Assembly (NCBI GenBank): GCA_016195985.1
Contig: JACPYP010000009.1
Location: 1-64,000, forward strand
DNA length: 64,000 nt
Direction: 5' to 3'
From: Acidobacteriota bacterium
Lineage (GTDB): Bacteria > Acidobacteriota > Holophagae > Holophagales > Holophagaceae
Shown here: positions 1 through 64,000 of the stretch, piece by piece
How the letters are laid out: every line of letters starts with the position of its first letter
How positions within the stretch are numbered: position 1 is the first letter of the stretch
Program-made: the position numbers and the translations under genes
Notes under the pieces: model-generated
The model's database searches: none
What the model was told of the DNA's origin: nothing
Seen by the model: only the letters and a program-made list of their open reading frames with translations

Positions 1-15
1 AGAGGGGGAAACACC

Positions 16-540
16 ATGAAATTCTCCACCATCACTTCGCGTACCGTGTTCCCGGTATCGCTAGCATTCGCCAGCACCTTCGGTGCTGTAGCACCGGCCC
101 AAGCTGCAGCACCGATGCAGCACAAGCAGGTTCCGGGCTTCGCCAACCCGCCGGGAACGGCATGGATGCAAATCGTCAAGAAGAAAGGAACGAGCGACTT
201 CGCGGCGTCGTTCGCCGCTGACGCCTGCCTTCAGACCTCCGCCCTTAGCAAGGCCGTGGTCGGCCCGACACTCATCGGGGCGTTCTTTGCCGCGACGAGC
301 AAGATGTACGAACGCATCGAGTTCACGGCAGAGACGGTCGACGGTACAAAGACTTACCTTGAGTGGAATGGCATCTACGCTGGCAAGCCGGTCGCCGGCG
401 CCACCATCATCACTCGGAATGAGTCTGGCCTCATCAACAACATCAAGCTCTTCCAAAGCCCGTTTCCCGTCGTTCGTGAATTCTCATCTGGCCTCAAGGA
501 GCGACTCGAAGGAACCCTCGGTCAGGACTTCTTTAACTAA
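16..540 (+). CDS. Exported SnoaL/NTF2-like protein
   Basis: A 174-residue protein with a clear signal peptide: a short basic start, a hydrophobic stretch around residues 10-24 and an AQA-A cleavage site near residue 31. The mature part carries a degenerate SnoaL/NTF2-like pattern: a helix, then strands around YLEWNGIYAGKPVAGATII and a C-terminal IKLFQSP strand. Such folds bind small hydrophobic ligands, and no catalytic residue can be assigned here. A purine-rich RBS (GAGGGGGAA) lies just before the ATG. It is followed by a tautomerase and an MBL-fold hydrolase on the same strand, so the three may share a transcript for metabolism of a small organic compound (inference). Base composition is lower in GC than the genes after 3.2 kb. 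Confidence 0.6.
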   Translation: MKFSTITSRTVFPVSLAFASTFGAVAPAQAAAPMQHKQVPGFANPPGTAWMQIVKKKGTSDFAASFAADACLQTSALSKAVVGPTLIGAFFAATSKMYERIEFTAETVDGTKTYLEWNGIYAGKPVAGATIITRNESGLINNIKLFQSPFPVVREFSSGLKERLEGTLGQDFFN

Positions 541-603
541 GCCGGGACAACAACCAACTTCATCGCCTCATTTAACCTGAACAATACAACCGAGGAAACA
601 CTC

Positions 604-1017
604 ATGCCAATATTTCACGCCCATATTCCGGCTCAAAAGTTCTCTACCGAAGAGAAGCGGGCTCTGGCGGATGCCTTAAATCTCGCTCTTCATGAAGCCA
701 TGGATACGCCTATGGATGACCGTTTCATTATCATCAGCGAGCACAAGGACGATGAATTCTTCATCCATCCGACTTTTCCTGACTTGAAGAGATCCGACAA
801 GCGCCTGCTCGTAACGGTGACGACCGGTACGAGCAGGACAGTGGAGCAGAAACGCAAGCTCGCGGAGTTGGTCACCCGATACGCAGTAGAAAAGGTTGGC
901 GTCAGCCAGGACGATGTCACCCTGATGATGTATGCCATTCCCTTGGAAAGCATGAGCTTCGGCGGTGGAAAGCTGGTCTCTGACATCGACCTCTTTATGC
1001 CTTGGGCAAACAAGTAA
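604..1017 (+). CDS. Tautomerase superfamily protein
   Basis: A 137-residue protein that begins Met-Pro-Ile-Phe. After Met removal this exposes the N-terminal proline that is the catalytic base in 4-oxalocrotonate tautomerase-like enzymes. The length is twice that of a 4-OT monomer, as in the fused-subunit (Tautomerase_2-type) proteins, with two beta-alpha-beta halves: residues 1-60, and from about 70, LLVTVTTGTSRTVEQKRKLAE. The RBS GAGGAA sits 6 bases before the ATG. It lies 12 bases upstream of an MBL-fold gene, which suggests one operon. The substrate cannot be read from sequence; a keto-enol tautomerisation is inferred from the family. Confidence 0.75.
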   Translation: MPIFHAHIPAQKFSTEEKRALADALNLALHEAMDTPMDDRFIIISEHKDDEFFIHPTFPDLKRSDKRLLVTVTTGTSRTVEQKRKLAELVTRYAVEKVGVSQDDVTLMMYAIPLESMSFGGGKLVSDIDLFMPWANK

Positions 1018-1029
1018 GAAGGGCAGATC

Positions 1030-1893
1030 ATGACCTCGACAGACATCGCCTACGCTCCTCTAGAATGGAAGCTGCTGACCAAGAAACGCGGGAGTTTAAC
1101 CCAGGGACTTCCGCCGGGAAAAGAGGCACTGGCCTGGGTGACCAGTACGGTGACCCTGATTTATAGTGAGCGGGATGCAATCCTCGTCGACACCTTCCTC
1201 TCTGAGGAACAGTCGAAGGAACTGGTGGAATGGGTTGCCGAGAGCGGCAAGAATCTCACCACGATCTATGTGACGCATGCCCACGGGGACCATTTCTTCG
1301 GCCTAAAGCTGTTGCTTGACCGGTTCCCGAATGCCAAGGCGGTCGCCAGTCCAGCTGTCGCCGAAGGTATCCGCAAGCAGGTCGATCCCGATTTCATCAA
1401 GACCTTCTGGGAAACGCGGCTCCCCGGTCAGATTCCAAAAGAACTCGTCGTCCCCGATGTTCTGGAGGGCAACGAGCTGGAACTCGAAGGGCAAAAATTG
1501 GTGGTTGTGCAACTTGGACACACCGATACGGTCAGCACGACTTGTCTTCATGTTCCTTCGATCGATCTCGTCGTCTCAGGCGACTGTGTCTATAACAACA
1601 CGCACCTCTATCTGGCAGAATGTGATGCGGCTGCTCGTGAGGAATGGCTCGCGGCACTCGACAAGGTCGAATCGCTGCATTCCCGTGCGGTAGTCGCTGG
1701 ACACGGTGTACTCGATCCCGATAGCGACCCGAGACACATTGAGGAAACCCGGAAATACATTCTCGATTTCAACAAATCGTTGCAATCGGCGGCGAGCGCG
1801 CGCGACCTCTATGACATCATGCTGGAGCTTTACCCGGATCGGGTTAATCCGGGCTCCCTGTGGGCTGCCGCTAACGCCGCGAAGCCTTCGTAA
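1030..1893 (+). CDS. MBL-fold metallo-hydrolase
   Basis: A 287-residue protein of the metallo-beta-lactamase superfamily. The dinuclear metal motif HxHxDH is visible as THAHGDH near residue 82. Further ligands follow in the expected order: His in LGHTDTV (about 164), Asp in VSGDCVYNN (about 184) and His in VAGHGVL (about 224). There is no signal peptide, so it is probably cytosolic. It follows the tautomerase gene closely and probably shares its transcript. Family members hydrolyse esters, thioesters, lactones or lactams; nothing in the sequence fixes the substrate, and a hydrolase acting in the same small-molecule pathway as the tautomerase is inference. Confidence 0.8.
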   Translation: MTSTDIAYAPLEWKLLTKKRGSLTQGLPPGKEALAWVTSTVTLIYSERDAILVDTFLSEEQSKELVEWVAESGKNLTTIYVTHAHGDHFFGLKLLLDRFPNAKAVASPAVAEGIRKQVDPDFIKTFWETRLPGQIPKELVVPDVLEGNELELEGQKLVVVQLGHTDTVSTTCLHVPSIDLVVSGDCVYNNTHLYLAECDAAAREEWLAALDKVESLHSRAVVAGHGVLDPDSDPRHIEETRKYILDFNKSLQSAASARDLYDIMLELYPDRVNPGSLWAAANAAKPS

Positions 1894-2021
1894 TACCCGG
1901 TACAGATGATTCATGCTCTTCTCAAGCGCATGAACCATCTGCAGCCCATATTTAACTGAGCAACTGACATGAAAGGCAGGTTAATTCATTTGCTTGAACA
2001 CGTTACACAAAGGCTACCTAC

Positions 2022-3020
2022 ATGCTCTCAACTCGCCACATGACCCTGGTAGAAATCACTCAACCGGGTGGTCCCGAAGTATTGCAACCTCGCCAAGGGC
2101 CTGTTCCCGCACCAAGAGCAGACGAGGTACTGATCCGTGTATTCGCCGCGGGGGTCAATCGCCCTGATGTGATTCAGCGCACTGGCAATTACCCAATGAA
2201 ACCTGGCATGAGTCCTATCCCCGGGCTGGAAGTGGCCGGTGAAGTGGTGGCTGTCGGTGAAGGTGTCAGCGAGTTCGTCGCGGGAGACAAAGTCTGTGCG
2301 CTGACCAGTGGCGGCGGATATGCAGAGTACTGCGTTGCGCCCGCTAGTCAAATGCTGCCGATACCCGTAGGCTTGGATTGGATTCAAGCAGCGGCAATTC
2401 CAGAAACTTTTTTCACGGTTTGGGCCAATCTGTTCGGAATCGGCGGCGCCACCCAAGGCCAACGAGCGCTAATACACGGCGGCACCAGCGGAATCGGTAC
2501 CACCGCATTAATGCTATGTCGCGAGTTCGGCATTGATGCCTTCGCCACCGCAGGCAGCGAGGAAAAATGTGCCGTAATTCGTGAATTGGGTGCAGAGGCA
2601 ATCAACTATCACGATCAGGCCTTCAACCAGGTTATCGCTGAAAAAACGACTGGCGAAGGCGTCCATGTGATCCTGGACATCCTGGGCGGTTCGTACTTCA
2701 ACAATAACGTCGCCGCACTCGCCATGGAAGGTCGCCTGGTGATCCTGGGCTTACTCAGCGGCACCCATGCGCCTGATGTCGATTTGCTCGCCATCATGGA
2801 CAAGCGCGCCATCGTCACAGGCTCGCTGTTACGCTCTCGCACCAAGGAAGAGAAAGCCACCATCGCCCAACAACTGCGCGAAAACGTATGGCCGTTACTT
2901 ACCGCCGGACGCTGCCTTCCGATGATCGACAGTGTTTTCCCGCTCACCAATGCGGCACTAGCCCATGCGCGGATGGAGGGTGGTGATCACATCGGTAAGA
3001 TCATCCTAAACATGAGTTGA
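2022..3020 (+). CDS. NAD(P)H:quinone oxidoreductase (zinc-independent MDR family)
   Basis: A 332-residue medium-chain dehydrogenase/reductase of the quinone oxidoreductase (QOR/PIG3) type. It has the N-terminal GroES-like domain with VEITQPGGPEVLQ, the GVNRPDVIQRTG segment and PGLEVAGEV, then a Rossmann domain with GGTSGIGTTALML near residue 154. The structural and catalytic zinc cysteine/histidine clusters of alcohol dehydrogenases are absent, as expected for QORs. An ATG 18 bases downstream (MTLVEIT) is an alternative start; the RBS in front of either is weak. It ends a four-gene low-GC block, and could reduce quinones or enones made by the upstream enzymes (inference). Confidence 0.85.
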   Translation: MLSTRHMTLVEITQPGGPEVLQPRQGPVPAPRADEVLIRVFAAGVNRPDVIQRTGNYPMKPGMSPIPGLEVAGEVVAVGEGVSEFVAGDKVCALTSGGGYAEYCVAPASQMLPIPVGLDWIQAAAIPETFFTVWANLFGIGGATQGQRALIHGGTSGIGTTALMLCREFGIDAFATAGSEEKCAVIRELGAEAINYHDQAFNQVIAEKTTGEGVHVILDILGGSYFNNNVAALAMEGRLVILGLLSGTHAPDVDLLAIMDKRAIVTGSLLRSRTKEEKATIAQQLRENVWPLLTAGRCLPMIDSVFPLTNAALAHARMEGGDHIGKIILNMS

Positions 3021-3206
3021 GCGCCGACCCCGGGAAATCGAACATCTTTCCGGCGTCTCATCTGCAATACCATTTTCCTGCCGCGGCTGCTGCAATCGCT
3101 CAGTGGCAGCACAGACACGGAGCACGCGTTTGCCGGCGGAGGAAGGACGCGGCCCAAAGGGCGCATCCTTTTCCACTGAAGACTGAGGACTGAAGACTGA
3201 AGACGA
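3021..3206. other. Compositional boundary with short direct repeats
   Basis: This gap separates the lower-GC block (1-3020) from the GC-rich chromosome. Near 3173-3203 it holds a short slippage-type tandem array of GAAGACT/GAGGACT units, and at 3145-3170 a weak inverted pair (AAGGACGC and GCGCATCCTT). No gene is visible. It could be one edge of an acquired segment. Confidence 0.4.
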
Positions 3207-4508
3207 TTAGGGCCGCAGCGTCCCCATCATGCGGGGGTATGGAATGGTTTCCCTGACGTGCGGCAGCTTGCAGATCCAGGCCACGGCGCGCTCCAGGCCC
3301 ATTCCGAAGCCGGCGTGGGGCACGCTGCCGTACTTGCGCACATCCAGGTACCACTCGTAGTCGGCGCGGTTCAACTCGTGATGGGCGATTTGTTCCAGCA
3401 GGTATTGGAGGCTGGAGGCGCGCTCGCCGCCGCCGATCACCTCGCCGTAGCCTTCCGGGGCCAGCAGGTCGGCGCCCAGGGCCAGGCGCGGATCCAGCGG
3501 ATCCGGCTCCATGTAGAACGCCTTGAAGGCCTTCGGGAAGCGGTGCACCCAGAGGGGGCGGTCAGTGGCGTTCATGAGGATGGTTTCGTCATCGTTGCCG
3601 AAATCCTCGCCCCAGTTGATGTCGCTGCCCAGGGCCTTCAGCTTGTCCACGGCCTCGGTGTAGGTCATGCGGTCGAAGGTGTTGTTCAGGGCGATCTCCA
3701 GCGGGGCCTGATCGCGCTCGAGGATCTTCAGCTCTTCCTGGCGCCCTTCCAGCACGCGCTGGATGAGGAACTTGGTCATCCGCTCGCCCAGCGCCATCAC
3801 GTCGTCCAGATGGGCGAAGGCCACCTCCGGCTCCACCATCCAGAATTCCGTGAGGTGGCGGCGGGTCTTGCTCTTCTCGGCCCGGAACGTGGGCCCGAAA
3901 CAGTAGGTCTTGCCGAAAGCGGCGATGCCCGGCTCCTGGTAGAGCTGGCCCGACTGGCTGAGGAAGGCCATGCCCTCGTGGAAATATTCCGTGCCGAACA
4001 GGGTGCTGGTGCCCTCGCAGGCGCTGGGCGTGAGGATGGGCGCATCCAGCAGGGTGAAGCCATCCTCGTCGAAGAAATCGCGGATGCCCTTCACCAGGGT
4101 GTGGCGGATGCGGAGGATGGCCCACTGGCGGCGGCTGCGCAGCCACAGGTGGCGGTTCTCCATGAGGAACTCGGTGCCGTGCTCCTTGGGCGTGATGGGG
4201 AAGTCCTGGCTGCCGCCGATGAGTTCCAGGGACTTCACCAGCAGTTCCGGCTGGCCGGTCTTGGGATGCAGCTGCACCACGCCGGTCACGGCGATGGCCG
4301 CTTCCTGAGTGAGCTTGCCGGCCAGCTCGTAGCTTTCGGGATCGGCCTCGGCGGCGCCCACCACGCACTGCACGAAGCCGGAGCCATCGCGCAGTTCCAC
4401 GAAGCGGGTCTTGCTGGTGCGGGCATTGCGGACCCAGCCCCGCAGCCGGACGGTCTCGCCGACCTGGCCGGCGAGGAATCGGACTTCGGTGAAGGGCAGG
4501 CTGCTCAC
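3207..4508 (-). CDS. asnS: Asparaginyl-tRNA synthetase
   Basis: Class II aminoacyl-tRNA synthetase that charges tRNA-Asn. An N-terminal OB-fold anticodon-binding domain ([22 protein letters not shown]) is followed by the catalytic core with motif 2 ([21 protein letters not shown]) and motif 3 ([16 protein letters not shown], ending ETIPYPR), as in AsnRS rather than AspRS. The GTG at 4508 was chosen because GGAG lies 5 bases upstream and it gives 433 residues, the usual AsnS length. The open frame continues 55 codons upstream, but that part has no similarity to the family and overlaps repeat-like DNA. It is divergent from the downstream Nudix-like gene. Confidence 0.95.
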
Positions 4509-4779
4509 GGGGGCTCCAATGGCTAAACATCCATTGTGCCCGGCCCGGGGCGGAGGCTCCAGCGCCGGGATGAAAAGCAGGGAACCGCGAAAAGCGCGGA
4601 AGAACGCGGAAAAGCATCTGCCTGATCGGTTTCTGGCCTGTGCCCAACCTGATGGAACGGTCAGGTTATTCACAGCCTGAGGTCAGAGAGCGCCTCTATT
4701 CTCGGGGGTTTCAGCCCCAAAGTTTGCATGATACCGCTCCATCCGTTGCTCCGCTCCCCAGCCCAAGGAAGGACCAGCC

Positions 4780-5325
4780 ATGAAAACCGTTTTCCTCCTC
4801 CTCATGCTTCTTGTCTCATCCCTGCCTGCGGCGCAGACGGCACCCAGGCCGTCGATCTTCCACCGCCTGCTGATCTTCAATGAGAAAAACGAACTGCTGG
4901 TCATCAAGATCAAGAGCGCCCATCGCTGGGTCACTCCAGGCTGGTACCAGGATGACCGCCAGACGATCCGAGAAGGCCTGGATGGGGAGGCCGCAGGCTA
5001 TGGCGTGCGAATTGCGCCGCCCGTGCTGCATGGCGTCTTCACCCTGAAGGGGCCGGAGCATGAGACGTCGACCCGGCTCATCTACACCACGAGTCTCAAG
5101 GGTGGTGCCTTTCAAGCTCCCGGCAGCGTCGAGGATGCCAAGTGGCTCCCGGTGGCGAAAGCCATGGAAACCCTATCGTTCCCACACATCAGCGCCCAGA
5201 TCGACCACATCACGAAGCACCCCGAGACGGTGTGGGGCGGCGCCCAGCTGATGACCCTCGAAAACGGCGTGTATGGCCATAAAACACTCGAAGCCTTCTA
5301 CCCCATCTTCGATCGCAAGCCTTGA
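4780..5325 (+). CDS. Exported Nudix-like domain protein
   Basis: A 181-residue protein with a strong signal peptide (MKTVFLLLMLLVSSLPAAQT). The rest resembles a Nudix fold: a first strand RLLIFNEKNELLVIKIK, a helix region where the Nudix box should be, and a later strand pair GVFTL and TRLIYTTSL. The box is degenerate: REGLDGEAAGYGV stands where REUxEExGU is expected, so the metal-binding glutamates are mostly lost and pyrophosphohydrolase activity is doubtful. RBS AAGGAAGG lies 7 bases upstream. It is followed after 16 bases by an exported S9 peptidase, probably co-transcribed. Confidence 0.6.
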   Translation: MKTVFLLLMLLVSSLPAAQTAPRPSIFHRLLIFNEKNELLVIKIKSAHRWVTPGWYQDDRQTIREGLDGEAAGYGVRIAPPVLHGVFTLKGPEHETSTRLIYTTSLKGGAFQAPGSVEDAKWLPVAKAMETLSFPHISAQIDHITKHPETVWGGAQLMTLENGVYGHKTLEAFYPIFDRKP

Positions 5326-5341
5326 GACGCCGGGAACCGCC

Positions 5342-7564
5342 ATGCGACGCTTCGCCACGCTCATCTTCGCAGCTCTGGCCCAAACCCTGACCCTGACCCA
5401 AACCCTGACACTGGCCCTGGCCCTGCCCCTGCCTCTGCCTCTGGGCGCCCAGGAAAAACCCCAGGGCTGGACCCCTGAGGCCATGATGCAGGTCAAGCGC
5501 CTGGATACCCCCAGGCCCAGCCCCGATGGCCGCTGGGTGGCCTTCACGGTGCGCACCCTGGCCGCCGGCCCCGATCCGCGCGAATTCCGCACCCAAATTC
5601 TGCTGTCGCCCACCACGGGAACCAGCAGCCGCCGGGCGCTCACTCCGGCAGAGGCATCCAGCCTCGATCCTCAGTGGAGCCCCGACGGCAAGCGGCTGGC
5701 CTTCCGGAGCCGCCGGGACGGCACCATGCAGATTCATGTGTTGAGCCTGGATGGAGGCGAAACGGAAGCCGTCACCCAGGGCAAAGAGGACGTCCGCGCC
5801 TTCGCCTGGTCCCCGGATGGACGCCAATTCGCCTACACCACGGAGGATTCCAAGACGGCCGAAAAGGCAGGCGCCCGGTGGCATGAGGAAGAGAAGTCCC
5901 CGATGACCCGTCTCCAGCTGATACCCCTCGGGGGAGGCCCGGAAGGCCGCCGGGCCCCGCGTCTCCTCACGCCGGAGTCCCAGAACGTCACGGACTTTGA
6001 TTGGGCGCCGGACGGTTCGGCCATCGCCTACGCCCACACCCGCAGCGCCTCCGCGAACGACTGGACCACCGAGGACCTCTCCCTGGTGAACCTGCGAAGT
6101 GGGCAAACCCGCCCCTTGGCCAGCAGCTCAGCAGTCGAAGCCTCTCCAAAATTCAGCAGGGATGGAAGGACCCTGGCCTTCACCCTCAGCGATGCTCCGC
6201 CTCGCGGGGCCTACGCCCACCGGGTGGCCCTGCTGGACCTTGCTTCAGGCGGCCTCCGCACGCTGCCCGCTACGCCGGACTCGGTGCCGGTGCTGCTGGG
6301 CTGGGCCGGGGATGGCAAGCACCTCCTGGTGGCGGAGCCCTTCCGCGTGAAGGGCGCCATCTACGCCATGGACGTGGCGGAAGGCAGCCTGCTGCGGCTG
6401 GACACGGAGCCGTGGACCGTGGCCGTCAGCCTCATGGTGGGCTCCGGCTCCTTCGTGGAGCTGGACCCCACGGGCCGCTACGTGGGGATGGTGGTGCAGA
6501 CGAACGCCGAACCCCCTGCCATCGCCTTCAGTCCTCTGGCCCCGTTCGCCCCGAGGATCCTGAGCAAGCCCAATGAGGATCTCCCCGCCTTCCCGATGCC
6601 CCGCACCGAGGTCGTGCGCTGGAAGGGCGCCGGCGGCCTGGAGATCGAAGGCCTGCTGACCTATCCCCTGAACAGCGAACCCGGCGTCAAAGTCCCGCTG
6701 CTGGTATGGCCTCACGGAGGCCCCACCCAGTCCCACGCCCTCACCTATGCGGCCAACCCCATCTTCTACCCGGTGGCGGCCCTGGCAGCTCAGGGCATCG
6801 CGACCCTGCGGACCAACATCCGGGGATCCTCGGGTTATGGCCGGGATTTCCGCTTCGCTAACATGCGCGACTGGGGCGGCGCCGACTACCAGGACATGAT
6901 GGCCGGCGTCGACCACGTCATCGCCCTCGGCATCGCCGATCCCAGCCGCCTGGGCATCGCCGGATGGAGTTTCGGCGGCTACATGGCCAGCTGGACCATC
7001 ACGCAGACCCATCGTTTCAAGGCGGCAAGCGTGGGCGCGGGCATCAGCGACCTGGTCAGCTTCCAAGGCACCACGGACGTGCCTGGCTTCCTGTCGTATT
7101 ACTTCGGAGGGGAAAGCTGGGATATCCAGGAGCGCTACCAGGCCCGCTCCGCCATCTTCCACATCAAGGGCGTGACCACCCCCACGCTCATCCAGCATGG
7201 TGACGCGGATCTGCGGGTGCCCCCCGGCCAGAGCTACGAACTGTACCGCGCCATCAAAGGACAGGGGGTGGAAACCCGCATGCAGGTGCTGCCCCGGCAG
7301 GGCCACGCCCTGACTGGGCCCCTCGCCCTCCAGCGCGCGGCCGAAGCCAACCTCGCCTGGTTCTCCCGGTGGCTGAAGGAGACTCCGGACCAGGGCCCCG
7401 CCCTTAAAGCAGACACTAGTGGTGTCCGCTCGAAATACCAGGTGCGATCTCAACGCCCATGGACACCACGGGGCGGGGGTCTGGGGGCGTGGCAGCGCCC
7501 CCAGCGGGGTGACAGCATGGGCGCGGTCCCGCGCCCATGCGCCAGAGGGGCCATGCCCCCCTGA
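5342..7564 (+). CDS. Exported S9-family prolyl oligopeptidase-type peptidase
   Basis: Serine peptidase of the S9 (acylaminoacyl/dipeptidyl peptidase) family. A signal peptide is followed by a WD40/beta-propeller half with repeated SPDG motifs (PSPDGRWVAF, SPDGKRLAF, SPDGRQFAY) and a C-terminal alpha/beta hydrolase half. The nucleophile is in GWSFGGYM, the acid in HGDADLRVP and the histidine in RQGHALTGP. The ATG at 5342 was chosen because it starts the signal peptide; 23 codons of open frame lie before it. The hydrophobic core of the signal peptide is built from CCTGNC-like hexanucleotide repeats (5381-5446). The last 50 or so residues are encoded by an inserted dispersed repeat and are not peptidase sequence. 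Confidence 0.9.
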   Translation: MRRFATLIFAALAQTLTLTQTLTLALALPLPLPLGAQEKPQGWTPEAMMQVKRLDTPRPSPDGRWVAFTVRTLAAGPDPREFRTQILLSPTTGTSSRRALTPAEASSLDPQWSPDGKRLAFRSRRDGTMQIHVLSLDGGETEAVTQGKEDVRAFAWSPDGRQFAYTTEDSKTAEKAGARWHEEEKSPMTRLQLIPLGGGPEGRRAPRLLTPESQNVTDFDWAPDGSAIAYAHTRSASANDWTTEDLSLVNLRSGQTRPLASSSAVEASPKFSRDGRTLAFTLSDAPPRGAYAHRVALLDLASGGLRTLPATPDSVPVLLGWAGDGKHLLVAEPFRVKGAIYAMDVAEGSLLRLDTEPWTVAVSLMVGSGSFVELDPTGRYVGMVVQTNAEPPAIAFSPLAPFAPRILSKPNEDLPAFPMPRTEVVRWKGAGGLEIEGLLTYPLNSEPGVKVPLLVWPHGGPTQSHALTYAANPIFYPVAALAAQGIATLRTNIRGSSGYGRDFRFANMRDWGGADYQDMMAGVDHVIALGIADPSRLGIAGWSFGGYMASWTITQTHRFKAASVGAGISDLVSFQGTTDVPGFLSYYFGGESWDIQERYQARSAIFHIKGVTTPTLIQHGDADLRVPPGQSYELYRAIKGQGVETRMQVLPRQGHALTGPLALQRAAEANLAWFSRWLKETPDQGPALKADTSGVRSKYQVRSQRPWTPRGGGLGAWQRPQRGDSMGAVPRPCARGAMPP
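7416..7560. repeat. Dispersed 117-bp palindromic repeat, copy A
   Basis: 7443-7559 is identical, in inverted orientation, to 61546-61662 (117 bp). The left edge (CTAGTGGTGTCCG) is also shared, but copy A has about 14 extra bases between edge and core. It contains the inverted pair TGGTGTCC / GGACACCA and the stem GGGCGCGG / CCGCGCCC. It lies between two convergent genes: the S9 peptidase reads into it from the left, and the CheW-CheZ gene reads through it from the right and stops at the TAG inside CTAG. It has no coding capacity of its own. Confidence 0.85.
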
Positions 7565-8471
7565 ACTTCCCGGAGATGGCCTGTTGCATGCCCTTCAGGT
7601 GGGCCATGACCCGCTCCAGCTTCTGGCGGGCGATGTCCTGAAACTGCATCTGCTGGATGAGGGCGAAGACGGTGTCCTGCATGTCCTGGTTGATGCGGTC
7701 CAGCTCAGCGATGTCTCTCTCGTGCCCCTTCAGGCGGCCCAGGCCGGCCTCCTGCTTGAGGTAGCCCAGCCCCTGAAAGAACTTGTCCGTGCTGGCCAGC
7801 ATGCCTTCCACCCGCTCCAGCACCTTGGCCATTTCCTGTTCGGTGTAGGAGATGGAGGATTCGATCTGGGGAAGGACCCGGTGCTCGCCCTGTTCCTTGG
7901 GGGGCGCCATGTCGATGAGCCGCCGCAGACCATCGTCGAGGCGCTCTTCCAGGCCGATGTCCTTGAGGATTTCCTTGCCGTGGGCGCGGCCGACGCCGTG
8001 GTTGGCCACGAGCGCCGCATCCAGCAGGGTCACCACTTTCTCGCCCTGGACGATGAACCCCTCCACCCAGGCGCCGTCGAGACCGGCCAACAGGGGACTG
8101 GCGGGAACGATGTCCGTTTCGGGAATGCTCACCACTGCGTCCACCGCATCCACCAGCAGGCCCGTGGCGGTGCCCGCCAGATCGAGCACCAGAATGGTGC
8201 CGACGCGTTCCCCATCCAGGGCCGGCATGGACATGCGCAGCCGGAGGTTCACCACGGGGACCACGCGCCCGCGGAGGTCGAGGATGCCCTCCACGGCCCG
8301 GGGCATGTGGGGCAGCCTGTTCAGTTCCCGGAAGGGAGTGATCTCCGCCACGTGGCGCAGGGGCAGTCCGTAGGTCCGGTCATTGAGGAAGAAGGTCATG
8401 AACCGGTGATGGACGGACGAGTCCCGGCCCTGGACCTGGGCCGGAGCCGAGGGCGCGGCGCCAAGGCTCAC
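7416..8471 (-). CDS. CheW-CheZ hybrid chemotaxis protein
   Basis: A 351-residue protein. Residues about 20-160 are a CheW/SH3-like coupling domain (FFLNDRTYGLPLRHVAEITPF; GILDLRGRVVPVVNLRLR). After a linker, residues about 200-300 are helical and end with QMQFQDIARQKLERV, matching the CheZ phosphatase motif with Asp279 and Gln283 in the D-x3-Q arrangement of the E. coli catalytic pair. This suggests a scaffold that brings a CheY-P phosphatase to the CheA-receptor array. The GTG start overlaps the cheA stop by four bases (GTGA), which implies coupling. The last 48 or so residues come from the dispersed repeat and end at its TAG, so the native C-terminus is near residue 303. Confidence 0.8.
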   Translation of the reverse strand: MSLGAAPSAPAQVQGRDSSVHHRFMTFFLNDRTYGLPLRHVAEITPFRELNRLPHMPRAVEGILDLRGRVVPVVNLRLRMSMPALDGERVGTILVLDLAGTATGLLVDAVDAVVSIPETDIVPASPLLAGLDGAWVEGFIVQGEKVVTLLDAALVANHGVGRAHGKEILKDIGLEERLDDGLRRLIDMAPPKEQGEHRVLPQIESSISYTEQEMAKVLERVEGMLASTDKFFQGLGYLKQEAGLGRLKGHERDIAELDRINQDMQDTVFALIQQMQFQDIARQKLERVMAHLKGMQQAISGKFRGAWPLWRMGAGPRPCCHPAGGAATPPDPRPVVSMGVEIAPGISSGHH

Positions 8472-10600
8472 ACGGCCTCCTGAACGGCCAGCTGGAGCAG
8501 TTCGGCGGGATCGAGGATCAGCACCACCCCGCCGTCGCCCATGATGGAAGCGCCGCTGATGCCCGGCAGGCTGGCGAGGTAGGGCGCCAGGGGCTTGATG
8601 ACCACTTCCTGCCGGCGCACGAAGCTGTCCACGATGATGCCCATGCGCCGGCCCGCGGCGGACACCACCACCACGGACAGCCCATCGGCCTCCTCGGCCG
8701 CGTTGTCGGGCGAGGCTGACTTCAGCAGATGCTTGAGGCGGCAGACGCCCAGCACCTCGCCCCGCAGGTTGATGGCCTGGCGGCTGGTGAGGTGGGAAAC
8801 ACTCTCCGGCGGCACGATGAGCGTCTCTTCCACCGACGTCCCCGGCAGGGCGAAAACCTGGTTGCCGCTCTTCACCAGCAGGGCGTCGATGATGGCCAGG
8901 GTGAGGGGAAGCTTGATGGTGAACACCGACCCCTTGCCCACGGTGGAGCGCACGCCCACGCGGCCATTGAGCTTGCGAACATTGGAGCGCACCACGTCCA
9001 TGCCCACGCCCCGTCCCGAAATGTCCGTAACCTTCGCGGCGGTGCTGAATCCCGGCGCGAAAATCAGCTCGATGACTTCGTCGTCGGGCATGGCATCGGC
9101 GCGGTCCTGGCTGAGAAGGCCCTTTTCCACGGCCTTGGCCCGGATGATGGCGGGATCGATGCCCTTTCCATCGTCCTCGATCTCCACCACCACGCTGTCG
9201 CCCTCGTGGCGGGCCCGCAGGATCACGGTGCCCACCTCGGATTTGCCCGATTTCACGCGGGCTTCCGGCATCTCGATGCCATGGTCGGCGCTGTTGCGAA
9301 TGAGGTGGATCATCGGATCGCCAAGCTCTTCGATGATGCTCTTGTCGATTTCCGTGTCCTCGCCCACCATCTGCAGATCGATCTTCTTGCCGCTGCCCTT
9401 GGCCAGATCGCGGAGCATGCGGGGGAACTTCGAGAAGATGGTCTTCACCGGCACCATGCGGATGCCCAGCACCGAAGCCTGGATCTCCTTGCTCACGTGG
9501 TCGAGGTAGACGGAAGCGTGGGCCAGCTCCTTGGCCACTGCGGCCGCGGGATGCCCGTTGACCTGGGCCACCAGCCGCTCCACCAGGTGGCTGATCATGG
9601 TCTTGCTGATGATCAGCTCGGCCACGATGTTCATGAACTGTTCGAGCTTGGCCTGGCTCACGCGGATGGTGTCGGAGGCACCCTTGTCATCGGAACCGCG
9701 GCGCCCGGCCTTCCGGCGGTCCTCGGCGGCGGGCTGGCCGTCGCCGGCGCCCTCCGCGGTCGAAACGCCTTCCTGGGCCCCTTCTTGGGTTCCATCCAGG
9801 CTCAAGGGGTGGAAGGTGATGGCGGCGTTGGCCACCGCGCCGAACACCTTGCGCACCTCTTCGATGGGCTCGGTGGCTTCGATGAACATGACCAGGTCAA
9901 GGTGGAAAGCCCTTTCCTCGAAGCTTTCCAGATCCACCTGGGGTTCCCGGGGGATCATCTGGCGGTGGAGCAGCTTCCCGACCAGATCCACCATCTGGAA
10001 CATGGAGAAGGGATTGAAGGCGGTGCCGTAGATGGCCCCCGCCAGTTCCACATGGATGGCCAGCACGGTCTTGCCTTCGGCCAAGGCGGCGGCGGCGGCC
10101 TGCCGGCCGTCCTCATTCACGCCGGCCAGGGCCGGGGGCAGGTTCAGGTGGCCCGTCACAGAGGCGCGGCTGGCCTGCACAGCGGGCCCGCCCCCCTTCT
10201 TGAGAGCCTCGAGGTTGCGGATCAATTCGCTGGGATCGGGATCCTCGGCCTCTCCCTGCTTCCGCACCTGGACGCGCACGTCGTCCACAAGGATCTTGAG
10301 CATGTCCACGGTCTCGAAGAGCAGCTCCATGACCCGCTCGGTGAGCTCCATGCGGGATTTGCGGAGGTCGTCCAGAACGTTCTCGCCCACGTGGGCCACG
10401 GCCTGGACTTTCTGAAGCCCCAGGAACCCTGCCGCCCCCTTGATGGTGTGCACGCTGCGGAAGATGGCGTTCAGCAGGTCGAGGTCGCCCGGGGCCTCCT
10501 CCAGGGCGAGGAAATTGGCCTCGATCTGCTCGAAATGCTCCTGGGCTTCGACGAGGAAATCCTCGTAGAAACTGGGATCGTCGAGGGCGAAGTCGCTCAT
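8468..10600 (-). CDS. cheA: Chemotaxis histidine kinase CheA
   Basis: A 710-residue CheA. The P1/HPt domain has His51 in FRSVHTIKGAAGFLG. The region 120-290 is unlike a standard P2 and may bind CheY poorly or differently. The dimerisation helices follow (VSQAKLEQFMNIVAELIISKT), then the ATPase domain with N-box HLIRNSADHGIE and G-boxes DDGKGID and GRGVGMDVV, and a C-terminal CheW-like P5 domain. It phosphorylates CheY in response to receptors. Start and stop overlap the neighbouring triple-CheW and CheW-CheZ genes by four bases each, so the three are translationally coupled. No CheR or CheB lies in the block. Confidence 0.95.
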   Translation of the reverse strand: MSDFALDDPSFYEDFLVEAQEHFEQIEANFLALEEAPGDLDLLNAIFRSVHTIKGAAGFLGLQKVQAVAHVGENVLDDLRKSRMELTERVMELLFETVDMLKILVDDVRVQVRKQGEAEDPDPSELIRNLEALKKGGGPAVQASRASVTGHLNLPPALAGVNEDGRQAAAAALAEGKTVLAIHVELAGAIYGTAFNPFSMFQMVDLVGKLLHRQMIPREPQVDLESFEERAFHLDLVMFIEATEPIEEVRKVFGAVANAAITFHPLSLDGTQEGAQEGVSTAEGAGDGQPAAEDRRKAGRRGSDDKGASDTIRVSQAKLEQFMNIVAELIISKTMISHLVERLVAQVNGHPAAAVAKELAHASVYLDHVSKEIQASVLGIRMVPVKTIFSKFPRMLRDLAKGSGKKIDLQMVGEDTEIDKSIIEELGDPMIHLIRNSADHGIEMPEARVKSGKSEVGTVILRARHEGDSVVVEIEDDGKGIDPAIIRAKAVEKGLLSQDRADAMPDDEVIELIFAPGFSTAAKVTDISGRGVGMDVVRSNVRKLNGRVGVRSTVGKGSVFTIKLPLTLAIIDALLVKSGNQVFALPGTSVEETLIVPPESVSHLTSRQAINLRGEVLGVCRLKHLLKSASPDNAAEEADGLSVVVVSAAGRRMGIIVDSFVRRQEVVIKPLAPYLASLPGISGASIMGDGGVVLILDPAELLQLAVQEAV

Positions 10601-12120
10601 GGCTCACCAGTCCTGTTGCGGCGCCCCTGGAGGCCCTGGAGCTGCTCGGTCTCTGCGTCGGTCAGAAGCTGTTGAAGCTCGAGAAGGAAGATCATGCCGT
10701 TGTCGAGGCGGGCCACCTTCTCGATGTAGCGGTTGGCGCCCACGGCCGTGACGGCGGGCGGGGGCCCGAAGCGGTGCAGGTCCACGGGCCGCACTTCGTC
10801 CACAGCATCCACCACCAGCCCGGTGAAGACTCCGCCGATGCTGGTGATGAGGATGCGGGAAATGGTCGTGGCCTCCACCCGCTCCAGCCCGAACCGGGTG
10901 CGGAGATCCACCACGGGCATCACCTCGCCGCGCAGGTTCAGCACGCCGTCGACGAACTGGGGCGCCCGGGGAACCGGGGTGATCTGGCCCACCATGATGA
11001 TTTCGCGGACCTCGTGCAGGCGCAGCCCGTAGCTCTCCGGCCCGAGCCGGAACACGACGAGTTCCAGGCTGGGCACGGTTTCCTGGGCGCGGGTGTCGTT
11101 GAGGCCCAGGCCCTGGCCCATGGCGGCGATCTTCTCCTGATCGTCGCCGGTGATGATCTTGAGCACGTTGATAAGGCTCACCATGCGGCCGGGCAGAAGG
11201 AGGATGCCCTCCAGGTGCTCGCGCTCGGCTTCGGAAAGCGTCTGGGGCGGCGGCAGGGTCTGGCCGTCCTGCACCCGGAGGATCTCCTGGATCTCGTCCA
11301 CCACCACGCCGATGCGGGCGGAGCCGAAGGACAGCAGGACCACCATGTCCCGCTTCCGTGCACTGGAACCCTGCTCGATGGAAAGGATCTCCGACAGGTC
11401 CACCAGGGGCATGACCTGATCCCGCAGGCAGATGACGCCCAGCACGTAGTCAGGCGCGTCCGGAACCTTGGTCACCGGCGGCAGCTCGACGATCTCTTCC
11501 ACTTCGTGCAAGGCGATACCGAATGATTCCGAGCCCAGCCGGAACGTCACGAAGGGGCGGCCATCCTCTTCGATCTCCTCGACGCCCTCCTCGCCGGAAC
11601 CGGCGAAGGTGTCGGCCATGCCGAGTTCCTCGAACTCGGAGCGGCGCGTCAGCTCGGAGCTGTCCAGCAGCTTCTCCAGGTGGATGAGGGTGATGAGCCG
11701 GTTGCCGACGGTCACCATGCCCGCCAGGTACTCGGCGCGGATGCCGGCCACCAGGGGAGGCGTTTCGCGGACCGTGTGGTCCTCCAGGCGCACCACTTCG
11801 GCCACGGAATCCACCTGCAGCCCGGTGGCGCCGCTGGCGAGGCGCAGCACGATGATGCGGGTCTTGGAGGTGGGCTCCTGGGGGGCCAGGTGGAAGCGGT
11901 TCCGGCTGTCGATGACGGGGATGATAAGGCCGCGGAGGTTGATGACGCCCAGAATGAAGCTGGGGCTGCCGGGCACCGGCGTGACATCGCTGCGGTGGGT
12001 GATCTCCTGCACCCGGTCGATGTCCAGGCCGAATTCCACCCCGTCCAGGGTGAAAGTCACCAGCTGGCCCGAGGGCACCAGCTCCGTGGCGAGGTGGGCC
12101 TGGGTGGACTCGGCGGCCAT
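10597..12120 (-). CDS. Triple CheW-domain scaffold protein
   Basis: A 507-residue protein made of three tandem CheW domains: about residues 15-155 (VTFTLDGVEFGLDIDRVQEI), 185-330 (FRLGSESFGIALHEVEEI) and 350-490 (FRLGPESYGLRLHEVREI). Each has its LGVINLRG-type strand. Single CheW links receptors to CheA. A three-domain version could bridge several CheA or receptor partners and alter array geometry, as proposed for other multi-CheW proteins (inference). There is no receiver domain, so it is not CheV. The stop overlaps the cheA start as ATGA, and the CheZ-like gene lies 3 bases upstream. Confidence 0.9.
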   Translation of the reverse strand: MAAESTQAHLATELVPSGQLVTFTLDGVEFGLDIDRVQEITHRSDVTPVPGSPSFILGVINLRGLIIPVIDSRNRFHLAPQEPTSKTRIIVLRLASGATGLQVDSVAEVVRLEDHTVRETPPLVAGIRAEYLAGMVTVGNRLITLIHLEKLLDSSELTRRSEFEELGMADTFAGSGEEGVEEIEEDGRPFVTFRLGSESFGIALHEVEEIVELPPVTKVPDAPDYVLGVICLRDQVMPLVDLSEILSIEQGSSARKRDMVVLLSFGSARIGVVVDEIQEILRVQDGQTLPPPQTLSEAEREHLEGILLLPGRMVSLINVLKIITGDDQEKIAAMGQGLGLNDTRAQETVPSLELVVFRLGPESYGLRLHEVREIIMVGQITPVPRAPQFVDGVLNLRGEVMPVVDLRTRFGLERVEATTISRILITSIGGVFTGLVVDAVDEVRPVDLHRFGPPPAVTAVGANRYIEKVARLDNGMIFLLELQQLLTDAETEQLQGLQGRRNRTGEP

Positions 12121-12123
12121 GGA

Positions 12124-12744
12124 TTACCCCTTCTTCTGGGTTTTGAAGGCCTCGATCACCGCGTCCGCGTGGGCCTTGTTCTCGTCGGGCGTGGTCCCCG
12201 TCTGGGCAATGGTGTGGCTGATGGAGGGGCGCTCCGAGTCGCTCTTCAGGCCGGTTCCCAGAAGATCCACGATGTAGTCATGGATCTGGCGGAGGTGGTG
12301 GACGATGCGCTCCAGCTTCTGGCGGGTGATGTCCTGGAACTGCATGAGGTCCATGGCCTCGAAGACCTTGTCCTGGATCTCCTTGCTGGCCGTCATCACC
12401 TCGTGGATGGCCTTCTGCACGCCCTGGGACTGGGCGCCTTCGTGCCGCATCATGTCCGTGATGAGCTGCTGCTGGCGGGAGACCAGGCGGCTGATCTGGT
12501 CCAGCTGGTCCATCACCTTGTTGGACTCGCGCTCCGTCACGGAGGTGACCGTGTCCAGCTCGGAGATCACGTGCCCGCTGCCGTCCTTGTGCGGTTCGGC
12601 GCGGACTGACGGTGCAGAGGGCGGCGCAGGCGGCGGAGGCGGGGCGGGAGCGCGATCCGCTTCCGCCGCCTTGGAGGCCGCTTTGCCTTTCTTGGCAGGT
12701 TTTCCCCCTCCGGCAAGGAGGGCGTCGATTTCAGACTGGTCCAT
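12124..12744 (-). CDS. CheZ-like phosphatase with FliM-type N-terminal peptide
   Basis: A 206-residue protein. The N-terminus MDQSEIDALLAGG resembles the CheY-P-binding peptide of the flagellar switch proteins FliM/FliY (consensus SQxEIDALL). A Pro/Ala/Lys-rich linker (15-50) leads to a long helical region with heptads, and LMQFQDITRQKLERI places Asp138 and Gln142 as in the CheZ catalytic pair. A conserved-looking tail helix AHADAVIEAFKTQK ends the protein. It probably dephosphorylates CheY-P. It lies 10 bases after cheY and 3 bases before the triple-CheW gene. Confidence 0.8.
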   Translation of the reverse strand: MDQSEIDALLAGGGKPAKKGKAASKAAEADRAPAPPPPPAPPSAPSVRAEPHKDGSGHVISELDTVTSVTERESNKVMDQLDQISRLVSRQQQLITDMMRHEGAQSQGVQKAIHEVMTASKEIQDKVFEAMDLMQFQDITRQKLERIVHHLRQIHDYIVDLLGTGLKSDSERPSISHTIAQTGTTPDENKAHADAVIEAFKTQKKG

Positions 12745-12754
12745 GGCGCACTCC

Positions 12755-13111
12755 CTACCCGAGGAGGGATTCGATCTTTTCCTTGAGGGTCTCCGGGGTG
12801 AACGGCTTCACCACGTAGTTGTTCACGCCGGCCTGGAGGGCTTCGACGATGTCCTCCTTCGCGGCATTGGTGGTCACCATGAGGATGGGGATGCCCGCGT
12901 TCTGGGCCCGCACGGTCTTCACGAATTCGAGGCCATCCATCTCGGGCATGTTCCAGTCGGTGATGATCATTTCCACCCCGCCCTGGCCGAGCTTTTCCAG
13001 CCCGCTCTTGCCATTCTCACCCTCGACCACATCGGTGTAGCCGATGCGGGACAGGGTGTTGATGATGATGCGCCGCATCGTCGAGGAATCGTCCACGATG
13101 AGGATCTTCAC
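12755..13111 (-). CDS. cheY: Chemotaxis response regulator CheY
   Basis: A stand-alone receiver domain of 118 residues: acidic pocket DD at 7-8, phosphorylation site Asp52 in ITDWNMPEMDG, switch Thr80/81 in MVTTNA, and Lys102 in VVKPF. The DWNMP and TTNA sequences are typical of CheY rather than of transcriptional regulators, and there is no output domain. It is the likely substrate of the CheA encoded downstream and of both CheZ-motif proteins in this cluster. Its start is about 34 bases from the stop of the PilZ gene upstream on the same strand. Confidence 0.93.
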   Translation of the reverse strand: MKILIVDDSSTMRRIIINTLSRIGYTDVVEGENGKSGLEKLGQGGVEMIITDWNMPEMDGLEFVKTVRAQNAGIPILMVTTNAAKEDIVEALQAGVNNYVVKPFTPETLKEKIESLLG

Positions 13112-13144
13112 GGGGGCCTCCTGGATAAGGATGGTGGGACGGAA

Positions 13145-13540
13145 TCAGAGAGAGGAAGAAGGCGCGTGCGCCTCCAGGAACTTCACGAGGGCTTCGAGAT
13201 CATCAGGGTAGACGTTTTGGAACTTGATACCCAGCTCGTAGCCCCCGGCATCCAGCTGCTCGACCCGGACAACCATGCCCAAGGCCACCAGGGGGCGGAC
13301 CTCCGCGTCCTGCACGGGGCCGAAATGGTTCTGGAAGCGGCCCCATCCGGGCACCCGCAGCTCCAGCTTCAGCAGGGTCCCCAGAGGGTAGCTCCGGGGG
13401 GAATCCACGAGCAGGCCGCCCGCGGACACATCTTTGTAGCTGCTCGTGGAGGGAGCATCGCCCTTGTGGAAACTCAATTCCTGGAACCCCAGGGTCGCTT
13501 CCATGGGGATCCGTTGGTATTTTCGCCGTTCCTGAGTCAT
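13145..13540 (-). CDS. PilZ-domain protein
   Basis: A PilZ domain of 131 residues. The c-di-GMP signature has both parts: RxxxR in ERRKYQRIPM and (D/N)xSxxG in DVSAGGLLVD. The rest forms the expected beta-barrel and ends with a helix (DLEALVKFLEAH). The ATG at 13540 was preferred over the GTG at 13552 because GAGGAAG lies 6 bases upstream of it and would be covered by the GTG start. It heads the chemotaxis block and may couple c-di-GMP level to motility. It is divergent from pyrR. Confidence 0.85.
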   Translation of the reverse strand: MTQERRKYQRIPMEATLGFQELSFHKGDAPSTSSYKDVSAGGLLVDSPRSYPLGTLLKLELRVPGWGRFQNHFGPVQDAEVRPLVALGMVVRVEQLDAGGYELGIKFQNVYPDDLEALVKFLEAHAPSSSL

Positions 13541-13706
13541 GGCCTTCCTCACAATGGGGCATCGGAGGCCTGGCGTCCCGACTTGAATCCTGCAAAAGCT
13601 GCCCCGATTGGGGCCAAGGACCCCCGAGTGACCCCGGGCACGGGCCTGGGTGGGCTAGACTGAAAACCGCTGAGCGCGCCCGCTGGGAGCGCCCCCCGGA
13701 GGATCC

Positions 13707-14249
13707 ATGCCCACTGCCCAAGGCCCCTGCCCCATGGACCCCGGCCAGATGGAGACCACCCTCCAACGCCTGGCCGCAGACCTGGTGGCCCGGGTGAAAC
13801 CCGAGGAAGAGCTGGTCCTGCTTGGCATCCGTTCCCGGGGACTGCCCCTGGCCGAGCGGCTTGCCACCCTGCTCCGGGCCGCCACGGGCGCCCAGGTGCC
13901 AGTCGGCGCCCTGGACATCACCCTCTACCGGGACGATCTGACGGAGATGGTCGGCAGCCCCATTGTCCGCCCCACGGAAATCCCCTTCGCTCTGACGGGC
14001 CGCACGGTCGTCCTGGTGGACGATGTCCTCTACACGGGCCGCACGGTCCGGGCGGCCCTGGACGCCCTGCTGGACCACGGACGGCCCCGGCGGGTGATGC
14101 TCCTGGTCATGGCGGACCGCAGCGGCCGGGAACTGCCCATCCAGGCCGACCTGGCCGGCGTCCGGGTGGAGATCCCCCCGGGACACCGGGTCGCCGTGCG
14201 GGTGAAGGAAATCGACGGCGTGGACGGCGTCACCGTGGAGGCCTGCTGA
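13707..14249 (+). CDS. pyrR: PyrR bifunctional pyrimidine regulator / uracil phosphoribosyltransferase
   Basis: A 180-residue phosphoribosyltransferase-fold protein with the PRPP motif VVLVDDVLYTGRTVRAAL and the PyrR-typical GIRSRGLPLAERL and DITLYRDDL segments. In many bacteria PyrR binds pyr mRNA to attenuate it and also has weak uracil phosphoribosyltransferase activity. RBS GGAGGA lies 5 bases before the ATG, and a possible -10 TAGACT is at 13656-13661 with a poor -35. The stop overlaps the pyrB start (TGATG). No clear attenuator could be seen in the short leader, so the regulatory mode here is open. Confidence 0.92.
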   Translation: MPTAQGPCPMDPGQMETTLQRLAADLVARVKPEEELVLLGIRSRGLPLAERLATLLRAATGAQVPVGALDITLYRDDLTEMVGSPIVRPTEIPFALTGRTVVLVDDVLYTGRTVRAALDALLDHGRPRRVMLLVMADRSGRELPIQADLAGVRVEIPPGHRVAVRVKEIDGVDGVTVEAC

Positions 14250-15208
14250 TGACTTCCGAACGTTACATCTTCCCGCATAAGCACCTGCTGGGCATCGAGC
14301 CCCTCAGTCCCCGGGACATCACGGCCCTGCTGGATCAAGCCCAGGCCTTCGAAGAAGTCTGCGAGCGGCCCAGCATCAAGATCGTGCCGGCCCTGCGCAA
14401 GAAGCTGGTGGTGAACCTCTTTTTCGAGAACAGCACCCGCACCCGCAACAGCTTCGAGATCGCCGAAAAGCGGCTCTCCGCCGAAATCATCAACTTCGAC
14501 GCCGACACCAGCAGCCTCAACAAGGGTGAGACCCTCATCGACACGGCCATGAACCTGGAGGCCATGCACCCGGACCTCATCGTCATGCGCCACAGCGCCC
14601 CAGGCGCCCATGCTCTGCTGGCCCGGCACATGAAGGCCAGCATCGTGAACGCCGGGGACGGCGCCCACGAGCACCCCACCCAGGCCCTGCTGGACGCCTA
14701 CACCCTGCGCAAGCACTTCGGCCGCCTTGACGGCCTGAAGGTCGCCATCGTGGGCGATATCCGCAACAGCCGCGTGGTCCGCTCCAACCTCTGGCTGCTC
14801 ACCCGCATGGGCGCCCGGGTCACCCTGGTGGGCCCGCCCACCCTGGTGCCCCAGGAGATGAAGGCCACCTGGCCATCCATTGAGATCAGCCACGACTTCG
14901 ACGCCATCATTCCCCAGCAGGACGCCATCATGATGCTCCGGGCCCAGTTCGAGCGGGGCACCGGCGCCTACATCCCCGGCCAGGGCGAATACAGCCGCTT
15001 CTTCCAGCTGAACCCCGCGCGCATGAAGCAGGCCAAGAAGGATGTGGTGGTGCTGCACCCCGGCCCCATCAACCGCGGCCTGGAGATCACCAGCGACGTG
15101 GCCGACGGACCCAACAACCTCATCCTCGACCAGGTGACCAACGGCGTGCCCGTACGCATGGCCGTCCTCTACCTGCTGTCCAATCCCCACGGGGAGCAAG
15201 TGCCTTGA
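14249..15208 (+). CDS. pyrB: Aspartate carbamoyltransferase catalytic subunit
   Basis: A 319-residue transcarbamoylase that joins carbamoyl phosphate and aspartate in pyrimidine synthesis. The carbamoyl-phosphate loop [13 protein letters not shown] and the [12 protein letters not shown] motif are both present, along with [13 protein letters not shown] and the C-terminal [10 protein letters not shown] typical of ATCase. It is coupled to pyrR by TGATG and overlaps the next gene's TTG start (TTGA). No pyrC follows: the operon is interrupted by two ORF6N-type genes. Confidence 0.95.
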
Positions 15209-15708
15209 GCGCCCCCGCGGAGCGGATTCTCCAAGCCATCCACCACATCCGCATGGAACGCGTGATGCTGGATGCCGATTTGGCCACCCTCTACGGCGTG
15301 GAGACCCGCGTCCTTATTCAGGCGGTCAAACGAAACCTGGAGCGGTTCCCCTCCGACTTCATGTTCCAGATCACGGATCAAGAGTGGACCGACTTGAAAT
15401 CACAATCTGTGATCTCAAGTTCCTGGGGGGGCCGCCGGACAGCGCCTTATGCCTTCACCGAACTGGGCGTGGCGATGCTTTCGAGCGTGCTCAACAGCGA
15501 AAGGGCCATCCAAGCCAACATCTCAATTATGAGAGCCTTCACACAGCTGAGAGGCATGCTCACGGCCCATGCGGATCTCGCCCGCAAGATGGAATCCCTG
15601 GAACGCAAGTACGATGGTCAGTTCCGGGTGGTCTTCGAGGCCATCCGGGAACTCATGACGCCCCCCACCCCTGCCAAGAAGCCCATCGGCTTCCGCCCGA
15701 AGAGATAA
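15205..15708 (+). CDS. ORF6N-domain protein, copy 1
   Basis: A 167-residue protein with an N-terminal ORF6N domain: [29 protein letters not shown], followed by [15 protein letters not shown] and the [16 protein letters not shown] segment. A C-terminal helix with [23 protein letters not shown] follows. The domain is common in phage and mobile-element genes and is a presumed DNA-binding module. The start is a TTG that overlaps the pyrB stop (TTGA). A second, more diverged copy follows at once. Its role beside pyrimidine genes is unknown. Confidence 0.8.
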
Positions 15709-15710
15709 CC

Positions 15711-16202
15711 TTGAGCGCCCCCGTCGAAGTCCTCTCCCGCCTTCTCTGGCTGCGTGATACCGCCGCCCTGCCCGACCGGGCCCTGGCCGACCAGCTGGGC
15801 CTGGAGCCCACGGCCCTGGCGGCCCTGGTGCGTTCCCACCCGGAGCGCTTCCACGAATCCCTGGTGTTCCCCCTCACGGCCGAAGAGCGCCAGAAGATCC
15901 CCGACGCCCCCGTGCTGGCCTTCACCGAGGCCGGCGCCGCCCTGCTCACGGGCCTGCTGCCGGAAAAGGAGCCCGCCCTGCTGGGCCTCCTGCCCGCCTT
16001 CGCGGAGGCCCGCCACGTGCTGACCTCCCAGGCCGAACTCTCCGCCCGGCTCGCGGCCCTGGAACAAAAACTGGAAATGGTAATCAGCGCGCTCCAAGGC
16101 GAGGCGGAAGAGGACGCCCACCCGGAACACCGCATCGGCTTCGTGGCCGAAGATCTGCCCAAGGGCCTGAAGGCCAAACAACGCATCGCTGGAAAGGGAT
16201 GA
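15711..16202 (+). CDS. Diverged ORF6N-like protein, copy 2
   Basis: About 163 residues starting at a TTG two bases after the preceding stop. The opening bases TTGAGCGCCCCCG are the same as those of copy 1, and the domain order matches it: LLWLRDTAALPDRALADQLG for the first helix pair, RFHESLVFPLTAEE, then FTEAGAALLTGLL and a coiled C-terminal helix (LSARLAALEQKLEMVISAL). It appears to be an old tandem duplication of the ORF6N gene that has drifted. No ATG fits the domain start. The function is unknown. Confidence 0.6.
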   Translation: MSAPVEVLSRLLWLRDTAALPDRALADQLGLEPTALAALVRSHPERFHESLVFPLTAEERQKIPDAPVLAFTEAGAALLTGLLPEKEPALLGLLPAFAEARHVLTSQAELSARLAALEQKLEMVISALQGEAEEDAHPEHRIGFVAEDLPKGLKAKQRIAGKG

Positions 16203-16209
16203 AGCACCC

Positions 16210-17733
16210 ATGATCCAAGGCCCCGTCACCCTCCTCATCCTCGATGGCTTCGGCGATGGGCCGCGCAATCCCTTTGACGCCACCTTCGTGGCGAAGATGC
16301 CGCGCTTCAACGAGCTGCGCCGGACCTACGCCACCACCCAGCTGCTCACCAGCGGCGAGGCCGTGGGCCTGCCCGACGGGCAGTTCGGCAATTCGGAAGT
16401 GGGCCACATGAACCTGGGCGCCGGCCGCGTGGTGTGGCAGGAACTCACCCGCATCGACGCCGCCATCCGCCGGGGCACCTTCCGCGAGAATCCCGCCATG
16501 GCCGCCCTCATGGCCGGACTCAAGGCCTCCGGCAGGCGCCTGCACCTGCTGGGTCTGGTGAGCGACGGCGGCGTGCACAGCCACCAGAACCACCTGGTGG
16601 CCCTGGCCCAGTGGGCCCAGGCCGAGGGTGTGTCCACCACCATCCATGCCATTACCGACGGCCGGGACACCGGCCAGAAGAGCGCCGACGGGTTCCTGCA
16701 GTGGCTCAGCTTCCAGCTGAGGGCCTGCCCCCTGGTGAGCATCGGCTCCGTCTGCGGCCGCTACACGGCCATGGATCGGGACAAGCGCTGGGAGCGCACT
16801 GAGCTGGCCTGGAAGCTCTACGTGGACGGCGACGCGCCCCAGTCCGCGCCCGATGCCCTGAGCGCCATCAGCGCCGCCTATGAGCGCGGCGAAACCGACG
16901 AATTCGTGGCTCCCACCAAGCTGCCCGCCTTCCAGCCCTTCGCCGATGGCGACGGCGTGCTGTTTTTCAACTTCCGCGCAGACCGCGCCCGGCAGCTCTG
17001 CCATGCCCTGGTGCATCCGGCCTTCGCCGGGTTCACCCCGAAAAAGCGGCCCGCGGTGAACCTCGTGACCTTCACCGCCTACGACGCGGAGCTGGATCCC
17101 TACCTTTCCGTGGCCTACCCGCCCCAGAGCCTGGACCTGATCCTCGGCGAACTCGTCAGCGCCCAGGGCTGGAAGCAATTCCGCACCGCGGAAACGGAGA
17201 AATACGCCCACGTCACCTACTTCTTCAACGGCGGGCGGGAAGTGCCCTTCGAGCATGAGGAGCGGCGCCTGGTGCCCTCCCCCAAGGTGGCCACCTACGA
17301 CCTGCAGCCGGAGATGAGCCTGGCGGATGTGAGCCAGGGCCTGGAAACCGCCATCCGCGGCGGCGAGTACCGCCTGCTGGTGTGCAACCTGGCCAATCCC
17401 GACATGATCGGCCACACGGGCGATCTCGCGGCGGCCGTCACCGCCTGCGAAGCCGTGGACGCCGCCGTGGGCCGCATCGCCGACGCCACCCTGGCCATGG
17501 GCGGCGCCCTGTTCATCACCGCCGACCACGGCAACTGCGAATGCATGCGGGACGAAGGCGGCCAGCCCCACACGGCCCACACCCTCAACCCCGTGCCTGC
17601 GGTGCTGGTGGCCGGAGGTTTCGAGGCCCGCCAGCTCCGCGGAGGCGGCGCCCTCAGCGACGTGGCACCCACCCTGCTGCAGCTGTTCGGCTTGGCGCAG
17701 CCCGAGGCCATGGACGGCAAGAGCCTGCTCTAA
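16210..17733 (+). CDS. gpmI: 2,3-bisphosphoglycerate-independent phosphoglycerate mutase
   Basis: A 507-residue Mn-dependent phosphoglycerate mutase that interconverts 3- and 2-phosphoglycerate in glycolysis. Visible are the first metal site ILDGFGDG, the phosphoserine motif GNSEVGHMNLGAGR, VSDGGVHSHQNH and ITDGRDTG, and the second metal site TADHGNCECM with HTAHTLNPVP. Length and order fit GpmI, not the archaeal ApgM. It starts 7 bases after the ORF6N-like gene. A short stem (ACCCCG/CGGGGT, 17739-17758) follows the stop without a T-run, so termination there is uncertain. Confidence 0.95.
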   Translation: MIQGPVTLLILDGFGDGPRNPFDATFVAKMPRFNELRRTYATTQLLTSGEAVGLPDGQFGNSEVGHMNLGAGRVVWQELTRIDAAIRRGTFRENPAMAALMAGLKASGRRLHLLGLVSDGGVHSHQNHLVALAQWAQAEGVSTTIHAITDGRDTGQKSADGFLQWLSFQLRACPLVSIGSVCGRYTAMDRDKRWERTELAWKLYVDGDAPQSAPDALSAISAAYERGETDEFVAPTKLPAFQPFADGDGVLFFNFRADRARQLCHALVHPAFAGFTPKKRPAVNLVTFTAYDAELDPYLSVAYPPQSLDLILGELVSAQGWKQFRTAETEKYAHVTYFFNGGREVPFEHEERRLVPSPKVATYDLQPEMSLADVSQGLETAIRGGEYRLLVCNLANPDMIGHTGDLAAAVTACEAVDAAVGRIADATLAMGGALFITADHGNCECMRDEGGQPHTAHTLNPVPAVLVAGGFEARQLRGGGALSDVAPTLLQLFGLAQPEAMDGKSLL

Positions 17734-17813
17734 AGCAGACCCCGCCTCCTTCCGGGGTTCAACCGCAGACGGCCGGCCGCCGATAACCAGGCGAACCCCT
17801 GACCGGAGCCTGC

Positions 17814-19073
17814 ATGCCCGCGTCCGTCCCCGGCCCGTCCCGGTCCGGCTGGTCCACCGGCCGGAGCCTGTTGCTGGGCGTGCTGATCTTCGATCTCCTC
17901 GTGGCGGGACTGGCGGCCTGGACCCTCGTCTGGAGCCGGGGCCAGTACGTGGCCCGGGCGGAGGTCAACACCAACAACCTGGCCCAGGTGCTGGAACAGA
18001 ACGTGCTCGGCATGGTCGATCAGATCGACCTGGCCCTGCTCGCCATCAAGGACGAAGCCGAGCGGCGGAACGGGGACCGGCCCGGCCAGGATCCCGGACG
18101 CGACCCCGGCTACGGCATGGCCCCCTTCCTCCAGGCCCAGATGTCCCGCATCCCCATCCTGAGCGGCCTGCGCATCACGGATACAGACGGCATCATCCGC
18201 GCAGGCACCCAGATGACCCCGGGCCGCCCCCTGTCCGTCCAGGACCGGGACTATTTCCAGCATCTGCAGGAGCGTCCCGAAGGCGGGCTCTACATCTCCC
18301 GGCCCGCGGTGGGCCGCGTCAACGGCAAGTGGGTGGTTTTGTTCGCGCGGAGGCTGAACCACCGGGACCATCGCTTCGCCGGGGTGGTCTACGGCGTGGT
18401 CAACGTGGACACCCTCGTGCAGACCTTGTCCGAGCTGGAAGTGGGCGCCCAGGGTTCCATCTCCCTGTGGAGCAGCCGCGTCGAACTGCTGGCGCGGTTC
18501 CCCAAGTCCCCCGATTCGGAGCGCCTCATCGGAACCACCCATGTGGAAGGCGACTTCCTCGAATCGGTGCGCTCAGGCAGGCACGTGAGCCACTTCACGG
18601 GCGCCTCGCGGGTTGATGGGCATTCCCGCACCTACACCCTGCGGCGCCTGCCCAACGCCGCCTTCTACATCCTCGTGGGGCTGGCCCAGGCGGACTACCT
18701 GCAGGCCTGGCGCCGGGAAGCGGTGCTTTCTTCCGCCGCCGCGCTGGGCCTCATCACCCTCGCCACCGCCATGGCCTGGACGGCCCGCCGGGCCTGGGCC
18801 GGCCACCTGGCCTCGCAGGCCGAACGCGACCGCCTCATCGGAGAACTCACATTGGCCCTCGCCGAGGTCAAGCACCTCAAGGGCATGCTCCCCATCTGCG
18901 GCCATTGCAAGAAGATCCGCGACAGCCAAGGACGCTGGATCGACCTCGAGTCCTACATCTCCGATCACAGCGACGCCACCTTCAGCCATGGTGTGTGCCC
19001 CGATTGCGCCCGGGATCTCCGCGACGAGATGCTCGCCCGGCGAATGGAGCGCCCCCAGGATCCGGATCCCTGA
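17814..19073 (+). CDS. Cache-domain membrane sensor with Cys-rich C-terminal motif
   Basis: A 419-residue protein. A first membrane helix (about 19-42) is followed by a periplasmic double-Cache/PDC region (GLRITDTDGIIRAG, DRDYFQHL, GVVNVDTL), a second helix (about 302-322), a short coiled stretch and a C-terminal cysteine motif: ICGHCKKIRDSQGRW, then FSHGVCPDC. This C-terminal motif is common at the end of PAS or receiver proteins in anaerobic proteobacteria, and its role is not settled. No kinase, GGDEF or MCP domain is present, so signal output is unclear. Confidence 0.75.
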   Translation: MPASVPGPSRSGWSTGRSLLLGVLIFDLLVAGLAAWTLVWSRGQYVARAEVNTNNLAQVLEQNVLGMVDQIDLALLAIKDEAERRNGDRPGQDPGRDPGYGMAPFLQAQMSRIPILSGLRITDTDGIIRAGTQMTPGRPLSVQDRDYFQHLQERPEGGLYISRPAVGRVNGKWVVLFARRLNHRDHRFAGVVYGVVNVDTLVQTLSELEVGAQGSISLWSSRVELLARFPKSPDSERLIGTTHVEGDFLESVRSGRHVSHFTGASRVDGHSRTYTLRRLPNAAFYILVGLAQADYLQAWRREAVLSSAAALGLITLATAMAWTARRAWAGHLASQAERDRLIGELTLALAEVKHLKGMLPICGHCKKIRDSQGRWIDLESYISDHSDATFSHGVCPDCARDLRDEMLARRMERPQDPDP

Positions 19074-19431
19074 GCCCCTCACGTGATGGATCGCACAGGC
19101 CCGCCGCAGCCCCTCCGGCAATACTGAAACCATGACCGCCGCCGTCCCCCACCTGCCCACCCCACGGAGGCCCACTTTGGCGAAGCCTAAGCCCGCAGGG
19201 TCGGGCACAGGAGGCGCCGAATGAGGCCGCAGCAGGAGCAGAGGCTCCATGTCCACGAGCCCCAGCGAGTGGGAGGACAGCACTGCGTGCTGTCCGATAC
19301 ATGGAGGCCCACTTTGGCGAAGCCGAAGCCCGCAGGGTCGGGCACAGGATGTGCCGAATGAGGCCGCAGCAGGAGCGAAGGCCCACTTTGGCGAAGCCGA
19401 AGCCCGCAGGGTCGGGCACAGGATGTGCCCG
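19074..19431. repeat. Three copies of a 74-bp interspersed repeat plus a stem-loop
   Basis: Two nearly identical 74-bp units (19166-19239, 19303-19376) and a third, shorter one (19377 to about 19435) lie here. They share GGCCCACTTTGGCGAAGCC, the AAGCCCGCAGGGTCGGGCAC segment and GAGGCCGCAGCAGGAGC. Between units 1 and 2 is a perfect 9-bp stem with a 3-base loop (19275-19295). The third unit runs into the start of the ATPase gene and supplies its AGGA ribosome-binding site. No gene is visible in this stretch. Confidence 0.8.
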
Positions 19432-19980
19432 ATGAAGATCGCCTTCATCGGCACTCACGGCGTCGGGAAGACCACCCTCTGCTACGAGCTGGCCGCCGCC
19501 CTCAAGCGGGAGGGGGTCCATGTGGACATCGTCAAAGAGGTGGCGCGGTTGTCGCCGCTGCCCATCAACCAGAAGACCTCCCTGGAAGCCCAGACCTGGA
19601 TCTTCCTCACCCAGATGGCGGAGGAGATCCGCTCCGGCAGCCAGCACGATGTCCTCGTCTGCGACCGCAGCGTGCTGGACAACTACGCCTACATGATGCT
19701 GGCCTTCGGCCGCCAGATGCCCATCGAGCGGTTCATGCACCACTGGATGAAGAGCTACGACCTGCTCTTCAAGGTGCCCTTCAGCGGCCAGCTGGCGGCG
19801 GACGGCGTGCGCGACACGGATGCCTTCTTCGCCGAGGCGGTGGACCAGCTGGTGGACAAACTGCTGGAGGAACGCTCCCTGCCCCATGAGCGCCTGGAGC
19901 CGGGCAAGCGCCCCACTTGGATCGAGCGGGTCAAGCAAGTGGTGCTGAGCCATCCCAAGGGCCAGAAGCGGCTCATCTGA
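19432..19980 (+). CDS. P-loop ATPase/kinase-like protein (AAA family)
   Basis: A 182-residue nucleotide-binding protein. Walker A is GTHGVGKTT at residues 7-15, and a Walker B-like strand is DVLVCDRSVLDNYAYMML. The layout resembles the AAA_28/deoxynucleoside-kinase-like ATPases annotated as ATP-binding proteins; the CDRSxLDxYAY segment recalls kinases of small substrates. The start at 19432 follows AGGA by 8 bases, and that RBS lies inside a dispersed repeat. An ATG at 19423 is possible but has no RBS. The substrate cannot be assigned. Confidence 0.7.
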   Translation: MKIAFIGTHGVGKTTLCYELAAALKREGVHVDIVKEVARLSPLPINQKTSLEAQTWIFLTQMAEEIRSGSQHDVLVCDRSVLDNYAYMMLAFGRQMPIERFMHHWMKSYDLLFKVPFSGQLAADGVRDTDAFFAEAVDQLVDKLLEERSLPHERLEPGKRPTWIERVKQVVLSHPKGQKRLI

Positions 19981-20082
19981 GGCCCGGATAGACGCCGCTT
20001 CCATCGTTTGTGACCCATATCTCCTCAATACTTCTGGAGAGCCTCTTACCCCAGGTAGATCATGAAGGGGAGGGAGGCTCCC

Positions 20083-21837
20083 ATGGCCCTGATCGAGAAC
20101 CAGCTGGTGCGCGGCGGCAGCTTCATGTTCCACTCCGCGGGTTCGCTGCCGCAATTCATCGCCGAGGAGAACAGCGAAGACGCGGTGGCCATCGCTGAAG
20201 CCGCCCGGGATTTCGTGAACGGTGAAGTCCTCCCCCGCGACGAAGCCATCGACCGCCTCGATCTGGAACTCACCCGCGAGCTGCTGGCCAAGACCGGCGA
20301 TCTCGGCTTCCTGGGCATGGAGATTCCCGAAGCCTACGGCGGCCTGGACCTGGACAAGAAAACAGCCTTGCTCGTGCTTGAAGAGATGGCCAAGCAGGCC
20401 AGCTTCTCCACCAGCTACACGGCCCATACCAGCATCGGCACCATGCCCATCGTCTACTTCGGGAACCATGAGCAGAAGGCCAAGTACCTGCCCAAGCTGG
20501 CCAGCGGCGAATGGTGCGCGGCCTACGCCCTGACCGAAGCCGGCAGCGGCTCCGACGCCCTGGGCGCCAAGGCCACCGCCGTGCTGCAGGATGGCCACTG
20601 GGTGCTGAACGGCACCAAGGCCTGGATCACCAACGCGGGTTTCGCTGATGTGTTCACGGTCTTCGCCAAGATCAACGGCAGCCACCTCAGCGCCTTCATC
20701 GTCGAGAAGACGGATCCCGGCGTCAGCACCGGCGCCGAAGAAAAGAAGATGGGCATCAAGGGCAGCTCCACCCGCACCGTCATCCTGGAAAACTGCCGCA
20801 TCCCCGAAGACCGCCTGCTGGGCGGCAAGGGCAAGGGCGCCCGCATCGCCCTGGGCATCCTCAACGTGGGCCGCTTCAAACTGGGCGCCAGCTCCGTGGG
20901 CGCGGGCAAGCGCGTGCTGGACTACACCCTCAAATACGCCGGGGAGCGCACCCAGTTCGGCAAGCCGCTCACGGCCTTCGGCCTCATCCAGCAGAAGCTG
21001 GCCAACATGGCCGTGCGCATCTTCGTGGGCGAGAGCATGAGCTTCCGCACCATCGGCTACCTGGACGAGGCCCTGGCCAATACCAGCTGGGAAAGCGAAA
21101 CTGGCGGCGCCGACAAGATGAAGGCCATCGACGAGTACGCCGTGGAAGCCTCCATGTCCAAGGTCTGGGGCAGCGAGGCCCTCTTCGCCACCGCCGATGA
21201 CGCCGTGCAGACCTTCGGCGGCGCGGGTTTCAGCGCCGAATACCCGGCCGAGAAGATCTACCGCGACTGCCGCATCAACCGCATTTTCGAAGGCACCAAC
21301 GAAATCAACCGCATGCTTGTGGCCGGCACCTTCCTGAAGCGCTGCAGCGGCATCGACGGCCTGCCCCTGGCCGAGCGCGCCGCGGCTCCGCAGGAACTGC
21401 CCCAGGACGAACTGCTCCGCGTGGTGGCCCTCTCCAAGGCCCGCGCCCTCAAGGTGATCGCCCGCGCCCAGGCCGAGCATGGGCCCAAGATCCTGGAAAA
21501 CCAGGAGGCCGCCGCCCACATCAGCAACCTGTTGATTGAAATCTACGCCATGGAGTCCGCGGCTGTCCGCGCGCAAAAGCTGGCCGCCGCCAGCCATCGC
21601 TGGGCCGGCCTGGCCCGGGACCTGGCCATGGTCTACGCGCAGGAAGCATGGAACCGCGTGCAGTCCGAAGCCCGGATGCTGGCGGGCGAGCTGGCCGAAG
21701 GGGAGGTCCTCGAAACCTTGATGGCCGGCCTTCTGGCCATGCAGGCCCCCGCCCCGGCGCCCATGTCCGTCCTGCGGCACCGCATCGCGCAAGTCTTGGT
21801 GGAACAGGGGCGCTATCCGCTGGCCGCAGGGAACTGA
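20083..21837 (+). CDS. Long-chain-type acyl-CoA dehydrogenase
   Basis: A 584-residue FAD-dependent acyl-CoA dehydrogenase with the extra C-terminal domain seen in ACAD9/VLCAD-like and many acidobacterial enzymes. The FAD/substrate motif YALTEAGSGSDA and WITNAG are present, as are GIKGSSTRTVILENC, YAGERTQFGKPLTAFG and CRINRIFEGTNEINRM; the catalytic glutamate should lie in the EGTNEINR region. It performs the first step of beta-oxidation. The start at 20083 has GGGAGGGAGG 5 bases upstream. A broken paralogue lies at 25296-26937. Electron-transfer flavoprotein genes are not in this window. Confidence 0.93.
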   Translation: MALIENQLVRGGSFMFHSAGSLPQFIAEENSEDAVAIAEAARDFVNGEVLPRDEAIDRLDLELTRELLAKTGDLGFLGMEIPEAYGGLDLDKKTALLVLEEMAKQASFSTSYTAHTSIGTMPIVYFGNHEQKAKYLPKLASGEWCAAYALTEAGSGSDALGAKATAVLQDGHWVLNGTKAWITNAGFADVFTVFAKINGSHLSAFIVEKTDPGVSTGAEEKKMGIKGSSTRTVILENCRIPEDRLLGGKGKGARIALGILNVGRFKLGASSVGAGKRVLDYTLKYAGERTQFGKPLTAFGLIQQKLANMAVRIFVGESMSFRTIGYLDEALANTSWESETGGADKMKAIDEYAVEASMSKVWGSEALFATADDAVQTFGGAGFSAEYPAEKIYRDCRINRIFEGTNEINRMLVAGTFLKRCSGIDGLPLAERAAAPQELPQDELLRVVALSKARALKVIARAQAEHGPKILENQEAAAHISNLLIEIYAMESAAVRAQKLAAASHRWAGLARDLAMVYAQEAWNRVQSEARMLAGELAEGEVLETLMAGLLAMQAPAPAPMSVLRHRIAQVLVEQGRYPLAAGN

Positions 21838-21903
21838 CACAGCTCTTCAGAACTAAGCCTGCTGGGCATGATCCGCCGATACGGGCCGGGTGGAGATCCG
21901 CCC

Positions 21904-22425
21904 ATGATGATCCGGCCCCAGCCCACCCAGAACGAACGGGTTCTGGGCGAAGATGATTTCATCGTTTCCAAGACCGACCTGAAGGGCGTCATCACCTACG
22001 GGAACCGCATCTTCATCGAGATATCAGGCTATTCCGAACCGGAGCTGCTGGGCTCGCCCCACAGCATCCTGCGGCATCCCGACATGCCCCGGGCCATCTT
22101 CAAGCTGCTCTGGGACACCATCCAGGCCAAGGGCGAGATCTGCGCCTACGTGAAGAACCTCGCCAAGGACGGGAGCTTCTACTGGGTGTTCGCGAACATC
22201 ACGCCCTCTTTCGACCGCCACGGCAACCTCATCGGGTACTACTCCGTCCGGAGGAAGCCCCGGCCCGAGGCCGTCCAGACCATGGCCGGGCTCTACCGGG
22301 CCATGTTGGAAGCGGAGCGCCTGGCGGGCGATGGCCAGGCCGGCATGAAGGCCTCCACCGCCCTCCTCCACCAGACCCTCGCGCAGAAGGACATGAGCTA
22401 TGAAGAATTTGTCTTTGGGCTCTAA
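21904..22425 (+). CDS. PAS-domain redox/energy sensor (Aer/CetB-like)
   Basis: A 173-residue protein that is almost entirely one PAS domain of the Aer type: [25 protein letters not shown], then [42 protein letters not shown] and GYYSVRRKP. In Aer-like proteins this domain binds FAD and reports electron-transport state. There is no membrane segment or signalling domain. The gene overlaps the next one, an MCP, by 26 bases. Together they look like the bipartite CetB/CetA energy-taxis system known from Campylobacter. The start was chosen at the ATG after GGAG. Confidence 0.85.
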
Positions 22426-23857
22426 GGTCCGCTACCTGCAAGGCGCTGCCCTGGGTTTGTTCCTGATCTTCGGCTACCTGGTTTCCGGACCGGAGAAACC
22501 CTCCACCCTCGCCTGGGCCCTCTTCGGCCTGACCACCCTGGTCCTGATCCTCCTGCTGTACACCGTGCACCGCATCCTCGTGGGCATCAAAAACCTCACC
22601 GCCACCATCCGGAAAGCGGCCAACGGCGACCTGGACCAGCGCATCACCCGGATCAAGCGGGGCGCCGCCACAGGAGGGGCCGCCTGGGCCGTGAACGACC
22701 TCCTGGACCAGCAGGAGGCCTTCTTCCGCGAAGTCTTCTCCGCCTTCGAGCACGCCAGCCAGGGCAAGACCTTCCGGCTGGCCATGGATCAAGGCCTCCA
22801 CGGCGCCTTCAAGGACGCCATGACCCGGGTGAACGTATCCGTGGAAAGCCTGGGCAAGGTGCAGCAGATGGCCATCAAGGAGAAGCTCATCGCCCGCATC
22901 ACGAACCTCAACTCCGGCAACCTCATCGGAAACCTGCAGTCCATCCAGGAATACCTGATGAACATGACGCAGGAGCTGGGCATCGTGGGCCAGATATCCA
23001 AGGAGACCGCCCAGGAGGCCGAGGCCAGCCGCGCCACCATCGAAAGTCTGGTGGCGGATCTCAACCGCATGGCCGAGATGATCGCCCGGACCAATGCCCA
23101 GACCGCCCTGCTCCATCAGAAGGGCGAAGAGATCAACCAAGTCGTCCAGGTCATCACCGACGTGGCGGACCGCACCAACCTGCTGGCCCTGAACGCGGCC
23201 ATCGAAGCGGCCCATGCCGGAGAAGCGGGCAAGGGCTTCGCGGTCGTGGCCGAGGAAGTGCGCACCCTTTCCGAGAACACCAAGGACGCGGCGGCCTCCA
23301 TCGCCGCCACCATCGAATCCTTCGGCGAAGCCACCAGCCGCATGATCGGCGATTCGGAGCAGGTGAAGGAAATCGCCGAGGGCAGCCGGAGCGCCGTCAT
23401 CGATTTCCGCGCCCAGGTGCTGAAATTCGCCGATTCCGCCGAAACCTCCCTCGCCCAGGTCAGCAAAGCCCAGGATTTCAGCTTCGCCTCCCTGGTGAAG
23501 GTGGACCACTTCCTCTACAAGCAGAACGGCTACCGGGTGCTGCACCAGGGCGCCAATTCCCCGGAGGCCCGCGCCGTCCAGACCACCCACCTGACCTGCC
23601 GGCTGGGCGTCTGGTACCACGAAGGACAAGGCGCCGAATCGTTTTCACACACCGCCTCGTTCGACCGCCTGGAGGCGCCCCACGCCAGCGTCCACCAGAA
23701 CGTCCAGGAGGCCGTCAGCCTGCTGGGCACCCATTGGGACAGGGATGAGGCCATCCAGGAACAGATCTTCGGCCGCTTCGAGGCCGCCGAACAGGCCAGC
23801 GAAGAGGTGGTGCAGGTCATCGACCGCATGGTCGAAGAGCGGCACAGAAGGGCCTGA
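22400..23857 (+). CDS. Methyl-accepting chemotaxis protein with C-terminal CZB domain
   Basis: A 485-residue transducer. Two close membrane helices (about 12-28 and 36-54) leave almost no periplasmic part, so sensing must be cytoplasmic or through a partner. A HAMP-like region follows, then a coiled-coil signalling domain with hairpin tip [19 protein letters not shown]-type sequence ([15 protein letters not shown]). The C-terminus is a zinc-binding CZB domain: [17 protein letters not shown] and PHASVHQ give the His, Cys, His-x3-His ligand set. CZB domains in TlpD-like receptors and DgcZ sense zinc or oxidants. It overlaps the PAS gene and probably signals for it. Confidence 0.9.
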
Positions 23858-23886
23858 TCCCGTTTCGCCTGCAATCGTAAAAGATC

Positions 23887-24075
23887 CACCACAGAGGCAC
23901 GGAGCATGGGCACTTCGCAGGCGCCAGGCTCGGATGCCCTGAGGAGGATCCGGACCTGGCGCCTGCGAAGGCTCCCGGCTTGGCCGGAAGCGGCCTCCGG
24001 CCTGCCCATGACGGAGAAACACGGAGGCCTCCGTACCATCTCCGTGGGCTCTGTGTCTCGGTGGTGGGTCTCTAT
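23887..24075. repeat. CCACCAC/GGAG interspersed inverted repeat, copy 1
   Basis: An element with outer arms of the CCACCACAGAGGCACGGAG type at its left end and a matching CTCTGTGTCTCGGTGGTGG at its right. Inside is a perfect 16-bp stem, CTTCGCAGGCGCCAGG (23913-23928) with its complement at 23955-23970. Similar outer arms recur at 42879-42966 and 50765-50870. It sits between the MCP gene and the convergent ubiE gene and could act as a bidirectional terminator or a REP-like element. Confidence 0.6.
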
Positions 24076-24098
24076 GGTTGATGGCGATCTGGTATGAG

Positions 24099-24791
24099 CT
24101 ATTTCACGGCCCTGTGCAGGGCGGCGATGCCCCCCGTAAGGTTCGTCCAGCGGACCTCGCGGAAGCCGGCCCCCTCCAGTTCCGCGGCCAGGGCCCGCTG
24201 ATGGGGAAAGGCGCGGATGCTCTCCGGCAGATAGGTGTAGGCCGAGGCATCCCCGCTGATCCAGGCGCCGATCCTGGGCAGCACCCGCAGGCTGTACCAA
24301 TCGTAGAGGGCCTTTAGGCCAGGAATCACCGGCGTGCTGAACTCAAGGATGGTGAGCCGGCCCCCGGGCCGCAGCACCCGGAGGAATTCCGCGTAGGCGC
24401 GGGCCCGGTTCTCCACGTTGCGAATGCCGTAGCAGATGGTGATGCCGTCAAAACTGGCATCGCGGAACGGCAGGCACTGGGCGTCGGCATCGCTGGAGGC
24501 CCAGATGAGCTTGCTGAGCCCCTTCCGCGCGAACTTGGCCGGCCCCAGGCGCAGCATGGCATGGGTGAAATCGGTGCTGACCACTTCGGCGCCCCGCCGG
24601 GCCAGGGCCAGGCTGGAATCCCCCGTGCCCGCCGCCACGTCCAGAAATCGCTTGCCTGGCCCGGCGCCGCTGGCCCTCGCCATGCGCCACCACCACCAGA
24701 AATCCACTCCCCCCGAAAGGACGTGGTTCAGAACGTCGTACTTGCCGGCGATGGCCGAAAACATCTGCTGCACTTGCCTGCCTTCCGGCAT
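24099..24791 (-). CDS. ubiE: Demethylmenaquinone methyltransferase (UbiE/MenG family)
   Basis: A 230-residue SAM-dependent methyltransferase of the UbiE/COQ5 family, expected to methylate demethylmenaquinone in the last step of menaquinone synthesis. It has the family opening VQQMFSAIAGKYDVLNHVLSGG, the SAM motif FLDVAAGTGDSSLALA, a central ITICYGIRNVENR and the C-terminal FPHQRALAAELEGAGF and NLTGGIAALHRA. The ATG at 24791 follows GGGAGG. Open frame upstream runs through the tandem repeat array and is not part of the protein. No other men genes are nearby. Confidence 0.92.
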   Translation of the reverse strand: MPEGRQVQQMFSAIAGKYDVLNHVLSGGVDFWWWWRMARASGAGPGKRFLDVAAGTGDSSLALARRGAEVVSTDFTHAMLRLGPAKFARKGLSKLIWASSDADAQCLPFRDASFDGITICYGIRNVENRARAYAEFLRVLRPGGRLTILEFSTPVIPGLKALYDWYSLRVLPRIGAWISGDASAYTYLPESIRAFPHQRALAAELEGAGFREVRWTNLTGGIAALHRAVK

Positions 24792-25295
24792 CCAACCTCC
24801 CGAACCTTCCACCCACCATGCTCCCGCGGGACGCCTGATGTTTAACCCCAAGTATGACTGGTGCTGCCCGGGGGCGTAGGCCGCGGGCCGGTCCCCCGGA
24901 CAGCAAAGTCCGGGGCGGGCTCCGCCCGCACAGGACGCGGGGGCTCCGGGGGCGTAGGCCGCAGGCCGGTCCCCCGGACAGCCAAAGTCCAGGGCGGGCT
25001 CCGCCCGCACAGGACGCGGGGGCTCCGGGGGTGTAGGCCGCAGGCCGATCCCCCGGACAGCCAAAGTCCAGGGTGGGCTCCGCCCGCACAGGACGCGGGG
25101 GCTCCGGGGGTGTAGGCCGCAGGCCGATCCCCCGGACAGCCAAAGTCCAGGGTGGGCTCCGCCCGCACAGGACGCGGGGGCTCCGGGGGTGTAGGCCGCA
25201 GGCCGGTCCCCCGGACAGCACTGACCAGAGGTAGAGGCTAGCCAAAGGGACCAAGGCCTTGCATCGTGAACCCAACCCCAATCCGGAGGATCGAG
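24792..25295. repeat. Tandem array of 79-bp units
   Basis: Between ubiE and the second acyl-CoA dehydrogenase lies an array of four full units and a partial fifth. Unit starts are 24873, 24951, 25030, 25109 and 25188, with the array ending near 25220; the period is 79 bp, 78 in the first unit. Units are nearly identical and each contains the hairpin GCGGGC-TCC-GCCCGC. There are no unique spacers between copies. The flanks (24792-24872 and 25221-25295) hold only the two genes' leaders, including GGAGGA before 25296. Confidence 0.9.
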
Positions 25296-26937
25296 ATGAA
25301 CACCACTGCTGCTGAGGCAGTCAAGGGAGGCAGTTTCCTGCTGACGCCCATCGGGGCCTTGCCCCAGTTCACGCCGGAGGAATTCGGCGACGAGGCCAAG
25401 GAATTCGCCCGGGCCGCCAAGGATTTCATCCAGGGCGAGGTGCTGCCCCGGGACGAGGAGATCGACAAGCTCAACCTGCCCCTCACCGTAGAGCTCATGA
25501 AAAAGGCCGGCGAGCTGGGCCTGCTGGGCCTCGAAGTGCCCGAGGCCTACGAGGGCATGGATGTGGACAAGCGCACGGCCATGTTGGTGCTGGAGGAGAT
25601 GAGCAAGCAGGGCAGCTTCGCCGTGAGCTACAGCGCCAACACCGGCATCGGCACCCTGCCCATCGTCTACTTCGGCACCGAGGCCCAGAAGCAGGCCTAC
25701 CTGCCCAAGCTGGCCACGGGCGAGTGGCTGGCCCGCCAAGGTGGACGGCCAGCAGTTCAGCGCCTTCATCGTGGAGAAGATCGACCCGGGCATCAGCACT
25801 GGCGCCGAAGAAAAGAAACTGGGCATCAAGGGCAGCTCCACCCGCACCGTGATCCTCGAGAACTGCCGCATCCCCAAGGACCGCCTCCTGGGCGAGATCG
25901 GCAAGGGGCACAAGATCGCCTTCGGCATCCTCAACATCGGCCGCTTCAAGCTGGGCGTGGGCAGCCAGGGCGGCATGAAGCGGGTTCTCGAATACAGCAT
26001 CCGCTACACCACCGAGCGCCAGCAGTTCGGCAAGGCCATCAACAGCTTCGGCATGATCCAGCAGAAGCTGGCGGACATGGCCACCAAGATCTTCGTGTGC
26101 GAGGCCCTGAACTTCCGCACCGTGGGCTACATCGACGAGGCCCTCCAGCGGACCAGCTGGGACAGCCCCACGGCCGGCGCCGACAAGATGGCCGCCATCG
26201 ACGAGTACACCATCGAGTGCAGCATCTCCAAGGTGTGGGCCAGCGAGGCGCTCTTCTTCGTGGCCGACGAGGCCGTGCAGTCCTACGGAGGCTACGGCTT
26301 CAGCGCCGAGTACCCGCCCGAGAAGGCCCTGCGCGACTGCCGCATCAACCGCATTTTCGAGGGCACCAACGAGATCAACCGCCTGCTCATCGCCGGCACC
26401 CTGCTGAAGCGCGCCATGAAGGGCGATCTGCCCCTCATGCAGTTCGGCCAGCAGGTGGCCAAGGAGATCTCCAACCCCGTGAGGGCCGACAGCTTCACGG
26501 GCCCCCTGGCCCGCCTCAAGCATGGCGTGGAGCTGAGCAAGCGCCAGTGCATGCTGGCTGCGGGCCTGGCCGTGCAGGTGCTGGGCCAGAAGCTGGTGGA
26601 CAACCAGGAGGTCATGGCCCGCATGAGCAACATGCTCATGGAGATCTACGCCATGGAAAGCGCGGTCGTGCGCGCGGAGCGCATGGTGGAATCGGGACAC
26701 CGCTGGGCCGCCATCGCCCGCGACATGACCGAGCTCTACGTGAATGAAAGCTGGCACAAGGTCCACGGCGACGCGCGCATGCTCTGCGCCGACGTGGTGG
26801 AAGGCGAGGCCCTCCGCCACGCCCTGGCCGGCGTGAAGGCCTTCGCCGAATTCCACCCCACCAGCAGCGCCCGCCTGCGGGGCCGCATCGCCAGCGAACT
26901 GATCCAGAAGGGGACCTATCCCATCGAAGTGTTCTGA
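25296..26937 (+). pseudogene. Acyl-CoA dehydrogenase broken by an internal deletion
   Basis: Paralogue of the intact gene at 20083. It starts well (GGAGGA then ATG at 25296, KGGSFLLTPIGALPQF) and matches as far as YLPKLATGEWLA near 25729. It then jumps to DGQQFSAFIVEKIDPG in another frame and continues to a normal end at 26937. Relative to its paralogue about 143 bp is missing; 143 is not a multiple of three, so the frame is lost. The missing part holds the YALTEAGSGSDA and WITNAG motifs that bind FAD and substrate. Either the gene is dead or the assembly lost a segment here. Confidence 0.85.
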
Positions 26938-26956
26938 ACCGCGTGCACCATGATGA

Positions 26957-26980
26957 GAGGGGCCCCGGCTGGGGCCCCTC
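26957..26980. terminator. Bidirectional GC-rich hairpin terminator
   Basis: A perfect 10-bp stem, GAGGGGCCCC with GGGGCCCCTC and a GGCT loop, followed on the plus strand by TCCTTTC. It lies between the convergent acyl-CoA dehydrogenase and FecR-like genes and could end both. Confidence 0.75.
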
Positions 26981-27004
26981 TCCTTTCACGCGGCGGTTCT
27001 TTCC

Positions 27005-29008
27005 TCAGCGCCGGATCTCATGGCTGGAGGCGGACCTCCGTTCCTCCCGGGGCTTTTCGCGCGCGGGTTCAGGACGGTTGGGCGCGGGACGGCTTTCCCG
27101 GGCTGGTTCTGGCCTGGACTCGGGCCTGGACTCGGGCCTGGATTCGGGCCTGGATTCGGGCCTGGGCGCGGGACGGCTTTCCCGGGCCGGCTCGGAGCGC
27201 GGCGGATCGGGGCGGCGCTCCTCCCGGGGGGCCCGGAAATTGAACTCGGGCGCGCGTTCGCGGGCCGGTTCGGGACGGGGCGCTTCAGTCGGGCGCGGCC
27301 GTTCCTCCATGCGCTCCCGGGCGGGAGGGACATCGGGACGCCGCTCCTGGGGCCGGGGGCGCTCCTCGGGGCGCTGGACGGGCGGGGCCTGTTCGGGCCG
27401 GCGCTCGGGCAGGGCCCTGGACCGGTCCTCCGGCCTCTGAACGGGCTGGGGCGTTTCCTGGCGGCGATCGGTTTGGCGCTCGTCGGGCCGGCGCTCTCGC
27501 GCCGCGGGCACGTCCGGGCGCCGAGTCTCGATGGGACGCACCTCCTGGCCCCGGGGGGTTTCGACGCGGCCGCGGCGATCCTCGAAGGGCACGCGCTGGG
27601 AGCCGGGATTGGAGCTGCCGCCGGGGACGATCCGGTTGGGGCTCAGGTCCCGGTGGACCACCCGGCCCGTGGTGACCTGGGCCTGCCGTTCATAGGCCTG
27701 CATGCGGTCGCGGTTCACGTCGCGGCGGAACACGGTTTCGATCTGGCCGGGATTGCGGAATTCCGCGCGAGAAACCATGAGGGGGCTGCGCTGCCAGGGG
27801 GCGCCCAGGTCGCGGCTGCCGCCACGCCATGTGGTGCCGCCGCTCCCGCCGCCGAAGGTGCGCAGGACGGTCGCGTCCGAGTAGATGTGCCGGTGCACGT
27901 TCACGATGTTGATGTTCGTCACGGCCACCACGTTCCAGGCGTAGCCGCCGCCCCAGGCGCCGTAGCCCCAATGGCAGGGCGTGTTGTAGTAGCCCAGGGG
28001 CGCCCAGCCGTAGTAGCCGGGGGTGTGATGCCAGGCCACCCACGCGGGGCTGTAGTAGACACCGGGGATCCAGCACCAGCCGATGCCCACGCTCCAGTGC
28101 CAGCGGCCGTGGTGGTAGGCCACATAGGCCCAGGGCTCGTCCGACACCCAGGTCATGCCGCCGGAGTACGGCGCCCAGCGGCCCTGGTAGTAGGGGCGCC
28201 AGTCTTCGGCCACGCCGTTGGGCTGCCAGACCCAGCCGAACTCGTCGGAGTGGACCCAGCGGCCGTGGTTGTCCAGTTCGTCGGCGTAGTAGCGGATTTC
28301 GGCGGGCACGTGGTTCCAACTCTCGCCCCGCTCCACGATGACTGCGCGGTCGCTCCAGCGGTCGAAATCGTCGCCATCGTAGGTGTTGAAGCTGCGCACC
28401 CGGTCGAGGCCGTCCTGGGGGCTGTAGACGGTCAGGCGCTCCCCGGCGCCGACGCGGGCCTCGTCCCGCTCGTTGCTGAACGTCACGCGGCCGCTGTGCA
28501 CCTTCAGGCGCACCACCTTGTCGCGCTCGGCCTCGATGGTGAAGCCGCCCTTGTCGAAGCAGGTGGCCGTGCCCGAAGGCGTGTCCACCCGGAAGCGGGC
28601 GTCCGACTGGCCGCCCAGCAGCACCCGGAGGCGGCCGCTGTCGAGGCGGAGCAGCACCTGCTTCTCGCCCTTCTTGTCCGTGAACAGGGCGGCCACCGTA
28701 AACCGGGTGGCGCCGGCGAACGCCACGCGGGTGCCGTCCCCCAGTTGCAGAACGCCACGACCGCGGCTTTCCACGACATCGCCCTCAGCGATGGGCGTCC
28801 CGCGCGTCAGGGTTTCATCCAGGTCGCCCTTGCGGATGTGGACCTCGCCTTCCAAGGCCCGCACCATGGCATAGCGCTCAGGCGCCTCGCCTTGGTAGGA
28901 CTCGTCCCCGTCCGGAGCGTCGGCGGGAGGCGCCTGCGGGCCCGCCAACAGGACGGCGGCGGGCACCAGCAGGGCGGCCATCCGGGAGTAAGTCAACGTC
29001 GAGGTCAT
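27005..29008 (-). CDS. Exported FecR-domain / DUF6600-like protein
   Basis: A 667-residue exported protein. The signal peptide is followed by a FecR-type beta domain (about 45-200: GEVHIRKGDLDETLTRGTPI, VVESRGRGVLQLGDGTRVAF, VDTPSGTATCFDKGGFTI), then a Trp/Tyr/His-rich region (about 240-400: WVHSDEFGWVWQPNG, YYQGRWAPYSGG, WHWSVGIGWCW) of the DUF6600 kind. A long Arg/Pro/Glu-rich tail ends it, including in-frame 12-bp tandem repeats (27110-27168) that encode RPES. The ATG at 29008 follows GGAGGG by 5 bases. There is no membrane helix after the signal, so it is not the usual FecR anti-sigma regulator. The function is unknown. Confidence 0.75.
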   Translation of the reverse strand: MTSTLTYSRMAALLVPAAVLLAGPQAPPADAPDGDESYQGEAPERYAMVRALEGEVHIRKGDLDETLTRGTPIAEGDVVESRGRGVLQLGDGTRVAFAGATRFTVAALFTDKKGEKQVLLRLDSGRLRVLLGGQSDARFRVDTPSGTATCFDKGGFTIEAERDKVVRLKVHSGRVTFSNERDEARVGAGERLTVYSPQDGLDRVRSFNTYDGDDFDRWSDRAVIVERGESWNHVPAEIRYYADELDNHGRWVHSDEFGWVWQPNGVAEDWRPYYQGRWAPYSGGMTWVSDEPWAYVAYHHGRWHWSVGIGWCWIPGVYYSPAWVAWHHTPGYYGWAPLGYYNTPCHWGYGAWGGGYAWNVVAVTNINIVNVHRHIYSDATVLRTFGGGSGGTTWRGGSRDLGAPWQRSPLMVSRAEFRNPGQIETVFRRDVNRDRMQAYERQAQVTTGRVVHRDLSPNRIVPGGSSNPGSQRVPFEDRRGRVETPRGQEVRPIETRRPDVPAARERRPDERQTDRRQETPQPVQRPEDRSRALPERRPEQAPPVQRPEERPRPQERRPDVPPARERMEERPRPTEAPRPEPARERAPEFNFRAPREERRPDPPRSEPARESRPAPRPESRPESRPESRPESRPEPARESRPAPNRPEPAREKPREERRSASSHEIRR

Positions 29009-29334
29009 GGGGCCCTCCGTGGGTAGGATGCCGCGTCCCAGAGGATCGGTTCCTGTGGGGAGGGCAGCCAGGGTCGTGCCAACTTGGGGGAGCAGTGACA
29101 AAACCTGCCCCGCTTCAGGCGATACGCGCTCCATGCCGGGGAAAGCCCGAAGGCGCGCCGCTGCGTCCGGATTGTCGTTCTCGATTTCTGCAGCGAGTTC
29201 CAGGTGGCCACGTCCACCATCACCGCAGCTTCGCGTCCGTGCTCCGTCACCATCACGGCTGCCCGGGTTTTCTTCAAGCTCGCAATGACTTCCGTCGCAC
29301 GACGTTTCACTTCCGCGACCGGGACGAGTTTCAT
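29005..29334 (-). CDS. Phd/YefM-family antitoxin, C-terminus aberrant
   Basis: The first 50 residues are a typical Phd/YefM antitoxin: MKLVPVAEVKRRATEVIASL, then TRAAVMVTEHGREAAVMVDVATWNSLQ. After that the frame runs into Arg/Pro-rich sequence with no antitoxin character. In another frame the same DNA reads AAEIENDNPDAAARL, which recalls the opening of a ParE/RelE-type toxin, so a toxin-antitoxin pair may have decayed here. The stop overlaps the ATG of the FecR-like gene (ATGA). No intact toxin gene is seen. The DNA-binding half may still act as a regulator. Confidence 0.55.
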   Translation of the reverse strand: MKLVPVAEVKRRATEVIASLKKTRAAVMVTEHGREAAVMVDVATWNSLQKSRTTIRTQRRAFGLSPAWSAYRLKRGRFCHCSPKLARPWLPSPQEPILWDAASYPRRAP

Positions 29335-29460
29335 CAAAGGCCTTTTTCCGTTTTGCACCCAGGGGATGGATCATGATCTGGCAGATTCGCCGATCCCACC
29401 CTTGTGCTGCTTCGGGTCTTTTCGTTGATGAACATGAGGTTAGGCGCTCGAAACCGGGGA

Positions 29461-30126
29461 TCAGCCCTGCGGAAAGGGAGCCAGCGCCGTGCCGGCCTTG
29501 GCGGGATCCCGGCGCACGCCCAGGGGCGCCAGCCGCGGCAGCAGCGCGATCCAGGGAATGGACCACTGCGTGGGGAAGCCCCTATCCACTGTCCCCGCCG
29601 TCACTTCCAGGCGGTCCGGAAGGAACCGGATGCGCAGGTCCCGTCCGGGCGGCAGCGGCAGATGCACCGTCTCGGCCGTGGCGGGGTGCACCACGGAGAG
29701 GAAACCTTCCCCATCCTCCAGCACCCAGAGCAGGCCCTTCAGGAAGGGACGGAAATCCTCCGCCGCCCACTGGAGCCCGCCCAAACCTCGGGTAAGGGGG
29801 GAATCCGCGGGGAAAGCCCATGCACCCGAGGGTTCCGGCAGAACGATGCCTCCATCCCGCCAGGCCCTCAACGGCCGCCCCGGCAGCCCCGCCTTCAGCC
29901 GGACGATGCCCCGCGCATCCCGCACGGTCAGGGTGCCATCCCCCGTGAGCCGGGCCTCCATGGGCCCCGTGGAGGGCTGCATCGTCACGGGGGAATCCGC
30001 CTGGGGCCGGTCCCCGCTCTGCCATTCCAAGGGGGGCAGGCCCTCCCAGGCGAGACGCGGGCGTCCCTGGGCCGAAAGGCTTGGCGCCAGCAGCGCCGCG
30101 CTCAGGAAGAGGGTGCCCAGCCGCAC
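29461..30126 (-). CDS. Exported protein of unknown function
   Basis: A 221-residue protein with a signal peptide (MRLGTLFLSAALLAPSLSAQ). The mature part is beta-rich (ARLTGDGTLTVRDARGIVRL; HLPLPPGRDLRIRFLPDRLEVTAG) with no recognised domain or catalytic motif. It starts at GTG with GGAGG 4-5 bases upstream and overlaps the 3' end of tatD by 25 bases on the same strand, so translation is probably coupled. Confidence 0.6.
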   Translation of the reverse strand: MRLGTLFLSAALLAPSLSAQGRPRLAWEGLPPLEWQSGDRPQADSPVTMQPSTGPMEARLTGDGTLTVRDARGIVRLKAGLPGRPLRAWRDGGIVLPEPSGAWAFPADSPLTRGLGGLQWAAEDFRPFLKGLLWVLEDGEGFLSVVHPATAETVHLPLPPGRDLRIRFLPDRLEVTAGTVDRGFPTQWSIPWIALLPRLAPLGVRRDPAKAGTALAPFPQG

Positions 30127-30881
30127 AGGGCCTCCAGGTTCTGGGTGGTCAGTTGGGCCAGCTTGGCCGGAGGAATGCCGCGAAGCTCCGCCACCGCTTC
30201 GGCGGTGAAGCGCACGAAGCCGGGTTCGTTGGGCTTTCCGCGGTAGGGCACCGGCGCCAGGAAGGGGGCGTCCGTCTCCACCAGGATGCGGTCGGAGGGC
30301 GCCCAGGCGGCCACGTCACGAATGGCTCCGGCATTCTTGAACGTGGTGATGCCGGAAAAGCTGAGGTAGAAGCCCAGGTCCAGGGCCCGCGCCGCGAAGG
30401 CGCGGTCCTCGCTGAAGCAGTGGATGATGCCCCGGACGCCGCTGGCTCCCTCTTCCTCCAGCACCCGGAGCGTCGCCTCTGGGGCGGACCGGGTGTGGAT
30501 CATGAGGGGCTTGGCCACGGCCCTCGCCAGGCGGATCTGAGCCCGGAAGACCTCCTCCTGGACCTCCCGCGGGCTCAGGTCGTAGTGCCAGTCGAGGCCC
30601 GTCTCGCCCACGAAGCGCACGGCGGGGTCGCGCAACAGGCCTTCCAGGGCCGCGGCCACGTCCGGCGTCCAGCTTTTCGCCTCGTGGGGATGCACGCCGA
30701 GGCTCGCCTGTACGCCCGGCATCCGGCGGGCCATGTCCAGCACCGTTCGGGAGTCATCCAGATCCGTCCCCACCGCGATGAACCCGGTGACCCCATGCGC
30801 CTTCGCCCGGGCCAGGGTGGCTTCCACCTGGTCCGAGGCCAGGTAGGAACCGGTGAGATGGCAGTGGGCGTCCACGAGCAT
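30102..30881 (-). CDS. tatD: TatD-family metal-dependent hydrolase
   Basis: A 259-residue TatD-type nuclease with an amidohydrolase TIM barrel. The start MLVDAHCHLTG carries the HxH metal pair. GETGLDWHYD provides the bridging glutamate, PLMIHTRSA and GIIHCFSED the middle histidines, and LVETDAPFLAP the final aspartate. Members are Mg-dependent 3'-5' exonucleases or deacylases. The ATG at 30881 was chosen because the domain begins there and 259 residues is the family length; upstream open frame has no similarity. It is divergent from the MoaA-like gene. Confidence 0.92.
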   Translation of the reverse strand: MLVDAHCHLTGSYLASDQVEATLARAKAHGVTGFIAVGTDLDDSRTVLDMARRMPGVQASLGVHPHEAKSWTPDVAAALEGLLRDPAVRFVGETGLDWHYDLSPREVQEEVFRAQIRLARAVAKPLMIHTRSAPEATLRVLEEEGASGVRGIIHCFSEDRAFAARALDLGFYLSFSGITTFKNAGAIRDVAAWAPSDRILVETDAPFLAPVPYRGKPNEPGFVRFTAEAVAELRGIPPAKLAQLTTQNLEALCGWAPSS

Positions 30882-31021
30882 GGCTCCATGCTCCCACGAA
30901 CCCTCCTGGCCGCCGAAATCCCCCCAGCCCGCCACCGCGAAGCTGTCCCCTGTGACCTCCAGCACGAACGCCCCCGTCCGGACCGCAATCCCCTGCATTC
31001 TGAAGAGGATCGGAGCGCGCA

Positions 31022-32086
31022 GTGCCCCCCCCTTTCACCCCGCCACCCCCCAACCACCGGCCCCGCATGCTGCGGGTGCGGGACGGGCTGCGGGACGGGC
31101 TGGGCGGCGACGTGACCTACCTGCGGGTGTCCCTCACGCGCCAGAGCAACCTGGCCCGCATCCGGGGCCGGGTCGAAGACGCCGACGCCTCCCCCGTCAA
31201 GCCCATGAACCGGAACGAGACGGTGCATCTCATCAAGGTGTTCACCAGCCTCGGCATCCGCAAGGTGCGCCTCACGGGCGGCGAGCCCCTGCTGCGCCGG
31301 GACCTGGAAACCATCGTGGCGGGCATCAGCCCCGAAGTGGAGGGCCGCGTCCATCTCACGACCAACGGCACCCTGCTGCCTCGCCGGGCCCGCGCCCTGG
31401 CCGATGCCGGGCTCCATGGCGTGAACATCAACCTGGACGCCGCTGACCGGGCCGCCTACAAGCGGATCACCGGCAAGGACGCCCTGGGCAAGGCTCTCGC
31501 GGGCCTGGAGGCCGCGCGGAGCGCCGGACTGCAGGTGAAGCTGAACGCGACAGTCGTGCGGGGCTGGAATGAGGATCAGATCCTCCCCCTGGTCCACCTG
31601 GCCCAACGGGAAAACCTCGACCTCCGCTTCATCGAATGCATGCCCCGCCGCGGCGAGACCTGGGAGCTGGACCGGTTCGTGGCCGCCGCGGAAATTCTGA
31701 GGATCATCCGCGAGGGACTGGGCATCGATCTTGTCGAGGAAACGGCCCGCCACCCCGAAGACGGCCCCGCCCGGGTGTACCGCATCTCGGGCGCCAATGA
31801 GCTGGGTGGCGACCTGGCCGGCGCCAAGGTCGGCATCATCTCCGCCCAGCATTCCAATGCGTGCGACCACTGCAACCGCGTGCGGCTCACCAGCCGCGGC
31901 GAACTCAAGGTCTGCCGCTTCGGGCAGCCCAGGGTGGATCTTCTGGAACCGCTGCGCCGGCACGCGCCCCAGGACATGCTCGTGCGGCTCATCCGCCAGG
32001 GTCTCCAGGCCAAGCGCCCCTGCCATCCCTTCCAGCGGGGTGGAAGGCTGGAGATGGCCCAGGGGCTGTGGCAGCTGGGAGGCTGA
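31022..32086 (+). CDS. moaA: MoaA-like protein lacking the radical-SAM cysteines
   Basis: A 354-residue protein collinear with GTP 3',8-cyclase MoaA, first enzyme of molybdenum cofactor synthesis. It has YLRVSLT, VRLTGGEPLLRRDL (86-89 is the SAM-binding GGEP), TTNGTLLP, VNINLDAADRAAYKRITG and the C-terminal cluster motif C281-x2-C284-x13-C298, ending in GG as MoaA does. The N-terminal CxxxCxxC motif is absent: Ser42, Arg46 and Gly49 stand where the three cysteines should be. No other frame restores them. Radical chemistry therefore looks impossible by the known mechanism. The GTG start follows GGAG. Confidence 0.8.
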   Translation: MPPPFTPPPPNHRPRMLRVRDGLRDGLGGDVTYLRVSLTRQSNLARIRGRVEDADASPVKPMNRNETVHLIKVFTSLGIRKVRLTGGEPLLRRDLETIVAGISPEVEGRVHLTTNGTLLPRRARALADAGLHGVNINLDAADRAAYKRITGKDALGKALAGLEAARSAGLQVKLNATVVRGWNEDQILPLVHLAQRENLDLRFIECMPRRGETWELDRFVAAAEILRIIREGLGIDLVEETARHPEDGPARVYRISGANELGGDLAGAKVGIISAQHSNACDHCNRVRLTSRGELKVCRFGQPRVDLLEPLRRHAPQDMLVRLIRQGLQAKRPCHPFQRGGRLEMAQGLWQLGG

Positions 32087-32107
32087 CCGGCCGGGGACCC
32101 GGCCCGC

Positions 32108-32485
32108 TCAGCCCAGCTGTTTCCGCATCAGGCGCGCCACGGGCACCCCGCCCTTCAGGTGGCTTTCCACGATCTCGGGCACGTCTCCGGGACTCACGTG
32201 GGCGTACCACACGCCATCGGGATAGACGAGCACTGCGGGCCCGATGGCGCAGAAGCCCACCGATCCGCAGGTGAGGCACTGGACCGCGCCTTCGCGGTTG
32301 CCCTTGAAGTAGAGCAGCTGCTCTTCCTCCAGCCTCGCCTTGAAAGCCTCCAGCACCGCTTCCGAGCCATTGGCCGCGCAGCTCTTGGCTGTGCAGACGA
32401 GCACCTGCCGCTGCAGGGGGTGGCGGATGATGGGCGACAGGGAGGCGTCCTCCTCCGGCGTGGGGAGCGGGCGGTTCTCATCCAT
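32108..32485 (-). CDS. Thioredoxin-like [2Fe-2S] ferredoxin
   Basis: A 125-residue protein of the (2Fe-2S) ferredoxin family with a thioredoxin-like fold. The cysteines that hold the cluster are visible as VCTAKSCAANGSE and CLTCGSVGFCAIGPAVLVYPDG, with the typical C-terminal YAHVSP and HLKGGVPV. Such proteins act as small electron carriers, often near cobalamin or hydrogenase genes. The start at 32485 has GGAGG 6 bases upstream; the open frame extends 17 codons further without support. It is convergent with the MoaA-like gene. Confidence 0.85.
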   Translation of the reverse strand: MDENRPLPTPEEDASLSPIIRHPLQRQVLVCTAKSCAANGSEAVLEAFKARLEEEQLLYFKGNREGAVQCLTCGSVGFCAIGPAVLVYPDGVWYAHVSPGDVPEIVESHLKGGVPVARLMRKQLG

Positions 32486-32599
32486 GGCGGCCTCCGGGGA
32501 ACCCACCATATCAGACCGGCCTCCACTGGACTGCACGGCTCGAAATCCGTGCCAGGTTGAAGGCGTCTTTTAAATTACTGTTTGGTTATTTAATTAATA

Positions 32600-32613
32600 G
32601 TGATAATAGTCAC
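32600..32613. promoter_or_regulatory. Crp/Fnr-type palindrome upstream of cytochrome genes
   Basis: GTGA-TAATAG-TCAC is a perfect palindromic GTGA-N6-TCAC core, the recognition pattern of Crp-type regulators. It lies in an unusually A/T-rich stretch (32570-32660), the only such patch nearby, and about 160 bases before the monohaem cytochrome gene. A possible -35 TTGACC is at 32621-32626, with no good -10 at 17 bases. Confidence 0.55.
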
Positions 32614-32762
32614 GAACGACTTGACCTCGTTATTCACCCAACCATCATCAATCTCAAGACCCTGCCATGGGCGGACCAAGCCTCTTGGATCCAGGGCATT
32701 CAATCCCTCCGCAGGGCCGGCTTCGCCCTGCCTTCAACCCTTTCCACGAAAGGAAGTGCTCC

Positions 32763-33083
32763 ATGCGGAACACCCTCGGATTTCTCACGATCCTGGCCCT
32801 GGCCGCCGCGCCCCTGGCCGCCGAAGGCGGCAGCGACATCAAGGGCAAATACATCTTCAAGAAGACCTGCAAGACCTGCCACGCCGCCGGAGCCTCCGCC
32901 AAAGAGGTCACGCCCCTCTCCAAAACCCAGGCCCAGTGGAAGGCCTACTTCGCCGCGGCCAAGCACAACGGCGGCAAGGAGCCGCTGGGCAAGCTCCTGA
33001 AGCCGGAACAGGTCAAGGACGTGCAGGCCTTCCTGGTGAACCACGCCTCGGATTCGCCGCAGCCCGAAACCTGCGGCGGCTGA
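32763..33083 (+). CDS. Monohaem cytochrome c
   Basis: A 106-residue exported class I-like cytochrome c: signal peptide, then CKTCH haem-binding motif near residue 35, and a C-terminal helix (LKPEQVKDVQAFLVNHA). The distal ligand is not certain; no Met is present in the expected region, so a His or vacant site is possible. RBS AAAGGAAG lies 7 bases before the ATG. It is the first gene of a run with a porin-like barrel, an octahaem cytochrome and a cytochrome b, and probably shuttles electrons in the periplasm for them. Confidence 0.85.
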   Translation: MRNTLGFLTILALAAAPLAAEGGSDIKGKYIFKKTCKTCHAAGASAKEVTPLSKTQAQWKAYFAAAKHNGGKEPLGKLLKPEQVKDVQAFLVNHASDSPQPETCGG

Positions 33084-33135
33084 TGCCGCGACAGTTCCCC
33101 CCTTCCCCCGCAACGAACCCTCTGGAGACACCCCC

Positions 33136-34863
33136 ATGAACTCCCGCATCATGCTCACCCTCGTGGCCATGCTGGCGCCCGCGGGCCTCAGCGCCCAATC
33201 CAACCAGGATCTGCAGAAGCAGATCGAACAGCTGAAAATCCAACTCAAGGCCGTGGAGGACAAGGCCGCTGCCGCGCAGGAAGTGGACGCCCGCCTGGTG
33301 AAGGTCGAAACCAAGGTGGCCGGCGACAACATCCAGTGGGGCGGCGACCTCCGCACCCGCTTCGAAAGCAGCACCTGGAGTTTCAAGCCCTACCAGCAGT
33401 TCATGGGCTTCGCGCAGGCTGCCGGGGCGCCGGCAGGCGCGCTGCCCCCCGGCTATCCCTATCCCTTCATGGCGCTCACCCAGAACGTGCCCGCCCAGGA
33501 CTGGACCAACTCGGTGCAGTGGTCCACCCGCCTGAGGCTGAGGATGGGCATCACCATCAACGAGCACGCCAAGATCATGGGTCGCCTGACGATGTACAAG
33601 GTGCACGGCGGCGCCGACGTGCCCACCTTCAACGGCTCCCCCAACACCGTGGCCAATTCCTTCAACGACGCGAAGGTTCCGGGCACGGACGTGCTGCGCG
33701 TGGAGCGCGCCAGCCTCGTCTACGACTTCCCCGTGGGCGTCCTGTCCATCGGCCGCCAGAACACCTCGGACGGCCCCCCCTTCGAGGTGCGCGAGGGCGG
33801 CGAGCGCCAGGCCACGCCCCAGGCCCTGGCTGTGAACGCCCTGGTGGACGGCATCGGCTTCAAGTTCCACCTCGACAAGCTGGGCCTGCCCGAGAACACC
33901 CTGCTGGGTCTCTGCTACGGCGTGGGCTATGAGTCCGGCTTCGGCGGCGGCGGCAGCGTCAAGTCCGGCGCCGCGCCCGTGGGCTTCAACTTCACCAATG
34001 TGAACTGGACCGCCCAGGGCCCCAATGCCGCGGCGGCCACCCTGCAGGTGAACAGCATCGGCCCCCTCAAGGACAGCACCGTCCTGGGCGCCATGTACGA
34101 CATGCCCCTGCTCTTCCAGGTGGGCGAGAGCGTCCACAGCGCCAACTTCTACCTGGGCTTCAACCGCTTCGGCAACATGACGGACATCCCCTTCGGCAGC
34201 ACCAACAACTTCCCCGTGCCCGCCATGCCCGGCATGGGCGGCATGCCCTCCATCCAGTACGTGACCGCCACCAACAACCTGGGCGACATGGACCAATGGA
34301 CCGCCACCTGGAAACACAAGATCGGCGACGCCTTCACCTATTTCGCCAGCTACGGCCGCATCAAGAGCAAACCCAATGGCAAGATGAGCCAGTACGGCGC
34401 CTACTGGACGATGCCCCCCGCCATGGGCGGCACCCAGCAGCTGGCGGGCTTCGGCGGCCTGTTGGGCGACGCCAAGAACAGCCAGACGGCCAGCGCCTAT
34501 TACGTGGGCATGCGCTGGGATGCCACCGACAAGCTGGGCTTCGGCGCCGAGTTCAACCATGGCTCGCCCCGCTGGTTCACCTACAGCCCCGCCACGGGCG
34601 AGGCCACGGAAAAGCTGGGCACCCGCGGCGACGTGTGGGAGGGCTACGTCCACTGGCAGTTCGCCAAGAACGCCGCCTTCCGCCTGGGCTACCTCGACTA
34701 CAAGTACAGCCACGCCTTCAGCGGCTGGCACATCAGCCCCGGGGCCTCCATGCCCGGCCAGAGCTGGGAAGACGCCTATGACCTGGCCAAGAACCCGATG
34801 TTGCAGTACGGCTTCCCCGCTGCCGTGAAGAGCACCTACGCCTCCCTCGAAGTGAAGTTCTGA
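33136..34863 (+). CDS. Outer-membrane beta-barrel protein (DUF3373-like porin)
   Basis: A 575-residue exported protein. The signal peptide is followed by a short coiled coil (QDLQKQIEQLKIQLKAVEDK) and then a beta-barrel rich in alternating aromatic strands (WGGDLRTRFESS, STRLRLRMGITINEHAKIMGRL, ASLVYDFPVGVLSIGRQ). It ends in LEVKF, the C-terminal phenylalanine signal for BAM insertion. This layout matches the DUF3373-type porins found near respiratory cytochromes. The two internal Gly/Met-rich loops are unusual. It lies between cytochrome genes and may pass substrate or form a porin-cytochrome complex (inference). Confidence 0.75.
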   Translation: MNSRIMLTLVAMLAPAGLSAQSNQDLQKQIEQLKIQLKAVEDKAAAAQEVDARLVKVETKVAGDNIQWGGDLRTRFESSTWSFKPYQQFMGFAQAAGAPAGALPPGYPYPFMALTQNVPAQDWTNSVQWSTRLRLRMGITINEHAKIMGRLTMYKVHGGADVPTFNGSPNTVANSFNDAKVPGTDVLRVERASLVYDFPVGVLSIGRQNTSDGPPFEVREGGERQATPQALAVNALVDGIGFKFHLDKLGLPENTLLGLCYGVGYESGFGGGGSVKSGAAPVGFNFTNVNWTAQGPNAAAATLQVNSIGPLKDSTVLGAMYDMPLLFQVGESVHSANFYLGFNRFGNMTDIPFGSTNNFPVPAMPGMGGMPSIQYVTATNNLGDMDQWTATWKHKIGDAFTYFASYGRIKSKPNGKMSQYGAYWTMPPAMGGTQQLAGFGGLLGDAKNSQTASAYYVGMRWDATDKLGFGAEFNHGSPRWFTYSPATGEATEKLGTRGDVWEGYVHWQFAKNAAFRLGYLDYKYSHAFSGWHISPGASMPGQSWEDAYDLAKNPMLQYGFPAAVKSTYASLEVKF

Positions 34864-34872
34864 TCTGGCCCC

Positions 34873-34904
34873 GCCCGCAGGCCTCCGGGCCTGCGGGCCG
34901 TTTC
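34873..34904 (+). terminator. Perfect 11-bp hairpin after the porin gene
   Basis: GCCCGCAGGCC and GGCCTGCGGGC pair perfectly around a TCCG loop, followed by CGTTTCG. The T-run is short, so it may be an attenuator or mRNA-stabilising stem rather than a full terminator before the octahaem cytochrome gene. Confidence 0.6.
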
Positions 34905-34942
34905 GACCCGCCGCCCGCGCCATCCCTTCCGCTGGAGCCCGC

Positions 34943-36535
34943 ATGTCCGCCCTCCTTCCCTTTCCATCCAGGCAGCTCCGCCAAGCCTTGACCGGGCTCA
35001 TCGTCTGTTCGCTGCTGCCCCTGATGGCCCAGCAAACGGCGCCCGCGGGCCACGGTTCGTACACGAAACTGCGGGCCGAACGGGGCCAGAGCGCCACCGC
35101 GGACCACAGCAAGTTCAAGGTCCTCCAGGGGCCCTTCAAGGACGGCGACGGCTCCGCCGTCACCCGGGCCTGCCTCAGCTGCCACACCAAGGCGGCGGCC
35201 CAGGTCATGGCCACCAAGCACTGGAACTGGCGGCCCTCGGACAAGAAGCTCGAAGGCTACGGCAAGTCCACGCACCTGGTGAACAACTTCTGCATCTCCA
35301 CCATCGGCGGCAACCAGGAAGCCTGCGCCCGCTGTCACGCGGGCTACGGCATGAAGGACAGCGGCTTCGACTACACCAAGGCCGAGAACGTCGACTGCCT
35401 GGTCTGCCACGACACCACCGGCGACTACGAAAAGATCAAGGGCGGCTATCCCAATCCTGCCGTGCCCCTGGCCGACATCGCGCAGAAAGTGGGACGGCCC
35501 GGCAACCAGAACTGCGGCGTCTGCCACTTCTTCGGCGGCGGCGCCGACGCCACCAAGCACGGCGACCTGGACGACACCATCCTCAAGGCCCCCCGCGCCG
35601 TGGACGTGCACCTGTCGAAGCAGGGCGCGGGCATGGCCTGCACCGACTGCCACCTGTCCCAGGCCCATGAAATCGCGGGCCCCGGCTACATCGAGGCCGC
35701 CGACCGCCGCGAGCAGCCCCGCTTCCCCGGCGAGCCGATGTCCCGGATGTCCTGCGCCGCCTGCCACACCGCCAGCCCGCACGCCTCGTTCGTCCTGAAC
35801 CGGCACTACCGCAAGGTGGCCTGCCAGACCTGCCACATCCCCGCCTTCGCCCGGGGCGGACTGGCCAGCAACCTGTCCTGGACCTGGTCCACCGCAGGCA
35901 AGCTGAAGGAGGGGCGGCCCTACGAGGAACGCGACGCCCAGGGCCTGGAGACCTACAACACCATTCACGGCGACATGGTCTGGGCCAAGGACGTGAAGCC
36001 GGAATACGTCTGGTACGACGGCCACATGGCCTTCACGCGGCTGACGGACACCATCTCCCCCGCCCGCCCCGTGGTGCTGAATCCCCTGCAGGGCTCGTAT
36101 GCCGATCCCGAAGCCAAGATCTGGCCCTTCAAGCGCCACGACGGCGACCAGCCCTTCGATCCGGTCCTGAACCGCTTCATCGCGCCGTGGACCGCCGGGC
36201 CCAAGGGCTCCGGCGCCTACTGGGGCGACTACGACTGGGACCGCGCCATCCGGCTCGGCATGGAGAAGGCGGGCCTGCCCTGGAGCGGAAAATACGACTT
36301 CGTGAAAACCCAGATGTGGTGGCCCATCACCCACATGGTGGCCCCCAAGACGCAGGCTCTCGCCTGCACCGAATGCCATTCCCGCCAGGGCCGTCTGGAC
36401 CGGGTGGCAGGGTTCTACCTGCCTGGGCGGGACCGGGGCGCGGGCGTCGACTTTCTGGGCTGGAGCGCGGTGCTCCTGACCTTCTGCGCGGTGGCCGTGC
36501 ACGGCGCCTTCCGCTTCCTCTCCAGCCGTTCCTAG
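34943..36535 (+). CDS. Octahaem c-type cytochrome (tetrathionate-reductase-like family)
   Basis: A 530-residue cytochrome with a signal peptide and exactly eight CxxCH motifs (starting near residues 77, 128, 152, 191, 233, 271, 294 and 475), plus a C-terminal membrane helix (GWSAVLLTFCAVAVHGAFRF). The NNFCIS segment and haem spacing match the Shewanella octahaem tetrathionate reductase (OTR) family, which also reduces nitrite and hydroxylamine in vitro. No CxxCK haem is seen, unlike the OTR prototype, so the active-site haem may have a different ligand. The next gene is a cytochrome b that could feed it from quinol. Confidence 0.85.
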   Translation: MSALLPFPSRQLRQALTGLIVCSLLPLMAQQTAPAGHGSYTKLRAERGQSATADHSKFKVLQGPFKDGDGSAVTRACLSCHTKAAAQVMATKHWNWRPSDKKLEGYGKSTHLVNNFCISTIGGNQEACARCHAGYGMKDSGFDYTKAENVDCLVCHDTTGDYEKIKGGYPNPAVPLADIAQKVGRPGNQNCGVCHFFGGGADATKHGDLDDTILKAPRAVDVHLSKQGAGMACTDCHLSQAHEIAGPGYIEAADRREQPRFPGEPMSRMSCAACHTASPHASFVLNRHYRKVACQTCHIPAFARGGLASNLSWTWSTAGKLKEGRPYEERDAQGLETYNTIHGDMVWAKDVKPEYVWYDGHMAFTRLTDTISPARPVVLNPLQGSYADPEAKIWPFKRHDGDQPFDPVLNRFIAPWTAGPKGSGAYWGDYDWDRAIRLGMEKAGLPWSGKYDFVKTQMWWPITHMVAPKTQALACTECHSRQGRLDRVAGFYLPGRDRGAGVDFLGWSAVLLTFCAVAVHGAFRFLSSRS

Positions 36536-36544
36536 GAGGCCCGC

Positions 36545-37177
36545 ATGAGCCGCATCGTCCTCTATCCGCTGTTCAACCGTATCTGGCACTGGACCCAGGC
36601 CCTGCTGATCCTCCTGCTGGCGCTCACGGGCTTCGAAGTGCGAGGCACCTTCCGCCTCTTCGGCTACCTCCGCGCCGTGAACCTGCACCACACCTTCGCG
36701 GTGGCCTTGGTGGTGCTCATCCTGTTCGCCATCTTCTGGCACGTGACCACGGGCGAATGGCGCCAGTACATCCCCACCCGCGCCTTCCTCCGCGAGATGG
36801 TGGCCTTCTACCTCACGGGCATCTTCAAGAACGCGCCGCACCCGGTCCGCAAGGAGCGCACGGCCAAGCTGAACCCCCTGCAGCGCCTGGCCTACCTGGG
36901 CTTCAAAGTGCTCATCATCCCTGTGCAGGTCAGCACTGGGGCCCTCTACTTCTTCTACCCCAACTTGAGCGCCTCGGGCTGGCCTCCGTCGTCCCTCTGG
37001 TTCATCGCCGTCCTCCATGTGCTGGGCGCCTTCGGCCTCCTCGCCTTCCTGGTGGGGCATGTCTACCTCACCACGACCGGGCATCGCCCCCTCAGCAACC
37101 TGAAGGCCATGCTGGTCGGCTATGAGGAGGTACACGAAGAGGCCGCTGCATCGGCCTCCGAAGAGCCATCGGCCTAG
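36545..37177 (+). CDS. Membrane cytochrome b (quinol-oxidising anchor)
   Basis: A 210-residue integral protein of the cytochrome b561/NiFe-hydrogenase b-subunit type. Four membrane helices are visible (about 12-30, 47-66, 122-142, 155-177), with histidines placed for two haems: RIWHWTQ, LHHTFAV, FWHVTTG and GHVYLTTTGH. It starts 9 bases after the octahaem cytochrome stop with GGAGG in between, so the pair should form a quinol-to-periplasm electron path. An acidic tail (EEVHEEAAASASEE) ends it. Confidence 0.88.
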   Translation: MSRIVLYPLFNRIWHWTQALLILLLALTGFEVRGTFRLFGYLRAVNLHHTFAVALVVLILFAIFWHVTTGEWRQYIPTRAFLREMVAFYLTGIFKNAPHPVRKERTAKLNPLQRLAYLGFKVLIIPVQVSTGALYFFYPNLSASGWPPSSLWFIAVLHVLGAFGLLAFLVGHVYLTTTGHRPLSNLKAMLVGYEEVHEEAAASASEEPSA

Positions 37178-37251
37178 GTTCCGGATGAAGGCTGCCTCTG
37201 CCGGCTTGCGGTGATCCCGCGCTTGCGCCGACACTGGGGCCGGAGGCTTCA

Positions 37252-37647
37252 TTGGCCCGACGCCCAAGCTGCAAGCGAGTCGAGGGAATGCCTGGCGTGA
37301 ATTATTTCAAGCCCCGGGCAGTGCCGGTCGCGTTGCTGGAGGAAGTCACCCTGTCGGTCGAGGAGCTGGAAGCGCTCCGGCTCGCCCACAAGGAGGGGCT
37401 CTACCAGCTTCAGGCCGCCGAGCGGATGGGCGTGTCCAGGGCCACCTTCGGCCGGGTCCTGGATTCAGCCCACCGCAAGGTGACCCTTGCCCTGGTGGAC
37501 GGCTGCGCCCTGCGCATCGAGGGCGGCTCCTTCTGCATGACCGGCCCCGAGCGATGCGTTCATTGCCCTCTCAGGGGCGACGGCGGCTCCGGTGAGGCAC
37601 CGCTCTGCGAGGAGTGTCCCGCGCGGGCCGCCAAGACACCGCAGTGA
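37252..37647 (+). CDS. DUF134 (UPF0251) predicted DNA-binding protein
   Basis: A 131-residue member of the DUF134/UPF0251 family: N-terminal RRPSCKRVEGMPGVNYFKP, then a sigma-like helix-turn-helix (LSVEELEALRLAHKEGLYQLQAAERMGVSRATFGRVL). A C-terminal cysteine set (CVHCP and CEECP) could bind metal. It starts at TTG with GGAGG 5 bases upstream. Family members often sit next to NifX/NifB-like genes, and one such gene is at 39580 here, beyond the divergent reductase. The regulatory target is unknown. Confidence 0.85.
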   Translation: MARRPSCKRVEGMPGVNYFKPRAVPVALLEEVTLSVEELEALRLAHKEGLYQLQAAERMGVSRATFGRVLDSAHRKVTLALVDGCALRIEGGSFCMTGPERCVHCPLRGDGGSGEAPLCEECPARAAKTPQ

Positions 37648-37680
37648 TCCACTGGAACCAGGGCCGGATTCCGGGGGAGG

Positions 37681-39387
37681 CTACTTGCCGTCTTCGCTGC
37701 GGGCAGGCGTCTCACAGGCCAGCGGAACGGCGTGGGTGCCTTTCCACATGGCGTAGCGACGGTACCCTCCCGAGAGGTTGCGGACCCGGAAACCACGCTG
37801 GGCGAGCAGGCGCGCCGCCACGTAGCCCCGGAGCCCCACCTGGCAGAACACCAGCAGTTCCTTCTCCATCGGCAGGTCCTCGATCCGGTCCCGCAGCTCA
37901 TCGACCGGAGCGCAGACGGCTCCGGGAATGCTGCCTCCGGCATGTTCCTGGAAGGTCCGGACGTCCAGCAGCATCTGGTTCCCATCCAGGGCCGCGAGCT
38001 CTTCCGGCTCCCAGAGCGCCACGTCGCCCCGGAGCACATTGGAAGCCACGAAACCGGCCATGTTCACCGCATCCTTGGCGCTGCCGTAGGGGGGCGCGTA
38101 GCAAAGCTCGGCATCCTCCAGGTCGAAGACCGTGAGGCCTCCCCGCTGGGCCATCGCGATCACGTCGATCCGCTTATCCACGCCCGCCACGCCCACCGCC
38201 TGGGCGCCCAGGACGCGTCCATCCCCGGGGGCGAACAGGAGCTTCAGCGAGATCGGCTGGGCGCCTGGGTAGTAGGTGGCATGGTCCGCCGGGTGCACAT
38301 AGATGCGCTGGTAGGGCATCGCTTTGCGCCGGAGGGCCGCTTCGGAAAGGCCCGTCATGGCGAAGGTGAGATCGAACACCTTGCAGATGGAGGTGCCCTG
38401 CGTCGCCTTGTAGCGGCTGGCGCGCCCCAGGATGACCTCCGCCGCGATCCGTCCCTGACGGTTGGCCGGGCCCGCCAGGGGGATGAGAGCCGGATCCTGG
38501 CTCACGAAGTCGCGCACCTCCACCGCATCCCCCACCGCATAGATGTTCGGGTGGCTGGTGCGCATCTGGTCGTCCACTCGAATCCCGCCCGTGGGCCCGA
38601 TGGCCAGCCCCGCCTCGCGGGCCAGGCGCGCCTCGGGGCGCACCCCCACGCTCATCACCGCCACATCGCAGGAGAGGCAATCCCCATCGTCCAGCCGCGC
38701 CAGCAGGGACTCGCCTTCCCGCTCGAAGGCCGTCACGGAGCGCCCCAGGCGCAGATCGACGCCCTGCCGGCCCAATTCCTCCTGCAGCGGGAACGTCATT
38801 TCCGGATCCGCCACGCCCAGCACATGGGGCAGTTTCTCGACCATGGCCACGGCCATCCCGCGATGGCGCAGCTGCTCGGCCAATTCCAGGCCGATGAAAC
38901 CACCTCCGACCACCAGGGCCCGGCCTCCCCCTCCCGGCGGAATCGCGGCCAGGATGCGGTCCATGTCGCCCATGTTGCGGAGGGTGAGCACCTTCTCATC
39001 CTGGAAGCCGGGAAGCGCCGGCCGGATGGCCTCGGCCCCCGGGCTGAGCACCAGGGCGTCGTAGGCTTCCACGCTTTCCCGGCCCGAATCCAGATCGCGC
39101 GCCACCACCACCTGCTTCTGGGGATCGATGGACACCACTTCGGTGCGGATCCGCACGTCGATGTCGAACCTCGCGTTCAGGCTCTCGGGGGTCTGCACCA
39201 GAAGGCGGCCCCGCTCCGGAATCACGCCGCCGATGTGATAGGGCAGGCCGCAATTGGCGAAGGAAACGTAGGAGCCTCGCTCAAAAAGCACAATGTCGGC
39301 CTCTTCCGAAAGCCGCCGCGCACGGGCCGCCGCGCTGGCGCCACCGGCGACACCACCCACAACCAGGATCCGAAGGGAAGGAGACAT
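37681..39387 (-). CDS. CoA-disulfide / persulfide reductase with rhodanese domain
   Basis: A 568-residue FAD- and NAD(P)H-dependent reductase. The FAD motif VVGGVAGGASAAARARRL opens it, and the redox cysteine is in SFANCGLPYHIGG, as in CoA-disulfide reductases. The NAD domain has ALVVGGGFIGLELAEQLRH, and YAVGDAVEV and the dimerisation domain follow. A C-terminal rhodanese domain carries its catalytic Cys in LLVFCQVGLRG. This CoADR-rhodanese fusion corresponds to the NADH-dependent persulfide reductases (Npsr) that reduce polysulfide or CoA persulfide. The start is at MSPSLRI; it is divergent from the NifX-like gene. Confidence 0.9.
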   Translation of the reverse strand: MSPSLRILVVGGVAGGASAAARARRLSEEADIVLFERGSYVSFANCGLPYHIGGVIPERGRLLVQTPESLNARFDIDVRIRTEVVSIDPQKQVVVARDLDSGRESVEAYDALVLSPGAEAIRPALPGFQDEKVLTLRNMGDMDRILAAIPPGGGGRALVVGGGFIGLELAEQLRHRGMAVAMVEKLPHVLGVADPEMTFPLQEELGRQGVDLRLGRSVTAFEREGESLLARLDDGDCLSCDVAVMSVGVRPEARLAREAGLAIGPTGGIRVDDQMRTSHPNIYAVGDAVEVRDFVSQDPALIPLAGPANRQGRIAAEVILGRASRYKATQGTSICKVFDLTFAMTGLSEAALRRKAMPYQRIYVHPADHATYYPGAQPISLKLLFAPGDGRVLGAQAVGVAGVDKRIDVIAMAQRGGLTVFDLEDAELCYAPPYGSAKDAVNMAGFVASNVLRGDVALWEPEELAALDGNQMLLDVRTFQEHAGGSIPGAVCAPVDELRDRIEDLPMEKELLVFCQVGLRGYVAARLLAQRGFRVRNLSGGYRRYAMWKGTHAVPLACETPARSEDGK

Positions 39388-39432
39388 GTGCGGCCTTTCG
39401 AAGAAGATGCAGAGAGGTTCAAATCGATTGAT

Positions 39433-39438
39433 AGTATA
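39433..39438 (-). promoter_or_regulatory. Possible -10 for the persulfide reductase gene
   Basis: Read on the minus strand, TATACT lies about 46 bases before the reductase start in a locally A/T-rich patch. No convincing -35 precedes it. Confidence 0.35.
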
Positions 39439-39506
39439 ACCATTCAAGAATTTGCATCATCCCGCTGCTTCGGCCCAGGTTTCGCCTCGGGAGGCCATTC
39501 ATCATC

Positions 39507-39535
39507 TTGTCATATATTGAGCATATGCGCATTAT
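39507..39535 (+). promoter_or_regulatory. Promoter with palindromic operator in the spacer
   Basis: TTGTCA (39507-39512) and CATTAT (39530-39535) are separated by exactly 17 bases. The spacer holds most of the near-palindrome TGAGCATATGCGCA (39518-39531). Such a site between -35 and -10 suits ArsR/SmtB- or MerR-type control. It faces the NifX-like gene at 39580; the start of the divergent persulfide reductase is 120 bases away. Confidence 0.55.
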
Positions 39536-39579
39536 TTTGAAACCGGCAGGACTCCATTTCTGGCGGAGGAGGACCTCCC

Positions 39580-40013
39580 ATGAAGATCGCCTTTCCCACC
39601 ATGGACGGACAGTCCATTTCGGCCCATTTCGGCCGGAGCAAGAGCTTCCTGGTTCTCGAAATCCAGGGTGCCGCCATCCGGCGCCGTGAGGTTCGCGTGA
39701 ATGAACAAGCCCGCCCCGTCCCTGCCCTTGGTCACGATCATGCCGAACCCGGGGCCGGCCCCGTGTCCGGGAACGGTCCTCATGGCCACGATCATGGAGC
39801 CTTCGCCCGGCTGCTCGAGGATTGCCAGGTCCTCGTGGTGCGCGGCATGGGCGCTGGGGCCGTCCAGGCCATCCGGCAGGCCGGCAGGCCGGCATCCGGG
39901 TCTGCCAGGTGGAAGAGGGTTGCACCCCTGAAGAAGCCGTGGCTCGACTCGCCTCGAATGGCTTGACCGATCTGGAAGGAGGCACCTGTGGATGCGGCGG
40001 CCATGCCCACTGA
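39580..40013 (+). pseudogene. NifX/NifB-type cofactor-binding protein, frameshifted by an 8-bp duplication
   Basis: The first 98 residues match the dinitrogenase iron-molybdenum cofactor (NifX/NafY/MTH1175-like) family: MKIAFPTMDGQSISAHFGRSKSFLVLEI, then a His-rich loop and DCQVLVVRGMGAGAVQAIRQAG. At 39875-39890 the octamer GGCAGGCC is present twice in tandem. With one copy the frame would continue IRVCQVEEGCTPEEAVARL and end CGCGGHAH at 40013, as the family does; as written it leaves frame and stops at 39966. RBS GGAGGAGG is upstream. It may be a real mutation, a reversible slip, or a sequencing error. Confidence 0.8.
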
Positions 40014-40197
40014 TTCCGTCACGGCCGATCCCCAGGTGCGCTTCCACCTCCCTGTAGAATTGGGACAAGCGGCCGAAGTGACTGGCCAATGCCGGCTCCA
40101 CAAGGGTCCGATCCACCACATGACGGCCAGCCTCAAGCAGGGTGGCAAGGTAAAAACCACCGCCCGAACCCGATTCTTCGAAACCCGCATGGCCTGA
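40003..40197 (+). CDS. Small protein of unknown function
   Basis: A 64-residue frame from an ATG at 40003, overlapping the restored end of the NifX-like gene. No domain or signal is recognisable (PQVRFHLPVELGQAAEVTGQ; HHMTASLKQGGKVKTTARTR). The purine-rich GGAGGCACC upstream is too far away for an obvious RBS. It could be a genuine small gene of the same transcript or chance open frame; it fills the gap before the PLP-enzyme gene. Confidence 0.3.
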   Translation: MPTDSVTADPQVRFHLPVELGQAAEVTGQCRLHKGPIHHMTASLKQGGKVKTTARTRFFETRMA

Positions 40198-40218
40198 TCG
40201 GCCACCCCAGGAGCATTC

Positions 40219-41403
40219 ATGGACACTTCCAACCAAGGTTTCAACACGCGGCTCGTCCACGCGGGCATCCCCCACGATGCCCACGGCAGCGTGGTCACGC
40301 CCATCTACCAGACGTCCACCTTCGCCTTCCGCAATGCCCAGCAGGGCGCCGACCGCTTCGCGGGCGTCGCCGACGGCTACATCTACACCCGCATCGGCAA
40401 CCCCACCACCGTGGCCCTGGAAGAGAACGTGGCCTCGCTGGAAAACGGCTTCGGCGCCACGGCCATGGCCAGCGGCATGGGGGCGGTCACCACGGTCTAC
40501 ATGGCCCTGCTCAGCGCCGGCGACCACATGGTGAGCACCGATTCCGTCTACGGCCCCAGCCGGGGGCTCATGGAAAAGCACATGAGCCGCTTCGGCGTGG
40601 AATCCACCTACGTGGACACGTCGGATCTCGGCAACCTCCGGGCCGCCATGCGGCCCAACACCAAGCTGGTCTACATCGAAAGCCCCTCCAACCCCGCCAT
40701 GTCCGTGACCGACATCGCCGCCGCGGCGGAGATCGCCCACGCCCAGGGGGCCCTGCTCGTGGTGGACAACACCTTCGCCAGCCCGCACCTGCAGAAGCCC
40801 CTGGATCTGGGCGCCGACCTGGTGCTGCACTCCGTCACCAAGTTCATCAACGGCCACGCCGACATCGTGGGCGGCGTCGTGGTGTCCAAGACCGAGGCCC
40901 TGCACAAGCAGATCCGCGCCATGCTGGTGAACATCGGCGCCAACATGGATCCCCACCAGGCCTGGCTGGTGAGCCGCGGCCTGAAGACCCTGGCGCTCCG
41001 GGTGGAGCGGGCCGAGGAGAACACCCGCAAGGTGGCCCCCTGGCTGGAGGCCCATCCCAAGGTGGCCTGGGTGCGCTACATCGGCCTGCCCAGCCATCCC
41101 CAGCACGAGCTCTGCAAGCGGCAGATGACGGGCTTCGGTTCCATGATCTCCTTCGAGCTGAAGGGCGGCATGGAGGCAGGCCGCATCGCCATGGACCACG
41201 TGAAACTGGCCGGGCTGGCCGTGTCCCTGGGCGGCGTGGAGACCTTGGTCAGCCACCCCGCCTCCATGACCCACGCCAGCATGGGCCGCGAGGCGCGCCT
41301 GGCCGCGGGCATCACCGACGGCCTCGTGCGCCTTTCCGTGGGCATCGAAGATGTGGAAGACATCATCGCGGATCTGGACCAGGCCCTGGCCCACATCTCC
41401 TGA
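40219..41403 (+). CDS. Cys/Met-metabolism PLP-dependent enzyme (gamma-lyase/synthase type)
   Basis: A 394-residue fold-type I PLP enzyme of the cystathionine gamma-synthase family. It has FNTRLVHAGIPHD, VTPIYQTSTFAF, YTRIGNPTTVALEE, MASGMGAVTTV, VDNTFASPHLQKPLDLGADLVLHSVTKFINGHAD with the PLP lysine, and the C-terminal VSLGGVETLVSHPASMTHA. The segment VYGPSRG has no cysteine where methionine gamma-lyases carry their specific Cys, so cystathionine gamma-lyase, gamma-synthase or O-acylhomoserine sulfhydrylase is more likely. Its closeness to a persulfide reductase suggests sulfur amino acid turnover (inference). Confidence 0.9.
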   Translation: MDTSNQGFNTRLVHAGIPHDAHGSVVTPIYQTSTFAFRNAQQGADRFAGVADGYIYTRIGNPTTVALEENVASLENGFGATAMASGMGAVTTVYMALLSAGDHMVSTDSVYGPSRGLMEKHMSRFGVESTYVDTSDLGNLRAAMRPNTKLVYIESPSNPAMSVTDIAAAAEIAHAQGALLVVDNTFASPHLQKPLDLGADLVLHSVTKFINGHADIVGGVVVSKTEALHKQIRAMLVNIGANMDPHQAWLVSRGLKTLALRVERAEENTRKVAPWLEAHPKVAWVRYIGLPSHPQHELCKRQMTGFGSMISFELKGGMEAGRIAMDHVKLAGLAVSLGGVETLVSHPASMTHASMGREARLAAGITDGLVRLSVGIEDVEDIIADLDQALAHIS

Positions 41404-41489
41404 TTTCCGGCAGTTAGCCATAAGGTGGTGGCGGAAATCCCGCCAACCGCCTGCTGGACAAAGGCTTGTCCCGCGCCCAGCATGGAGCC

Positions 41490-42869
41490 ATGCGTACCCC
41501 CATCACCATCCTCCTGGTGGATGACGAGCCGGGCATCCGGCGCTCCCTGGGCGAAGCCCTGAAGGACGAGGGCTACCACGTGGTGAAGGCCGAGCGGGGC
41601 GAACAGGCCATCGACCTGATGCACAATCCCGACGGCGAAGGCATCCAGCTCATGCTGCTGGATGTCTGGCTGCCCGGCATCGACGGCCTGGAGACGCTGA
41701 AGCAGGCCAAGCAACTGCGGCCGGAACTGCCCGTAGTGATGATCTCCGGCCACGCCAGCATCGACACCGCCTTGCAGGCCACCAAGCTGGGCGCCTTTGA
41801 TTTCCTCGAGAAGCCCATCGACCTGGACCGCCTGCTGCTGGTGGTGGGCAACGCCCTGCGCCAGTCCCGCCTTGAGCAGGAGAACCAGCGCCTGCTGGCC
41901 GAAGTGGAGGGTGGCCGCTTCTTCCTGGCGGACAGCCCCGCCATGAAACGGCTCATGGCCGACGTGGCCCTGGTGGCGCCCACGGAGGGCCGCGTGCTGC
42001 TCACCGGGGAGAACGGCAGCGGCAAGGAGGAGGTGGCCCGTCTCATCCACCTGCAGAGCCCCCGCCGCGAGGCCCCCTTCGTCGAAGTGAACTGCGCCGC
42101 CATTCCAGAAGAACTCATCGAGAGCGAACTGTTCGGCCACCAGAAGGGCGCCTTCACCGGGGCCGTGCGCGATCAGAAAGGCAAGTTCCGCGAGGCCGAC
42201 GGCGGAACGCTCTTCCTGGATGAAGTGGGCGACATGTCCCTGAAGACCCAAGCCAAAGTGCTGCGGGCCCTGCAGGAGGGCCGGGTGGAGCCCGTGGGCG
42301 GCGGTGGCGCCGTGGGCGTGGACGTGCGCGTCATCGCCGCCACCAACAAGGATCTGCCGGGCGAAATCACCCGCGGTCGCTTCCGGGAGGATCTCTATTT
42401 CCGCCTGGCCGTGGTGCCCCTGCGCCTGCCGGCCTTGCGGGAACGCGCCGAGGACATCCTGCCCCTAGCTGAAGCCTTCATCACCCGCATCGCCAAGCAG
42501 TACGGCCGCCCGCCCCGCCACCTGGGTCCGGAAGCCAAGGACACCCTGCTCCGCCACGACTGGCCTGGCAATGTCCGCGAGCTGAAGAACCTCATGGAGC
42601 GGGCCGTGATCCTGGGCCGCAGCAGCGAGATCGGCCCCCGTGACCTGGGCCCCCTGGCCGCCCGCCACCTGGCCGAGCCGGATCCCTTCTCCTTCCCCGA
42701 ATTCACCAGCCTGAAGGATGCCAAGGACTGGTTCGAAAGCCAGTACCTGCAGCGCGAAATGAAGCTCCAGAACGGCAACATGACCCGCGTGGCCGAGCGC
42801 GTGGGCATGGACCGCTCCAACCTCTACAAGCGCCTCAAGGCCCTGGGCATCGAGCCCCGGGAGAGCTGA
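41490..42869 (+). CDS. Sigma-54-dependent NtrC-family response regulator
   Basis: A 459-residue transcription factor. The receiver domain has DDE near the start, MLLDVWLPGIDG with the phosphorylated Asp, and KPID. The AAA+ domain has Walker A GENGSGKEEV, the sigma-54 contact loop FGHQKGAFTGA, and GGTLFLDEVGD. A Fis-type helix-turn-helix ends it (NMTRVAERVGMDRSNLYKRLKALG). The start MRTPITILLVDDE was chosen at 41490; a TTG at 41466 is possible. No kinase gene adjoins it; the NtrY-like kinase at 52173 is a candidate partner. Confidence 0.92.
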   Translation: MRTPITILLVDDEPGIRRSLGEALKDEGYHVVKAERGEQAIDLMHNPDGEGIQLMLLDVWLPGIDGLETLKQAKQLRPELPVVMISGHASIDTALQATKLGAFDFLEKPIDLDRLLLVVGNALRQSRLEQENQRLLAEVEGGRFFLADSPAMKRLMADVALVAPTEGRVLLTGENGSGKEEVARLIHLQSPRREAPFVEVNCAAIPEELIESELFGHQKGAFTGAVRDQKGKFREADGGTLFLDEVGDMSLKTQAKVLRALQEGRVEPVGGGGAVGVDVRVIAATNKDLPGEITRGRFREDLYFRLAVVPLRLPALRERAEDILPLAEAFITRIAKQYGRPPRHLGPEAKDTLLRHDWPGNVRELKNLMERAVILGRSSEIGPRDLGPLAARHLAEPDPFSFPEFTSLKDAKDWFESQYLQREMKLQNGNMTRVAERVGMDRSNLYKRLKALGIEPRES

Positions 42870-42878
42870 GATGACGAT

Positions 42879-42966
42879 CCACCACGGAGACACGGAGGGC
42901 GCGGAGAAAAGAACACGGAGGGAGAACAGCCGTGTTTCCCTCCGTGTTCTCCGTGCCTTCGTGGTG
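42879..42966. repeat. CCACCAC/GGAG interspersed inverted repeat, copy 2
   Basis: The inner arms AACACGGAGGGA (42912-42923) and TCCCTCCGTGTT (42937-42948) pair perfectly. Outer arms CCACCACGGAG (from 42879) and CTTCGTGGTG (to 42966) extend the structure. It fills the gap between the NtrC-type and MerR-type genes and could fold into a long stem that works as a terminator. The outer arms resemble those at 23887-24075 and 50765-50870. Confidence 0.7.
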
Positions 42967-42997
42967 AATCCCTCCCCACACCCTCACGGAGGCCCCC

Positions 42998-43399
42998 GTG
43001 AGTGAAAAGAAGTGGTTCAAGATCGGCGAAGCCGCCGCGATGATCGGCGTGGGGCCCAAGGACCTGCGCTACTGGGAGGATGTCATCCCCGACATCCGGC
43101 CCCGGCGCAGCAAGGGCAACCTGCGCTACTACCACGTGGACGAGCTGCCCCGCCTCCGCCGCATCAAGGCCTGGCTGGCCGAAGGGCTCACCGTCGCCGA
43201 CTGCGAAGAACTGCTGGCTCACGGGCACCTGGTGCAGCGACTGGACCTCGGCCTCGAAGCCGAAGAACTGCCCGCAGCCCCCGCCCCGAAGCCCAAGCCC
43301 ACCATCCCCAGGCTGCTGCGCACCAGCTCGGACCTGCAACCCATCCTCAAATCCGTCCGTGCCCTCTACGAGCGCCTGTGCGCCGAACCCAAACCTTGA
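42998..43399 (+). CDS. MerR-family transcriptional regulator
   Basis: A 133-residue protein whose first 70 residues form a MerR winged helix: WFKIGEAAAMIGVGPKDLRYWEDVIPDIRPRRSKGNLRYYHVDELPRLRRIK is the helix-turn-helix and wing. The remaining part has a short Ala/Pro/Lys linker and a helix instead of an effector domain with cysteines, so the ligand is unknown. The GTG start follows CGGAGG. The tRNA-Pro gene is 35 bases downstream on the same strand. Confidence 0.85.
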   Translation: MSEKKWFKIGEAAAMIGVGPKDLRYWEDVIPDIRPRRSKGNLRYYHVDELPRLRRIKAWLAEGLTVADCEELLAHGHLVQRLDLGLEAEELPAAPAPKPKPTIPRLLRTSSDLQPILKSVRALYERLCAEPKP

Positions 43400-43434
43400 C
43401 CTAGAGCCCAACCCGGTCTACAGTCAAAGGTTCA

Positions 43435-43511
<77 letters not shown>

Positions 43512-43554
43512 AAACACCAGAGGGGCCCTCTTCGGAGGGCCCTTCTGGTGTTTT
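43512..43554 (+). terminator. Terminator hairpin after tRNA-Pro
   Basis: A long stem begins right after the CCA end: AAACACCAGA and GGGGCCCTC on the left, GAGGGCCC and TTCTGGTGTTT on the right, around a TTCG tetraloop. Its stem sequence recurs twice downstream within the repeated modules. Confidence 0.85.
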
Positions 43555-44029
43555 GACCCATCGTACCGAGAGGATTCGAACCTCCGAGTGGACTTGCCGA
43601 GGCGCGACTTGATGTCGCGCCGAACAAGGCCGGCACACGGCGCAGCCGGGTGCGTTCGAATCCCGCCCCAATGTGGCGACATCCAGGCAAGGGAACGGCG
43701 CCCTCTTCGGAGGGCCCTTCTGGTCATTTGACCCATCGTACCGAGAGGATTCGAACCTCAGGCCGAGGGGTGCCCGGATTCGGCCGGCGATATTCAGTCG
43801 CCTGCACTCACCACCCCTCTAGCCTTCGGCCGAGTGGGATCGCGGAGACAGCGCGGGGTGGTGTCGGGAGCGAGACCGCGGCTGGCGCAGCCGGGTGCGT
43901 TCGAATCCCGCCCCAATGTGGCGACATCCAGGCAAGGGAACGGCGCCCTCTTCGGAGGGCCCTTCTGGTCATTTGACCCATCGTACCGAGAGGATTCGAA
44001 CCTCAGGCTGAGGGGTGCCCGGATTCGGC
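43525..44029. repeat. Repeated tRNA-arm/terminator modules
   Basis: A 60-bp module of the terminator stem half GCCCTCTTCGGAGGGC plus an inverted T-arm (CCGAGAGGATTCGAACCTC) occurs three times: 43525-43584, 43700-43759 and 43945-44004. The last two lie inside a 146-bp direct repeat (43639-43784 and 43884-44029, one mismatch seen). Each copy of that repeat also carries a second T-arm-like segment (GTGCGTTCGAATCCCGCC). No complete cloverleaf can be folded in either strand, so these look like tRNA 3'-end remnants, as left by repeated integration or by tRNA gene decay. No protein gene is visible between 43512 and 44072. Confidence 0.75.
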
Positions 44030-44072
44030 GGGCCACATTCAGTCCCCGTTCGAACCCCACCAAACCTTCCCC

Positions 44073-44804
44073 CTACCCCCCCTTCACCATCGGCACAAAC
44101 CTCACCGGCATCACGACCTTCGTCTCCAATCCGGCTTTGTGCTTCCGCAGCAGGAGGAGTTTCTGCGCGCCGTTCTGGGGGCCCACGGGGATGATCATTC
44201 TCCCGCCCACCTTCAGCTGTTTCACCAAGGCCTCGGGCACCTGTTCGGGCGCGCAGGTGACGATGACCGCATCGAAGGGCGCGGCTTCGGGCCAGCCCTG
44301 GTAGCCGTCGCCGACGCGCACCTTTACCCGGCCATAGCCCAGGCGCTTGAGATCGGTTTCCGCCCGCCAGGCCAGGGCTTCCACGGTCTCGATGGTGAAC
44401 ACCTGGGAGGCCAGCTCCGCCAGCACCGCCGCCTGATAGCCCGAGCCCGTGCCGATTTCCAGCACCTGGTCTGCGGGCTTCAATTCCAGGGCCGCGCTCA
44501 TGAACGCCACGACGTAGGGCTGGGACATGGTCTGCCCCTCGCCGATGGACACCGGACCATCCTCGTAGGCCTGGAAGCGCCGCCCCGGAGGCAGGAATTC
44601 ATGGCGCGGAACCCGCCCCATGGCTTCCAGCACGCGGGGATCCTTCACGCCCCGGGCCGCGATCTGCTCGCGCACCATGCGGGCGCGGGCCGCCACTGTG
44701 GCCTGGGTTTCGGGGAAAGCCGCCGGAGGGGCGGAATCCGGCTGGGCACTTCCGAGCACCACCATGAGGATCGCTCCCATCCACCCGGTCATGGGTACGA
44801 ACAT
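44073..44804 (-). CDS. pcm: Exported protein-L-isoaspartate O-methyltransferase
   Basis: A 243-residue SAM methyltransferase that repairs isoaspartyl residues. Visible are MVREQIAARGVKDPRVLEAMGRVPRHEFLP, the SAM motif VLEIGTGSGYQAAVLAEL, and VIVTCAPEQVPEALVKQLKVGGRMIIPVG, all typical of PCMT. Unlike cytosolic Pcm it starts with a hydrophobic segment (GWMGAILMVVLGSAQ) that should export or anchor it, as in periplasmic PCMT-like enzymes. The ATG at 44804 follows GAGGAAG. It is the last gene of the ECF sigma-anti-sigma-VIT operon. Confidence 0.85.
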   Translation of the reverse strand: MFVPMTGWMGAILMVVLGSAQPDSAPPAAFPETQATVAARARMVREQIAARGVKDPRVLEAMGRVPRHEFLPPGRRFQAYEDGPVSIGEGQTMSQPYVVAFMSAALELKPADQVLEIGTGSGYQAAVLAELASQVFTIETVEALAWRAETDLKRLGYGRVKVRVGDGYQGWPEAAPFDAVIVTCAPEQVPEALVKQLKVGGRMIIPVGPQNGAQKLLLLRKHKAGLETKVVMPVRFVPMVKGG

Positions 44805-44874
44805 AGGCCACTCTTCCTCCCATGCCAGCGCGCCTCCCCGCGAGGAGAGGCGCGCATCCAAGGCCCGAAAGGCC

Positions 44875-47262
44875 TCAGCCCAGGGTCAGTTCCACTTGCC
44901 CCGCCCGGCCGCCCGTCCATCCCCGCAGCTTCCAGGCGGATAGAAGGGCCTTCGCCTGGGACGAGCCTGGGAAGCTGCGGTCGAAGGCGGCGCTCCGCAC
45001 CTGGCCCGAGGCGTCGACCTTCAACACCAGCCGGGTGCCCGCAGGCAACCCCGTCAAAGACGAAACCAGGGCCGGATCCATGAGCCGCGCCTGGATCTCC
45101 TGGCGGAGGCCCCGGGGATCCGCTGTGCCCCTGGGGCCCGAGAAGGAGAGGATGCGGAGCCCCGCGGAACCCCGGCCTTCTTGCGCGTTCTTTTCTTTTT
45201 CGCGCCGGTCCGCCCGGTCCTGGGCCACCACTTCCATCACGGCAGGAGCGGATTCCGCCTTTTTCGGCGCCAACCTGGCCACCGAGGCGTAGGCCACCGC
45301 GGGAGGAAGGCCGCCCACGGCCGCGTCGGACACACCTTCGGGCAGGGGCAGAGGCTGGGTCACGGTGCGGCTCTGGCCACCCGCGTTCCGCACCTGGGTG
45401 TCCACCGCCACGAAGGACGTGTGGGCCGTCAACAGGTGGTAGGCCAGGCCCAGCCGCGTCACCTCGATCTTGCGGCCCTCGTTCTGGCCGAACTGGTCAT
45501 GGTCCGACAGCATCTGGATGCGCTGGCGGGCCCAGAGCTGGCGCAGGGCGCCGTGGCGGCGGTCCCGCGCCTGGCCCACCTCGAAGGTCTGGCTCCAGGG
45601 GCCCGCGCCGCTGATGCCCGAGAGCGTCACCGTGCCCTTGGCCTCGCCCGTCCATTTGCCGAGGCAGATGACGGGACGGTCCGCCAGGACGTCGGGCAGT
45701 TGCGTGGGCTCCAGGTCCCGGATCTGGAAGCCGTTGGTGCTGAGCTTGAGGTTGGTGAGCACCGGCGACGACACGTAGGCGCGGAATTTCCCGGCCTCGG
45801 CGGCGGCCTGCTCGGGTTTGGTGATGACGAAGGCCTCGCCCTGTCCGGCGTGGGCCATGCCTTCGATGAGGTGGCGGTTCACGGAGCTGCCGATGCCGAA
45901 GGCGAAGAGATTGGCCGAGCCCAGGTTCTGGCGGATGATGTCGAAGAGCTGGCCGTCGGCGCTGATGTAGCCGTCCGTGGACACCACGAAGGTGCGGGAG
46001 ATGCCGGGCATCCGGGGCAGACCCAGGGCCCGCCGCATGGCGCTGCCCAGCTCCGTGCCGCCGCCCCCGTTCTGCGAACGCACGAAGGCCAGGGCCGCCT
46101 GCGCGTTCTCGGGCGTGGCATGCTGCGACGCGGGCGACCACAGCGCCGAGCTGCCCTCGAACACCATCACGTTGAAGAGATCCTGGGGGCGCAGGCCCTG
46201 AATCATCTCCCGCATGAGCACCTTGGACACCTCGATGGGGAAGCCCATCTGGCTGCCGCTGACATCCATGATGAAGACATACTCCCTGGGCGGCAGATCC
46301 TTGGGCGTGACCCGCTTGGGCGGCTGGGCCATGAGCAGGAAGGTGTTCTCCTCCCGCGACTGGTCCAGCAGCAGGCCCGACTGCACCGCGCCGCCCGCCA
46401 GCTGGTACTTCACGATCACATCCCGGTTGCCGCCCTGGGCCTCGCTGGGATCCAGGCGCAGCGTGGCGTCGGCCTTGCCGTCGAAGGCGATGGACGTCTT
46501 GTGGGTGTCGCAGCTCATGCGCTGGATGGGCATGCCCGCCGCCAGCTTCACCTCCAGATCGAAGGTGGTGGCGGGCTTTTCGCCCGCATGAAGGTACGGG
46601 TTTGCCACCCAGGCCTCGCCGGTGCTGGATTCCGTGCCGGCGCGGCCCGGGTAGCGCGGCCCCACCACCGTGGGATAGACGAAGGCGTAGGTGCCCTCCG
46701 TGGGCACCAGCAGTTCCGTGTAGGACAGCTCCACCTTGATCTCGTCGCCGGGCAGGATGTTCGCCACGTTCATCTGGAAGACGTTGGGCCGGTGCTGCTC
46801 CAGCAGGGAGGCGCTGCGGCCCTGGGCCTTCGCCTGCTCGTAGTCGGTCCGGGCCTGGCCCCGCTCCTTGATCTGGGCCTTCAGCACCCGCTCGCCGATG
46901 GTCATGGTCATGCCGTAGACCGCCGAGCGGGTGGAGCCGGGAAACACGTAGATGGCCTCCAGGGCCCGGCTTCCGGCGTTGCGGTAGACCTGGGTGACCT
47001 TCACGTCGGCGATGACGCCCGCGATGGCCACCTTGGCCGAGGTGGCCTTCAGCGGCAACTGATCCACGGCGCTGTCCCCGCCCTTCACGAAGAAATACGG
47101 AGAGAGGGTTCGGTCGCCGGATTCGTCCGCGGGCGCGGCCTGGGCGCGCTCCTCCGCGGGAGCGGTTTTGGGGCGGACGCGGGCCTGGGCGCCGCTCTGT
47201 GTCAGTAGGGCGAGCCCCGCGCAGCAGGCGAACAGGGTGGTGGTGGACCGGCGCAGCGACAT
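44875..47262 (-). CDS. Exported VIT and von Willebrand factor A domain protein
   Basis: A 795-residue exported protein. After the signal peptide, a VIT domain (about 60-190: VTQVYRNAGSRALEAIYVFPG, ALLEQHRPNVFQMNVANILPGDEI-type sequence) is followed by a vWA domain with the MIDAS motif DVSGSQMG near residue 335 and STDGYISADG later. The C-terminal 100 residues resemble a TonB/AgmX-like beta domain (ALVSSLTGLPAGTRLVLKVDASG). The layout resembles the marine-proteobacterial sortase-target family, but no LPxTG-like sorting signal is present. RBS GGAGGA precedes the ATG. It is downstream of the sigma/anti-sigma pair. Confidence 0.85.
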   Translation of the reverse strand: MSLRRSTTTLFACCAGLALLTQSGAQARVRPKTAPAEERAQAAPADESGDRTLSPYFFVKGGDSAVDQLPLKATSAKVAIAGVIADVKVTQVYRNAGSRALEAIYVFPGSTRSAVYGMTMTIGERVLKAQIKERGQARTDYEQAKAQGRSASLLEQHRPNVFQMNVANILPGDEIKVELSYTELLVPTEGTYAFVYPTVVGPRYPGRAGTESSTGEAWVANPYLHAGEKPATTFDLEVKLAAGMPIQRMSCDTHKTSIAFDGKADATLRLDPSEAQGGNRDVIVKYQLAGGAVQSGLLLDQSREENTFLLMAQPPKRVTPKDLPPREYVFIMDVSGSQMGFPIEVSKVLMREMIQGLRPQDLFNVMVFEGSSALWSPASQHATPENAQAALAFVRSQNGGGGTELGSAMRRALGLPRMPGISRTFVVSTDGYISADGQLFDIIRQNLGSANLFAFGIGSSVNRHLIEGMAHAGQGEAFVITKPEQAAAEAGKFRAYVSSPVLTNLKLSTNGFQIRDLEPTQLPDVLADRPVICLGKWTGEAKGTVTLSGISGAGPWSQTFEVGQARDRRHGALRQLWARQRIQMLSDHDQFGQNEGRKIEVTRLGLAYHLLTAHTSFVAVDTQVRNAGGQSRTVTQPLPLPEGVSDAAVGGLPPAVAYASVARLAPKKAESAPAVMEVVAQDRADRREKEKNAQEGRGSAGLRILSFSGPRGTADPRGLRQEIQARLMDPALVSSLTGLPAGTRLVLKVDASGQVRSAAFDRSFPGSSQAKALLSAWKLRGWTGGRAGQVELTLG

Positions 47263-47347
47263 GGGTTCCTCCGATGGGCCGCGCCTTCATGGCGCGGTTC
47301 TAGGGGGAATGCCGCGAAGGTCACATCCCTTTCAGGGCTCGGCATCT

Positions 47348-48427
47348 TTACTTTGCGGCGGGGTGGATCCGCGCGCGGAAACCATCGAAGGGGCCCGTCT
47401 CCGGAAGGGCGGCGGGATCGGCCACGGCCTGGTTCAGCCGGTACAGATCCAATGCGTCCCCTTCCCCCAGCCGCGCTTCGCCCCGCCAGAGCCCCGCCCC
47501 TCCGGAGGCCTGGAACTGGAGGGCGATCACCGCCACCCCGCCCCTGCCGCGCCTGAGCAGCACCAAGTGGGTTTCCCGGGGGGCCCGCACCTCCACGGTG
47601 GTGCTGCCGTCCGGCCGGGTCCTGAGGCTCCACCGGACCGGGGCGCCGTCCTGGGAGTAGGCATTGGCATTCCGGCGGTCAGCCTGGGCCATCGCCGCAG
47701 AAGCTGCGGCAGGAGCAGGAGCAGGGACAGGGCCCGCGGCCCCGCTGGCGAGACCGGCGATGCCCGCCGCCGATCGCGCCGGGGGAAGCCCCACGGCCTT
47801 GGCGGCCGGGGCTCGATCCTCCCGCCGGGCCGCTTCTTCCTTGGGGACCGCTACCACCTCCGGGACCGCCGCAGCCGCGGGTTTGGAAGCCTCGGCCTTC
47901 TTGGCCTTCAGCGGCGCGGCTTCCTCCCGGGCCTGAAGCTGACCCTGGACCTGACCCTGGACCTTGTCCTGTACCTTGTCCGCCCCTGCCTCAAGGCGTT
48001 TCCGAAGCACAATCGCGGGTGCCTGCCCGGGGGCCGATGGCGCCTGGGTTTCCGCCGCCTTGGGGGCCGGCGCCTGCTGGGAGGCCAGCGGGGGGGGCAC
48101 CTTGTCCGGGCTGCGCAGGTAGACCAGGCCCGCCGTGGCGGCCACCAGCAGGCTGGCGGCGGCGCCCAGGACGCCCGTGCGCCGCCAGAAGGGAACCACC
48201 TTCGGCGGGGCTGCCAGCCTGGGGTCCGCGGCAGGGTTCAGCGCCGCGAGCAGCTGGGCCCGGGCCACGGGATCCGCCAGCAGGTCCCGGAGGATCTCCT
48301 CGTCGGCCAAGGCATCGAAGACCTCCTGATGGTCCATGGCCGCCGCAAAGAGGTCCTGGCGCTCGGTCTCGGTGAGGGTTCCGGCGGCATAGCCGCCCAG
48401 CAGCTTTTCCGCCTCGGCTGGCTTCAT
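47348..48427 (-). CDS. Putative transmembrane anti-sigma factor
   Basis: A 359-residue protein. The N-terminal 70 residues are helical and acidic like an anti-sigma domain (KLLGGYAAGTLTETERQDLFAAAMDHQEVFDALADEE). A single membrane helix lies at about 88-104 (VLGAAASLLVAATAGLVYL), then a long Ala/Pro/Lys-rich periplasmic linker and a C-terminal beta domain. No HxxxCxxC zinc motif is seen, so it is not a classic ZAS protein. The start overlaps the sigma gene stop as ATGA, the usual arrangement of a sigma/anti-sigma pair. Confidence 0.7.
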   Translation of the reverse strand: MKPAEAEKLLGGYAAGTLTETERQDLFAAAMDHQEVFDALADEEILRDLLADPVARAQLLAALNPAADPRLAAPPKVVPFWRRTGVLGAAASLLVAATAGLVYLRSPDKVPPPLASQQAPAPKAAETQAPSAPGQAPAIVLRKRLEAGADKVQDKVQGQVQGQLQAREEAAPLKAKKAEASKPAAAAVPEVVAVPKEEAARREDRAPAAKAVGLPPARSAAGIAGLASGAAGPVPAPAPAAASAAMAQADRRNANAYSQDGAPVRWSLRTRPDGSTTVEVRAPRETHLVLLRRGRGGVAVIALQFQASGGAGLWRGEARLGEGDALDLYRLNQAVADPAALPETGPFDGFRARIHPAAK

Positions 48428-49008
48428 GTCCCCTCCCTTCGGCCGGTTCCGGACCAGCTCCCGCCCAGGGTTTCCAACAGCTGCTTCCGGCAGCGGTGGT
48501 CCCAGGTGTAGACGGTGTTGAGGCTGGAGGCGCCCAGCAGGGCCCGGATTTCCGGGAAGCTGCGGCCCTGCAGCTTCAGGCGGAACAGCTCGCGGCAGCG
48601 GTCCCCCATCCGGGCGATGCCGCCCATGAGCCTCGCCAGCAGTTCCTTGCGCTCCAGCACCGTGGCCGCGTCCGGCGCGTCCGAGGCCGGCGGGAAGGCG
48701 TCCACGTCCACCGCGTCATACTCGCCCCGGCGGGCCGCCTTGCGCCGGTGGGCCGCCAGCTTGAAGCGCAGGATCTGGAAGGCCAGGGGCAGCAGATCCT
48801 CCAGGCGGTCGAGGTGGCCATATTTTTCGTGGATGAGCACCAGCACCTCCTGCGCCAGATCCTCCGCATGGGCGCCTGCACCACGGGATGCCGCGAAGGC
48901 CACGATCCTTTCACGGATGCGGGAAAGGAGGGCCGTCTGGCCGGATACAGCCGGGTCAGTCGCTTCAGGGCGGGTGGCGGCGGGGGTGGCGGAGGCGTCG
49001 GGGTTCAT
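48424..49008 (-). CDS. ECF-type RNA polymerase sigma factor
   Basis: A 194-residue ECF sigma factor. Region 2 is seen in GAGAHAEDLAQEVLVLIHEKYGHLDRLEDLLPLAFQILRFKLAAHRRKAARR, and region 4 in RCRELFRLKLQGRSFPEIRALLGASSLNTVYTWDHRCRKQL. The start was set at the ATG at 49008; the open frame upstream runs against the surE gene and is not plausible. No clear RBS is visible. It should direct the four-gene operon with the anti-sigma factor, VIT-vWA protein and PCMT, possibly an envelope-stress response. Confidence 0.88.
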   Translation of the reverse strand: MNPDASATPAATRPEATDPAVSGQTALLSRIRERIVAFAASRGAGAHAEDLAQEVLVLIHEKYGHLDRLEDLLPLAFQILRFKLAAHRRKAARRGEYDAVDVDAFPPASDAPDAATVLERKELLARLMGGIARMGDRCRELFRLKLQGRSFPEIRALLGASSLNTVYTWDHRCRKQLLETLGGSWSGTGRREGT

Positions 49009-49074
49009 GTAAACGCTGGGAGAAATCCATCCTCTCATCGAATGGGGCCACGACCCACCGGGTAGACTGATCCC

Positions 49075-49824
49075 ATGTCCGAACGCCTCATCCTGCTCAC
49101 CAACGACGATGGCCTCTGGGCCCCCGGCCTGGCCGCCCTGGCCCGGGCCGCCGCCCCCTTCGGCCGGGTGGTCACCGTGGCCCCCGACCGCAACCGCTCG
49201 GCGATCTCCTCGGCCCTGAGCCTGCACAACATCCTGCGCCTGAACGAGGTGGGTCCCGACCGCTACGCCTGCGACGGCACCCCCGTGGACTGCGTGCTGC
49301 TGGGCGTCTGCGAGGTGCTGAAGCGGAAGCCCGACTGGGTGCTGTCCGGCGTGAACCACGGCTTCAACCTCGGGGAGGATGTCTTCTATTCCGGCACCGT
49401 GGGCGCCGCCTTCGAGGGCCGCCTGCAGGGCGCCAAGGCCGCGGCCTTCTCCATGCACCCCTCGGGTTCCCTGGAGCAGGCCGAGCCCTGGATCACGCGC
49501 TTCCTCAGCCGCTGGGAAACCATGGAACTGCCCCCCAACCGCATCTGGAACGTGAACCTGCCCAAGGGCGAGCCCAAGGGTTACCACCTCACGGGCCAGG
49601 ACAGCCGGGCCTACCACGATCTGGTGGAGCGGCGGGTGGACCCCCGCAACACCCCCTACTTCTGGATCGGCGGCGATGCGGGCCCCACCTACGTCAAGGC
49701 GCCGGGCAGCGATGCCGAGGCCGTGTTCCACGGCTTCGCCAGCGTCACGCCCCTGCGCCTGGATCTGGGCTGCCCCGAGACGCTGGCCCGCCGGGCCGCC
49801 TTCGACGCGGCCTTCAACGGATAG
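49075..49824 (+). CDS. surE: 5'-nucleotidase SurE
   Basis: A 249-residue SurE-type survival protein, a metal-dependent nucleoside-monophosphate phosphatase. It has the opening metal site LLTNDDGLWAPGLAAL, APDRNRSAISSALSL, the CDGTPVDCVLLG segment and VLSGVNHGFNLGEDVFYSGTVGAA. It is divergent from the ECF sigma gene and starts a run with acylphosphatase and apt on the same strand, spaced by 8 and 2 bases, so an operon is likely. Confidence 0.93.
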   Translation: MSERLILLTNDDGLWAPGLAALARAAAPFGRVVTVAPDRNRSAISSALSLHNILRLNEVGPDRYACDGTPVDCVLLGVCEVLKRKPDWVLSGVNHGFNLGEDVFYSGTVGAAFEGRLQGAKAAAFSMHPSGSLEQAEPWITRFLSRWETMELPPNRIWNVNLPKGEPKGYHLTGQDSRAYHDLVERRVDPRNTPYFWIGGDAGPTYVKAPGSDAEAVFHGFASVTPLRLDLGCPETLARRAAFDAAFNG

Positions 49825-49832
49825 CCGCTCCG

Positions 49833-50141
49833 ATGCCAACGACGGATGATCCGGTGCGGGTGGCCTTCCGCGTCCACGGTTCCGTGCAGGGCGTGGGCTA
49901 CCGCCGCTTCGCCGCCCGCGAAGCCCAAGCCCTGGACCTGGTCGGCTGGGTGCGCAACGAGGAGGACGGCTCCGTGTGCGGCGAGGTGGAGGGCCCCGGG
50001 GCCGCGCTGCTGATCTTCCAGGCCCGCCTGAAGGCGGGGCCTCCCTTCGCCCGGGTTGACCGCCTGGACTGGGAGCGGCTGGACTGGGGGCCCCTGGATG
50101 TGCGATCCTCGCTTCCCCCTTCGTTCCAGATCCGCAGGTAG
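49833..50141 (+). CDS. acyP: Acylphosphatase
   Basis: A 102-residue small hydrolase of acyl phosphates. The signature VHGSVQGVGYRRFAAREA carries the phosphate-binding loop with the catalytic arginine, and the catalytic asparagine is in GWVRNEEDGSV. The C-terminal segment is longer and less conserved than usual. It lies between surE and apt. Confidence 0.9.
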   Translation: MPTTDDPVRVAFRVHGSVQGVGYRRFAAREAQALDLVGWVRNEEDGSVCGEVEGPGAALLIFQARLKAGPPFARVDRLDWERLDWGPLDVRSSLPPSFQIRR

Positions 50142-50143
50142 CC

Positions 50144-50668
50144 ATGACCCTGACCACCCCCCTCAGCTCCTTCGTCCGAGACGTGCCGGACTTTCCGAAG
50201 GAGGGCATCCTCTTCCGGGACATCACCCCCCTGCTGGCCAATGCCGAGGCCTTCGGCGTGGCCGTGGAAGCCATGGCCCAGCCGGTGCTGACCCTCCAAC
50301 CCACCCACGTGCTGGGGCTGGAATCCCGGGGTTTCATCTTCGGCAGCGCCCTGGCTCAGAAGCTGGGCGTGGGCTTCGTGCCCGCCCGCAAGCCCGGCAA
50401 GCTGCCCATGGCCACCTATTCGGAAAGCTACGGACTGGAGTACGGCAGCGATGCCCTGGAGGTCCATGCCGATGCCTTCAAGGCCGGCGACCGCGTGCTC
50501 ATCGTGGATGACGTCATGGCCACCGGAGGCACCGCCGCCGCCGCCCAGCGCCTGGTGCAGCGCACCGGCGCCCAGCCCGTGGCCCTCACGGTCTTCATCG
50601 AATTGACCTCCCTGCCCGGCCGCGAGAAAGTCGAAGGCCTGCCCGTCTTCAGCGTCCTGCGCTACTGA
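50144..50668 (+). CDS. apt: Adenine phosphoribosyltransferase
   Basis: A 174-residue purine-salvage enzyme that makes AMP from adenine and PRPP. The N-terminal VRDVPDFPKEGILFRDITPLL and GLESRGFIFGSALA are characteristic of Apt, and the PRPP motif is VLIVDDVMATGGTAAAA. It starts two bases after the acylphosphatase stop. Confidence 0.95.
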   Translation: MTLTTPLSSFVRDVPDFPKEGILFRDITPLLANAEAFGVAVEAMAQPVLTLQPTHVLGLESRGFIFGSALAQKLGVGFVPARKPGKLPMATYSESYGLEYGSDALEVHADAFKAGDRVLIVDDVMATGGTAAAAQRLVQRTGAQPVALTVFIELTSLPGREKVEGLPVFSVLRY

Positions 50669-50764
50669 CCCCAAGCACGACGAACCACGGGCTGCATCAC
50701 CCGCGGCCGGGGCCCGTTTCCAAGCGGTTGGAAGTGCCGTGGAAACCACGGATGAAAGGGCTTT

Positions 50765-50870
50765 CACCACCAAGGCACCAAGTTTCTTTTTGTCTCGTGT
50801 ATCGCCGCAGGCGATACCGAGAAGAACTGCATGAATGGCGGCTCTTGGTTTTCTTGGTGTCTTGGTGGTG
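50765..50870. repeat. CACCACCAAG inverted repeat (related copy 3)
   Basis: Arms CACCACCAAGGCACCAAG (50765-50782) and CTTGGTGTCTTGGTGGTG (50853-50870) pair with one mismatch. An inner stem, TATCGCC-GCA-GGCGATA, lies between. It is located between convergent apt and the epimerase gene and could end both. Confidence 0.7.
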
Positions 50871-50874
50871 TTCC

Positions 50875-51798
50875 TTATCTTTTTGAATTCAAATCCGTGG
50901 TCCAGCCCATCTCCGCCAGGCTGGCGCGGATGCCGTCGTCGGGGTTCACGTACCTTGGCGACCAGCCCAGTTCCTCCCGGCGCCGGGTGGCGACGAGGCG
51001 GGATTCCCGCAGGAAGGCCAGCAGGCCCGGGCTGATCAGGCCCTCGGCCTCGGTCCAGGTCACCTCGGGGGGCCACGGGAGACCCGCCAGGGCGGCCACG
51101 CGGCGGTTGAAGGCGGTCATGCTTTCGGGGGTTCCGTCCGTGAGGTTGAAGGGGCCCGCCACGGGCCGCTCCAGGGCGGCCGCACAGGCCTCCACCAGAT
51201 CGTCCACATGGATGCGGTTGCCGGGGCCTGAATCCTCCTCGCGCAGCACGGGCTCGCCGCGCCTCAGGCGGTCCAGGGGAAGGCGGTGGGGGCCATAGAT
51301 GGCGGGCACCCGCACGGTTACGGCGCGCAGGTCCCGGACCTCGCACCAGTGAGCGATCTGCTGCTCCGCGTCCAGGCGCTGGCGCGAGCGGTCCTCCCGC
51401 GGCGCCACCGGGCTCTCCTCATCCACCGCGGCCCCGCCGGTATCGCCGTAGACGCCCGTGGTGCTGACGTACAAGAAGACCCCTGGCGCGGCGTCCTCGA
51501 TGGCTTCAAGGAACCGCGCCAGGCACCGGTCCTCCGCTCCGGGCCCGCTGGGCGGAACCAGGTAGGCCACGGCCCGCAGGGTCGTGGGAAGGCCCAGCGA
51601 AACCGCCGCGGCTTCGTACTCCAGGTCCGCCGCCAGGGCGGGAATGCCCTGGCCCAGCAGCGCGTCCGCCGCCGCGCGGCGCCGCACCAGGCCCAGCAGG
51701 GGGCCTTCCCCCCGCAGCCGCCGGGCCAGCCGGGTGCCCACGTAGCCGCAGCCCACGATGAGGAGGGTGCCCTGGCCTGCCGCGCCGCGCATCTGCAT
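50875..51798 (-). CDS. NAD(P)-dependent epimerase/dehydratase (extended SDR)
   Basis: A 307-residue extended short-chain dehydrogenase. The Rossmann motif LLIVGCGYVGTRLARRL, the VSTTGVYGDTGG strand, and VRVPAIYGPHRLPLDRL and NRIHVDDLVEA are those of YeeZ-like SDR proteins. The catalytic Tyr-x3-Lys is not in its usual form near VYGDTGG, so activity is uncertain. The ATG at 51798 was chosen at the start of the Rossmann domain; there is no strong RBS, and ATG 51792 is also possible. Confidence 0.8.
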   Translation of the reverse strand: MQMRGAAGQGTLLIVGCGYVGTRLARRLRGEGPLLGLVRRRAAADALLGQGIPALAADLEYEAAAVSLGLPTTLRAVAYLVPPSGPGAEDRCLARFLEAIEDAAPGVFLYVSTTGVYGDTGGAAVDEESPVAPREDRSRQRLDAEQQIAHWCEVRDLRAVTVRVPAIYGPHRLPLDRLRRGEPVLREEDSGPGNRIHVDDLVEACAAALERPVAGPFNLTDGTPESMTAFNRRVAALAGLPWPPEVTWTEAEGLISPGLLAFLRESRLVATRRREELGWSPRYVNPDDGIRASLAEMGWTTDLNSKR

Positions 51799-51871
51799 GG
51801 GCCCAGCATACGCGCAGCCGTGAGAGGCTGGAGGTGGGTCCTGACCCGGATCTGATCGCATCGGAGCGCCC

Positions 51872-51967
51872 TTGTCCCCCCTCTTCAAACTGGTGCTGCT
51901 GGCCTGGCTGGTGCTGGGGCCGCTGGGGATCTGGCTGAGGCAGCGACGGCGACGATCCTCCCATTGA
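51872..51967 (+). CDS. Possible 31-residue single-helix membrane microprotein
   Basis: A TTG start with GGAG 6-7 bases upstream opens a 31-residue frame. Its hydrophobic segment FKLVLLAWLVLGPLGIWL is followed by a basic tail QRRRRSSH, the layout of a small tail-in membrane protein. It is divergent from the epimerase gene. The frame is short, so chance is possible; the RBS and the sharp hydrophobic/basic split support it. Confidence 0.4.
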   Translation: MSPLFKLVLLAWLVLGPLGIWLRQRRRRSSH

Positions 51968-52172
51968 GGCCATGCCGCATGCAAACCCTGGAAAAGAGAT
52001 TTTCAAAGCGGAGGTAAGCAGAAGGGCAAACGTTTCAGCCACGGGTTCACACGGGCACGGATTTCCGGTTTGGAAGCCGGACCCATTTCTGTTGGTTCGC
52101 ATTCACCCTGTTCATCCGCGGCAAACCCGCTTTCCGGAGACCGGGCCCATCGTGAATCGGTGATGGCGAGTG

Positions 52173-54251
52173 TCAGCCCTTCCCCCGCCGGGGCAGGATC
52201 AGGCTGAAGCGGCTGCCGCGCTCCAGAGCCTCGTAGCGGGCATCGCCGCCGTGATCCTGGGCGATGCGGCGCACAATGGCGAGGCCCAGGCCGGTGCCCT
52301 TGCGCTTGGTGGAGAAGTAGGGCTCGAAGAGGCGCTCACGGTCCGCTTCCGGCACCCCCGCGCCGTCGTCGGCCACCTCGAAACGCAGGTCGCCGCCCTC
52401 CTCCGCCACCAGGGAGATCGCCACGGAGCCCCTGCTTTCCACCGCCGCCACGGCGTTGTCCACCAGGTTGATGAGGCCGCGCTTCACCATGTCGCCGTCC
52501 CACAGGGCGGAGACGGGGCCTTCGGGCAGGCGCAGCTCCCAGCGGATGTCGGGGTGGTTGGGGCCGTACAGGGCCGCCACCTGCCGCAGCAGATCCGCCG
52601 GATCGCAGGGCGAGAACTGCGGCACGGGCAGGCGCGCGAAGCGGCTGAAGCTGTCCACCAGCCGGGACAGGCTGGCCACTTCGGCCAGGATGGTCTCGGC
52701 GCCTTCCTGCACCGATTCGCCGTCCAAGCGGCCCTCGCGGTGCTTGCGCAGCAGGCGCTGGGCCGTGAGCTGGATGGGCGTGAGGGGATTTTTCACCTCG
52801 TGGGCCATGCGCCGCGCCACCTCCTGCCAGGCCGCCCGCTTTTCCGCCTGGGCCAGCAGGGAGAGGTCCTCCAGCACGGCCAGCACACCCCCGCCCTGCA
52901 GGGGTTCCAGGATGGCCCGCACGGGCCTTCCGTCGCCCTCGCCGCCCAGGCGGAATTCCTCCTGGACGCCCCGCTTGGATTCGCGCACGGCGCTGAGCAG
53001 CTCCGGCAGGCGGCCCAGACGCGGCGAAGAGGCCACGGCGGTCCAGGAGGATTCCGCCGGGTCGAAGGCCTCCAGGCCCAGCCAAGCCTGGGCGGCCGCG
53101 TTGAAGGTGCGCAATTCGCCGTCGGCCCGCCAGCTCATGATGCCCACGGGCAGGGCCGCCAGCAGCTGATCCAGGTAGGCCCGCTGCTGCTCCAGGCGTC
53201 CGGCCTGGGCCTCGATGGCCGCGCGGTTGGTCTTCAGGTCGCGGGTCATGGCGTTGAAGGTGCGGGCCAGGAAGGCCAGCTCGTCCTCGCCCAGCACCGG
53301 CAGCTGCACGTCCAGGTCGCCGCTGCCCACGCGCTGCGCGGCCTTGGCCAGGGCGCGGATGGGCTCGCTGAGGGATTTGGCCAGGGCCAGGCCCGACCAC
53401 ACCGCGAAGAACAGCGTGAGCATGGTGAGGAAGAGGAAGGTGTTCTGGGGCAGGGTCTCCAGGGTTTCCTTGTTGGCGCGGATCTGTTGGCTCTCCCGGT
53501 AGCGCTGTTCCAGGGCCAGCACCCGGTCGAGGGTTTCCCGCGGCATGAAGATGCCCACCACCCAGCCGCCATCGCCCCGGGCCACGGTGCGAAGCATCCA
53601 CAGGCCCTCCTTGGATTCCTGGAGGCTGTCGCCGCCGAGCACCGCCAGGTCCGGCGGCGGCAGGCCCGGCGCCAGGTCCAGGGTTCTCTCGGCGCCCTCG
53701 CCGCGCCCCCCCAGGAAGGCCACCAGGTCCAGGCCCGAGGCCGCGCGGATGGCCTGGGGTTCCGCCGAGGCGGAAGCCAGCAGGCGGCCCGCGCCGAAAT
53801 CCAGCCGCCCGCGGGCGGCGGCGCGGAGATCCTCCGCCATCTTCTGGCCGTCGCGGATGGTGATTTCGGTCTGGGGGCTGAACCAGCGCTCCACGTTCTT
53901 GCTGATGAAATCGCGGCCCACCATGTAGAGGATCAGGCTCGGCACGATGCCCACGATGAAGAGGGTGAGGACCATGCGGGTGCGCAGCCGCGAGCCCAGG
54001 ATGCCGCTCTTGCGCTCGAAGTAGAGCTTGGCCGCGCTGCGGGCCACGATGAACAGCAGCGTGCCGATGGCCAAGGCGTTGAGCACCCCCACAGCCACCA
54101 GGCTCCAGCGCGTCGGCGCGTCCAGGCCGCCCTCCGCCACTCGGTTGCCCAGGGCCTTGTAGCCCAGGATGATGACGAGGATCGTCGCCACCAGCCCCGC
54201 GGCCACGTAGAGACGCGTCAGCTCGGGATGGCGTTTGGGCGCGGGGTTCAT
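52173..54251 (-). CDS. NtrY-like membrane sensor histidine kinase
   Basis: A 692-residue kinase. N-terminal membrane helices (about 13-30, 45-65, 85-105) and a further helix near 290 flank a periplasmic region. A HAMP segment (SLSEPIRALAKAAQRVGSGDLDVQLP), a PAS-like part (LLAALPVGIMSWRADGELRTFN), the HisKA box RRMAHEVKNPLTPIQLTAQRL and the ATPase (LINLVDNAVAA, DDGAGVP, GTGLGLAIVRRI) follow. The architecture is that of NtrY. No response regulator adjoins; the NtrC-type regulator at 41490 is a candidate. The start at 54251 is the first ATG compatible with the domain plan. Confidence 0.9.
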   Translation of the reverse strand: MNPAPKRHPELTRLYVAAGLVATILVIILGYKALGNRVAEGGLDAPTRWSLVAVGVLNALAIGTLLFIVARSAAKLYFERKSGILGSRLRTRMVLTLFIVGIVPSLILYMVGRDFISKNVERWFSPQTEITIRDGQKMAEDLRAAARGRLDFGAGRLLASASAEPQAIRAASGLDLVAFLGGRGEGAERTLDLAPGLPPPDLAVLGGDSLQESKEGLWMLRTVARGDGGWVVGIFMPRETLDRVLALEQRYRESQQIRANKETLETLPQNTFLFLTMLTLFFAVWSGLALAKSLSEPIRALAKAAQRVGSGDLDVQLPVLGEDELAFLARTFNAMTRDLKTNRAAIEAQAGRLEQQRAYLDQLLAALPVGIMSWRADGELRTFNAAAQAWLGLEAFDPAESSWTAVASSPRLGRLPELLSAVRESKRGVQEEFRLGGEGDGRPVRAILEPLQGGGVLAVLEDLSLLAQAEKRAAWQEVARRMAHEVKNPLTPIQLTAQRLLRKHREGRLDGESVQEGAETILAEVASLSRLVDSFSRFARLPVPQFSPCDPADLLRQVAALYGPNHPDIRWELRLPEGPVSALWDGDMVKRGLINLVDNAVAAVESRGSVAISLVAEEGGDLRFEVADDGAGVPEADRERLFEPYFSTKRKGTGLGLAIVRRIAQDHGGDARYEALERGSRFSLILPRRGKG

Positions 54252-54294
54252 GATGAGCAGGCTATCCTGGAACCCACACGAAAGGTTGGGGCGG

Positions 54295-55566
54295 ATGACC
54301 AGGGAAGGCGCGGAGGCGACGAGGCGGACCTTCCTGTCGGGCTTCATCCCTGAGAGGGAGCTGCCTCTGCTTGAAGGGCCCCCGGCCGAAGCCGGCTGGG
54401 ATGACGTGGACGCAGAGGGCGGCCCCTATCCCCGCTTGTCCGCTGAATTCTGGACATCCAAGCAGCGCCAGGCCTCGAACCTCCACGAGATCTCCTACCG
54501 GGCCTGCTACAAGCCCCAGCTGCCCCGCCACTTCATCGAGCGGCTCACGAAGCCCGGCGAGCGGGTCTACGATCCCTTCAGCGGCCGCGGCACCACGGCC
54601 CTGGAAGCGGCCCTGCTGGGACGCCGGGTGGCGGCCAACGATGTGAACCCTCTGGCGCGCATGCTGGCCGAACCGCGCCTGAGGCCGCCGGAACCCGCGG
54701 CCGTGCAGGCCCGCCTGGGCGAAATCCCCACATCCGGCGCCGCCGAAGTTGGCGCGGATGGCCTGGACCTCAGCATGTTCTTCCACGCCGACACCGAAGC
54801 CGAGATCCGCGGCCTCCGCCAATGGTTCCTGGACCGCGATGCCGCCGGCGAACTGGATGACCTGGACACCTGGATCCGCATGGTGGCCACCAACCGTCTC
54901 ACGGGACACAGCCCTGGCTTCTTCTCCGTCTACACCCTGCCCCCCAACCAGGCCCTCAGCGCCGACAAGCAGCGGCAGATCAACGCCCAGCGCGGCCAGA
55001 CACCGCCCTACCGCGACACCCACCAGCTGATCCTGAAGAAGACGAAGCAGCTGCTCAAGGGCCTGGAGGCGGCCCAGCGCAAGCACCTGCGCTTCGCCGC
55101 CCAGGACGCGCGGTTCCTCACGGGCGATGCGCGGGAGACGGGCACCCTCATGGATGGATGCATGAGCCTGACGGTCACCTCACCGCCCTTCCTCGACGTG
55201 GTGGATTACGCGGGCGACAACTGGCTGCGCTGCTGGTTCACGGGCCTGGACGCCGAGACCATCGGCCGTGGCATCAGCACGCCCCGCACCGTGGAGGCCT
55301 GGTCCGGCACCATGGCCGCCGTGTTCGCCGAGCTGCACCGCCTCACCCGGAAGGGGGGCTTCGTGGCCTTCGAGGTGGGCGAGGTGCGCCGCGGCAAGCT
55401 GCGCCTCGACGAGGTGGTGCTGCCCCTGGGCCTGCGTGCGGGCTTCAAGGCCCACGGCATCCTGGTGAACCGCCAGGCCTTCACCAAGACCGCCCACATC
55501 TGGGGCGTGGGCAACAACGACAAGGGCACCAACAGCAACCGGGTGGTGCTGTTCGAGCGCCGCTGA
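54295..55566 (+). CDS. DNA methyltransferase (amino-methylase, TSPPF type)
   Basis: A 423-residue SAM-dependent methylase. Motif I is YDPFSGRGTTALEAALLGRRV near residue 93, and motif IV, TSPPFLDVVDYAGDNW, near 295; a (D/S)PP(Y/F) motif marks exocyclic-amino DNA methyltransferases. Motif I comes before IV, with a 200-residue central region between them. A C-terminal FEVGEVRRGKLRLDEVVLPLG and HIWGVGNNDKGTNSNRVVLF end it. No restriction gene is nearby, so it looks like an orphan. It is divergent from the NtrY-like gene; upstream ATG and GTG codons would overlap that gene. Confidence 0.8.
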   Translation: MTREGAEATRRTFLSGFIPERELPLLEGPPAEAGWDDVDAEGGPYPRLSAEFWTSKQRQASNLHEISYRACYKPQLPRHFIERLTKPGERVYDPFSGRGTTALEAALLGRRVAANDVNPLARMLAEPRLRPPEPAAVQARLGEIPTSGAAEVGADGLDLSMFFHADTEAEIRGLRQWFLDRDAAGELDDLDTWIRMVATNRLTGHSPGFFSVYTLPPNQALSADKQRQINAQRGQTPPYRDTHQLILKKTKQLLKGLEAAQRKHLRFAAQDARFLTGDARETGTLMDGCMSLTVTSPPFLDVVDYAGDNWLRCWFTGLDAETIGRGISTPRTVEAWSGTMAAVFAELHRLTRKGGFVAFEVGEVRRGKLRLDEVVLPLGLRAGFKAHGILVNRQAFTKTAHIWGVGNNDKGTNSNRVVLFERR

Positions 55567-55588
55567 CCCCGCGGATCCCAGCCGAGTT

Positions 55589-55602
55589 TTGATCCACGTC
55601 AC
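55589..55602. promoter_or_regulatory. Fnr/Dnr-like site before the molybdoenzyme operon
   Basis: TTGATCCACGTCAC fits the Fnr/Dnr pattern TTGAT-N4-ATCAA with two changes in the right half-site. It lies 163 bases before the operon's first start. A candidate promoter CTGTCA (55613-55618), 18 bases, CATAAT (55637-55642) places it about 53 bases upstream of the predicted transcription start. Confidence 0.5.
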
Positions 55603-55751
55603 AGCGGAGGGTCTGTCATCCGATGGCCGCGGACTTCATAATTCAGAAACATTGATCCTAAATACAGAAATTAGGGCCGCCAAGCAGGGCCCGTGAACCA
55701 TTCCCGCGGCACCGATCGCCGAACCTGAGACCGGATATCTGGAGATGCGCG

Positions 55752-56864
55752 ATGTCCTTGACCGACCGTCTTGACCTTGAGTTGCGGCCGCTGCTCCGGG
55801 CCGGCCTGAGCACCCTGGCCCTGTGCGGGCTGGTGGCCCTGGGCAACCGCGGGGGGCGTTGGCTGGATCCCGCCCTGCTGGGCTACCTCCTGGCCACCCT
55901 CTTCGCCTGTTTCGGCGTGGCGTACCGGTACTTCTCCTGGATCGAGCGGCCCGCCACGCGCATGTACTTCCGGCACACGGTCCAGACGCTGCTTTCGGCC
56001 AGGGCCCTCAAGGCCATCCCCCGCATGGCCCTGCTGGCCCTGGACCAGATGTTCCTCCAGCGCTTCATCGAGAAGCGCTCCCTCCGCCGATGGGGGGCCC
56101 ATGCCCTCCTGGCCTGGGGATGCATGCTCGGCTTCGCCGTGACCATCCCCCTGGTATTCGGATGGGTCCGCTTCACCAGCGAGGGTCTGAATCCCAACCG
56201 CTACCAGGCCTGGGTCTTCGGAGTCCCCGCCGGGGCCTTCCCCCTGGACAGCGCCGCAGCCTTCCTCAGCTTCCACATCCTCGACCTGGCCGCGGTCATG
56301 GTCATCGCCGGATGCGTGCTCAGCCTCATCCGCCGCAAGCAGGACGAGGGCGATACGGCCACCCAGCGAGTGGACCTGGACCTGCTCCCCCTGGTGCTGC
56401 TCATCGCCGTCAGCATGACGGGCCTGCTGCTCACGGCTTCGGAAAAATGGCTCCAGGGCCGCAATTTCGCCACCCTGGCCTTTCTGCACGAGCTGACCGT
56501 GATCCTGCTCCTGCTGGGCCTGCCCTTCGGCAAGCTCTTCCACGTCATCCAGCGTCCTGCCCAGGTGGGCGTCTCGATCTACAAGGCCGAGGGCGAGGCG
56601 GAGGGACGGCTCGCCTGCAAGGGCTGCGGCGCGCCCTTCATCCGCGCCAACCAGCGCCGGGACCTGGGCGCCCTCTGGAAGGAGCTCGACCTGGACGGCG
56701 CCCGCCACGGCCGGGACATCCACCACCTGGATCTCTGCCCCAAGTGCAAGCGGCGCCTGGTCGCCAGGGCCCAGGGCGAGCGGCTGCAGGGCGCCTTCGA
56801 TCCTTTCGCCACGATTCCCGTGCATGCCGAGCCCATCCCCGATCCCACCAGCATGAAGTCCTGA
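55752..56864 (+). CDS. Membrane anchor of the molybdoenzyme complex (NarI-like) with Cys cluster
   Basis: A 370-residue membrane protein with about six helices (near 15-32, 40-60, 117-138, 165-188, 207-226, 238-260). Histidines in [15 protein letters not shown] and KLFHVIQRP are placed to ligate haem b, as in NarI-like quinol oxidases. The C-terminal soluble domain has two cysteine pairs, CKGCG and CPKCKRR, that could bind zinc or an Fe-S cluster. The stop is 7 bases before the catalytic subunit gene. I could not match it to a single named family; an anchor and quinol-oxidising role is inferred. Confidence 0.65.
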
Positions 56865-56871
56865 GGTTGTC

Positions 56872-59133
56872 ATGAGCACCCTTCCCCTTTCCCAGGACCA
56901 GCTCCGCGCCCAGTTCGGCCCCCACCTCAACCTGGCCCCGCCGGGGGGCTGGCTGTCCGATCCCACGCCGGACAAGATCGTCGAGACCCATTGCTGCTTC
57001 TGCGGCCAGCAATGCGGCATCAAGTTGAAGGTGAAGGACAACAAGGTGATCGGCTTCGATCCCTGGGAGGAGTTCCCCTTCAACCAGGGCAAGCTCTGTC
57101 CCAAGGGCGTGAAGCGTTACCTCCAGGGCAACCACCCGGACCGCCTCACCAAGGCCATGAAGCGCACGGAACACGGCTTCGAGCCCATGGACTGGAGCGA
57201 GGCCATGGAGCGCACCGTGGCCGAGATCCAGCGCATCCAACGGACCCACGGCAAGGACGCCATGGCCGTGCTGTCCGGCGTCTCCCTCACCAACGAGAAG
57301 AGCTACCTGGCGGGCAAGTTCGCGCGTCTGGGCCTGCAGACCAAGAACCTCGACTACAACGGCCGTCTCTGCATGGTGAGCGCGGGGGCGGGCAACAAAA
57401 AAGCGTTTGGCGTCGACCGGGCCGCCAATGCCTGGGCCGACATCGAGCTGGCGGATGTCATCTGGGTGGCCGGCTCCAACGTGGCCGAGTGCTCCCCCAT
57501 CACCACGGACTACATCTGGCGGGCCCGGGACCGCGGCGCCCTGCTCATCGTGGTGGATCCGCGCATCACCCCCCTGGCCCGCACCGCGGACCTGGTGCTG
57601 CCCCTGAAGCCCGGCACCGACTCGGCGCTGACCAATGGCATCCTGCACCTGCTCCACAAGTGGAAGCTCATCGACTGGGACTTCGTCAACGAACACACCA
57701 GTGGCTTCGAGGAAACCCTGGAAGCGGTCAAAGACTGCACGCCCCAGTGGACCAGCCAGATCACGGGCCTGCCCGTGGAAGCCATCGAAAAGGCCGCCCG
57801 GATCTGGGGCGAGGCGCGCACCAGTTTCCTGCTCCACGCCCGGGGCATCGAGCACCAGAGCAAGGGCGTGGACAACGTCCTGGGCTGCATCAACATGGTG
57901 CTGGCCACGGGGCGCATCGGCAAACCCGGCTGCGGCTACGCCACCATCACGGGCCAGGGCAACGGCCAGGGGGGCCGCGAGCACGGCCACAAGTGCGACC
58001 AGCTGCCAGGCAACCGCGACATCAGCAACCCCGAGCACCGGAAGTACATCTGCTCCGTGTGGGGCTGCACGGACGAGGAGCTGCCCGGCGTGGGCCAGAG
58101 CGCCCAGGAGATCATGAACGCCATCCACGCCGGCGAGATCAAGGGCCTGCTGCTGCTCTGCTTCAACCCGCTGGTGTCGCTGCCCAACACCGAGTTCACC
58201 CGCGAGGCCCTCAGCAAGCTGGAGTTCTTCGTCTGCCTGGACTTCTTCCTCAGCGAAAGCGCCCAGCACGCCGACATCGTGCTTCCCTCGGCCCTGCACG
58301 AGGAGGATGAGGGCACCTCCACCAGCGCCGAGGGCCGCGTGATCCGCATCCGCAAGGCCGTGGAATGCCCCGGTGATGCCCGCCCTGATTGGCAGATCAT
58401 GGTCGAGCTGGCCAACCGCCTGGGGCAGGGGAAATACTTCGACCATTTCACGAGCCCCGAGGCCATTTTCAACGAGCTGCGCGTGGCGTCGAAGGGCGGC
58501 ACGGCGGACTACGCCGGCATCAGCTACGAGAAGATCGAGAAGAACATGGGCATTTTCTGGCCCTGTCCCACCGAAGACCATCCCGGCACGCCACGGCTCT
58601 TCGAGGACGGGAAATTCTTCCATGCCGACGGCAAGGCCAAGTTCAATCCCACGCCCTACCGGCCGCCCATGGAAGTGGTGGATGAGGACTACCCCATCTG
58701 GCTCACCACGGGCCGCGTGGTCTTCCACTACCTCAGCGGCACCCAGACCCGCCGCATCGGTTTCCTGGTGGAGCAGTGCCCGCACCCCTACCTCGAAATC
58801 CATCCGCGGCTCGCCGAACGCTACGGATTGCAGGAAGGCGATGCCGTGGAAATCACCTCACGGCGCGGCTCCCTGGTGCTGCCGGCCAAGGTGGTGAAGA
58901 CCATCCGCCCCGACACCGTCTTCATCCCCTACCACTGGGCCGGGGCCCTGTCCGCCAACCGGCTCACGGCCCGGCACCTGGATCCGGTCTCCAAGATCCC
59001 CGAGTTCAAGGTGAGCGCCGTGCGGTTGAAGAAGACCACCAAGGACCACTTCTCCCCCGAGCTGGCGGAGCTGCAGCGCATGGCCTTCGAGGCCCGCAGC
59101 GGCCAGACCGACATGCCTGAGCGGGTGTTCTGA
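56872..59133 (+). CDS. Molybdopterin oxidoreductase, assimilatory-nitrate-reductase-like
   Basis: A 753-residue Mo-bisPGD enzyme of the Nas/NarB/Nap/Fdh group. The N-terminal [4Fe-4S] ligands are C41-x2-C44-x3-C48 and C76 (CCFCGQQCG and KLCPKG). The molybdenum ligand is Cys167 in [12 protein letters not shown], as in NasA/NapA. The [21 protein letters not shown] segment resembles nitrate reductases. There is no Tat signal, so the protein is cytoplasmic. The stop overlaps the ferredoxin gene start (TGATG). Nitrate is the best substrate guess; other oxyanions or formate cannot be excluded. Confidence 0.82.
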
Positions 59134-59714
59134 TGGTGCCCCAGGACTACGGCTTTTTCATCGATCCCCAGCGCTGCATCGGCTGCCGCTCCTGCGTGGG
59201 CGCCTGCGCCGAATGCGGCACCCACCGCGGCCGGTCGATGATCCACCTCGATGAGATGGACCGCTTCGATAGCACCCAAACGGTGCCCACGGTCTGCATG
59301 CACTGCGAAGATCCCATCTGCGCCCAGGTATGCCCTTCGGACGCCATCAAGCGCAGCGAGGATGGGGTCGTCCACGCGGCCCAGAAGCCCCGCTGCATCG
59401 GTTGCCAGAACTGCGAGCTGAGCTGTCCCTTCGGCGTGCCCATCGTGTTCTCGGGCCTGGAACAAATGCTCAAGTGCGACCTCTGCTACGACCGAACGTC
59501 CGTGGGCCACAAGCCCATGTGCGCCACGGTCTGCCCCAGCCAGGCCCTGCTCTTCGTGCGCAAGGACGAGATCGCGGGCCTGCGGAAGAACAAGCCCCTG
59601 CGCGACTTCCTCATCGGCACCATCCGGGTGAAGACCAAGAACGCCATCATGGTGCCCGACCCGGAAACGCCCCTGCATTTGGACGCGGCCCTTCTCATTG
59701 ACGGAGGCTTCTGA
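59133..59714 (+). CDS. Four-cluster ferredoxin subunit (NrfC/DmsB type)
   Basis: A 193-residue electron-transfer subunit with four groups of cysteines for [4Fe-4S] clusters: CIGCRSCVGACAECG, CMHCEDPICAQVCP, CIGCQNCELSCP and CDLCYDRTSVGHKPMCATVCP. This is the DmsB/NrfC/PhsB pattern of molybdoenzyme partners. It has no signal peptide, in line with a cytoplasmic catalytic subunit. It is coupled on both sides by one-base overlaps (TGATG) with the catalytic and Rieske genes. Confidence 0.92.
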   Translation: MVPQDYGFFIDPQRCIGCRSCVGACAECGTHRGRSMIHLDEMDRFDSTQTVPTVCMHCEDPICAQVCPSDAIKRSEDGVVHAAQKPRCIGCQNCELSCPFGVPIVFSGLEQMLKCDLCYDRTSVGHKPMCATVCPSQALLFVRKDEIAGLRKNKPLRDFLIGTIRVKTKNAIMVPDPETPLHLDAALLIDGGF

Positions 59715-60274
59715 TGACCTGGTGGCGCCGCGCCTTCCCCCTCGAACTGGCCGAAGAGGGCCATTTCTCCCGCCGCGAATTCGCCCGTTTCCTGGCCCTG
59801 GTCAGCGCGGGCTTCACCACGGGCATCGGCCTTCTCTGGCTGCGGAAGAAACCCCTCGAAGGGGCCCCCGATCCCGAATCCGGGCCCACCGGCCATCCGG
59901 TCGCCCTGGGCCTGGCGGCGGACCTGCGGCCCGGCCAGAGCCGCCTCTTCAAATACCGCGACGCCCATGACGCCTGCATCCTCCTGCGCACCGGGAAGGG
60001 CGAACTGAAGGCCTACCGGCAGACCTGCACCCACCTCGGATGCGCCGTGCGCTATTCGGAGGGGCGCCTGGAATGCCCCTGCCACATGGGCTATTTCGAA
60101 ACCGACCGGGGCTTCCCCGTGCAGGGCCCGCCCACCCGGCCCCTGTCCGCCATCGCCCTGGAAGAGCGGCCCGACGGCACCCTCTGGGCCGTGGGCGAGC
60201 TGCCCAAGCCCGCGCTGGAGAACCTCGGCCCCCGGGCGGGCTGCGTCCGGGAGTCCACGGAGGCCCAGGCATGA
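59714..60274 (+). CDS. Rieske [2Fe-2S] protein with Tat-type N-terminus
   Basis: A 186-residue Rieske protein. Cluster motifs are C105-T-H107-L-G-C110 and C121-P-C123-H124. The N-terminus has SRREFARFL followed by a hydrophobic helix (ALVSAGFTTGIGLLWL), a Tat-like signal anchor as in Rieske proteins of bc1 complexes. Here it is in a molybdoenzyme operon without bc1 partners. It may link the membrane anchor to the ferredoxin subunit or take electrons from quinol. The stop overlaps the next start (ATGA). Confidence 0.88.
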   Translation: MTWWRRAFPLELAEEGHFSRREFARFLALVSAGFTTGIGLLWLRKKPLEGAPDPESGPTGHPVALGLAADLRPGQSRLFKYRDAHDACILLRTGKGELKAYRQTCTHLGCAVRYSEGRLECPCHMGYFETDRGFPVQGPPTRPLSAIALEERPDGTLWAVGELPKPALENLGPRAGCVRESTEAQA

Positions 60275-60492
60275 ACACGCCCGTCCGCATCTCCCCGGCC
60301 GTGCTGGGCGTCATCCTGGTGCTGCTCGTGATCCAGCTCTACCTCTTCGAAACGGTGCTGGGGGCCGTGCTCGACGGCCAGCGCGGGGTCCTGCCCGGCG
60401 CCTTCGGCGTGTCGCTGGCCCTCACCCTCATCGCGCTGTTCCTGGCCTTCCGCAGCACCGTGGAGCACGGCAGGAAGAAGGATGGAGCCTGA
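60271..60492 (+). CDS. Small two-helix membrane protein
   Basis: A 73-residue protein with two membrane segments (about 9-30 and 42-60: AVLGVILVLLVIQLYLF; AFGVSLALTLIALFLAF) and a basic tail. It is translationally coupled to the Rieske gene (ATGA) and is followed without a gap by the HPP-family gene. A role as a small subunit of the membrane complex is likely from position only. No family was recognised. Confidence 0.7.
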   Translation: MNTPVRISPAVLGVILVLLVIQLYLFETVLGAVLDGQRGVLPGAFGVSLALTLIALFLAFRSTVEHGRKKDGA

Positions 60493-61113
60493 ATGACCGA
60501 AGACCGCCGAAAACCCCTGGACCTGCTGGAACCCTCCGTCACCCGCGGCCTGGTGGCCAGGTTCCGCCTCACGGCCCTCCTGGGACGGTTCCCCGAGCGC
60601 CAGCTCTGGGCCGCCTTCATGTTCATCAACGGGCTCTTCAGCATCGGGCTGCTGGCGGGCCTGGCCATGCTCACCCGCACCCCCATGGTGTTCCCCTCCC
60701 TGGGGCCCACGGCCTTCCTGTTCTTCTTCACGCCCACGCTCCCCACCGCCAGCCCCAGGCACACCATCTACGGCCACGTCATCGGCATCCTGTGCGGCTA
60801 CGGCGCGCTCTGGCTCATGGGGCTCCAGCATGCCCCCCCGGCCATGGTGATGGGCGTGGATCCCGCCCGCATCGGCGCCGCGGCCCTGTCCCTGGCCGCC
60901 ACCGGGGCCCTGATGATCCTCTTCAAGGCCGCCCACCCGCCGGCCGGCGCCACCACCCTGATCATCTCCCTGGGCATCATCACGAAGCCCCAGCACTTGG
61001 CCATCATGCTGCTCGCGGTGGCCCTCCTGACGGTCCAGGCCATCATCCTGAACCGCCTCGCGGGCATCGATTATCCGCTCTGGGCCAGACGCGCGGAGAA
61101 GGCCAAAGGCTGA
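60493..61113 (+). CDS. HPP-family membrane protein (putative nitrite transporter)
   Basis: A 206-residue integral protein of the HPP family. The signature PSLGPTAFLFF and the segment AAHPPAGATTLIISLG give the family its name. Four membrane helices are seen (about 52-72, 78-96, 130-150, 165-185). Plant and cyanobacterial HPP proteins transport nitrite. A nitrate reductase-like operon with an HPP gene is therefore a meaningful association: it could move nitrite made by the catalytic subunit. It is the last gene of the operon. Confidence 0.8.
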   Translation: MTEDRRKPLDLLEPSVTRGLVARFRLTALLGRFPERQLWAAFMFINGLFSIGLLAGLAMLTRTPMVFPSLGPTAFLFFFTPTLPTASPRHTIYGHVIGILCGYGALWLMGLQHAPPAMVMGVDPARIGAAALSLAATGALMILFKAAHPPAGATTLIISLGIITKPQHLAIMLLAVALLTVQAIILNRLAGIDYPLWARRAEKAKG

Positions 61114-61144
61114 CCTCCCCCGCGGAACCACAGGAAGGCCGCCG

Positions 61145-61487
61145 CTAGGGTCTGTTTTCAAAGTGGATGCGAGCCGCGACGCCGCCCAGCCGCGCCCATG
61201 GCAAGGCGGGGGCCGAAGGGCGATGCGGGACATCGTTCGAGGCCCCCAACGCAGCCAGGGGTGCGGCTGGGCGACGTCCCCCTCTCCCTATCGCAGGCCC
61301 CGCATGGGGCCTGCTCCTGCCCGGCGTTCCGCCGGGCAGAGGGCGGATCCGGGCGGGGGGCGGCGCCCGGCGCGATGCTGCGTCAAGTTCCTCGGCGATA
61401 GCACCTCTATCGCCTTCGTCACTTTCCTTGCCTCCCTTGGGCGACGCCCCCCGCGCGGCCACACCCCACTTTGAAAACAGACCCTAG
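61145..61487. mobile_element. MITE-like element with perfect 22-bp terminal inverted repeats
   Basis: The ends are a perfect 22-bp inverted repeat: CTAGGGTCTGTTTTCAAAGTGG at 61145-61166, complement at 61466-61487, wrapped by CTAG at both ends. CTAG is itself palindromic and could be a 4-bp target duplication as made by some IS5-family elements. Inside are about 300 bases of very GC-rich DNA with no transposase frame. The element lies after the molybdoenzyme operon and is probably mobilised in trans by a related transposase elsewhere. Confidence 0.75.
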
Positions 61488-61539
61488 TGTGCCTCGCCTG
61501 AAATAACTGGATCATTCAGGGCAGCTGGCGAGGCACACT
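61486..61539. repeat. Nested stem-loop
   Basis: AGTGTGCCTCGCC (61486-61498) and GGCGAGGCACACT (61527-61539) form a perfect 13-bp stem. A second, inner pair, CCTGAA/TTCAGG, lies at 61497-61520. It directly abuts the MITE-like element on the left and the 117-bp repeat on the right. Confidence 0.8.
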
Positions 61540-61545
61540 TCCATC

Positions 61546-61675
61546 GGGGCATGGCCCCTCTGGCGCATGGGCGCGGGACCGCGCCCATGCTGTCACCCCG
61601 CTGGGGGCGCTGCCACGCCCCCAGACCCCCGCCCCGTGGTGTCCATGGGCGTTGAGATCGCACGGACACCACTAG
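61546..61675. repeat. Dispersed 117-bp palindromic repeat, copy B
   Basis: 61546-61662 is identical to the complement of 7443-7559, and the CGGACACCACTAG edge at 61663-61675 is also shared. The TAG inside its CTAG edge is the stop codon of the minus-strand OmpW gene. It has no coding capacity of its own. Confidence 0.85.
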
Positions 61676-62280
61676 AAGCGGTAGCCCACGCCCACGCCGT
61701 AGAGGAAGGGATCCACCTTCACGGTGGTGACCTTGGCGCCGGCGGCGGTCTTCACGTCGGTCCTGAGCTGGGCGTACTTCACATCGAGGTTGATGTAGCA
61801 GTTGGCGGCCACCTTGAAATCCACGCCCGCCTGGGCGGCCAGGCCGACGCTGCTCTTGTCCAGGTCCAGCGCGCCGCTGGCCAGCTTCACGTCGGAGATG
61901 AGGGTGAAGTTGAGGCCCGCGCCCACGTAGGGATTCACCGTCTGGCCCGGAAGGAAGTGCCACTGGGCCGTGAGGGTGGGCGGCAGGTGCTTGAAGGTGC
62001 CGATCTTCGTCCCGGCCAGCGTCACGTCGTGCTGCTGGGGCACCGTGAGGATCAGCTCGGCCGCGAGGTTGGGGCTGAAGAAGTAGCTGAAATCCACTTC
62101 GGGGATGGTCTTGTCGCTCACGTGGATGGCGTCGGCGGGAAGGCCCGGGGCCGCGTCGGACTTGTTGGCAGGCTGGATCTGAACGGCCCGCAGGCGGATC
62201 ATCCAGGGGCCTTCTTCGGCGCGGAGGCCCGGGCCCGCGAGGGCGGCGGCGAGCAGGGCGAGGGGGGCAAAGGTCTTCAT
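61672..62280 (-). CDS. OmpW-family outer membrane protein
   Basis: A 202-residue exported protein with an eight-stranded OmpW-type barrel: after the signal peptide come WMIRLRAVQIQP, then ADAIHVSDKTIPEVDFSYFFSPNLAAELIL, NPYVGAGLNFTL and a C-terminal FLYGVGVGYRF ending in Phe for BAM recognition. OmpW is a narrow hydrophobic-channel porin often induced under anaerobic or oxidative conditions. The stop codon TAG falls in the edge of the dispersed repeat. The ATG at 62280 was chosen at the start of the signal peptide. Confidence 0.88.
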   Translation of the reverse strand: MKTFAPLALLAAALAGPGLRAEEGPWMIRLRAVQIQPANKSDAAPGLPADAIHVSDKTIPEVDFSYFFSPNLAAELILTVPQQHDVTLAGTKIGTFKHLPPTLTAQWHFLPGQTVNPYVGAGLNFTLISDVKLASGALDLDKSSVGLAAQAGVDFKVAANCYINLDVKYAQLRTDVKTAAGAKVTTVKVDPFLYGVGVGYRF

Positions 62281-62477
62281 GGCACATCCAGAAAAGGCCC
62301 CCGGAACAGCCCGGGAGCGGGTGAAAAGGCAGGGCTTCCCCGACCGGGTCGAAGCCGGTGGGCCGGGGGGATGAGGCAAGGCAGAGGCAGGCCCGCCGCC
62401 TACGAGCGGAAAGGGGGCGGAAAGGCGGGTGTGTTGGGAAGGGACCGGCGGGGCCCGTCAGGAAACGGCGGGACCGG

Positions 62478-62972
62478 TCAGGAAACGGAGGAGGGACTGC
62501 GGGAGGCCTTGTGCCCCTCGGTGGCCCCAGCCTGGTGCGTGGTGAGGTGAGCCGCCTGATGTTCCGGCGAATCATCCACCAGGGTGTCGAAGGTGACCGT
62601 GGCCAGGTGGCGCTGCAGCAGGTCCGTGGCCTGGCCCCAGGCGCGCTGGACCCTGCATCCCTGGCTGAACACGCAGGGCTTGCCGCCCTCCAGGCAGGCG
62701 TTCAGCACCACGCCCCCCTCCACCGCCTCGAGGATGTCGAGCAGGGAGATGGCCGAGGCCGGCCGGGCGAGGTTGATGCCGCCGCCCGTGCCGCGGGCCG
62801 TCTGAAGAATGCCCGCCTTCACGAGATCGGCCACGATGCGCCGCGTGTAGGGCGCGGGCAGCAGGCGGATCCGGGAGATCTCGGGGATGGTCACCCGCGT
62901 CCCCGCCGGCAGACAGGCCAGGTGCAGCACCAGGCGCGCCGCGTAGTCCGATTGCCGGGAAATGCCGATCAT
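62478..62972 (-). CDS. Rrf2-family Fe-S transcriptional regulator 1
   Basis: A 164-residue Rrf2 regulator: winged helix GISRQSDYAARLVLHLAC, then a DNA-reading helix (TRRIVADLVKAGILQTARGTGGG) and three cysteines, CLEGGKPCVFSQGC, in the usual cluster-binding segment. Such proteins (NsrR, IscR, RsrR type) respond to NO, Fe-S status or redox through an Fe-S cluster. The start at 62972 follows GAGG. A paralogue is 107 bases upstream. Confidence 0.88.
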   Translation of the reverse strand: MIGISRQSDYAARLVLHLACLPAGTRVTIPEISRIRLLPAPYTRRIVADLVKAGILQTARGTGGGINLARPASAISLLDILEAVEGGVVLNACLEGGKPCVFSQGCRVQRAWGQATDLLQRHLATVTFDTLVDDSPEHQAAHLTTHQAGATEGHKASRSPSSVS

Positions 62973-63078
62973 GAAGCCTCGGGGGGTCTGCGAACCAAGA
63001 TGACTGTTTGGGTAACCTTGGTCAATACCCATAGGTCATGAATTTAACGGACCCATTGGGATTATAAGATTCCAGCGT

Positions 63079-63576
63079 TCAGGCCAGGGCGCCCTTGGGC
63101 CCGGCGCAGCCCCGCGCGCCGCGTACGCGGCCGATGGCCTGCACCCGCAGGTGGGCGGGCTGGTGGGCTTCGCTCCGCTGGGCCAGGGCGTCGAAGCGCA
63201 CCGAAGCCAGGTAGCTATCCAGCACGTGGGTGGCCTCCACCCAGATGGACTGCACGGGGCAGGCCGCGGCCAGGGGGCACACCCGCCGGTCGCTCACGCA
63301 GTGGTTCAGCGCCACTCCGCCCTCCATGGCGTGCACCACCTCGCCCAGGGAGATCTCCGCCGCGGGCCGGGCCAGGCGCACGCCTCCGCCCGAGCCCCGC
63401 GAGGTGGCCAGAATGCCGGCCCGCACCAGGTCCCCCACGATGCGCCGCACGAATTCCAAGGGCAGCATGCGGTGCTTGGCGATATCGGCGATGGGCACCT
63501 TCGCTTCAGGCGCCAGACAGGCCAGGTGCAGCACCACCCGGGCCGCGTAATCGGTCTGTCGCGAGATGCCAAGCAT
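63079..63576 (-). CDS. Rrf2-family Fe-S transcriptional regulator 2
   Basis: A 165-residue paralogue of regulator 1, with GISRQTDYAARVVLHLAC and the RRIVGDLVRAGILATSRGSGGG winged helix. The cysteine set CVSDRRVCPLAAAC is spaced much as in NsrR. A basic glycine-rich C-terminal tail is its own addition. The gap between the two genes (62973-63078) is A/T-rich for this window and probably holds a promoter. Targets could include the OmpW and molybdoenzyme genes nearby (inference). Confidence 0.88.
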   Translation of the reverse strand: MLGISRQTDYAARVVLHLACLAPEAKVPIADIAKHRMLPLEFVRRIVGDLVRAGILATSRGSGGGVRLARPAAEISLGEVVHAMEGGVALNHCVSDRRVCPLAAACPVQSIWVEATHVLDSYLASVRFDALAQRSEAHQPAHLRVQAIGRVRGARGCAGPKGALA

Positions 63577-63657
63577 GGGTCACCGCCTTGGAAGGCAAAT
63601 ATGAGCGGCGGGGTCCCATTGGTCAAGACATCTGGGTCACCTATGGCGGAAAGGAAG

Positions 63658-64000
63658 CTACCCTTCGGCCCGGAAATGGAAGAGGTCCGCGTCCTCGCCG
63701 TCGGAGTAGTAGCCGCCCCGGCGGCCACAGGGCTTCCAGCCGCAGGCACGGTAGAGGCGGATGGCCGAAGCGTTGGACACCCGCACTTCCAGGAACAGGT
63801 GATCGATGCCCGCGTCCGCCAGCTCCTGCTGGCAGACCTCCAGCAGCTGGCGGCCCAGCCCTGAGCCGCGGTGGGCGGGATCCACCGCGATGCGCAGCAG
63901 GTCGGCCTCGCCCGCCACCTGCACACAGGACCAACGGGCGAAGGCCAGCTCGGGGATGACCCACATGCGCTCGTGGAGGGCCGGGGTCTTCCAGGCATCG
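63658..64000 (-). CDS. rimI: RimI-like ribosomal-protein-alanine N-acetyltransferase (5' end outside window)
   Basis: The C-terminal 114 residues of a GNAT acetyltransferase. The acetyl-CoA motif is IAVDPAHRGSGLGRQLLEVCQQEL, followed by FLEVRVSNASAIRLYRACGW and a C-terminal YYSDGEDADLF, as in RimI. The frame is open to the window edge, so the start lies beyond 64000. RimI acetylates the N-terminus of ribosomal protein S18; other GNAT targets cannot be excluded for this fragment. Confidence 0.85.
   Translation of the reverse strand, partial: DAWKTPALHERMWVIPELAFARWSCVQVAGEADLLRIAVDPAHRGSGLGRQLLEVCQQELADAGIDHLFLEVRVSNASAIRLYRACGWKPCGRRGGYYSDGEDADLFHFRAEG

Follow-up and report, generated by a model that had tools for sequence, protein, structure and literature searches.

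The six-gene operon described here probably encodes a membrane-bound menaquinol:nitrate oxidoreductase for anaerobic nitrate respiration, which would mostly feed ammonification in its lineage, with an HPP-family protein doing the job of NarK (a probability of roughly 0.78). It lies in the window, that is, the whole stretch of 64,000 nucleotides that was analysed. This reading draws on the gene set and its conservation, the phylogeny, the ligand and cluster motifs, the links with NarK, SLAC1, HPP, and NrfA, and the absence of NirB. The first-pass annotation of this DNA had already suggested a membrane-bound quinol-nitrate reductase, a prediction that is consistent with the phylogeny, the active-site pattern, the conservation of the cassette, and the NarI-like model of the anchor.

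Six contiguous open reading frames on the + strand span positions 55752-61113 (Table 1), of which genes 1 and 2 are separated by 7 nt, genes 2 to 4 overlap by 1 nt at each junction, genes 4 and 5 share 4 nt, and gene 6 follows gene 5 directly, distances so short that the genes look translationally coupled. In the five larger frames, the GC content is 0.89-0.95 at codon position 3 versus 0.44-0.55 at position 2, which is a coding pattern. Given these features and the family assignments, the coupled operon proposed in the first-pass annotation is real, and several of its products had been named correctly. They include a four-cluster ferredoxin, with 16 conserved cysteines in four groups (at least 99% conserved in 113 rows) for four [4Fe-4S] clusters, together with a conserved Cys28; a Tat-type Rieske protein, in which Arg-Arg (SRREF) precedes one predicted transmembrane helix; a two-helix small protein, recognised as DUF6755, with two hydrophobic stretches; and an HPP-family protein as the last gene. 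The nearest named model of the ferredoxin subunit is DmsB. No NarJ-type assembly chaperone is encoded in the operon, all six genes belonging to other families. An FNR-like site, TTGATCCACGTCAC, is found approximately 160 bp upstream of the operon, and carries no claim here because no such site was found ahead of the other Geothrix operons.

Table 1. Genes of the operon, with their positions in the window and the evidence for each assignment.
Feature	Position	Strand	Evidence
NarI-like cytochrome b anchor, 370 aa	55752..56864	+	ORF; weak Nitrate_red_gam and QmoC/TmcC/HmcE matches; AlphaFold2 model
Mo-bisPGD catalytic subunit, 753 aa	56872..59133	+	ORF; PF00384/PF01568/PF04879; NasC model; tree; active-site columns; alignment
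DmsB/NarH-like ferredoxin subunit, 193 aa	59133..59714	+	ORF; Fer4 families; DMSO_dmsB below cut-off
Membrane-anchored Rieske [2Fe-2S] protein, 186 aa	59714..60274	+	PF00355; PDB profile matches; AlphaFold2 model
DUF6755 protein, 73 aa	60271..60492	+	PF20540 28.5 bits, cut-off 27
HPP-family membrane protein, 206 aa	60493..61113	+	PF04982 85.2 bits, cut-off 27.2

A survey of gene neighbourhoods, proposed as a check in the first-pass annotation, found that the first five genes form a conserved cassette in the Acidobacteriota, Bacteroidota, Deinococcota, Actinomycetota, Armatimonadota, and Verrucomicrobiota. Each gene is present at 90 or more of the 97 loci (catalytic subunit 97/97, cytochrome b 91/97, ferredoxin 92/97, Rieske 91/97, DUF6755 90/97), a conservation far above chance. 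The five genes stay together despite the reshuffling of their order in the Armatimonadota, which argues for a functional link rather than mere synteny. The DUF6755 protein, in which Gln22 and Ser48 are invariant, is the small membrane subunit regularly encoded by the cassette. The neighbours of the cassette across the phyla include NarK, SLAC1, NnrS, RIC/ScdA, Crp/Fnr, NirK-cytochrome c, and Mo-cofactor genes. A literature search found no description of the five-subunit complex, and no mention of DUF6755. One locus labelled Methanoregulaceae (L064) groups with the Armatimonadota in the tree, and is probably a mis-binned contig.

The catalytic subunit carries an N-terminal 4Fe-4S motif that includes LCPKG (Cys41/42, 44, 48, and 76), and no Tat signal was seen in it, there being no twin-arginine at the N-terminus. 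The predicted Mo ligand is Cys167, followed by Met168, which occupies the column of His141 of FdhH, and a threonine is found in the column of FdhH Arg333. This combination of Cys-Met and Thr is common to the cassette enzymes, NapA, and NasC; the formate dehydrogenases (FDHs) have Cys/Sec-His and Arg. In the tree, the subunit falls in a cassette clade (support 100/99) that is sister to the NirB-linked NasC enzymes and apart from NapA and the FDHs, a grouping with the latter being the outcome that the first-pass annotation had set against its own reading. The best NCBIfam model is the NasC equivalog NF047855, with a score of 834.7 bits, below the cut-off of 1100, and the scores are also below the cut-off for NarG (TIGR01580, 63.6 bits, cut-off 1084), NapA (TIGR01706, 271.7 bits, cut-off 930.55), and AioA (TIGR02693, 173.2 bits, cut-off 359). 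The subunit is thus Nas-like in its sister group and active-site pattern, as had been claimed, and, given these scores and the lack of a linked NirB, the enzyme falls outside Nar, Nap, and classic Nas alike.

A formate dehydrogenase-like electron donor complex is exceedingly improbable, even though the score against the FDH-alpha model (594.7 bits) is not far under its cut-off of 666 and sequence comparison with the PDB gives FDH-type chains as the nearest, since the subunit lies outside the FDH clade and equivalents of FdhH His141 and Arg333 are missing from all the cassette rows in the active-site alignment listed. It is also very unlikely that the enzyme acts on another oxyanion or in reverse (the reduction of chlorate, selenate, or iodate, or the oxidation of nitrite). 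The enzymes of the DMSO-reductase family are promiscuous, and sequence alone does not reveal the substrate, but nitrate reduction is indicated by the active-site pattern, which is that of NasC/NapA, and by the presence of NarK, NirK, and NrfA next to the cassette.

The genomic context of the operon is dissimilatory, because NirB is mostly missing (from 32 of the 34 operon genomes tested, the other two both having a separate NirB-linked NasC), NrfA co-occurs with the operon in Geothrix, and nrfH-nrfA lies directly upstream of the cassette, on the same strand, in another acidobacterium (L153). NrfA was found in 19 of the 23 operon-bearing Geothrix genomes, with none detected in the other four, and it adjoins the cassette in G100. 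Six Geothrix genomes (G001, G002, G009, G010, G021, and G024) have the operon and NrfA, with no match for NarG or NapA. This context bears on the database label of assimilatory NasC, by which a membrane-bound enzyme would draw quinol electrons for nitrogen assimilation. The label is backed by the best NCBIfam model and by the nearest relatives outside the cassette clade, which are NasC enzymes linked to NirB or NirBD, but the scarcity of NirB, the presence of NrfA, and the NirK, NnrS, and RIC neighbours make it distinctly unlikely. In the window genome, furthermore, the only NIR_SIR gene is located in a sulfate-assimilation cluster, and was rejected as a nitrite reductase.

In the window genome, NapA adjoins NrfA, and the operon is therefore not the sole nitrate reductase there. 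Over 43 genomes, NapA is found in five of the 23 with the operon versus 13 of the 20 without it (Fisher p = 0.006). A strict mutual exclusion, suggested by an early value of p = 2e-5 in 25 genomes, was abandoned, and given the weaker value in the larger set, the exclusion is claimed as a tendency only.

The last slot of the operon holds NarK, SLAC1, or HPP, depending on the lineage, and five acidobacterial loci, each from a different family, encode NarK and the cytochrome b as a single fusion protein. In the Holophagaceae, with HPP scored at the operon slot, NarK is found in none of the 10 genomes with HPP in the slot, and in all 12 operon genomes without it, with two matches each. NarK and HPP have switched at least four times on supported branches, in a pattern that is not independent of ancestry (four independent pairs, sign test p = 0.125). 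The HPP protein has a TM_HPP domain with an invariant His148-Pro149-Pro150 motif (14 rows), and no relative of solved structure was found by sequence. HPP-family nitrite transporters have been described in cyanobacteria and chloroplasts (Maeda et al. 2014, as cited in PMC7438415), which share this family and motif, whereas the present protein sits in a nitrate-reductase operon. The replacement of NarK in the slot, and its absence from the HPP genomes, support the prediction that HPP, for which the first-pass annotation had suggested nitrite export, is a nitrate/nitrite transporter that stands in for NarK in the window lineage; this would give HPP proteins a function that can be tested, that of a substitute for NarK.

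The anchor has six predicted transmembrane helices and only a weak match to Nitrate_red_gam (20.3 bits, cut-off 22.9). Over 113 rows, His117, His246, and His264 are invariant, and His175, likely the second ligand of the outer haem, is mostly conserved, being replaced by Asn or Lys in some lineages. A Foldseek search with the AlphaFold2 model (pLDDT 84.8) gave no significant match (best E 0.13), and the match to NarI comes from a second structural aligner. The model aligns with NarI of E. coli (1q16_C; Z 10.7, 180 residues, 5.0 A) and with EtfD (9ojn; Z 11.1, 226 residues, 4.5 A), and while Z values of 10-11 call for caution in helical bundles, the NarI entries still stand above the unrelated rows (10 vs 7). 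The anchor is, by this model, NarI-like and a predicted di-haem cytochrome b, which upholds one half of the earlier description of a NarI-like anchor with a C-terminal Cys cluster. The other half does not hold for the family, given that only C289 of the CxxC...CxxC tail, taken as cytoplasmic in the window lineage, is 100% conserved, the other three cysteines reaching approximately 63%. The cluster was also rejected as an obligatory electron relay, as it is lost in Flavobacterium and the Armatimonadota.

The Rieske protein has a bc1-type box (CTHLxC...CPCH) with both disulfide cysteines, invariant in 110 rows except for three with CPH at the start, and carries Gly and Phe at the positions of bovine bc1 Ser163 and Tyr165. 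Its PDB profile matches are the b6f, Thermus, and AioB Rieske proteins, and the closest fold match of its AlphaFold2 model is AioB (1g8j_D; Z 15.4, 107 residues, 1.6 A). In the arsenite oxidase AioAB, the Tat motif is on the Rieske protein, with none on the catalytic subunit, and the same distribution here, together with this fold match and the reported derivation of AioA from the NasC lineage (PMC7331816), would fit a periplasmic Mo-ferredoxin module that hitch-hikes on the Rieske Tat signal. This arrangement is unlikely, however, as a periplasmic enzyme would have little use for the nitrate/nitrite transporters with which the cassette is constantly associated, and in places even fused, and NarK is missing from the four NapA-only Geothrix genomes tested. 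The ferredoxin subunit that partners NarI, moreover, faces the cytoplasm.

In the nitrate reductase preferred here, the sidedness, the quinone type, and the electron path are predicted. Menaquinol would be oxidised at the outer face of the NarI-like cytochrome b, assisted by the membrane-anchored Rieske protein, which may accept one or both electrons. Transfer across the membrane would then proceed via a putative pair of b haems, and on through the four [4Fe-4S] clusters carried by the ferredoxin to the cytoplasmic Mo-bisPGD subunit, the presumed site of the conversion of nitrate to nitrite. DUF6755 may be a small structural membrane subunit, and HPP would carry nitrate into the cell and/or nitrite out of it, as NarK or SLAC1 does in its relatives, which would let nitrite reach the periplasmic NrfA. 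To our knowledge, no characterised enzyme pairs an outer-face Rieske protein with a cytoplasmic NasC-type active site. A more ambitious, and rather unlikely, version is a Rieske-dependent, Q-cycle-like nitrate reductase, in which a low-potential-type Rieske centre and the outer haem would split the menaquinol electrons as in cytochrome bc1. No bc1/b6-family partner for the Rieske protein is present in the operon, its cytochrome b being NarI-like by both model and profile. If correct, nitrate respiration by this route would conserve more energy than via NarGHI, and the cassette would stand apart as a bioenergetic class of its own among nitrate reductases, spread over at least six phyla.

The nearest catalytic relatives, the NirB-linked NasC/NarB enzymes, share the active-site pattern and the lack of an export signal, but adjoin nirB or nirBD, whereas the operon has a membrane anchor, a ferredoxin, and a Rieske protein instead, and NirB is missing from nearly all the genomes. 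NasC/NasA is described as functioning exclusively in assimilation (PMC10100899), and another paper states that no member of this clade occurs with the four-cluster ferredoxin or a membrane anchor (PMC7331816). Genome surveys use narG and napA as the markers of nitrate respiration, and count NasC/NasA matches as assimilatory. If the respiratory reading is correct, a share of the genes labelled "assimilatory" in genomes from soil, sediment, and wastewater would be respiratory, feeding ammonification or denitrification, and nitrate reducers would be undercounted. This could also explain the acidobacteria that are reported to reduce nitrate, with only nasA found in their genomes (PMC5900883).

Other known systems resemble the operon in part. 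Like NarGHI, it has a Mo subunit with no export signal of its own, a four-cluster ferredoxin, a NarI-like predicted di-haem anchor, and, in most lineages, a NarK partner, but its NasC-type catalytic subunit has a Cys ligand, where NarG has Asp, and it has additional Rieske and DUF6755 subunits, and no NarJ. The haloarchaeal nar operon also encodes a Rieske protein (narB) and a cytochrome b (narC) with the nitrate reductase (PMC2483277), although there the enzyme is NarG, with NarH and NarJ, rather than a NasC-type subunit with a NarI-like cytochrome. The operon shares with AioAB a NasC-related Mo subunit and a small Rieske protein; AioA, by contrast, is periplasmic and has no amino-acid Mo ligand, where the operon subunit has Cys, and AioAB includes neither a cytochrome b nor a four-cluster subunit.

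The best-supported reading of the operon is that it encodes a predicted menaquinol:nitrate reductase whose catalytic subunit is of NasC type. Genes 1-5 (cytochrome b, catalytic subunit, ferredoxin, Rieske protein and DUF6755 protein) form a cassette, and gene 6, a member of the HPP family, occupies the sixth slot, the transporter position. Start and stop codons touch or overlap at four of the five junctions, with a 7-nt gap at the fifth, and the coding status of the five larger genes was confirmed by codon-position GC. The source assembly of the window (33 contigs, 4.26 Mb, completeness 98%) has its closest named relatives, among the matches listed, in Geothrix species (Holophagaceae, Acidobacteriota), with catalytic subunit identity of 93-94%, rising to 96% in other genomes of the same genus among these matches. 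A description of this complex was not found in the open-licence literature, and may have been published elsewhere.

Coordinates of the operon and of the other features discussed
Feature	Location	Strand	Content
Operon	window, 55752-61113	+	six contiguous genes
Regulator pair	window, 62481-63576	-	two adjoining Rrf2-family regulators, just 3' of the operon
Cytochrome gene row	window, 32667-37174	+	small c-type cytochrome, DUF3373 protein, multihaem cytochrome (PF11783) and cytochrome b561, in a row
NapA locus of the window genome	L149 (G000:C11, 64411-68510)		NapA immediately beside NrfA, in addition to the operon
Acidobacterial locus with two transporters	L055:1113-12573		NarK-type gene and HPP both after the cassette, then a second molybdopterin/ferredoxin pair, different in type

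The top curated model for gene 2 is the assimilatory NasC, at 835 bits under a cut-off of 1100, and the gene also falls under the cut-offs for formate dehydrogenase (595 vs 666), NapA (272 vs 931), AioA (173 vs 359) and NarG (64 vs 1084). In a 48-sequence tree, in which long branches make the deeper branching order unsure, the cassette enzymes form a single clade (support 100/99), and their nearest relatives are enzymes encoded beside nirB or nirBD in Acidobacteriota, Mycobacterium and Deinococcus, with the NasC of Paenibacillus nearby. The formate dehydrogenases and NapA lie outside this clade, in keeping with the quinol-nitrate reductase proposed in the first-pass annotation. The cassette active site has Cys167-Met168 and a Thr, like NapA and NasC, whereas formate dehydrogenases have Sec/Cys-His and Arg at these positions; at the level of sequence, the separation from the formate dehydrogenases holds, tree and active site agreeing.

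A DmsB/NarH-like ferredoxin and a NarI-like cytochrome b would connect the NasC-type subunit to the membrane. A survey of the DMSO reductase family describes the NasC/NapA/AioA clade as not associated with a canonical four-cluster ferredoxin or a membrane anchor (PMC7331816). Sixteen cysteines of the ferredoxin, arranged in four groups, are conserved at 99% or more. The cytochrome b (370 aa) is, in sequence models, only weakly near NarI, QmoC, TmcC and HmcE; its AlphaFold2 model (mean pLDDT 84.8), with six long hydrophobic helices, matches E. coli NarI (1q16_C) with Z 10.7 over 180 residues at 5.0 A, and mycobacterial EtfD, in its NarI-like part, with Z 11.1 over 226 residues at 4.5 A. Three histidines (His117, His246 and His264) are kept in all 113 sequences, and the 18-residue spacing of the latter two is that of NarI His187/His205. 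His175, replaced by Asn or Lys in some lineages, is likely to be the second ligand of the outer haem. The C-terminal CxxC...CxxC of the anchor, noted in the first-pass annotation, is present here and in the Actinomycetota, but only one of its cysteines remains in Flavobacterium and the Armatimonadota, and it therefore cannot be an essential relay.

The Rieske protein, which carries an Arg-Arg motif ahead of its single predicted transmembrane helix, would contribute to oxidising quinol at the outer face. The cluster box has both disulfide cysteines and corresponds to the quinol-oxidising type, but Gly and Phe stand in all 110 sequences where bovine bc1 has Ser and Tyr. As the Ser and Tyr raise the potential in bovine bc1, their replacement suggests a lowered potential, which would fit menaquinol. 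The mechanism is least secure at the Rieske step: the protein may be a simple relay, may allow Q-cycle-like splitting or, with low probability, may point to export of the complete module, as in AioAB. AioB is the closest match to the gene 4 model. Haloarchaeal narGH is likewise accompanied by Rieske and cytochrome b genes (PMC2483277), but its catalytic subunit is NarG.

Searching 84,980 species genomes with an alignment built from diverse homologues gave at least 561 confirmed relatives. The gene set recurs around them: of 97 loci inspected closely, cytochrome b is present at 91, the ferredoxin at 92, the Rieske protein at 91 and DUF6755 at 90, several of the loci missing a gene being cut by contig ends. 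The cassette occurs in the Acidobacteriota, Bacteroidota (Flavobacterium, Chitinophaga, Niastella, Cecembia and Algoriphagus), Deinococcota (on plasmids), Actinomycetota, Armatimonadota and Verrucomicrobiota, as well as in Omnitrophota metagenome bins. In the Armatimonadota, the order is broken up and the same genes remain together, for example, as ferredoxin-Rieske-DUF6755, then transporter, NnrS and Crp-type regulator, then cytochrome b-catalytic subunit. Recurring neighbours include NirK with cytochrome c, NnrS, the RIC/ScdA repair protein, Crp/Fnr regulators and molybdenum-cofactor genes.

NasC/NasA is said to act exclusively in assimilation (PMC10100899), and a comparison of acidobacteria found nitrate-reducing strains with only nasA genes (PMC5900883). 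The context of the operon is read here as dissimilatory, not assimilatory. NirB was found in just two of 34 operon genomes, both with a second, NirB-linked NasC, and the sole NIR_SIR gene of the window genome, which adjoins sulfate-assimilation genes, is best interpreted as encoding a sulfite reductase. NrfA is present in 19 of the 23 Geothrix genomes with the operon, and at one locus (L153) the cassette is immediately preceded, on its own strand, by nrfH and nrfA, and immediately followed by two NarK-type genes. In six genomes (G001, G002, G009, G010, G021 and G024), searches for NarG and NapA found neither, and the operon is the only nitrate reductase detected alongside NrfA; the completeness of G002 is rated at 100%. 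Six other Geothrix genomes (G006, G007, G008, G013, G015 and G018; loci L174-L176 and neighbours) have a full-length NarG roughly 10-20 kb from the cassette, placing two kinds of nitrate reductase within one genomic region.

The sixth slot, or a position beside the cassette, holds a NarK-like MFS protein (top match NarK family, TIGR00886 or NarU, under their cut-offs), a SLAC1-type anion channel or HPP, and at five acidobacterial loci, one in each of five families (L160, L163, L166, L168 and L170), NarK forms the N-terminal part of a single reading frame with the cytochrome b. The constancy of a transporter would reflect the need to bring nitrite out of the cytoplasm and to NrfA. Nitrite transport was demonstrated for cyanobacterial and chloroplast members of the HPP family (Maeda et al. 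2014, cited in PMC7438415). In the Holophagaceae, HPP, the predicted transporter, is read as a stand-in for NarK: NarK is absent genome-wide (threshold E 1e-20) from all ten genomes whose slot carries HPP, including two (G002 and G032) in which HPP was predicted from this absence before the locus was read, and two NarK matches occur in each of the 12 other operon genomes with a call. This count leaves out G021 (no NarK, slot cut off), and its Fisher p of ~1.5e-6 ignores ancestry and scores G036 as HPP-free despite a cut-off slot. On the catalytic-gene tree, the states require at least four changes on well-supported branches, and all four independent pairs run in the expected direction (sign test p 0.125, too few for significance). 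A search of four Geothrix genomes that have NapA only found no NarK, in line with the periplasmic location of that enzyme, which argues that the cassette catalytic subunit is cytoplasmic.

The Rrf2 family, represented beside the operon, includes the nitrite/NO-sensing NsrR. The cytochrome gene row elsewhere in the window is possibly a separate multihaem/outer-membrane electron-transfer cluster.
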